In this document: piece after piece, positions 1-34,701 of the stretch
How the letters are laid out: every line of letters begins with the position of its first letter
How positions within the stretch are numbered: position 1 is the stretch's first letter
Origin: Candidatus Shapirobacteria bacterium
GTDB taxonomy: Bacteria > Patescibacteriota > Microgenomatia > UBA12405 > BS750m-G30
Direction of reading: 5' to 3'
Length of the DNA stretch: 34,701 bases
NCBI GenBank assembly: GCA_016783425.1
Contig: JADHWP010000004.1
Location: 1-34,701 of the forward strand
Position numbers and translations under genes: made by a program
Notes under the pieces: generated by a model
What the model saw: the letters and a program-made list of their open reading frames with translations, nothing else
Told to the model about the DNA's origin: nothing
The model's database searches: none

Positions 1-1674
1 GATCCTTCCGTTTTGTTTATTTCCGCCGGAATGCAGCCCCTGGTTCCTTTTTTGTTAGGAGAACCTCATTTATTAGGAAAGCGGTTGGTTAATATTCAGG
101 AATGTGTTCGGACAGTAGATATTGGGGAAGTTGGAGATACTTATCACCATACTTGGTTTGAGATGTTGGGGCACTGGTCGCTGGGTGACTATTGGAAGAA
201 AGAGGCAATCAAGATGACTCTTGAGTTTTTAACAAAAGATTTGGGGCTGGATTTTAAGCGTCTGGCTTTTAGTGTATTTAAGGGGAATAAAGATGCGCCT
301 AAAGATAAGGAAGCGGTTGAGATTTGGAAAAGTTTGGGAGCAGATGATAAAAGAATTGTTTATTTGGCTAATAATTGGTGGGGGTTGCTTGGGGGCGGGC
401 CTTGCGGTCCAAACACTGAGGTTTTTTACTGGTCTGATAATAATTCTACTCCTCCTGAAGAATTTGACCCCAAAGATATTACCTGGCTGGAAATTGGCAA
501 TGATGTGCTGCTTGCCTATGATAAACAAGGGGAAAAGTGCTTACCGGCCAAACAAAATAATATTGATAATGGTACCGGAATAGAAAGGACTTTGGCGGTT
601 GTTAATGGATTTGTTGATAATTACCAAACCTCTATTTTTTGGCCGATTATTAAGAAAATTGAGTCTATTTCGGGCCAGAAATACGAAGAGAGTGAAGAGA
701 TTACTCGGGCAATGAGAATAGTTGCCGATCATCTAAGATCAGCGGTTTTTATTACGGCTGATGGGGTAGAGCCGGGAAATAAGGAGCAGGGGTATGTGTT
801 GCGCCGGCTTATTCGGCGGGCGGTTCGGGAAGGGGAAAAATTAGGGCTGAAAAAGGGTTTTACCAGGGAGGTTTCTTTATCGGTTTTAGATAACCAGGAA
901 AATTATGGAGGGGAATATCCGGAGTTAAATAAAAATCAGGAAAAGATATTGTCAATAATTAATAAGGAAGAGGAGAGTTTTCGCCAAACTCTTAATCGGG
1001 GTCTAAAAGAATTCCTGGAACTTGTAAAAGAAAAAAATCTAACCGGATTAACAGGATTTAATCTTTATCAAACTCATGCTTTTCCTTTTGAAATGATTAT
1101 TGAAGAGGCGAATAGAATTGATTATAAATTGCCTTTAAATTTCAAATTTCAGTTTCAGGAAGCTAAAAAGGGCCATCAGAAACTATCTCAAGCTGCAGCC
1201 AAAGGTAAATTTAAAGGAGGATTATCCGGTAGTTCCAAAAAAGTAGTCGCCTATCATACTGCCACTCATCTTTTGCAAGGAGCTTTGCGAGAGGTTTTAG
1301 GAGAGGGCGTTTATCAGGCTGGCTCGAATATTACACAAGAGAGGCTGCGGTTTGATTTTACTTATGATCAAGGTCTAACCGAAGAGCAGATAAAGAAGGT
1401 GGAAAAAATAGTTAATGAGAAAATAAAAGAGAAGTTGGTTATAGAAGTGAAAGTAATGAAGTTTAGCCAGGCTTTGGAAAAAGGGATCTTGAGTGTGCCC
1501 GGAGTTTCTTATCCTGAAGAAGTTAAGGTTTATTCTATCGGGGACTATTCAAAAGAAATTTGCGGTGGACCGCATATAGCTGAAACTGGTAAGCTAAAAG
1601 GGCGGTTTAAGATAATCAAACAAGAAGCTTTGGGTCAAGGGAAGCGCCGGGTTTATGCTGTTTTGGAAAATTAA
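1..1674 (+). CDS. alaS: Alanyl-tRNA synthetase, 5'-truncated by window edge
   Basis: Frame is open from base 1 (DPSVLFISAGMQPLVPFLLGEPHLLGKRLVNIQECVRTVDIGEVGDTYHHTWFEMLGHWSLGDYW); editing-domain motifs HTATHLLQGAL and CGGPH are present. Confidence 0.96.
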   Translation, partial: DPSVLFISAGMQPLVPFLLGEPHLLGKRLVNIQECVRTVDIGEVGDTYHHTWFEMLGHWSLGDYWKKEAIKMTLEFLTKDLGLDFKRLAFSVFKGNKDAPKDKEAVEIWKSLGADDKRIVYLANNWWGLLGGGPCGPNTEVFYWSDNNSTPPEEFDPKDITWLEIGNDVLLAYDKQGEKCLPAKQNNIDNGTGIERTLAVVNGFVDNYQTSIFWPIIKKIESISGQKYEESEEITRAMRIVADHLRSAVFITADGVEPGNKEQGYVLRRLIRRAVREGEKLGLKKGFTREVSLSVLDNQENYGGEYPELNKNQEKILSIINKEEESFRQTLNRGLKEFLELVKEKNLTGLTGFNLYQTHAFPFEMIIEEANRIDYKLPLNFKFQFQEAKKGHQKLSQAAAKGKFKGGLSGSSKKVVAYHTATHLLQGALREVLGEGVYQAGSNITQERLRFDFTYDQGLTEEQIKKVEKIVNEKIKEKLVIEVKVMKFSQALEKGILSVPGVSYPEEVKVYSIGDYSKEICGGPHIAETGKLKGRFKIIKQEALGQGKRRVYAVLEN

Positions 1675-3741
1675 ATGAAGGAAAAAGAAGAAAAAAAGAT
1701 CTTGCTTCTATTTATTCAGGAAGAATTGGTAAATGGTCTTATTTATGGCCAAACTGAAGAGGGGCTGGAAATTAGAGCTTTAGGAGAAGAACAGGTTTGG
1801 GATGGAAAAAGTTACCAATCTTTTAAAAAAGCGGTTGAGCAGAGTTTAAAAAAGCACCTGGAAGATAAAAGCAAGGCCAGTTTTAACAAGACTTTTTTTG
1901 TGGTTTCTCCATTCTGGACGGTGGATGCGCAAGAGATAATGGAAAGCAAGGGCGAGCTTTTAAAAACTTTGTGTCGGGAGTATCGTTGGCCTCCGGGGGG
2001 CTTCGTGATTGACGATGAATCTTTGGTTTTTCATTTTAAAAAACAGGAAGAAGTGCCCCCGAGCTTTATTTCCTTACTTTTGCTGGACAAGGGTTTCCGT
2101 CTTTCTTTAGTCCATTTGGGCAAAATCAAAAAAAGACTCAAATTAAGCAGTCCTAATTTATCCGCTCAAAAGATTAGAGAAGGCCTGGATCAGTTGGGGT
2201 TTGAGGGGGTATTGCCGCCCAAGTTTGTTATTTGGGGGAAGATTGATCCTGATTTAGAAGAACAAATGCTTTCTTATCCCTGGGTAGATGAAAAAGGAGA
2301 TTTATTTTTACATCTGCCCGATATTCAATTTTTAGATTGGCCTCAACTGGGGAAAATTTTTAAAGAAATTGTGGCCTCTCAAATGGGAGAGGCAAAAGAA
2401 GAAACAAGGGGGTTGGCAGAAGAAGAGGAAGAGGATGTTTCTTTACTGCCGGCTGGATTTTCTTTTGACGATCTTTCCCGGGAAGGAGAAGAAGAAAGTA
2501 TTAAAGAAGAGACGGAAGAAAGTGGGGTTGTTAAAGTAGAAGAGGCGATGATTGAGGAGAAGAAGGTAAAAATTAAAAATCGCTTAAAAAGATTATTGGC
2601 AAACAAACCTCATGGATTGGGAGGCTGGCTGGTTAAAGGAGGAGTTTTGCTGCTGGCGGGAGTTGTTGTTTTTGGCTTGTTTGGATTAAGGCGGGAAGTG
2701 GTTTTATACCTTACTCCCGAAGAGGTGGCGGCGGAAGTAGAAGTTTTGCTGGCGGTGGATAAGGCGGCAGGGGAAAAAGTCTTGCCAGTCGAAGAGTTAT
2801 CGGTTGAGCAGCAAACTGAAGGTCAGGAAGTGGCGACGGGAACAAGTTTAATCGGCGAAAAATCAACTGGCCAGGTAACAATTTATAATCGGACCAGTGA
2901 GCCCGTTTCTTTTGATCAGGGAGTAAAAATCATTGGTCCCGGAAGTTTAGCTTTTGTTTTACTGGAAGAAGCCAAAGTGGCCTCCAAAACTCCGGATTTG
3001 GTGAGTGGAGTAGACCGTTGGGGAGAAAAGGAAGCAGGAGTTGAGGCCGCGGGAATTGGGAGTGAATATAATTTAGCCTCGGAGACTGTTTATACGATTG
3101 AAGGGGAAAACCAGGATGATTATCTGGTAAAAAACAAACAATCTTTTAGCGGAGGGACAAGCCGGGAAGTAAATGCAGTTTCTGAAGAGGATGTGGCTCG
3201 GCTAAAACAGGATTTAATTGATAAGTTGCAAAAAAAGATGGAAAAAAAGCTTGAAGAACTGACGCCAAATGACCAGCAGTTAATTTCCGAAACAATAAGA
3301 GTGGAAACAGTCTCTTTTTCTACTAGTAAGGAAATCGGGGAGGAGGGGGAAGATTTCAGCGGCCAGTTAATTTTAAGAGCCTTGGGATTAGCTATTAATC
3401 AAAATGATTTGGCCGCTTTTGCTAAAAGTGAGCTGGCCAGTCAGGCTCCGGCTGATTTTCAACTGGACCAGGGAGAGGTGGAGATAGAGTTTTTACCGGT
3501 TGAAGAGGGTGAAGACGGCTGGTTAGGCAAAATTACCGTTAAGGGAAAATTCTATCCTCAACTGGATACAAGCCTTTTAGTCGCGGAGCTTAAAGGTAAG
3601 CCTAAAGCTAAGTTGTTGGAAATTGTTAAAAAACAGCCTCGGGTTTATCGTTATGAGTTAAAAACTTCTTTTCCTCTTTTATCTTTTTTCCCCTGGCTTC
3701 CTTTAAATGGAGATAAAATTAGCGTGAAGATAGAGCAGTAA
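1675..3741 (+). CDS. Membrane protein: cytoplasmic N-terminal domain (possibly actin-like/SHS2-type), acidic linker, one TM helix, baseplate-J-like C-terminal region
   Basis: 688 aa ORF starting directly after the alaS stop; TM segment GGWLVKGGVLLLAGVVVFGLFGL; C-terminal STGQVTIYNRTSEPVSFDQGVKI...SGGTSREVNAVSEEDV resembles baseplate-J-like proteins of CPR genomes. Confidence 0.6.
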   Translation: MKEKEEKKILLLFIQEELVNGLIYGQTEEGLEIRALGEEQVWDGKSYQSFKKAVEQSLKKHLEDKSKASFNKTFFVVSPFWTVDAQEIMESKGELLKTLCREYRWPPGGFVIDDESLVFHFKKQEEVPPSFISLLLLDKGFRLSLVHLGKIKKRLKLSSPNLSAQKIREGLDQLGFEGVLPPKFVIWGKIDPDLEEQMLSYPWVDEKGDLFLHLPDIQFLDWPQLGKIFKEIVASQMGEAKEETRGLAEEEEEDVSLLPAGFSFDDLSREGEEESIKEETEESGVVKVEEAMIEEKKVKIKNRLKRLLANKPHGLGGWLVKGGVLLLAGVVVFGLFGLRREVVLYLTPEEVAAEVEVLLAVDKAAGEKVLPVEELSVEQQTEGQEVATGTSLIGEKSTGQVTIYNRTSEPVSFDQGVKIIGPGSLAFVLLEEAKVASKTPDLVSGVDRWGEKEAGVEAAGIGSEYNLASETVYTIEGENQDDYLVKNKQSFSGGTSREVNAVSEEDVARLKQDLIDKLQKKMEKKLEELTPNDQQLISETIRVETVSFSTSKEIGEEGEDFSGQLILRALGLAINQNDLAAFAKSELASQAPADFQLDQGEVEIEFLPVEEGEDGWLGKITVKGKFYPQLDTSLLVAELKGKPKAKLLEIVKKQPRVYRYELKTSFPLLSFFPWLPLNGDKISVKIEQ

Positions 3742-3742
3742 A

Positions 3743-4501
3743 ATGGCGCTTTATTATTACCAAAAAAAAGAAAAACCAACCTGGTGGGAGGTTTGGCAAT
3801 ACCAGTTAAAAACCAGGTGGCAAAACCCTTTGATCAAAAGAGGAGGTTCAGCTTTTGTTTTAGGATTAGGCGTTTTTTTAATGGGAGCCGCTTTATATCC
3901 GATGATTAGCTATCAGATCAGGTATGCGCCTCGCTTTACCCCTATTTATAGTCCTGTTCCTCAAGATGCTAATTGGCACTCACCGCCTTTGGTTTCGGCT
4001 CAAGATAATAATAAGGACTATACTTTAATTTCTTCCTGGTTTGTGGAAAAGCCGGAAAAGCAAAAAGAGAAGAGTAATCAAGTTGAGTATTATACTTTAG
4101 ACATTCCCGCCTTAAAAATTAAAAATGCGATTGTTCATGTTGGCGGCGAAGATTTGAAAAAAGAACTGGTTCAGTATGCGGACACGGCTCCGCCCGGAGA
4201 AGATTTTGGCCGACCGGTTATTTTTGGCCACTCGACAACCTATATGGATCCTAATAATTATTTAGCAATTTTTACTGATCTTTATAAGTTGAAAACAACT
4301 CCTTCTCCGGATAAAATTATTATTCATTATGATGGCATACGCTATGTTTATCAGGTGGTGAATATTTTTGAAGTTATCCCGACTGATTTGAGCATTCTTT
4401 CCCAATATTATGAGGGTAAAGAGCTTTTTTTGGTGACTTGTACTCCTCCGGGAACTTATTTACGCCGTTTAGTAGTTAAAGCCAAGTTAATAGAAGAGTG
4501 A
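3743..4501 (+). CDS. Sortase family protein (transpeptidase), membrane anchored
   Basis: N-terminal TM; sortase signatures VIFGHST (His), LFLVTCTPPGT (Cys), YLRRLVVKAKL (Arg). Confidence 0.85.
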   Translation: MALYYYQKKEKPTWWEVWQYQLKTRWQNPLIKRGGSAFVLGLGVFLMGAALYPMISYQIRYAPRFTPIYSPVPQDANWHSPPLVSAQDNNKDYTLISSWFVEKPEKQKEKSNQVEYYTLDIPALKIKNAIVHVGGEDLKKELVQYADTAPPGEDFGRPVIFGHSTTYMDPNNYLAIFTDLYKLKTTPSPDKIIIHYDGIRYVYQVVNIFEVIPTDLSILSQYYEGKELFLVTCTPPGTYLRRLVVKAKLIEE

Positions 4502-4872
4502 GGGTTTTAGGAATAGATCCGGGGAAAAAAAATATTGGTTTGGCGATTGGAGAAAAAGGGATAATTGAGACCTTGCCGGTTCTTACCGGCTCTCTAAAAA
4601 AAGCTTATCCCGCTCTTGAAAAAATAGCAGAGGGGGAAAATATTAAAAAAGTAATAGTAGGAATTTCTGAGGGAAAATCAGCCGAATTTAGTCGGAAATT
4701 TGCTAATCGACTTAAAAATATATTACAATTACCAGTTGTCCTAATAAATGAAACCTTAACTACTTTTGAGGCTAAAAAACTAAGACCTAAAAGAAAAGTA
4801 GTTGATTCGGTAGCCGCTGCTTTATTGTTAAAAAAATATTGGCAGAAAGGAAGGAGGGTGGTGAATGTTTAA
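4498..4872 (+). CDS. ruvX: Putative pre-16S rRNA nuclease YqgF/RuvX
   Basis: GTG start overlapping the sortase stop by 4 nt; MRVLGIDPGKKNIGLAIGE...INETLTTFEA...VDSVAAALLLKKY. Confidence 0.88.
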   Translation: MRVLGIDPGKKNIGLAIGEKGIIETLPVLTGSLKKAYPALEKIAEGENIKKVIVGISEGKSAEFSRKFANRLKNILQLPVVLINETLTTFEAKKLRPKRKVVDSVAAALLLKKYWQKGRRVVNV

Positions 4873-5065
4873 AAACGTTATTTCTCCGATTCAGGCTTGG
4901 TTGCTTTCTCAGAGTCGGTGTGTTGGCTGTGGGCGGCCTTTAAATAAGGGAAGGAAGAGTGAAAATAAACAGGGGATGAATAAGGTCACTTGTGGCTGCG
5001 GCCGGATTTTTATCCACGAAAAAGAGAAAGGGCGCTATCGTCGGGCTCTTTTTGAAGAAGTTTAG
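4865..5065 (+). CDS. Small zinc-ribbon protein
   Basis: 66 aa with CVGCGRPL...VTCGCGRIF (two Cys pairs); overlaps ruvX by 8 nt, consistent with translational coupling. Confidence 0.6.
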   Translation: MFKNVISPIQAWLLSQSRCVGCGRPLNKGRKSENKQGMNKVTCGCGRIFIHEKEKGRYRRALFEEV

Positions 5066-5075
5066 AAATTTACTG

Positions 5076-6056
5076 ATGAAAATTTTTAAATTCGCAAGAG
5101 TTGTTTTAACCTTGGCTTTATTGGGGCTTGTTTTTGCCAGCGGAATAGTTTGGCATTATTCCCGGCCAGCGCGATCTCAACACCTGGGAGAAGAAAAGAT
5201 TTTTGTTGTAAACAAAGGAGAGGGAAGCGGGGAAATTGGTATCCGCTTGCAAAAAGAAGGTTTGATTCGTCATCGTTATGCCTTTTGGGCCGTGGTTGGA
5301 CTACATCACCTTAGCGGCAAGCTTCAGGCAGGTAGTTTTCGCCTGTCCCCCAATATGAGTTTAAAAGAAATTGGTCAAACCCTTACTAAGGGGAGACTGG
5401 ATCAGTGGGTAACGATTATTGAAGGAGTGAGACAAGAGGAAATTGCCTGGCAATTAGGTCGGGAAATGGGGATAGATATTCAGGAATTTTTGAGCGCCAG
5501 CCAGGATCAGGAAGGCTTTCTTTTTCCGGATACCTATCTTTTCCCCCAAGGAGCGGGAGCCCGGAAGGTAGTTTCTATTATGAGGGATAATTTTGAGAAA
5601 AAGACTAAAGACCTTTGGCCCCAGGCGGAAAAAAATAAATTATCCCGGGAACAAGTTTTGATTTTGGCCTCGCTGGTAGAAAGAGAAGCGAAAAAGGACC
5701 AGGATCGGGCTTTGGTGGCCGGTATTTTAGTGAAGCGCTGGCAGAGCGACTGGCCTTTGCAAATTGACGCTGCGGTCCAGTATGCTAAGGCCAGTCAAAA
5801 TTGCCCGGTAGAGAAAGAGTGCCGTTGGTGGCCAGTAGTGACTAAAGATGATTTGAAAATAATTTCTCCATATAATACTTATGAAAATAAGGATTTGCCT
5901 CCGGCTCCTATTTGCAACCCTTCTTTATCTTCAATCGAAGCAGTGGTTAATTATCAACTCTCAAGCTATTGGTTTTATCTTTCTGATCGCCGGAGCCAGA
6001 TTCATTTTAGTCAGACCCTGGAAGAGCATCAGGCCAATATCAGAAAGTATTTGTAA
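5076..6056 (+). CDS. mltG: Endolytic murein transglycosylase MltG (YceG-like)
   Basis: ATG at 5076 preferred over the upstream 4992 start, which overlaps the zinc-ribbon ORF; N-terminal TM, EGFLFPDTYLFPQG, ILASLVEREA. Confidence 0.9.
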   Translation: MKIFKFARVVLTLALLGLVFASGIVWHYSRPARSQHLGEEKIFVVNKGEGSGEIGIRLQKEGLIRHRYAFWAVVGLHHLSGKLQAGSFRLSPNMSLKEIGQTLTKGRLDQWVTIIEGVRQEEIAWQLGREMGIDIQEFLSASQDQEGFLFPDTYLFPQGAGARKVVSIMRDNFEKKTKDLWPQAEKNKLSREQVLILASLVEREAKKDQDRALVAGILVKRWQSDWPLQIDAAVQYAKASQNCPVEKECRWWPVVTKDDLKIISPYNTYENKDLPPAPICNPSLSSIEAVVNYQLSSYWFYLSDRRSQIHFSQTLEEHQANIRKYL

Positions 6057-6062
6057 TTTTTT

Positions 6063-6090
6063 TTGACAACTGAAAATATTGTGATATAAT
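6063..6090 (+). promoter_or_regulatory. Sigma70-type promoter for rpoB
   Basis: Perfect TTGACA (6063-6068), 16-nt spacer, perfect TATAAT (6085-6090) with extended -10 TGA immediately upstream. Confidence 0.85.
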
Positions 6091-6115
6091 TCCACTTAGG
6101 CCTAATTTAAAATAA

Positions 6116-6148
6116 GCGGACTTTAGGTAGTGGTCCGCAAATTTTTTT
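6116..6148 (+). terminator. Intrinsic-terminator/attenuator-like hairpin in the rpoB leader
   Basis: GCGGAC (6116-6121), 11-nt loop, GTCCGC (6133-6138), then AAA and a run of 7 T; lies between the promoter and the rpoB ATG at 6172. Confidence 0.7.
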
Positions 6149-6171
6149 GTCTTTAGGATATCTTTTTCTAA

Positions 6172-9100
6172 ATGAGTAAATTTAAGCGAATTTATTGGGG
6201 CCAGGAGTTAAAACTTCCTCCTGCCCGGAGTTTGATTGAGGTGCAAAAGCAGTCCTGGCAGTGGTTTTTAACTCAAGGGCTAAAAGATATTTTTGTTTCT
6301 CTTTCTCCGATTATTGATTATACCGGCAATAATTGGGAAATTCGCTTTAAAGATTTAGAGTTTGGCGCTCCAGTAATTACTCCCGCTCGGGCTCGGGAAA
6401 AAGGATTAACTTACAGTCTGCCTCTAACCATTAAAGTGACCTTGAGTAATAAAAGGACAGGGAATGTAATTGAAGAAGATGTTTTTGTTCGGGAAATTCC
6501 CACCATGACTCCGGAAGGAACTTTTATCATTGATGGAGTGGAGCGGGGAATGGTTAACCAGTTGGTGCGCTCTCCCGGAGTTTATTTTACGGCCGATGAT
6601 GATCTTGCGACTGGCAAGCTTCTTTATCAGGCGGAAATTCGGCCTTTGCGAGGCTCCTGGCTGGAATTTCTAGTTGGCAAAAAGGGAGTAATTTATGCTC
6701 GAATTGACCGGAGAAGAAAATTTCCGGCCACTATCATTTTAAAATGTTTAGGACTAGTTGGGGAAAAAGAGCTGGTAAAGAAATTTTCTGGTTTTATTAA
6801 GCCTACTTTAGAAGCTGATAGTTGTAAAACCAGGGAAGAGGCTTATTTGGAATTTTATCGCAAGATGAGGCCGGGGGAACCTTTGGTTTTAGAAAATGCC
6901 ATTAATTTGTTTAAAAATATTTTTTTTAGTCTTGACAATTATGAAATTGGCCGGGTAGGGAGATATAAAGCCAACAAGCGCTTGGGCCTTTCCTTTCCGG
7001 TTGATGATCAGCGCTATTGGGTTTTGGTCCCTCAAGACATTATTAAGACAATTGAATATTTGATTAGGCTGGAAAAGGGTGAGGAAACAAGGCTTGATGA
7101 CATTGATCATTTAGGAAACAGAAGGTTAAGATCAGTAGGGGAAATTTTATCCCAAACTATTTTGCATCGGGCGGCGGCTCGATTTGAGCGGGGAGTAAAA
7201 GAACGAATGAGTTTAGCCAGTACTAAAGAAAAAGTCAGGCCTTCCCAACTGCTTAATTTTCAGCCTTTTTTATCGGCCCTGCTTTCCTTTTTCAAAACTT
7301 CGCCTCTTTCTTCAATTTTGGATCAAACCAATCCCCTCTCTGAATTGGATTTGCTTAGAAAAATTACCGTTATTGGACCGGGGGGAATTTCTCGAGAAAG
7401 AGCTACTTTCTCAATTCGGGATATTCATAGCTCTCAATATGGTCGAGTTTGTCCGATTCGTTCTCCCGAGGGGGTTAATATTGGCTTAATGACCTACCTT
7501 TCTTTGTTTGCCAGGGTTAACGAGTATGGGTTTTTAGAGACTCCTTATCGCAAAACAAAACTAACTAAGCAGGGTCAAAATACAAGAGTAAAAATTACCG
7601 ATGAAATCGTTTATCTTTCTGCCGATGATGAGGCCGATTATTATATTACTCATGCCGGAGTAGTTAAAGATAGCCAGGGTTATATTAAGCCTGATTGGGT
7701 ACCGGCTCGTTTTCAAGGGGAATTTCTGGAAGTAGCCAAAGATAAGATTCAACTGGCTGATTATTCCCCTCAACAAGTATTGGGTTTATCCGGGGCCTTA
7801 ATTCCCTTTGTCGCTCACGATGAGACCAACCGGGCCCTAATGGGTTCAAACATGCAGTGTCAAGCCGTGCCTTTAGCTAATCCAGAGGCGCCAATTGTCG
7901 GGACAGGGATGGAGGAGATTGCTTCTTTGGCCATGAACCGAATGTTGCTGGCCCAAGCGGCAGGAAAAGTAGTTTTCGTTGATGCCCAAAAAATAGTGGT
8001 TAAGCCTGATAAGCTTCAAGCTCAAGTTGAAGATGAAGTCGAAATTAAAGACGGCAAGCATGTTTACCATCTGTTTAAGTATCGAAAAACCAGCCCGAAC
8101 GAGACCTGCTATAATCAGCGGCCGGTGGTTGGAATGGGTCAGAGGGTAAAAAAGGGTAGCTTGTTAGCTGATGGTCCGGCTACAGAGAACGGAGAATTGG
8201 CTCTTGGTAAAAATTTAGTGATCGCTTACGCTTGTATTGAGGGTTTGGGTTTTGAGGATTCTATTGTCGTTTCGGACCGCCTGGTTAAAGAAGATGTTTT
8301 AACTTCAGTTCACATTAGCGAATATGAAGCGCGGGTGGTGGATACTAAACTAGGGCCGGAAGAACTAACTAAGGATATTCCCGGGGTGGCCGAAACCGAT
8401 TTAGCCAGATTAACAGAGGAGGGGATTATTATGATTGGTTCAGAAGTGACCGCTAATGATATTTTGGTGGGTAAAGTAGAGCCTAAGGGAGAAAAAGAAT
8501 TGTCGGCGGAAGAAAGGCTGTTGCGAGCCATTTTTGGAGAAAAAGCCAAAGATGTAAAAGATACTAGCAGGCGGGTTCCTCACGGCGAGGGCGGAGTAGT
8601 CATTGGAATAAGAACTTTAGACCGGGAAAAAGGAGACCAGCTTGATCCCGGAGTTAATAAAATTATCAAGGTATCTGTGGCCCAGTTAAGAAAAATTCGA
8701 GAGGGAGACAAGATCGCCGGGCGGCACGGAAATAAGGGGGTTGTCTCTCGGGTTTTGTCGGAAGCGGATATGCCCAGGTTAAAAGACGGTACTCCCATAG
8801 ATGTTATTGTTTCACCTTTATCGGTAATCGCCCGAATGAATTTGGGTCAGACTTTAGAAGCTCATTTAGGTTGGGCCGGCAAGGTGCTGGGAGAAAAGTA
8901 CATCGTTCCCCCTTTTGAGAAGCTTCCTGAAGAAATCATTGTTTCTTTGCTTGAAAAGTCTGGTTTCCCAACTGATGGAAAAACTACCCTTTTTGACGGA
9001 AAAACTGGACAGCCCTATCAGCAATCAGTGGCGGTAGGAGTGGCCTATATTTTAAAATTGCATCACATGGCGGAAGATAAGGTCCACGCGCGTTCGACCG

Positions 9101-9423
9101 GCCCTTACTCTTTAGTTACACAACAGCCGTTGGGAGGAAAAACTCGAATGGGTGGACAAAGGTTTGGGGAAATGGAAGTTTGGGCTCTTGAAGCCCACCG
9201 GGCGGCTTATGCTTTGCAGGAAATGTTGACCATTAAGTCTGATGATATCGAAGGAAGAGCAGGGGCTTTTCAGGCTATTATTAAAGGCCAGGAAATCCCC
9301 GCTCCCACTTTGCCGGAATCTTTTAAGGTTTTAGTTCGTGAGCTGGCGGGCCTAGGGGTGTCGGTTACTCCCACCAGAGTAGTAGCCCAACCAGCCGAAG
9401 AAGTTAATGGGGAAGAGGAATAA
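6172..9423 (+). CDS. rpoB: DNA-directed RNA polymerase subunit beta
   Basis: 1083 aa; [79 protein letters not shown]. Confidence 0.99.
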
Positions 9424-12400
9424 TGGAGTTTGATAAAAATATAGTTGATTTTCGGGGTTTGCAAATAAAATTAGCCTCACCCGAGGAGATTTTTAACTGG
9501 TCGCACGGCGAGGTAACTAAGCCGGAGACGATTAATTATCGGACTTGGAGGCCGGAAAAGGATGGGTTATTTTGTGAGAAAATTTTTGGCCCGACTAAGG
9601 ATTATGAATGCTACTGCGGCAAATACCGGAAAATTAGGTTCAAGGGAATTATTTGCGAGAAATGCGGAGTGGAGGTTGCCTCTTCTCGAGTGCGTCGGGA
9701 AAGAATGGGCCATATTTCCCTGGTGGTGCCGGCGGTTCACGTTTGGTTTCTAAAAAATAATCCCCTGCCCCTAACTACGGTTTTAGGAATTTCCCAAAGA
9801 GAACTGGAGGCAATTATTTATTTTGCCCGCTATTTAGTAACGGCTATTTATCCGGACAAAGTGGGTAAAGCCTTAAATAATTTGAAAGCTGGAGCTAAGG
9901 AAAGGCTGGATGCTTTGAAAAAGGAACTTAAGGAAAAAACTACGGAGTTAAATGAGCAAGAGAAAAAAGAAAAAAGAGAGCTGAAGACCAAAATTAGAAA
10001 CCAGGACCAAAGATCAATTGCCAGTCAGGAAATTAGTGTTAACTTTAAGCAAAAAAAGAAAAGAATTGAAGAAGAGATTATTTTGGAAAGAGAGAGTTTA
10101 AAAGAACTTTATCGGATTTTGAGGGAAAAAGTAAAGAAACTGAAAGCCCACGATACTCTTTCTGAAGAAGAGCTTTTTCATTTTAGGGAATTAGGAGCAG
10201 ACGGATTTTTAAAGGTAGGGATGGGAGCAGAATCAATTTTGGAAATTTTAAAAGGTATTAACTTGAAAAAGATGGTTAAGGAGTTGCGAGGTCAGTTTAA
10301 AGCAACTTCCAGTCAGGCCAAAAAAAAGCAGCTGCTCAAAAAAATCAGGCTTGTTAACGGCATGGTTCAATCGGGAATTAACCCTGCCTGGATGATTTTG
10401 CAAACCCTGCCGGTAGTCCCCCCGGAATTGCGGCCCATGGTTCAACTAACTGGCGGCCGCTTTGCCACCTCCGATTTGAATGACTTATATCGGCGAGTAA
10501 TTAACCGCAATAATCGTCTAAAAAGATTAATTTCCCTGGGCGCTCCGGAAATAATTTTGCGCAACGAAAAAAGAATGCTTCAGGAAGCAGTTGATATGCT
10601 TATTGATGTGACCAAGGCCAGGCGCCGCGGCCAGGCAATCAGAAGACCTCCCCGGTCCTTATCTGATTTGCTTCGAGGCAAAAAAGGACGTTTTCGCAAA
10701 AATTTGCTGGGAAAACGAGTTGATTATTCCGGCCGAAGCGTAATTGTGGTTGGGCCTCAACTAAAGCTTAATGAGTGTGGTTTGCCGCGAGAAATTGCTT
10801 TGGAGATTTTTCGACCCTTTATTTTAAGAGAATTAATGCTTCGGGGTTTGGCCCCCAATATTAAAAGCGCCAAAAATTTACTTGACCACCGGATTGCGGA
10901 AGTTTACGAAATTTTAGAGGAAGTAGTCGAAGGCAAATTGATTTTTCTTAATCGCGCGCCCACTCTTCACAAGCTTTCTGTTCAGGCTTTTAAGCCGGTG
11001 TTAACTGATAGCCTGGCCATTCGCTTGCATCCCTGTGTTTGCAAGGGTTTTAACGCGGATTTTGATGGAGATCAAATGGGGGTTCATCTCCCCTTATCGT
11101 CTCAAGCTCAAAAAGAAGCTAAAAAGTTAATGATTTCTACCCGCAATTTACTCAAGCCGTCTGATGGCCGGCCGGTTAATACGCCTAGCAAGGAGATGGT
11201 GGTAGGCTGTTATTTTGCCACTTCAGTTCAGGAGAAAGACTTGCCCTTGCTTGAGCAAGGAAGAAAAGAAGTTTTAAAAAAGGTTTCTTGCTTTACTGAC
11301 GAGAACGAGGTGATTCGCTACTACGAAATGGGGGTTATTCATCTTCGGGCTTTAATTGGTTTTCGCCTTGAAAAAGGAGACTGGATTTTAACCACTCCGG
11401 GTCGGGTAATGTTTAATCTATTTCTGCCTAAGGGTTTTGATTATATTAATGAGGCGGTTGATAATCGCAAGGTGGGCGAAATTTTAATGAAGGCTTTCAG
11501 GAACTACTCTCGAAAAGAGATGGTAATTTTGATTGACAAGCTAAAGGATTTTGGTTTTTGGGGAATGAATTTATCGGGTATTTCTTTAAGTATTTTTGAC
11601 TGTGGTTTTGCCCCCAGGAAACAAGCAATTATTAAGGAGTCTGATCAAAAAGTAGCCATGATTGAAAAAAATTATCATGAGGGATTGATTACCGAAGGTG
11701 AAAAAGGTCAATTGGTTCGGGATATTTGGCTGGAAACTACGGAAGCAATTGCTTCTTCGATTTGGAGCTCTTTGCCTTTGGATTCTCCAATTAGAATTAT
11801 GGGGGGAGCTGGGGAAAAAAGAGCGAGTCCGGATCAAATTAAGCAAATTTCGGGAATGAGAGGTTTAGTAGTTGATCCCCTGGGGAACATTGTGGCGCTT
11901 CCTACTAAATCCAGTTTTCGGGAAGGGTTGTCAGTTTTTGAATATGTAACCGGAGCCAGGGGGTCAAGAAAGGGGTTAACTGATACCGCTTTAAAAACGG
12001 CTGATGCCGGTTATTTAACCAGAAGACTAGTTGATGCCTCTCATACTTGTTTGGTTCGGGAAGAAGATTGTGGGGCCCGAAAAGGGCTGCTTATCGAAAA
12101 TAAAGGTGGGCGAAAAGATAATTTCGAGGCGAGAATTAGTGGTCGGGTTTTGGCTCAGAAAATAGTTGATCCAAAAACTAATAAAGAATTAATTAAGGTG
12201 GGAGAAATTTTAGATGAGGAGAAAGTAGCTTTGATTCGGGATAAAGGGATAGAGTCTGTCCTAGTGCGTTCGCCCTTAAAATGTCGAACTGAGTATGGAG
12301 TTTGCCGCTACTGCTATGGTTGGGATTTGTCCAGCCGCCAATTGGTTTCCATCGGTACTCCGGTAGGAGTAGTTGCGGCCCAATCAATTGGGGAGCCGGG

Positions 12401-13160
12401 AACCCAATTGACTTTACGTACCAAGCATTCCGGAGGGGTTATTGGCTTGGACGTGACCCAGGGTTTGCCCCGGGTTCAAGAATTACTGGAAGCGAGAAAT
12501 CCTAAAGCTTCGGGGGCAATGAGTGAAATTAAAGGGAAGGTAAGTATTAAAAGAACAGACGCTGGTTGGCAAATAACAATTAGGGGTAGTAAAAACGGCA
12601 AAAAAGAGGAGGTTGATTATCTCCTTCCCCAATCAGCTCTTTTAAAAGTTAAAGATGGTCAAAAGGTTAGCAGGGGAACAGCTTTAAGCGCCGGGTCCTT
12701 AAGTATTAAAGATTTAATGAGGCTGCAAGGGCTGGAAAAGGCTCAACAATACTTGCTTGATCAAGTTCAAGGGGTTTATGAATCTCAAGGAATTGGGATT
12801 CATGACAAACATTTTGAAGTGATTATTAGAGAAATGAGTAGTCGGGTAAGAATTACGGCTTCAGGAGATACGGACTTTTTAGCAGGCAGTTATGTGGAGG
12901 AGCCGGTTTTAGCTCGAGAAAACCAGAGAATAAAAAAGAAAAAGGGCAGCCCCGCTAAGGGACGGCAAGAGATTTTGGGTTTGATTCAGGCGGCTTTAAC
13001 CACTGATTCCTGGTTATCGGCGGCTTCTTTTCAAGAAACTACCAATGTTTTAACCCAGGCGAGCTTATTGGGGCGGGAAGATCGATTGATTGGCTTAAAA
13101 GAAAATGTTATTATCGGTCGCTTGATTCCTACCACTAAAGAAAGAGTTAAAATTTCCTAG
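9423..13160 (+). CDS. rpoC: DNA-directed RNA polymerase subunit beta'
   Basis: 1245 aa; ATG overlaps the rpoB stop (TAATG); [14 protein letters not shown], zinc motif [40 protein letters not shown]. Confidence 0.99.
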
Positions 13161-13178
13161 CTAAGGCGGGTAAAAAAA

Positions 13179-13634
13179 ATGCCAACTTATAATCAACTTA
13201 GTAAAAAAGGTCGTCAGAAAGCTAAAAAGCAAATTAAAGGCCCAGCCTTGAGGGGGCTTTATAATAACTTGAAAAATAAAATGACCAAAATAGCTAATCC
13301 GCAAAAAAGGGGGGTGGTTACTTTGGTGAAAACCATGACTCCGGTAAAGCCTCACTCTGCTTTGCGGAAGGTAGCCAGAATTAAGTTATCTAATCGCCGG
13401 GAAGTAACGGTTTATATTCCCGGCATTGGCCACAATATTGCCGAGCACAGCGTAGTTTTAGTCAGGGGAGGAAAAGTGCGTGATTTACCCGGTATTCGCT
13501 ACCATTTAATTAGAGGTAAGTATGATGCGGGTGGAGTAGTTGATCGGAAGAAATCAAGAAGTAAATATGGAGTTAAAGCAGTGGGCGGCGGTGCGGGTGG
13601 CGAAAGCGAGCCGCCGGCGGTTGGTGAGGCTTAA
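13179..13634 (+). CDS. rpsL: 30S ribosomal protein S12 (uS12) with Gly-rich C-terminal extension
   Basis: [67 protein letters not shown] followed by [18 protein letters not shown]. Confidence 0.98.
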
Positions 13635-13637
13635 AAG

Positions 13638-14117
13638 ATGAGCAGAAGAGGTAGGGCAAAAATCAAAAAAATTGCTCCGGATTTAGTATATAACCAAGTT
13701 TTAGTTGCTAAACTAATTAACCGGATAATGAAGGACGGGAAAAAACAAATTGCGGCTAAAAAGGTTTATCGGGCTTTCGATTTAGTTAAAGAGAAAACTA
13801 AAAAAGAACCTTTAGAAGTTTTTGAAAGAGCGCTGGATAATATCCGCCCGAAATTAGAAGTTCGTTCCCGGCGAGTAGGAGGAGCGGCTTATCAAGTGCC
13901 GCAGTTAGTCAGAGGAAGAAGGGCGGAGTTTTTAGCTCTGCGCTGGCTGGTGAATTTTGCCCGAAAGCGGGCAAATAAGGAGTACCATACTTTTGAAGAA
14001 AAACTGGCCGCCGAAATTATTGACGCTTATAACCGGGCCGGAGGAGCAATGAGCAAAAGAGGAGAAGTGGAAAAGATTGCCGAAGCCAATCGGGTCTTTG
14101 CCCACCTTAGGTGGTAG
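13638..14117 (+). CDS. rpsG: 30S ribosomal protein S7 (uS7)
   Basis: MSRRGRAKIKKIAPD...IMKDGKKQIA...RPKLEVRSRRVGGAAYQVPQLV...RAGGAMSKRGEVEKIAEANRVFAHLRW. Confidence 0.98.
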   Translation: MSRRGRAKIKKIAPDLVYNQVLVAKLINRIMKDGKKQIAAKKVYRAFDLVKEKTKKEPLEVFERALDNIRPKLEVRSRRVGGAAYQVPQLVRGRRAEFLALRWLVNFARKRANKEYHTFEEKLAAEIIDAYNRAGGAMSKRGEVEKIAEANRVFAHLRW

Positions 14118-14128
14118 ACATTTATCCA

Positions 14129-14233
14129 CTGACTCATCTTGTTCACGATCGAAAACAAAACGAGTCATTGCCTATGACCCATTGGCAAACCCAAAAATTA
14201 ACATGTATTGATACATGTTAATTTTTCCCACCC
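14129..14233 (+). repeat. 105-bp structured direct repeat, copy 1
   Basis: ctgactcatcttgttcacgatcg...aaaaattaacatgtattgatacatgttaatttttcccaccc; ungapped 97/105 match to 15322-15426; 8 differences, all transitions. Confidence 0.97.
14193..14226. terminator. 34-nt perfect inverted repeat (16-bp arms, 2-nt loop), possible bidirectional terminator or binding site
   Basis: AAAAATTAACATGTAT-TG-ATACATGTTAATTTTT; A-run and T-run ends on both strands; lies downstream of rpsG and downstream of the antisense gene. Confidence 0.55.
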
Positions 14234-14322
14234 GCGGGGATGAGACATTCCCGAAATGTGAGAATTTACATTCCGGAAATGTTTTAGCGGCCGGGGCGTT
14301 TCCGAAGCGTTAAAGATTGGAA

Positions 14323-14350
14323 TGTTTTAATGTATCGATACATTAAAACA
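14323..14350. repeat. 28-bp perfect palindrome
   Basis: TGTTTTAATGTATCGATACATTAAAACA; core TGTATCGATACA resembles TGTATTGATACA in the two 105-bp repeats. Confidence 0.9.
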
Positions 14351-14392
14351 GTTTCAAAAGTCATCCTGATCCTGACTTTGCGTCGGGAGAAG

Positions 14393-14439
14393 AATTTAGC
14401 GAAGCTAGGTACAGTACTGCACCTAGCGAGGCGTAAATT
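14393..14439. repeat. Long imperfect inverted repeat (structured DNA/RNA)
   Basis: AATTTA-gcga-AGCTAGGTaCAGTACTGcACCTAGC-gaggcg-TAAATT; inner 24 nt (14404-14427) palindromic except one pair. Confidence 0.75.
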
Positions 14440-14474
14440 AACACGGGATTTTGAAAGTAGTTTTTGGTTAATTC

Positions 14475-15224
14475 TTACTCTGATTTTTTTGCAACCAAGA
14501 TTAAAACGTCATGAGCCCAGTCATGGGGGTTTGCCCTTAATTTATCGAAGTCAAAGCGGAGTGTATTCTCCATTAGTATTGAACGGATTACCCAACCCCT
14601 GCCGCTCATGGGTTCTTGCGTATTACCTGGAAGCGTTATATTTAAAAAAGGCGCTGTTTTATCATGTCTTATCTCTGTTTCAAGGTTTTGAATTACCTGC
14701 AAGCCTAATTTTGACATATCACCAGTGATAATAAAATGACCACCTGGTTTTAGGGCATCTGTAATAGCTCGAAGCAAAATAGTCCTTTTCTCTTTAGAAG
14801 TAACATCATCGGTATAAGCATTAAACATAGTTATTAAATCGAATTTGTCCTTGCCCAAGCTGGCTAAGGCCTGGGTGGGGTTTTTGGGAATAAATTTAAC
14901 CCCTGGTAGTTGATTTAGAGTATGTGGTTTCCCTCCGAAGAACCCTTCTGCTACTGTTAAAGATCTTGATTTCAATTGGTGAAAAACTACTGCTTCAGGG
15001 GCTGAGCTACCAACATCAAGACAACAGACATCTCCTGAAATGACTGATCGGTCTAGCCTGCCATCAATTACTAGTAATTCTAGTAATTCATATATCATTA
15101 ATGTTCTGTGAGCTGCGAGAGAGTTTTCACCAATCAGTCTTTTTGCTTCTTGTTTTATCGTCCCAGAGAAGGGAAATACTTTTCCTTCATCTGTTATAAC
15201 TTCAGCAGGGATAAAAAGTGACAT
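14475..15224 (-). CDS. Class I SAM-dependent methyltransferase-like protein
   Basis: 249 aa; motif I-like CCLDVGSSAPEA, FDLITMFNAYTDD, post-motif ALKPGGHFIITGD; opposite in strand to all neighbours. Confidence 0.7.
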   Translation of the reverse strand: MSLFIPAEVITDEGKVFPFSGTIKQEAKRLIGENSLAAHRTLMIYELLELLVIDGRLDRSVISGDVCCLDVGSSAPEAVVFHQLKSRSLTVAEGFFGGKPHTLNQLPGVKFIPKNPTQALASLGKDKFDLITMFNAYTDDVTSKEKRTILLRAITDALKPGGHFIITGDMSKLGLQVIQNLETEIRHDKTAPFLNITLPGNTQEPMSGRGWVIRSILMENTLRFDFDKLRANPHDWAHDVLILVAKKSE

Positions 15225-15286
15225 AGTCTAATTTTACCAATCCTTGGCAGGTTATACAAATTTTAAAAAATCCTAAAGCGCCCCTG

Positions 15287-15306
15287 AGTCCGCCAGCTGG
15301 CGGACT
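15287..15306. repeat. 20-bp perfect palindrome AGTCCGCCAGCTGGCGGACT
   Basis: Self-complementary; its 16-bp core TCCGCCAGCTGGCGGA recurs at 29710-29725 inside map. Confidence 0.95.
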
Positions 15307-15321
15307 ACCTGGGGTGCGGGG

Positions 15322-15426
15322 CTGACTCATCTTATTCACGATCGAAAACAAAATGAGTCATTGTCTATAACCCATCGGTAAGCCCAAAAATTAACATGTA
15401 TTGATACATGTTAATTTTTCTCACCC
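15322..15426 (+). repeat. 105-bp structured direct repeat, copy 2
   Basis: Ungapped 97/105 match to 14129-14233; contains the same 34-nt perfect inverted repeat at 15386-15419. Confidence 0.97.
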
Positions 15427-15452
15427 CTAAAGAGGAGTTTACTTGAAAACAT

Positions 15453-15490
15453 CCCCCGAGGAGTCAAAGCCCACCTCGGGGGAGTTTTAT
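15453..15490 (+). terminator. Intrinsic terminator upstream of fusA
   Basis: CCCCCGAGG (15453-15461), 12-nt loop, CCTCGGGGG (15474-15482), then agttttatt. Confidence 0.65.
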
Positions 15491-15499
15491 TGAGGCAGG

Positions 15500-15529
15500 T
15501 TGTATTTGTTGGGGCGGGCGTGTTATGAT
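15500..15529 (+). promoter_or_regulatory. Candidate promoter for fusA
   Basis: TTGTAT (15500-15505), 18-nt spacer, TATGAT (15524-15529); followed by leader hairpin TTAGCCC(15540-15546)/GGGCTAA(15558-15564) and TATTTTGTT. Confidence 0.5.
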
Positions 15530-15596
15530 TAGTTTCAAGTTAGCCCTTAAGTATGGGGGGCTAATATTTTGTTAGAATAGGTAAAATAAAATATAA

Positions 15597-17693
15597 ATGG
15601 CGCAACCAATTGAAGTCACTAAAAATCGGGATGTTCCCTTGGGCCAAATCAGGAATATCGGGATTATTGCCCACGTGAACGCGGGTAAAACCACCACGAC
15701 CGAGCGAATGCTTTTTGAAACCGGCCGGACTTATAAATTGGGGTCGGTTGACGAGGGCTCGACCGTTACAGATTGGATGGACCAGGAGCGAGAGCGGGGA
15801 ATTACGATTATGTCAGCGGCGGTTACTACTTTTTGGCAGGGGTTGAGAATTAATATTATTGATACTCCCGGGCATATTGATTTTACGGCCGAAGTGGAAC
15901 GCTCTTTGCGAGTTTTAGATGGAGCGGTGATGGTTTTTGACGGTCGGACCGGAGTAGAAGCGCAATCGGAAACTGTTTGGCGCCAGGCTGATCGCTATTT
16001 TGTCCCCCGGATTTGTGTTTTTAATAAGCTGAATCTGGTGGGAGCAGATTTTGAAAGTTCAGTAAAGAGCATTAAAGAAAGACTGGGAGCTAATTCTTCG
16101 CCAATTCAAATTACTTTAGGTATTTCTCACGAGCTTAGAGGCGCGATTGATTTGGTAAAAATGAAGGCTTACGCCTATGAAAAGGCGGAAGACAGGAAAC
16201 TTAAAGAAATTGAAATTCCCAGAGAGTTTGAAAAAATGGCTTTAAGCTATCGGGAAAAACTATTGGAGAGCTTATCTGAAGTTGATGATCAAATTATGGA
16301 AAAGTTTTTAAATGGCCAGGAAATTGAGGAAAAAGAGCTCAAGGCGGCAATTAGAAAGGCCGTTATTGCCAATAAGTTTTTTCCAATTATGGGGGGGGAC
16401 AGCCAAACTGTTTCCGTCCAGTTAGTTTTAAATGCAATTGTTGATTATCTGCCTTCTCCCCTTGATTTACCTCCTACCAGGGGAATAAACCCAAAGACTC
16501 AAAAAGAGGAAGCCAGGGAGGCAAAAAAAGAAGCTCCTTTTTCCGCTCTTCTTTTTAAAATTCAGACCGACCCGCACGTAGGGCGGCTTTCTTACTTAAG
16601 GGTTTATTCCGGCACCATCAAGTCAGGCAGCTCCCTGTATAACTCTACCCGGGGGAATAGTGAGCGCATTGGCCGGCTATTGCTTATGCACGCAAACAAA
16701 AGAGAGGGGGTTGAACAAGCTTTTGCCGGGGAGATTATCGCGGCTATTGGTTTAAGCACAGCAAAAACCGGAGATACGCTTTGCGATCCCCAACAGCCGA
16801 TTGTTTTTGGCACGATTAATTTTCCCGATCCGGTTATTTCCCTGGCGATTGAACCGAAAACTAAAGCTGATCAGGAAAAACTAGGCAAATCTTTAAATCG
16901 CTTAGGCGAGGAAGATCCTACTTTTCAAACCAAAGCTGATCCGGATACCGGACAAACAATTATTGCGGGTATGGGTGAACTTCATTTGGAGGTTTTAGTG
17001 GAACGGATGAAGCGGGAGTTTGGAGTAGGGGTTAATGTTGGCCATCCCCAGGTTGCTTATCGGGAAACTATTACTAAAATTGCCCAGGGAGAGGGGAAAT
17101 ATATTCGCCAAACCGGAGGTCGGGGTCAATACGGGCATTGCTTGCTGCGGGTTGAACCAAGAGAACGGGGGGCGGGTTTTGAATTTGTTTCTCAAATTAG
17201 GGGGGCCGCAATCCCGGCTAATTTTATTCCGGCAATTGAAAAGGGTGTGAGAGAGGCGATGGAAAAAGGAGTAATTGCTAATTATCCTTTCGTTGATATA
17301 AAAGTAGCGGTTTATGATGGCTCTTATCACGATGTGGATTCCTCGGAAATGGCTTTTAAAATTGCCGGTTCAATTGCTTTTCAGGAGGCAGTTAAGCAGG
17401 CGGAGCCGGTGATTTTAGAGCCAATTATGAAGTTAGAGGTTACTACCCCCGAAGAATCTTTGGGTTCGGTGATGGGTGATTTGTCTGGTCGAAGAGCTCA
17501 AATTTTGGGAACTGAAGAGCGAGGCAGGATGAAAGTAATCAATGCTCTAGTCCCTCTTGCATCTATCCGGGGCTATGTTACAATAGTCAGAAGCCTTACT
17601 CAAGGTAGAGGCTCGCCTTATTTGGAGCCTTCTCACTATGAGCAGGTGCCAAAGAACATTCAAGCAGAGTTGACTGGTGTTGAAAAAAAGTGA
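15597..17693 (+). CDS. fusA: Elongation factor G with non-canonical G1/G4/G5 motifs
   Basis: Full-length EF-G: RERGITIMSAA, DTPGHIDFTAEVERSLRVLDGAVMVFD, GGRGQYGHC, GSYHDVDSSEMAFKIAGSIAF. G1 AHVNAGKTT, G4 NKLN, and GGDSQTVS at the G5 position. Confidence 0.97.
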   Translation: MAQPIEVTKNRDVPLGQIRNIGIIAHVNAGKTTTTERMLFETGRTYKLGSVDEGSTVTDWMDQERERGITIMSAAVTTFWQGLRINIIDTPGHIDFTAEVERSLRVLDGAVMVFDGRTGVEAQSETVWRQADRYFVPRICVFNKLNLVGADFESSVKSIKERLGANSSPIQITLGISHELRGAIDLVKMKAYAYEKAEDRKLKEIEIPREFEKMALSYREKLLESLSEVDDQIMEKFLNGQEIEEKELKAAIRKAVIANKFFPIMGGDSQTVSVQLVLNAIVDYLPSPLDLPPTRGINPKTQKEEAREAKKEAPFSALLFKIQTDPHVGRLSYLRVYSGTIKSGSSLYNSTRGNSERIGRLLLMHANKREGVEQAFAGEIIAAIGLSTAKTGDTLCDPQQPIVFGTINFPDPVISLAIEPKTKADQEKLGKSLNRLGEEDPTFQTKADPDTGQTIIAGMGELHLEVLVERMKREFGVGVNVGHPQVAYRETITKIAQGEGKYIRQTGGRGQYGHCLLRVEPRERGAGFEFVSQIRGAAIPANFIPAIEKGVREAMEKGVIANYPFVDIKVAVYDGSYHDVDSSEMAFKIAGSIAFQEAVKQAEPVILEPIMKLEVTTPEESLGSVMGDLSGRRAQILGTEERGRMKVINALVPLASIRGYVTIVRSLTQGRGSPYLEPSHYEQVPKNIQAELTGVEKK

Positions 17694-17767
17694 ATTTAAT
17701 TGTAAAATAACAAACTGAATTTTTAATAGTTTTTAAATAATTAATTTTTAAGGAGGAATTTTAAAAA

Positions 17768-18955
17768 ATGGCGGATAAATTTGAAAGAACAAAACCTCAC
17801 GTTAACGTGGGAACTATTGGTCACGTTGATCATGGAAAAACAACTTTAACGGCGGCGATCTTAAAACGTTTAGCAAAGAAGCAAATGGCTAAAGAGAAAT
17901 CATATAGCGAAATTGCTAAAGGTGGACGTATTCGGGATGCGGGTAAAATTTTAACGATTGCGGTCGCTCACGTTGAGTATGAAACTGAAAAAAGGCATTA
18001 CGCTCACATTGATTGCCCGGGGCACGCTGATTATATTAAAAATATGATTACCGGGGCGGCTCAAATGGATGGAGCGATTTTGGTAGTTTCTGCCCCTGAT
18101 GGGCCCATGCCTCAAACCAGAGAGCACGTTTTACTTGCCCGCCAGGTAGATGTTCCCAATATTGTAGTTTTTCTCAATAAGGTTGATCTGGTGGAAGATA
18201 AAGAGTTTTTGGATCTGGTAGAAATGGAAGTGCGGGATTTGCTTAAGAAATATAAATATGATGGTGATAATATTCCCATTGTTAAGGGTTCGGCTTTAAA
18301 AGCAATGGAGGGGGATGAGGAGGCCGGTAAGGCAATTGATGAATTGCTTTTGGCTGTTGATGAACATATTCCCACTCCCAAGCGCGAGCTGGACAAGCCC
18401 TTTTTAATGTCGATTGAAGATGTTTTTTCCATTAAAGGCAGGGGAACAGTGGTCACTGGCCGAATTGACCGGGGCAAGGTCAAAATAAATGATGAGATAG
18501 AGATTATTGGTTTGACTGCTACCCGGAAAGTGGTAGTGACCGGAGTAGAGATGTTCCATAAGCAACTGGATGCCGGTCAGGCCGGAGATAATGTGGGGAT
18601 TTTACTTCGGGGAATTGAGAAAAAAGAGGTGGAGCGGGGAATGGTTTTGGCCGCTTTCGGCAGTATTACTCCTCACACCGAATTTAAAGCCGAAGTTTAT
18701 GTTTTGAAAAAAGAAGAGGGGGGAAGACACACTCCTTTCTTTTCCGGTTATCGTCCCCAGATTTATGTTACCACCACCGACGTGACGGGAAGCATTGAAC
18801 TTCCCGAGGGAGTAGAAATGGTGATGCCGGGTGACAGCGCCAACCTAAAAGTAACTTTGCTTAAGCCGGTAGCTTTAGAAAAGGGCCAGCATTTCGCGAT
18901 TAGAGAAGGTGGCTTAACGGTTGGAGCAGGGGTAGTCACGGAAATAATTAAGTAA
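17768..18955 (+). CDS. tuf: Elongation factor Tu with divergent switch I
   Basis: [76 protein letters not shown] upstream. Confidence 0.98.
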
Positions 18956-18960
18956 ACTTG

Positions 18961-19269
18961 ATGCTTAAAAATAGAATAAGAGTACGTTTAAAATCATACG
19001 ATCACCGAATTATTGATGAAGCAGCGGCGAAAATTATCGAAGCTGCGGTGACCGGAGGGGCTAGGGTTACTGGTCCAGTGCCGCTGCCAACTAAAAGGCG
19101 GCTTTTTGTCGTCACCACCAGCCCTCATGTGAATAAAAACGCTCGTGAACATTTTGAAATATTGGTTCATAAGCGGATGATTGATATCCACAATGCCAAC
19201 CTAAGGGTAATTGACGGGTTACAACATTTAGAATTACCAGCCGGAGTGGATATTGAAATAAAAATGTAG
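18961..19269 (+). CDS. rpsJ: 30S ribosomal protein S10 (uS10)
   Basis: MLKNRIRVRLKSYDHRIIDEAAAKIIEAA...GPVPLPTKRRLFVVTTSPHVNKNAREHFEILVHKRMIDI. Confidence 0.98.
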   Translation: MLKNRIRVRLKSYDHRIIDEAAAKIIEAAVTGGARVTGPVPLPTKRRLFVVTTSPHVNKNAREHFEILVHKRMIDIHNANLRVIDGLQHLELPAGVDIEIKM

Positions 19270-19308
19270 GCAAAGTATTACCTTTATAAATTCGCAAAAA
19301 TACTTTAG

Positions 19309-19334
19309 GGGCCTTAAAAAGGCCCTGTTTTTTT
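19309..19334 (+). terminator. Intrinsic terminator/attenuator between rpsJ and rplC
   Basis: GGGCCTT (19309-19315), AAA loop, AAGGCCC (19319-19325), TG, 7 T (19328-19334); upstream inverted pair AAAGTATT (19272-19279)/AATACTTT (19299-19306). Confidence 0.88.
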
Positions 19335-19353
19335 AATAAATTAAATAAAAAAA

Positions 19354-20022
19354 ATGGTCCAGGGACTTTTGTTTAAAAAAATAAAAATGAGCCAGGTTTT
19401 TAACCAGGAGGGTAGATTAATGCCCATAACTATTTTAAATGCGCCCCAGAATGTGATTACTCAAGTGAAAACTCTCCAAAGCGATGGTTACTCCGCTCTT
19501 CAGTTAGCCTCGGGAGAAAAAAAAAGACTAAATAGACCCCAGACCGGCCATCTTAAAAAAGCCGGTCTTAAAATTAACCTGGCCCATTTTATTGAAGTAG
19601 AGGTTCAAGAAGGGCAGGATGTTTCTTTAGGTCAAAAATTAAATATTGAAGAGGTTTTTACCCCTGGAGAATTAGTTTTGGCGACAGGCGTTAGTAAGGG
19701 CAGGGGTTTTGCCGGAGTGGTTAAGCGCTGGGGTTTTGCCACACAACCTAAGACTCATGGCCAATCGGATCGGGAAAGGGCTCCGGGTTCAATTGGAGCT
19801 CAAACTCCGGGCCGGGTTATGAAAGGTAAAAAGATGCCCGGTCATTTTGGCGCCAAGCAAAGAACGGTTAAAAACTTGCTTGTGGTTAAGGTGGATTCAA
19901 AAAAGCAGGAATTATGGGTGAGGGGAGCGGTTCCTGGTCATAATAACTCCTGGTTAACTATTAAAAAGACGGGCAAAAAGAAGAACAATTTTGTTCATTT
20001 AGAGGAGGGGCTTGAAAAATGA
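19354..20022 (+). CDS. rplC: 50S ribosomal protein L3 (uL3)
   Basis: GVSKGRGFAGVVKRWGF...THGQSDRERAPGSIGAQTPGRVMKGKKMPGHFGAKQRTVKNLLVV. Confidence 0.98.
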   Translation: MVQGLLFKKIKMSQVFNQEGRLMPITILNAPQNVITQVKTLQSDGYSALQLASGEKKRLNRPQTGHLKKAGLKINLAHFIEVEVQEGQDVSLGQKLNIEEVFTPGELVLATGVSKGRGFAGVVKRWGFATQPKTHGQSDRERAPGSIGAQTPGRVMKGKKMPGHFGAKQRTVKNLLVVKVDSKKQELWVRGAVPGHNNSWLTIKKTGKKKNNFVHLEEGLEK

Positions 20023-20678
20023 GTAAAAAAGTAGATGTTTTTTCGTTAAAAGGAGAGAAGATTGAACAAATAAGTTTACCATTAGCCATTTTTGGTCAAA
20101 AGCCAAATGATAAATTAATTGCTCAAGCTTTAAGAGTTTATCTATCTAATCAGAGAAAGGCGGCTCCGAGAACCAAGACCAGGGGTGAAGTATCCGGTTC
20201 TACTAGAAAGATTTGGCGTCAAAAGGGTACTGGTCGGGCTCGTCACGGCGACCGTTACGCTCCAATCTTTGTTGGCGGAGGAGTGGCTCATGGACCGAAA
20301 GGAAATCAAAACTGGCAGTTAAAAATGTCTAAAAAGATGAGAAAACAGGCCCTTTTTAGCTTATTAAGCCAAAAATTAAACCAGGGGAAAATTATGGCCG
20401 CGCTGGATTTAGGAAAAATTGAACCAAAAACTAAAGCGGCGGCTCTTTTTTTGGAAAAAATTACCAAAGTTAAGAAGCCAAAGGCTTTAATTATTGTAAA
20501 AACTGATAAAAAAGAGTCGGAAAGTGTTTTTCATTCTTTTCGCAATTTACCCAAAGTTCGGGTGGCTTTTTCTAATCAACTGAATATTTACCTGGTTCTT
20601 AATTCAAATTGGCTGATTTTTGAAAAAAAAGCTTTAGATTCTTTAGAAGAGAATTGGTTAAAAAATGGAGTTAAGTAA
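20019..20678 (+). CDS. rplD: 50S ribosomal protein L4 (uL4)
   Basis: KTRGEVSGSTRKIWRQKGTGRARHGDRYAPIFVGGGVAHGPK. Confidence 0.97.
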   Translation: MSKKVDVFSLKGEKIEQISLPLAIFGQKPNDKLIAQALRVYLSNQRKAAPRTKTRGEVSGSTRKIWRQKGTGRARHGDRYAPIFVGGGVAHGPKGNQNWQLKMSKKMRKQALFSLLSQKLNQGKIMAALDLGKIEPKTKAAALFLEKITKVKKPKALIIVKTDKKESESVFHSFRNLPKVRVAFSNQLNIYLVLNSNWLIFEKKALDSLEENWLKNGVK

Positions 20679-20946
20679 GGTAATTTTTAAACCGGTTTTA
20701 ACCGAAAAAGCCCTGGCTTTAAGAGAGCAGGGGGTTTGGTCTTTTTATGTTCACCCTCGGGCTACTAAAGGAGGAGTAAAAAGAGCCGTAGAAGAGTTTT
20801 TTGGAGTTCATCCCCAAAAGGTGAGGACTATTAGTTTAAAGCCGAAAACAAAAAACCTTTGGAAGGTGCGCCGGAAAGTTATTTTGAAAAAAAAGAAAAA
20901 GGCGTTAATTTGGCTGGCAGAAGGGGAAAAAATTAAAAATGTCTAA
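20665..20946 (+). CDS. rplW: 50S ribosomal protein L23 (uL23)
   Basis: [51 protein letters not shown]. Confidence 0.95.
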
Positions 20947-21697
20947 GAAAAAGATTAAAAAACTAATCCAAATCAGGAAGAAAAAAGGCGGTCGGGATAA
21001 CCGCGGACGGATTAGTGTTCGCCATCAGGGAGGAGAACATAAACGCTTTGTTCGGACAATTGATTGGAAGCGAGATAAAAAGGGAATTAAGGGCCAAGTA
21101 GAATCAATTGACTATGATCCTAATCGACAGGCTTACCTTGCCTTAATTCTTTATGCGGATGGAGAAAGGCGCTATATCCTCGCTCCTGAAGGTTTAAAAA
21201 AGGGAGGCGTGGTGGTCGCTGATGATAAGGCGGAGCCTGGCTTGGGCAACGCTTTAAAATTGAAGAATATTCCCGTTGGAGTACCGATTCACAATTTGGA
21301 AATTAGGCCGGGAAAAGGGGGTCAAATTGTTCGGGGAGCAGGCGGGTCAGCTTTTGTTCAGGGCAAAGAAGGGGGCTTTGTAGTGGTTAAATTGCCTTCA
21401 GGAGAAATAAGAAGGTTTGTTCCTGAATGTCAGGCGACTATTGGCCAGGTAGGAAATATTGGTTGGGGAGCAGTTAAGCTGAAAAAGGCCGGAGATAAAC
21501 GGAGGCGGGGAATTAGGCCAACAGTTAGAGGAGTAGCCCAGCACCCTGATTCTCATCCTCATGGTGGAGGAGAGGGGCGCTCTCCAATCGGAATGAAGGC
21601 GCCAAAAACTCCCTGGGGTAAAAAGACTTTAGGTAAAAAAACCAGGAAAAAAAAGAAATATTCGGATAAACTAATTATCAGTAGAGGAAAAAAATGA
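20939..21697 (+). CDS. rplB: 50S ribosomal protein L2 (uL2)
   Basis: [77 protein letters not shown]. Confidence 0.98.
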
Positions 21698-21972
21698 GCC
21701 GATCATTAAAAAAGGGACCATATATTAATCCCGGACTGCTTAAAAAAGTAGCCGCTTTAAAAGGGAAAAAAGAACCAATTAAAACTTGGGCGAGAAATAG
21801 CCAAATTCCGCCGGAGTTTGTGGGCCATACTTTTATGGTTCACAACGGCCGCAAGTTTATTAAAGTTTTTGTTACCGAGGAGATGGTCAGCCATCGTTTA
21901 GGCGAGTTTGCTTTAACCAGAACTTTTAGAGGTCATGGCCGGGTAGTTAAAAGAATTGTGGAGAAAACTTAA
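21694..21972 (+). CDS. rpsS: 30S ribosomal protein S19 (uS19)
   Basis: [18 protein letters not shown]...[51 protein letters not shown]. Confidence 0.98.
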
Positions 21973-21975
21973 AAA

Positions 21976-22341
21976 ATGGCTAATAAACCAGTGATTGCCA
22001 CTACTAAGGCCAAATATTTGCATATTTCTCCTCGTAAACTAAGGCTGGTAGCTAATGCAATTAAGGCCCTAACTCCCAAGGAGGCCTTGTCTCGGCTTAA
22101 GGTTTGGAACAAAAAAGGAGCCCCTTTTTTGCAAAAAGCAATTAATTCAGCTTTGGCTGACGCTGAAAATAATTTTAACTTAAACAAAGAAGATTTAAGG
22201 TTTAAAGAAATTATTGTTAGCGAGGGGCCGAGGTTGAAAAGGATGGATCAATCCCACGGGGCTCGGTTTGCTCAGGGGTTGAAACAAAAAAGAATGAGTC
22301 ATTTAAGGGTTGTAGTTGAAGGAAAGAAAGAGGAAAAATAA
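21976..22341 (+). CDS. rplV: 50S ribosomal protein L22 (uL22)
   Basis: KYLHISPRKLRLVANAIK...KAINSALADAENNF...GPRLKRMDQSHGARF. Confidence 0.95.
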   Translation: MANKPVIATTKAKYLHISPRKLRLVANAIKALTPKEALSRLKVWNKKGAPFLQKAINSALADAENNFNLNKEDLRFKEIIVSEGPRLKRMDQSHGARFAQGLKQKRMSHLRVVVEGKKEEK

Positions 22342-22992
22342 ATGGGTCAAAAAACTCACCCAATTGCTTTTCGTTTAGCCAAGGGGAACTCCAATCTTGA
22401 TTGGGAGTCTAAATGGTTTGCGCCTAAAAGTAAGTATCCTGATTTGGTTTTTCAAGATTTAAAAATTAGGAAGTTTTTAAACAAAAGAATTGAGTCGGCC
22501 GGATTGGTTTCGGTTCGAATTGAGCGGATGAATAAAAAAATCAAAATTATTCTGCTGGTTTCCCGGCCCGGTTTAGTAATTGGCCGGGGAGGGAAAAGTT
22601 TAGAGGAGCTAAAGCGAGAGCTTTTGAAAATTGTTAAAGTTCCCAGTCCGGAGAAAAATTTAGAGCTGGAAGTGGAAGAGTTTAAAAACCCGGATTTATC
22701 GGCTCGTTTAGTCGCCCAAAGGATTTCTTATCAACTCCAGCGTCGGATGCGAACCCGTCAAGTGGCCACTAAAGCCTTAGAGCGAATAATGTCGGTTGGG
22801 GCAGTAGGGGTAAAAATTGTTCTTGCTGGTCGAGTTAATGGGGCAGAAATATCAAGAACAGAAAAATATCAGGCGGGTAAGGTTTCTTTAAGTTCTTTAA
22901 GAAGTGAAATTGATTATGCGGAGGTGCCCTCTTTAACCAGATCAGGATATGTGGGAATAAAAGTTTACATTAATCGGGGAGAAAAAGACTAA
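22342..22992 (+). CDS. rpsC: 30S ribosomal protein S3 (uS3)
   Basis: [73 protein letters not shown]. Confidence 0.98.
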
Positions 22993-23402
22993 TGTTAGCC
23001 CCTAAGAAAAGTAAATACCGAAAAAGTTTTAGAGGAAAAATGAGAGGCAAAAGCTATCGGGGCTCAACCCTGGCCTTTGGTGAATTTGGCCTGAAAAGCC
23101 TGGGCAGGGGCTGGTTTAAGAGTAACCAGATTGAGGCGGCTCGCCGGGTAATTACTGGTTTTACTAAAAGATCAGGCAAGGTTTGGATTCGGGTTTTTCC
23201 GGACAAGCCAATTACTAAAAAATCTCCTGGGGCCCCAATGGGAGCAGGTAAGGGAGAAATTGACACTCATGTAGCGGTAGTGAGGCCGGGCAAGATTCTT
23301 TTCGAGCTGGGGGGGGTGCCCGAAAAGATTGCTCGGGAGGCTTTAGGCCTGGCGGCTCAAAAAGTGCCTTTTAAAACTAAGATTATTGCCAGAGAGACTT
23401 AA
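22992..23402 (+). CDS. rplP: 50S ribosomal protein L16 (uL16)
   Basis: [19 protein letters not shown]...[14 protein letters not shown]...[45 protein letters not shown]. Confidence 0.98.
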
Positions 23403-23403
23403 A

Positions 23404-23613
23404 ATGAAGAAAAAAGAAAAAGAGCTTTTAAGGACTAAAGCTTTAGCCGGGCTAAGGCTAGAACTGCAAAATCGGCAAAAAAACCTGGTTATGGAGCTGA
23501 TGAGTAAAGCTCAAGGAAAAGGGAAAAATGTTAAAAAAGCTAGAAAATTAAAAAAGGAAATTGCGGTTATTAAAACTATAATAGTCGAAAAACAACTAAA
23601 GGGGAAAAAATGA
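23404..23613 (+). CDS. rpmC: 50S ribosomal protein L29 (uL29)
   Basis: ATG at 23404; short Lys-rich helical protein in the syntenic position between L16 and S17. Confidence 0.88.
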   Translation: MKKKEKELLRTKALAGLRLELQNRQKNLVMELMSKAQGKGKNVKKARKLKKEIAVIKTIIVEKQLKGKK

Positions 23614-23843
23614 GCAAGGTATTTAAAGGAGAAGTAATCAGTGACAAGATGAGTAAAACCGTGGTGGTAGAAGTGGTGAGGGTCAAGCCCCATCCTCTCT
23701 ATCGGAAGGTTATGCGCAAAAAGAAAAAGCTTTACGCTCATAATGAAAAAGGAGCCAAGCTTGGCGATTGGGTAAAAATTGCCGAGTGTCGGCCCTTAAG
23801 CAAGCTAAAACGTTTTAAAGTAATTGAGGTAGTGAAAAAATGA
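23610..23843 (+). CDS. rpsQ: 30S ribosomal protein S17 (uS17)
   Basis: [40 protein letters not shown]...[24 protein letters not shown]. Confidence 0.97.
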
Positions 23844-24208
23844 TTCAGTTAAGATCAATGCTTGGACTAGCCGATAATAGTGGAGCCAAAAAGCTCCAGG
23901 TAATTCAAGTCCAGGGGGGCTGGAAGCGCAAATGGGGGGGGTTGGGAGATATTGTGGTTGCTTCGGTTAAAATAGCGACTCCCCGGGGTTTGGTTAAAAA
24001 AGGAGAAATAGTAAAAGCGGTGGTTGTTCGGACCCGCAGAGCTTATCGTCGGCCGGATGGTTCTTATATTCGCTTTGATGATAATGCGGCCGTAATTATT
24101 GAGGCTCAAAAAGAGCCTAAAGGAAGCCGGATTATTGGGCCGGTGGCCAGAGAAGTAAAAGAAAAGGGTTTTATTAAAATTGCCGCTATGGCCAAGGAGT
24201 TAATTTAA
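23840..24208 (+). CDS. rplN: 50S ribosomal protein L14 (uL14)
   Basis: [24 protein letters not shown]...[33 protein letters not shown]...[12 protein letters not shown]. Confidence 0.98.
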
Positions 24209-24209
24209 A

Positions 24210-24539
24210 ATGATTAAAAAAGTTAAAAAAGGCGACCAGGTAGTGGTTTTAATAGGCAAGGACAAGGGGAAAAAGGGCAAGGTTACTCAAATTTTGAGTA
24301 AAAAAGACCAGGTAGTGGTTGGAGGAATTAATATTGTTAAAAAGCATATTAAAGCCAAGGGTAGGGATCAGCCGGGAGGGATTATTGATTTGGAAAAGCC
24401 TTTAAATGTTTCCCGAGTGGCGGTTTTTTGTTCTAAGTGTCAAAAACCTACTCGAGTGGGCTGGTCTATTGACAAGTCGGGAGCAAAGCACCGGATTTGT
24501 CGGCGCTGCAAAAGTTTACTGGAAAAGAAAGGAAACTAA
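24210..24539 (+). CDS. rplX: 50S ribosomal protein L24 (uL24)
   Basis: KKGDQVVVLIGKDKGKKGKVTQIL...VVGGINIVKKHIKAKGRDQPGGIIDLEKPLNVSRVAVFCSKCQKPTRVGW. Confidence 0.97.
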   Translation: MIKKVKKGDQVVVLIGKDKGKKGKVTQILSKKDQVVVGGINIVKKHIKAKGRDQPGGIIDLEKPLNVSRVAVFCSKCQKPTRVGWSIDKSGAKHRICRRCKSLLEKKGN

Positions 24540-25079
24540 ATGTTAAAACGAGATTGGGAAAAAGAAATTAAACCGAGTTTGCAAAAAAAACTGGGAATAA
24601 CCAACCCGATGATGGTTCCCCGGGTAGAGCGGGTAGTGGTTCATATGGGAGTGGCCGCGGAAAAAGATGATCAGGCTCTAATTGATGAGTTGGTTGAGCA
24701 AATGGGCTTGATTACCGGACAGAAGCCAAAGATTTGTACCGCTAAAAAAGCCGTGGCTGGCTTTAAGTTAAGACCAGGAGAAACGGTTGGCCTGAAAGTT
24801 ACTTTGCGAAGAAAAAGAATGTATGATTTTTTGGAAATTCTTTTTAAGCTGGTTATGCCCAGATTACGAGATTTTCGGGGTTTGCCGGAAACTAAGTTTG
24901 ATTCCCAGGCTAATTACAGCCTGGGTCTACCTGAACAGACGGTGTTTCCCGCTTTGCCGGTGGAGAGAATCAAGCGAATTAAGGGAGTAGAGGTTACTTT
25001 AGTTACTTCTACCAAAAATAAACTTTGGGCCAAAGAGTTATTGTTAGCGATGGGTTTGCCCCTGGCGAAGAAAGGATAA
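24540..25079 (+). CDS. rplE: 50S ribosomal protein L5 (uL5)
   Basis: [20 protein letters not shown]...[43 protein letters not shown]...LRDFRGL. Confidence 0.97.
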
Positions 25080-25083
25080 AAAA

Positions 25084-25269
25084 ATGGCCTCTAAGGCAAA
25101 AATTGTTCGGGAAGAGAAAAAATTAAGGTATAAAATAAGATATCGCAATCGTTGCCGGCTTTGCGGCCGGCCCCGGGGCTTTATCCGTTTTTTTGGTTTA
25201 TGCCGCCTTTGTTTTCGAAAATTAGCCCGGGATGGTTTATTGCCGGGAGTTAAAAAAGCGAGTTGGTAA
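25084..25269 (+). CDS. rpsN: 30S ribosomal protein S14 type Z (uS14, zinc-binding)
   Basis: 61 aa; [41 protein letters not shown] (4 Cys). Confidence 0.96.
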
Positions 25270-25274
25270 AAAAA

Positions 25275-25670
25275 ATGAATAATTATCCTTTGGGAAATTT
25301 TCTGGTTCAAATAAAAAATGCTCATTTGCCAGGCAAATCTGTGATCGTTACTCCTTACTCAAAGATTAAGGAAGAAGTAGCCAGGGTTTTAGTAGATAGT
25401 GGTTTTTTGGCTACAGTAGTAGTTAAAAAACAAAAAGAAAAAAGTTTTTCTGATTTAGAGGTTGGTTTAATTAGTAAAAAAGAAAAGCCTTTTTGGGATT
25501 TAAAGCTATACTCCAAGCCCGGAAGAAGGTATTATGCCAAGGCGGGAGAAATTCCTTACCCCTCTACTTCAAAAGGATTGGTGGTTATTTCTACTCCTCG
25601 GGGAATAATGAGGGGAAGCCAGGCGCGAAAACAGAATTTAGGCGGTGAGGTTATTGCTCTTATTTGGTGA
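25275..25670 (+). CDS. rpsH: 30S ribosomal protein S8 (uS8)
   Basis: ATG at 25275; STSKGLVVISTPRGIMRGSQARKQNLGGEVIALIW. Confidence 0.95.
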   Translation: MNNYPLGNFLVQIKNAHLPGKSVIVTPYSKIKEEVARVLVDSGFLATVVVKKQKEKSFSDLEVGLISKKEKPFWDLKLYSKPGRRYYAKAGEIPYPSTSKGLVVISTPRGIMRGSQARKQNLGGEVIALIW

Positions 25671-25673
25671 AAA

Positions 25674-26219
25674 ATGTCTAAAATTGGCAAACAACCGGTT
25701 TTAATTTTAACTGAAGCTAAAGTTACTTTGGAAAAAGATCAGGTCCTGGTCCAGGGCCCTTGGGGAGAAGTAAAGGTAGCTATTCCGGACGGGATTAAAG
25801 TGGAAAAAGAAGAAAACATTCTAAAAGTGAGCCGCTGGCGGGAAGACAAAAAAACTCGGGCTAATCATGGCACCGTAAGAAGTTTGCTGGCAAATGCGGT
25901 TAAGGGAGTAATTGAGGGCTGGGAAAAGCAATTAGAAGTGGTTGGCACCGGTTATAAGGTAGATCTGCATGATAACCAGCTTGTTTTAACCCTGGGTTTT
26001 TCCCATCCGGTGAAAATAGCTATCCCTGAAGATTTGCGGGTAAGTACAGAAGAGAACAAAATTAAGGTTCAGGGTTGTAACCGGCAGAAAGTAGGACTTT
26101 TTTCCGCTGCTTTAAGAAAGATTAGTCCTCCTGATGCTTATCAGGGTAAGGGAATTCGCTACTCGGATGAAGAAATTAAGTTAAAACCGGGTAAAATTGC
26201 GAAAGCCGGAGCGGCCTAA
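25674..26219 (+). CDS. rplF: 50S ribosomal protein L6 (uL6)
   Basis: MSKIGKQPVLI...HGTVRSLLANAVKGVIEGWEKQLEVVGTGYKVD...DAYQGKGIRYSDEEIKLKPGK. Confidence 0.97.
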   Translation: MSKIGKQPVLILTEAKVTLEKDQVLVQGPWGEVKVAIPDGIKVEKEENILKVSRWREDKKTRANHGTVRSLLANAVKGVIEGWEKQLEVVGTGYKVDLHDNQLVLTLGFSHPVKIAIPEDLRVSTEENKIKVQGCNRQKVGLFSAALRKISPPDAYQGKGIRYSDEEIKLKPGKIAKAGAA

Positions 26220-26242
26220 ATTTTTGTTAGAAATTTTAAAAA

Positions 26243-26584
26243 ATGAACAAGACTAAATCAAAAAGAATTAAAAAAATAAGGGGTAAGTTAAAGCAAGGTG
26301 GGCGAGGAAGAAAAATAGTAGTTTTTCGCTCTAATCGCCATGTTTTGGGCCAGGTTGTTGATTTACCGACCGGAAAAACCCTGGTTACTGTTTTTAGCAA
26401 GGGTTTAAGTTCCAAAAAAGAGCTAACTAAAACTAAAGTTGCTTTTTTAACCGGAGAGAAGCTAGCTCAAAAAGCTTTAAAGCTGGGAGTGAAAAAAGTA
26501 TCATTTGATCGCTCCGGTTATCGTTATCACGGTCGGATTAAGGCCTTGGCCGAAGGGGCTCGCAAGGGAGGATTAAAGTTTTAA
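26243..26584 (+). CDS. rplR: 50S ribosomal protein L18 (uL18)
   Basis: VFRSNRHVLGQVVD...FDRSGYRYHGRIKALAEGARKGGLKF. Confidence 0.96.
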   Translation: MNKTKSKRIKKIRGKLKQGGRGRKIVVFRSNRHVLGQVVDLPTGKTLVTVFSKGLSSKKELTKTKVAFLTGEKLAQKALKLGVKKVSFDRSGYRYHGRIKALAEGARKGGLKF

Positions 26585-26593
26585 AAAATAAAA

Positions 26594-27052
26594 ATGAATT
26601 ATCAAAAAAGAGGAAGACCAATTGAGGGTGACTGGTTAGAAAAGATTTTAGAGATTAAAAGAACCTCTAAAAAAACTAAGGGAGGGAATCAAATTGCCTT
26701 TACTGTTTTAGTGGTAGTGGGAGATCGCAAGGGCAAGGTTGGTTTTGCTTTAGCTCGGGCCAAGAATGTTCCTTCGGCGATAAAAAAAGCGATGAAAAAA
26801 GCCCGAAAAGCGGTTATTCAACTTCCCCTGGTTAACCAGGCTCTTCCCCATCCTTTTACCAGCAAGTTTAAGGGAGCAAAAGTGTTCCTTAGGCCCGGAA
26901 GAGCCGGGGCCGGCTTAATTGCGGGTAGTGTTATTCGTTCAATTGCTCAAGTAGCGGGAATTGATAATTTAACGGCCAAAGTGATGGGTTCTTCCAATAA
27001 AAATGCTAATATTCAGGCGGTTTTTAAAGGTTTTAAGGCTTTACGGGAATGA
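26594..27052 (+). CDS. rpsE: 30S ribosomal protein S5 (uS5)
   Basis: VVVGDRKGKVGFALARAKNVPSAIKKAMKKARK...FLRPGRAGAGLIAGSVIRSIAQVAGIDNLTAKVMGSSNKNA. Confidence 0.98.
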   Translation: MNYQKRGRPIEGDWLEKILEIKRTSKKTKGGNQIAFTVLVVVGDRKGKVGFALARAKNVPSAIKKAMKKARKAVIQLPLVNQALPHPFTSKFKGAKVFLRPGRAGAGLIAGSVIRSIAQVAGIDNLTAKVMGSSNKNANIQAVFKGFKALRE

Positions 27053-27495
27053 TTAACCTTAACTCCCTGCCGGTTACCAAAATAAAAAGAAGATTAAAGC
27101 GGGTTGGCCGGGGCTATGGTTCAGGCAAAGGAGGCCACACTTGCGGCCGGGGGAGCAAGGGGCATAAAGCGCGGGGAAAGGTAAAGCTGACTTTTGATGG
27201 TGGTAAAATTAAAAAATCCTGGTTAAAAAGACTCCCCCTCTGGCGCGGAAAAGGAAAATTAAAAGCCAGAAAAGAGGCTTTAGTTATAAATTTAGACCAG
27301 CTTAATAAGCATTATCAAAACGAAGAAAAAGTAGACCTTGCTTCCCTAAAAAAAAAGAACTTAATAGATTCAGAAAAAACTAAAGTCAAGATTTTGGGAA
27401 CCGGCAAGCTAGAGAAAAAGCTAATCGTGGACTTGCCTTGTTCAGCTAAAGCGGCCGGGAAAATTATTAAGGCCGGGGGCAGGATCAGTAAATGA
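27049..27495 (+). CDS. rplO: 50S ribosomal protein L15 (uL15)
   Basis: RRLKRVGRGYGSGKGGHTCGRGSKGHKARGKVKLTFDGG. Confidence 0.96.
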   Translation: MINLNSLPVTKIKRRLKRVGRGYGSGKGGHTCGRGSKGHKARGKVKLTFDGGKIKKSWLKRLPLWRGKGKLKARKEALVINLDQLNKHYQNEEKVDLASLKKKNLIDSEKTKVKILGTGKLEKKLIVDLPCSAKAAGKIIKAGGRISK

Positions 27496-28781
27496 AAAAA
27501 AGTATTCTTTCGGCAATTAAAATCTATCTTGATTCCTGGCGAATTCCTCAAGTAAGAAAAAAACTTCTTTTTACTTTATTGATTTTATTAGTTTTCCGGC
27601 TGGTAGTTCACATTCCCGCTCCCGGAGTTAAAACCGAAATTCTCCAGTCTTTTTTTGCCCAAAACCAATTTTTGGCTTTGCTGGACATGTTTTCGGGCGG
27701 AACTTTAGCCAATTTTTCTATTGCCGCCCTAGGGATTACCCCTTATATCAATGCTTCGGTAATGTTTCAACTTTTAGGATTTGTCTTTCCGGCGATAAAA
27801 CAGCTTCGGGAAGAAGGAGAGTATGGCCGTCAAAAATTGGCGATGTATACTCGCCTGACTACTATTCCTTTGGCTGTTTTACAATCATTCGGAATGTACG
27901 CCTTGCTTAGAAGCCAGACAATTATTGATAATCTTTCGCTTCCTTATTTAATTGCTTTTGTGCTCACTATGACCGCCGGAACCGCTTTGCTTTTGTTTTT
28001 AGGAGAGTTAATTAATCAGTATGGAATTGGCAATGGAATTTCCTTGCTTATTTTTTCCGGAATTGTCAGCCGCTATCCGGTTTCTCTATTTAAAAGTTTA
28101 GCAGTCGCTTCCGGGCAAAATGTTTTTGGACTTTTGGCTTTTGTTTTAATGAGTTTAGGTGTGGTGGGAGGGATTACTTTTGTGGATGAGGCTTTTTTAA
28201 AAGTTCCCATCCGTTATGCCCGTCGGTCCAAAAGAGGACCGATGAGCCAGGAAAGCTACCTGCCTTTAAAAATCAACAGCGCCGGAGTAATGCCGATTAT
28301 TTTTGCCCTTTCTTTAGTTTCTTTGCCCCAAATACTGGGTCGCTTTTTAGGTCAGGTTAAGATGGAGAATTTAGCTGGATTTGGCCAAAACCTGGCTGAT
28401 TTTTTTGCGGTTAATGGTTTGGCTTACAGCCTTTTTTACTTTGTTTTTGTAATCGCTTTTGCTTATCTGTATACCACGGTGGTTTTTAATCCTAAAGAGG
28501 TAGCCGAAAATTTGCGCAAGTCCGGAGGTTTTATCCCGGGGGTCAGGCCAGGAATAAGTACGGAAAAAAAACTTAATTTTCTTCTTTCCCGGGTGACTGC
28601 CGCCGGAGCCATTTTTTTAGGAGTGATCGCTATTTTGCCGGCTTTAAGCCAGCGGGCGACTAATTTGTCTACTCTTTCTTTGGGGGGAACGGGAATTTTA
28701 ATTGTTGTTTCCGTAGTTTTAGAATTGCATCGTTTACTGGAAAACCTGGTTCAGACCTGGCGTTACCAAAATTATTTTTAA
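27492..28781 (+). CDS. secY: Preprotein translocase subunit SecY
   Basis: HIPAPGVK, MFSGGTLANFSIAALGITPYINASVMFQLL, NQYGIGNGISLLIFSGIVSR, LPLKINSAGVMPIIFA, GGFIPGVRPG. Confidence 0.98.
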   Translation: MKKSILSAIKIYLDSWRIPQVRKKLLFTLLILLVFRLVVHIPAPGVKTEILQSFFAQNQFLALLDMFSGGTLANFSIAALGITPYINASVMFQLLGFVFPAIKQLREEGEYGRQKLAMYTRLTTIPLAVLQSFGMYALLRSQTIIDNLSLPYLIAFVLTMTAGTALLLFLGELINQYGIGNGISLLIFSGIVSRYPVSLFKSLAVASGQNVFGLLAFVLMSLGVVGGITFVDEAFLKVPIRYARRSKRGPMSQESYLPLKINSAGVMPIIFALSLVSLPQILGRFLGQVKMENLAGFGQNLADFFAVNGLAYSLFYFVFVIAFAYLYTTVVFNPKEVAENLRKSGGFIPGVRPGISTEKKLNFLLSRVTAAGAIFLGVIAILPALSQRATNLSTLSLGGTGILIVVSVVLELHRLLENLVQTWRYQNYF

Positions 28782-29390
28782 ATGAAAAATAAGCCTTTAT
28801 ATTTAGTGATTATTGGTCCTTCAGGGGGAGGCAAGGGCACTCAAGCCAAGCTTTTGGAAAAAAAATTAGGCATTAAACATATTTCCTTGGGAGCTGTGTT
28901 TAGAAAAGAAATAGAAAAGAAAAGTAAGCTTGGGAAAGCAGCAAAAAGGTTTGTTGTCCAAGGACTCTGGGTTCCGACAGAAATAGTTATCGCAACTTTA
29001 AAGCCGGTCTTGAGGCGGGCGCTTGATAAAGGATTTATTCTTGATGGCTTTCCTCGCCTGCCGGATCAACCGCCATTGCTTGATGAATTTTTAGCCAAGC
29101 AGGGGGGAAGATTGGATTTAGTGATTCATCTTCAGGTGAGTACTCAAGAAATTATGAGACGTCGGGAAAATTTGGCTAAAAAGGGCAAAGGCTTTTATTC
29201 CGGTCAAAAAAGGAAAGATGAGAGCCGGGAGGCAATTATCAGTAGATTGGCTGCTTATGAAAAAACAATCAAACCGATCCTGGCTTATTACCGAAAAAAA
29301 AGAATTTTGATAGAAGTTGACGGAGAAAGAAAAGTAAAACTTATTCATCAAGAGGTTTTGCAATTAGTTGGAAAAAAGGTGAAAAAGTAA
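28782..29390 (+). CDS. adk: Adenylate kinase
   Basis: P-loop GPSGGGKGTQ, FILDGFPRLPDQ; position between secY and map. Confidence 0.93.
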   Translation: MKNKPLYLVIIGPSGGGKGTQAKLLEKKLGIKHISLGAVFRKEIEKKSKLGKAAKRFVVQGLWVPTEIVIATLKPVLRRALDKGFILDGFPRLPDQPPLLDEFLAKQGGRLDLVIHLQVSTQEIMRRRENLAKKGKGFYSGQKRKDESREAIISRLAAYEKTIKPILAYYRKKRILIEVDGERKVKLIHQEVLQLVGKKVKK

Positions 29391-30166
29391 TGAGTAGAAC
29401 TAAAGCTTTACAGGCTGGAGGAGAAAAATTAAGCTTTGTTTTCGGAGAAACTTTGAAAAAAATTAAGCCCGGAGTTAGCTTAGCGGAAGTTAATCAAAAA
29501 GCTGAAGATTTATTAAATAAAATTGGCCTAAAGCCCTCCTTTAAGACGGTGCGGAATTATCAATGGGCGGCCTGTCTTAATATTAATGAAGGAGTGGTCC
29601 ATGGAGTGCCCAATGAGCGGATTATTACCAGAGGGGATTTAGTTAGCCTGGATATGGGCCTTATTTTTGCCGGTTGGCACGTAGATATGGCTTATACAGT
29701 AGAAATTAATCCGCCAGCTGGCGGAGAAAGGCTAAAAGCGAAAAGCCTAGAGGCAACTAAATTTCTTCAAGCGGGGAAAATGGCCCTTGCGCAAGCAATT
29801 AAAGCCGCCAGAGCGGGTAATTATGTGGGGGATATTTCGGTTGCAATTCAAACAGTAATTGAGAAAGCCGGTTATCAGGTAGTTTCTAAATTGGCCGGCC
29901 ATGGAGTAGGCAAGAGTTTGCATGAGCTACCCAATGTTCCCGGGGTTTTAAGGGGGAAAAAAGAAGATACTCCCAGGCTGGAAGAAGGAATGGCTTTGGC
30001 CCTGGAAGTAATCTATACTAAGGGAAGGGGAGGAATAAAAGTAGGCCCTGACGGGTGGACAATTAGCACCCAGGATGGTAAAATAGCAGCACTTTTTGAG
30101 AAAACGGTTTTAGTGGGTCAAAACCAAGCGGAAGAGTTAACTCCGTTTGTTTGGAAAAATGTCTAA
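29390..30166 (+). CDS. map: Methionine aminopeptidase
   Basis: [68 protein letters not shown]. Confidence 0.96.
29710..29725. repeat. 16-bp palindrome TCCGCCAGCTGGCGGA inside map CDS
   Basis: Perfect palindrome; in frame encodes the PPAGG portion of [11 protein letters not shown]; same 16-mer at 15289-15304. Confidence 0.95.
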
Positions 30167-30380
30167 TAATAGTCAAAAGCAAGATTTTTATGGCCTGGTG
30201 GTTAAGTCTTTACCGGATACCACCTTTAGAGTGAAACTGGAAAATGACCAGGAGGTTTTTGCTTATCTTTCCGGTCGAATGAGGCAAAATTATATTAGAA
30301 TTGTGCCTGGAGACAAGGTGAAAGTAGAAATGGATGTTAATGACCCGACCAAGGGCCGGATTACTTATCGGGAAAAGTGA
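30159..30380 (+). CDS. infA: Translation initiation factor IF-1
   Basis: [63 protein letters not shown] at 30159 overlaps the map end. Confidence 0.96.
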
Positions 30381-30384
30381 AAAA

Positions 30385-30498
30385 ATGAAAGTTAAAGCAA
30401 GCGTTAAAAAAAGATGTCGAGATTGCAAGATTGTGCGACGACGCGGCCGGGTTTTTGTTATTTGCAAAATTGCCCGTCATAAACAAAGACAAGGTTAA
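30385..30498 (+). CDS. rpmJ: 50S ribosomal protein L36 (bL36), C+ type
   Basis: Manual translation [37 protein letters not shown]; absent from the supplied ORF track (37 aa). Confidence 0.96.
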
Positions 30499-30501
30499 AT
30501 A

Positions 30502-30915
30502 ATGAGAATAGGAAGTTTGCAAATACCGGATCAGGAAAGATTGGAAATTGCTTTAACTAGAATTTATGGCATTGGCCCCAGTCTGGTAAAGGAATTAATT
30601 AAAACAGCCAAACTGGATCCGGATAAAAGAGCGGCCAAGTTAACCCCTGAAGAAATCAGTTGCATTTTAGCGGCGCTGGTTAAATTTAAAACAGAAGGGG
30701 ATTTGCGAGCCGAGATAAGATCTGATTTGGAGAGGTTAAAAGCCATTCGTTGTTACCGGGGCGTTCGGCATATTTTGAGTTTGCCGGTCAGGGGCCAGCG
30801 AACCAGAAGTAATGCGCGCACCAAGAAAGGCAAGAAAAAGACAGTAGGCGCTTTAACCAAGGAAATGTGGGCTAAAATTGAGTCTCAGCAAAAAGCGGCT
30901 TTAGGTAAAAAGTAA
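30502..30915 (+). CDS. rpsM: 30S ribosomal protein S13 (uS13)
   Basis: LTRIYGIGPSLVKELIK...RCYRGVRHILSLPVRGQRTRSNARTKKGKKKTV. Confidence 0.97.
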   Translation: MRIGSLQIPDQERLEIALTRIYGIGPSLVKELIKTAKLDPDKRAAKLTPEEISCILAALVKFKTEGDLRAEIRSDLERLKAIRCYRGVRHILSLPVRGQRTRSNARTKKGKKKTVGALTKEMWAKIESQQKAALGKK

Positions 30916-30921
30916 ACTAAA

Positions 30922-31329
30922 ATGAGCACCCAAATTAAAAAAGAAAAAAAGAGTTTAGAGAAAAAAGAAACCCGTTTTTTTAGTGGCGAGGGTCGAGTTT
31001 ATATTAGCGCTTCTTTTAACAATACCCTGGTCACGATTACCGATGAAAAGAGTAGGCCTTTGGCGTGGACTTCTTGCGGGCGCTTGGGCTTTAAGGGAAC
31101 CAGAAAATCCACTCCCTACGCGGCCAATAGCACTTTAGAAGCGGCGATTGAACTAATTAAAAAGCTGGGAATTAAAAGAGTAGAAGTTTATATAAAAGGA
31201 CCTGGTCCGGGCCGGGACTCCGCTTTGAAAATTTTAGGAGCGGGAAGAGAAATAGACTTGCTTTCTATTTCCGACGTAACGCCCATTCCCCACAATGGTC
31301 CTCGACCGCCCAAAAGGAGAAGAGTTTAA
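30922..31329 (+). CDS. rpsK: 30S ribosomal protein S11 (uS11)
   Basis: YISASFNNTLVTITDEKSRPLAWTSCGRLGFKGTRKSTPYAA...GPGPGRDSALKIL...DVTPIPHNGPRPPKRRRV. Confidence 0.98.
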   Translation: MSTQIKKEKKSLEKKETRFFSGEGRVYISASFNNTLVTITDEKSRPLAWTSCGRLGFKGTRKSTPYAANSTLEAAIELIKKLGIKRVEVYIKGPGPGRDSALKILGAGREIDLLSISDVTPIPHNGPRPPKRRRV

Positions 31330-31330
31330 A

Positions 31331-31951
31331 ATGGCTTTATTAAATCAAAAATGCCGCTTATGCCGTCGGGAAAAAACCAAGCTTTTCTTAAAGGGAGAGC
31401 GCTGTTTTTCCGCTAAATGTCCTCTTGAGAGAAAAGGCCCGGTTGCTCCGGGAGAGCATGGGTTAAAAAGCAGTTTACGGCTTTCCGGTTACGGCACCCA
31501 ATTAAGAGGAAAGCAAAGAGTTAAGAGGTTTTACGGAGTGAGTGAAAAACAGCTAAAAAATTATTTTCTTAAAGCCGAGAAAATTGGAGGAGAAATGGAA
31601 AAGAACTTAATCTGTCTTTTAGAATCAAGGCTGGATAATGTTGTTTACAAAATGGGCTTGACTCCTTCACGCCGAACTGCCCGGCAGTTAATTGTCCATG
31701 GACACTTTAAGGTTAATGATCAAAAAGTAACTATTCCTTCTTTTCAAACTAAGGAAAAAGACCGAATTGAATTATCCGCTAAAGCAGGCGGGCTAAAACA
31801 GGTAAAAGAGTGGCTCGCCAAAAAAGATGTGGAAATTCCGGATTGGCTCGCCAAAAAAGGATTAATTGGACTGGTTAAAGGAGCGCCGAAAGTTGCTGAT
31901 TTACCGGCTGATTTTGATTCCGGATTAGTAGTTGAATATTATTCTCGTTAA
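31331..31951 (+). CDS. rpsD: 30S ribosomal protein S4 (uS4), zinc-binding type
   Basis: ATG at 31331; CRLCRREKTKLFLKGERCFSAKC, LRGKQRVKRFYGVSEKQ, ESRLDNVVYKMGLTPSRRTARQLIVHGHFKVN. Confidence 0.97.
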   Translation: MALLNQKCRLCRREKTKLFLKGERCFSAKCPLERKGPVAPGEHGLKSSLRLSGYGTQLRGKQRVKRFYGVSEKQLKNYFLKAEKIGGEMEKNLICLLESRLDNVVYKMGLTPSRRTARQLIVHGHFKVNDQKVTIPSFQTKEKDRIELSAKAGGLKQVKEWLAKKDVEIPDWLAKKGLIGLVKGAPKVADLPADFDSGLVVEYYSR

Positions 31952-31958
31952 AATTTAA

Positions 31959-31983
31959 TCCCGCTATAAGCGGGAAAAGGAGG
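31959..31983 (+). promoter_or_regulatory. Hairpin plus strong Shine-Dalgarno upstream of rpoA
   Basis: TCCCGC (31959-31964), TATAA loop, GCGGGA (31970-31975), then AAAGGAGG about 10 nt before the ATG at 31994. Confidence 0.6.
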
Positions 31984-31993
31984 CTAAAGAATC

Positions 31994-32908
31994 ATGGAAA
32001 ATTTTAAATTTTGGATCTCTAAAAAAGAAGAAGAAAGCAAAGGTTATGGCCGTTTTATTCTTTCTCCTCTGCCCCAGGGCTTTGGTGATACTTTTGGCAA
32101 TTCTTTGCGCCGAGTTCTACTTCAACATATGCCCGGAGTGGCGATTACTCGGATTAGGGTAAAAGGAGCCAATCACTCTTTTGCTTTAATTAAAGGGGTA
32201 AAAGAAGATTTGATTGATGTGATTATGAACATTAAAAAAATTAGGATTAAGTCCAAAAGAGAGGGCTTAGTTAAGTTTCAGCTGGCGAAAAAAGGCCCCG
32301 GGGTAGTAAAGGCGGGAGATATTAAAATTCCTACGGGAGTAGAAATTACTAACCCTGATTTGGTTTTAGCTAATTTAGCTGATCGTCAATCAGAGCTGAA
32401 AATTGATTTTGAGGCGGAAAAAGGAGTTGGTTATTCTTTGGCCGATGAGCACAAGAGTGAAAAAATGAGATGGATTAGCGTGGATGCTATCTTCTCACCC
32501 ATTGTTAAAGTTAATTATTCAGTCAAAGATATCAGGATTGGCAAGAAAGAGGGAATGAACGAATTAGCCCTGGAAATTTGGACTAATCAGACCATATCTT
32601 CCGCGGAGGCTTTGAAAAAAGCGGCGGAAATCCTGGAGAAAGGATTTTCTTTAATTGTGAAACCAGCAAAAAAACCAGCCGCTCCCGCTAAAAAAGAAGT
32701 AGTAAATGATAGCCTTTCTTTATATCTGGAGGAGATCGATCTACCCTTAAGACTGGTTAATGCCTTAAAAAAAAGCGGTTTTAAAAAACTGGCTGATTTT
32801 GAGGATTTGAAAAAGTCAGACCTGCTTAAGGTTAAAAACGTTGGAGATAAATCTTGCGATCAGTTGATTAAAGTTTTGCGAAGTCGGGGAGTTAATATTA
32901 AAAGTTAA
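31994..32908 (+). CDS. rpoA: DNA-directed RNA polymerase subunit alpha (with alpha-CTD)
   Basis: GRFILSPLPQGFGDTFGNSLRRVLLQHMPGVAITRIRVKG; CTD LPLRLVNALKKSGFKKLADFEDLKKSDLLKVKNVGDKSCDQL. Confidence 0.98.
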   Translation: MENFKFWISKKEEESKGYGRFILSPLPQGFGDTFGNSLRRVLLQHMPGVAITRIRVKGANHSFALIKGVKEDLIDVIMNIKKIRIKSKREGLVKFQLAKKGPGVVKAGDIKIPTGVEITNPDLVLANLADRQSELKIDFEAEKGVGYSLADEHKSEKMRWISVDAIFSPIVKVNYSVKDIRIGKKEGMNELALEIWTNQTISSAEALKKAAEILEKGFSLIVKPAKKPAAPAKKEVVNDSLSLYLEEIDLPLRLVNALKKSGFKKLADFEDLKKSDLLKVKNVGDKSCDQLIKVLRSRGVNIKS

Positions 32909-32914
32909 ATTCTC

Positions 32915-33307
32915 ATGCGTCACCGAAAAAAGAAACAACAGCTAGGCCGGGATTACGATCACCGGCGGTCAGTTAAGAAAAACTTAGTCCGCTCTTTGTT
33001 TTTACATGGCCGGATTGAAACCACCTTAACCAAGGCCAAGGCGATCATTCCTTTAGCCGAAAGAATTATTGCCCGAATTAAGAAAAATAATCTTTCCGGC
33101 CGTCGATACGCTTTTTCTTTATTTAATGATCAAGAGTTTGTTAATCAGATTGCCACCCAGCTGCTTCCCCGTTTTAAAGATAATCAAGGGGGGATAATTC
33201 GCTTAAGGAGAATAAAAAGAAGAAAAGGAGACAATGCCTTGCTGGTGGCTTTAGAATTGGTTGACAAAAAAGGGGGAATTAAAAAAGAAAAGGAAGAGAA
33301 GAAATGA
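32915..33307 (+). CDS. rplQ: 50S ribosomal protein L17 (bL17)
   Basis: MRHRKKKQQLGRDYDHRRSVKKNLVRSLFLHGRIETTLTKAKAIIPLAERII. Confidence 0.96.
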   Translation: MRHRKKKQQLGRDYDHRRSVKKNLVRSLFLHGRIETTLTKAKAIIPLAERIIARIKKNNLSGRRYAFSLFNDQEFVNQIATQLLPRFKDNQGGIIRLRRIKRRKGDNALLVALELVDKKGGIKKEKEEKK

Positions 33308-33726
33308 AAACCTATTCGCCTAAAAAGAGGGAAATAAAGCGGGAATGGTATTTATTTGATGCCAAGGGGGAGATTTTGGGAAGATTGGCTACCCAAATCG
33401 CCCATCTGCTTATGGGTAAAAATAAGCCCACTTTTAGTTATCATCTGGATAGTGGTGATTATGTAGTAGTTATTAATGCGGCTCGAGTAAGAGTAACCGG
33501 AACTAAGGTTAAAAACAAAGTCTATCAGCACTATACCGGTTATCCGGGAGGGTTAAGAGAGGTTAGCCTTAGAGAGTTGATGGAAAAAAAGCCCACTGCG
33601 GCCGTTAAGAGGGCAGTTTGGGGAATGCTGCCTAAGAATAAGTTACGCAAAAAAAGAATAAAAAGGTTAAAAATTTTTGCAAAAGCAGAGCATCCTTATG
33701 AGAAAAAAGAAATACATTTACTCTAA
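33304..33726 (+). CDS. rplM: 50S ribosomal protein L13 (uL13)
   Basis: WYLFDAKGEILGRLATQIAHLLMGKNKPTFSYHLDSGDYVVVINAARVRVTGTK...VWGMLPKNKLRKKRIKRLKIFAKAEHPY. Confidence 0.97.
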   Translation: MKTYSPKKREIKREWYLFDAKGEILGRLATQIAHLLMGKNKPTFSYHLDSGDYVVVINAARVRVTGTKVKNKVYQHYTGYPGGLREVSLRELMEKKPTAAVKRAVWGMLPKNKLRKKRIKRLKIFAKAEHPYEKKEIHLL

Positions 33727-34099
33727 AGGTCGGCGAAAAACGGCGGTGGCCACGATGCGTTTTTATGAGGGCAAGGGAGAATTTACGGTTAACGGTAAAT
33801 CCATTGAGAAATATTTTCCCGTCCAACGCTTTCAAGCGGTTTACCAAAAACCATTGGCAGCCGGAAAATGCCTGGGCAAGTTTCATGGACAGTTTGAGGT
33901 TCGGGGAGGGGGGCCTAAAGGACAGCTGGAGGCTGTTTGTTTAACTTTGGCCCGGGCTTTAGTGAAGTATAACGAAAAAGTTTATAAGCCTTTAATGCGC
34001 GGGGCAAACTTGCTCACGGTTGACACTCGGGCGAGAGAGAGAAGAAAAGCCGGTCAAATGGGCAGAGCGCGCAAAAAAAAGCAATCGCCCCGGCGATAA
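33698..34099 (+). CDS. rpsI: 30S ribosomal protein S9 (uS9)
   Basis: ATG at 33698 gives MRKKKYIYSKGRRKTAVATMRFYEGKGEFTVNGKSIEKYFP...GGGPKGQLEAV; overlaps rplM by 29 nt. Confidence 0.95.
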   Translation: MRKKKYIYSKGRRKTAVATMRFYEGKGEFTVNGKSIEKYFPVQRFQAVYQKPLAAGKCLGKFHGQFEVRGGGPKGQLEAVCLTLARALVKYNEKVYKPLMRGANLLTVDTRARERRKAGQMGRARKKKQSPRR

Positions 34100-34126
34100 C
34101 TTTTGCAGATAAAAAAGTAGCTAAAG

Positions 34127-34591
34127 ATGATCAAGCTGGTGGTTGTTGGCCATTTGGCGGTTAATGAAACTGAAACTTCTTTTGGAAAAGGTGTTTATTG
34201 GGCCGGGGCAGGTTATCAAGTTGCTTGGGCCGCCGCCCAATTTTTTCCTAAAAAGGGGGTTAAATTAATCAGCTTATGTGGCCAGGATTTTGATTTGAGT
34301 GGTTTGTTCCGGGCAGGGATTGATTTAGAGGGAGTAGTGATAGATCAACGGTTTAATTCTGATCGTTTTATAATTAAAGAAAAAAAAGAAGAGCGTTTTT
34401 TTAAAGCAAGAGGAGATCTGTCTTCGCATCTTTCTTTAGACCATTTTAATTTTAACCAAGAGATTAATTGGTGCCATTTGGCCACCGCCCCTCCCAGGCA
34501 GCAATTAAAGTGGATTAGTCAAATAAAAAGTAGTTGGAAAAAGCGGGCGATGATTTCGGTTGATCCCGTCTTGCGCAATGCAGCACCCTAG
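34127..34591 (+). CDS. PfkB/ribokinase-like N-terminal domain, apparently truncated
   Basis: MIKLVVVGHLAVNETET...WAGAGYQVAWAAAQF...VKLISLCGQDFD...GIDLEGVVID; only 154 aa, stop TAG after ISVDPVLRNAAP. Confidence 0.5.
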   Translation: MIKLVVVGHLAVNETETSFGKGVYWAGAGYQVAWAAAQFFPKKGVKLISLCGQDFDLSGLFRAGIDLEGVVIDQRFNSDRFIIKEKKEERFFKARGDLSSHLSLDHFNFNQEINWCHLATAPPRQQLKWISQIKSSWKKRAMISVDPVLRNAAP

Positions 34592-34596
34592 CTAAA

Positions 34597-34701
34597 CTAT
34601 TTGTGGATAACATTGTAGAGTAGCTTTTGTTCACTATCCATTTTAAGAAGAGTTTTTGTGGCCGCTACTTCTCCAGGCAAGATATACTCCAATTCATACA
34701 T
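34597..34701 (-). CDS. C-terminal end of a convergent ORF of unknown function, cut by window edge
   Basis: Minus-strand frame MYELEYILPGEVAATKTLLKMDSEQKLLYNVIHK*; too short to classify. Confidence 0.35.
   Translation of the reverse strand: MYELEYILPGEVAATKTLLKMDSEQKLLYNVIHK

Follow-up and report, generated by a model that had tools for sequence, protein, structure and literature searches.

An orphan gene among dispersed palindromic elements at the rpsG-fusA junction of a Candidatus Shapirobacteria genome, and a 34-nucleotide coding hairpin dispersed across its class

Introduction

Palindromic elements that lie in protein-coding genes have been described in Rickettsia (the RPE), Wolbachia, and Methanocaldococcus jannaschii, and have no known mover (PMC2229807). 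The RPE are 105 to 146 bp long, and their coding frame spans tens of residues (PMC2229807). Insertion into RNA genes is a further trait of coding palindromes. The REP, BIME, and REPIN elements, found with RAYT (Y1) transposases, are short dispersed hairpins arranged in mosaics (PMC2817692, PMC3116915). Here we compare with these systems an insert between rpsG and fusA in a Candidatus Shapirobacteria genome. The insert resembles integron cassettes and their attC sites in that a single gene lies beside imperfect hairpins and is surrounded by direct repeats. It differs from them in that the insert has no integrase ORF, there is no array, and the repeat brackets no gene elsewhere.

Results

Structure of the locus

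The window (34,701 nucleotides) makes up an entire contig of a genome of 0.62 Mb, which is assembled in 33 contigs and is 90% complete. The initial annotation had described two ungapped 105-bp direct repeats (97/105 identical) that enclose palindromes and a single antisense gene in an otherwise collinear core operon block, with no visible transposase or integrase. This description was borne out: the repeats have a spacing of 1193, the block is rpoB-rpoC-rpsL-rpsG ... fusA-tuf, and the insert contains no second ORF of transposase or integrase size. The features of the insert and its immediate flank are as follows.

14129-14233, unstranded: 105-bp direct repeat, copy 1, made of the M1 hairpin, a 25-nt spacer, and the P1 palindrome; begins 11 nt past the rpsG stop codon
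14130-14167, minus strand: M1 hairpin, 38 nt, fully paired on the minus strand only; this genome has five complete copies and a partial one
14193-14226, unstranded: P1, an AT-rich palindrome whose two 16-nt arms are fully complementary; confined to the two 105-mers (own-genome search)
14245-14282, unstranded: M2, nested hairpin ACATTCCCGAAATGT...ACATTCCGGAAATGT; copies also on contigs C10 (two) and C18
14323-14350, unstranded: M3, perfect palindrome TGTTTTAATGTATCGATACATTAAAACA; C25 and C19 hold partial copies
14352-14437, unstranded: M4, 86-bp module; copy on C6, 85% identical
14475-15224, minus strand: orphan ORF, 249 aa, weakly methyltransferase-like, with foreign codon usage
15228-15288, minus strand: M5, dispersed module and candidate promoter; ends beside the ORF start
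15281-15314, unstranded: M6, dispersed hairpin with a nested GTCCGCCAGCTGGCGGAC palindrome
15322-15426, unstranded: 105-bp direct repeat, copy 2; on the left it runs directly into M6 and M5, an arrangement shared by the C8 copy
15323-15360, minus strand: M1 hairpin, second window copy
15386-15419, unstranded: P1 palindrome, second copy, identical
15451-15484, unstranded: M7, copy of a class-wide 34-nt hairpin element with loop AGTCAAAGCCCA, intergenic here

All eight differences between the 105-mers are transitions, and none falls in the 34-nt palindrome that they contain; because of these transitions, the two copies have evidently not been kept identical to each other.

The sister genome G001, the single family relative compared, lacks the insert: we directly observe an rpsG-fusA gap of about 53 bp there. 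Neither an empty site exact to the base nor a target duplication was seen. The initial annotation had held that its reading would fail if all relatives carried the gene and both repeats at this place; instead, the sister junction is short and the gene is absent from all 138 related genomes. In genus g3 the same interval holds a PP2C/SpoIIE-like gene in G002 and an NYN-domain gene in G011 (loci L046 and L055, downstream of rpsG in these two genomes). The junction is therefore open to gene turnover, and a special cassette is not needed to account for a gene there.

The orphan gene

The label of methyltransferase given by the initial annotation survives as a weak resemblance at most. Pfam Methyltransf_12 and Methyltransf_31 match at an E value of 0.014, below their gathering scores, and in the class I SAM methyltransferase profile test every methyltransferase profile scored under threshold. 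The motifs LDVGS and LKPGG are plausible class I motifs as judged by eye. A single-sequence AlphaFold model was unusable (mean pLDDT of 38), and weak matches to PADLOC mad2 and PHROG were given no weight. Beyond the 138 related genomes, no relative of the gene was found in 379 other genomes of the phylum sample or in genome contigs, viral contigs, phages, plasmids, or the PDB. Its codon-usage index is 0.588, far under the range of 0.70 to 0.77 of 19 neighboring genes. The gene is best read as a probable foreign acquisition.

Modules of the insert

Searching the genome with the insert as query directly demonstrated dispersal: much of the insert recurs elsewhere, and M2 to M7 are found again at other places and in other orders, such as M5-M6-M1 in a row on C8 and M7, M1, and M2 on C18. 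The initial annotation had considered that the 105-mer could be a dispersed repeat, and this held for a part of it. The first 38 to 46 nt are dispersed, but the full 105-mer has no third copy in the assembly. M1 was not found in the relatives or sequence collections searched, and its copies away from the window bracket no gene.

M1 forms its complete pairing on the window minus strand only (75/75 cells, versus 59/75 on the other strand), and as RNA the minus strand folds at -17 to -20 kcal/mol, versus -3 to -10 kcal/mol. Few independent changes lie behind this difference, so strand specificity is no more than suggested. A role for M1 as an intrinsic terminator was ruled out, as it has no T-run and three of its five copies lie upstream of a candidate promoter. 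A further hairpin family, CATAACTCATRACGATCGKCAYGAGTTATG, occurs downstream of M1 and M2 copies (L003 and L042) and shares with M1 the loop core ACGATCG. No Rfam family matched above gathering; matches to deltacoronavirus and HOTTIP families (E values of 0.06 to 0.3) were dismissed as chance.

Other copies of M5 read TTGAAT-17-TAAAAT on the minus strand and are sigma-70 promoter-like. M5 is thus a candidate promoter, from which transcription of the orphan gene would begin at its ATG; the window copy has a weak -35 and was not listed by the promoter scan. With its copies on C8, C9, C28, C10, and C4, M5 resembles a portable promoter module upstream of different genes.

M7, a hairpin family of the class

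The consensus of M7 is CACCT-NNNN-GG-AGTCAAAGCCCA-CC-N'N'N'N'-AGGTG, 34 nt in length. Of the 374 genomes of the class, 33 contain its loop pattern, and 17 close matches come from this genome; chance would produce about 1.2 matches in total, and the backward control gave 1. We read 46 distinct copies, 14 from this genome and 32 from elsewhere. The loop is common to the 46 copies with few changes, and the stem core is variable yet paired. The outer ends, CACCT...AGGTG, are mostly kept outside this genome, and the copies within it are more variable there. Covariation of the stem was observed directly: 96% of the cells are paired, and two-sided changes occur in 7 of 11 pairs, amounting to 43 cells versus 9.8 in shuffled alignments (0 of 500 shuffles as high), with at most 9 in the slid controls. 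No M7 was found in viruses or phages, and plasmids gave one partial match (E value of 0.3). The family was not described in the literature covered by a limited search, in which palindromic elements of CPR/Patescibacteria were considered at the level of titles and abstracts.

M7 is also directly observed in frame within protein genes. Outside this genome, 27 of the 32 copies lie within open frames that span 150 aa or more. The consensus is open in five of its six frames, and four are in use, giving the peptides TSEESKPTSEV, HLRGVKAHLGG, PPRSQSPPRR, and, reversed, TSEVGFDSSEV; once translated, the element is a loop of 11 to 12 residues. The host genes were recognized by profile or structure comparison. 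TsaD carries the element in frame at four loci, at two sites and in different frames. Other hosts elsewhere include AspRS, TatD, MurB, TrpRS, peptidase M24, IPP transferase (IPPT), a glycosyltransferase, TopA, RecG, and an ATP synthase gamma-like protein (AtpG). The TrpRS host (L100) had been considered as GapA, and that assignment was rejected. Two open frames with M7 (L040 and L104) have no profile match and are uncertain genes. In this genome, PcrA has an 11-residue extra loop at PTPEESKPTSGVL that corresponds to M7, and PBP2 holds the M7 peptide together with the peptide of a second palindrome. TsaD, AspRS, and MurB have each gained, in net terms, fewer residues than the 12 that the element encodes, indicating that host residues were also lost or replaced and that simple insertion alone is insufficient for these three proteins.

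Three of the TsaD ORFs (L115, L121, and L133) have, after ANWI, a second variable stretch whose DNA is of a different kind, repeat-like and partly palindromic, for example, GACTCTAGCGACTAGTC and CCGGCTTCGCCGG. This stretch suggests further families of coding palindromes.

A Y1 transposase gene flanked by a dispersed palindrome

The genome yielded one Y1_Tnp gene, a 231-aa frame on C6 (L079), and inverted copies of the GTCAACC palindrome (TGTCAACCTTWAAGGTTGACA) lie on both sides of it. This palindrome (L080 to L094) has 20 occurrences, most of them paired at a distance of 24 bp, and is confined to C6, C11, and C12. Some of its copies are in frame, in PBP2, a competence-family gene, and a regulator/acetyltransferase-like gene. 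A copy in the L10 ORF (L085) was dropped from the in-frame set, as it may precede the start codon. The Y1-flanking palindrome differs in sequence from M1, P1, and M7, and neither M1 nor M7 flanks the Y1 gene.

Discussion

Comparison with known systems

M7 has two properties of coding palindromes, dispersal in the genome and in-frame placement inside conserved protein genes. Like the RPE, it is dispersed palindromic DNA that is intergenic as well as in frame and is translated as an extra loop. Unlike the RPE, it comprises 34 nt and 11 to 12 residues, about a third of the RPE length and outside the RPE size range, and it combines a conserved loop with a freely covarying stem core, occurs in several families of the class, and uses four frames.

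The short hairpins in mosaics and the single Y1 gene between inverted palindromes, often paired 24 bp apart, are similar to REP elements and their RAYT genes (PMC2817692). The GTCAACC family has the RAYT arrangement (PMC2817692) together with insertion into coding genes. Unlike REP elements, M1, M7, and the Y1-flanking palindrome have no GTAG/GTGG head in the flanks and copies read. Copy number is low, placement in coding genes is frequent, and M1, P1, and M7 are unlinked to the Y1 gene. Because the only Y1 gene found in the genome is flanked by a dispersed palindrome that is also found in frame in genes, the Y1 (HUH) transposase is the leading candidate mover of the hairpin elements; for M1, P1, and M7, it is a candidate by analogy only.

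Origin of the insert

We consider it probable, at roughly 0.7, that the insert is an acquired orphan gene in a mosaic of dispersed palindromic elements and that the 105-mers are composites rather than the recombination sites of a cassette. The rpsG-fusA interval would have taken up the methyltransferase-like gene amid small dispersed palindromes of several families. The 105-bp repeat would be a composite of the M1 hairpin and the P1 palindrome, either duplicated or inserted twice. This agrees best with the simpler of the two alternatives in the initial annotation, a gene flanked on both sides by a dispersed REP-like repeat, with the qualification that the repeat is dispersed in part. The other alternative, a non-autonomous cassette in which RecA or a site-specific recombinase acting in trans excises or integrates a 1193-bp gene-carrying circle, would explain why direct repeats bracket one foreign gene and why the insert is missing from the sister genome, and a tyrosine recombinase-like ORF, recognized by eye, adjoins the C19 copy of M1 (L004; C19 1649-2665). 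However, with the 105-mer confined to its two copies, these copies 7.6% diverged by point transitions, M1 bracketing no gene elsewhere, and a second cassette in none of the 138 relatives, we regard excision between the repeats as distinctly improbable.

Some features of the hairpins would also fit host regulatory signals, with P1 and M7 as bidirectional terminators and M5 as a promoter, all multiplied for their usefulness at the boundaries of operons. The long stem of P1 is flanked by A-rich and then T-rich sequence, TTTTA directly follows the window copy of M7, the M5 consensus is promoter-like, and terminator-like sites number 6 versus 2.1 in shuffles. However, M7 is found within the coding genes of many families and in four reading frames, many of its copies in this genome are not beside a stop codon, and M1, which lacks a T-run, is situated upstream of the promoter candidate in three copies (copy 2, C8, and C19). 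We therefore find this explanation unlikely. Most M7 copies outside this genome sit in ORFs, as they would if the peptides were conserved protein features such as linkers and the likeness of the DNA followed from coding; but the same DNA is read in four frames and both orientations and is also intergenic, the stem covaries as DNA, and the host proteins are unrelated, which makes this explanation hardly credible.

Under the preferred reading of a gene within a palindrome mosaic, M7 is spread across families of the class, in intergenic positions as well as in the reading frames of conserved genes, with which it is translated, and the elements would have been copied in trans as single-stranded hairpins. 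A more far-reaching proposal is that minute hairpins of about 34 to 43 nt are copied throughout the class as single-stranded DNA by Y1 (HUH) enzymes acting in trans and inserted into genes as well as intergenic regions, with the loop and ends kept and the stem core renewed, leaving translated peptide loops in essential enzymes. We offer it tentatively and consider it rather unlikely as a whole.

Implications

M7 is a very small coding palindrome, RPE-like in its working, shorter and more widely spread. It is the part of this analysis that is of general interest, as it provides many separate insertions to study in very small bacterial genomes, and these insertions hit tRNA-modifying enzymes, synthetases, a topoisomerase, and cell-wall enzymes. 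The GTCAACC family beside the Y1 gene names a specific enzyme as candidate mover, and Y1 copying in trans, if true, would provide a first candidate mover for protein-coding palindromes. The findings are also a warning that proteins of such genomes may contain short foreign loops.
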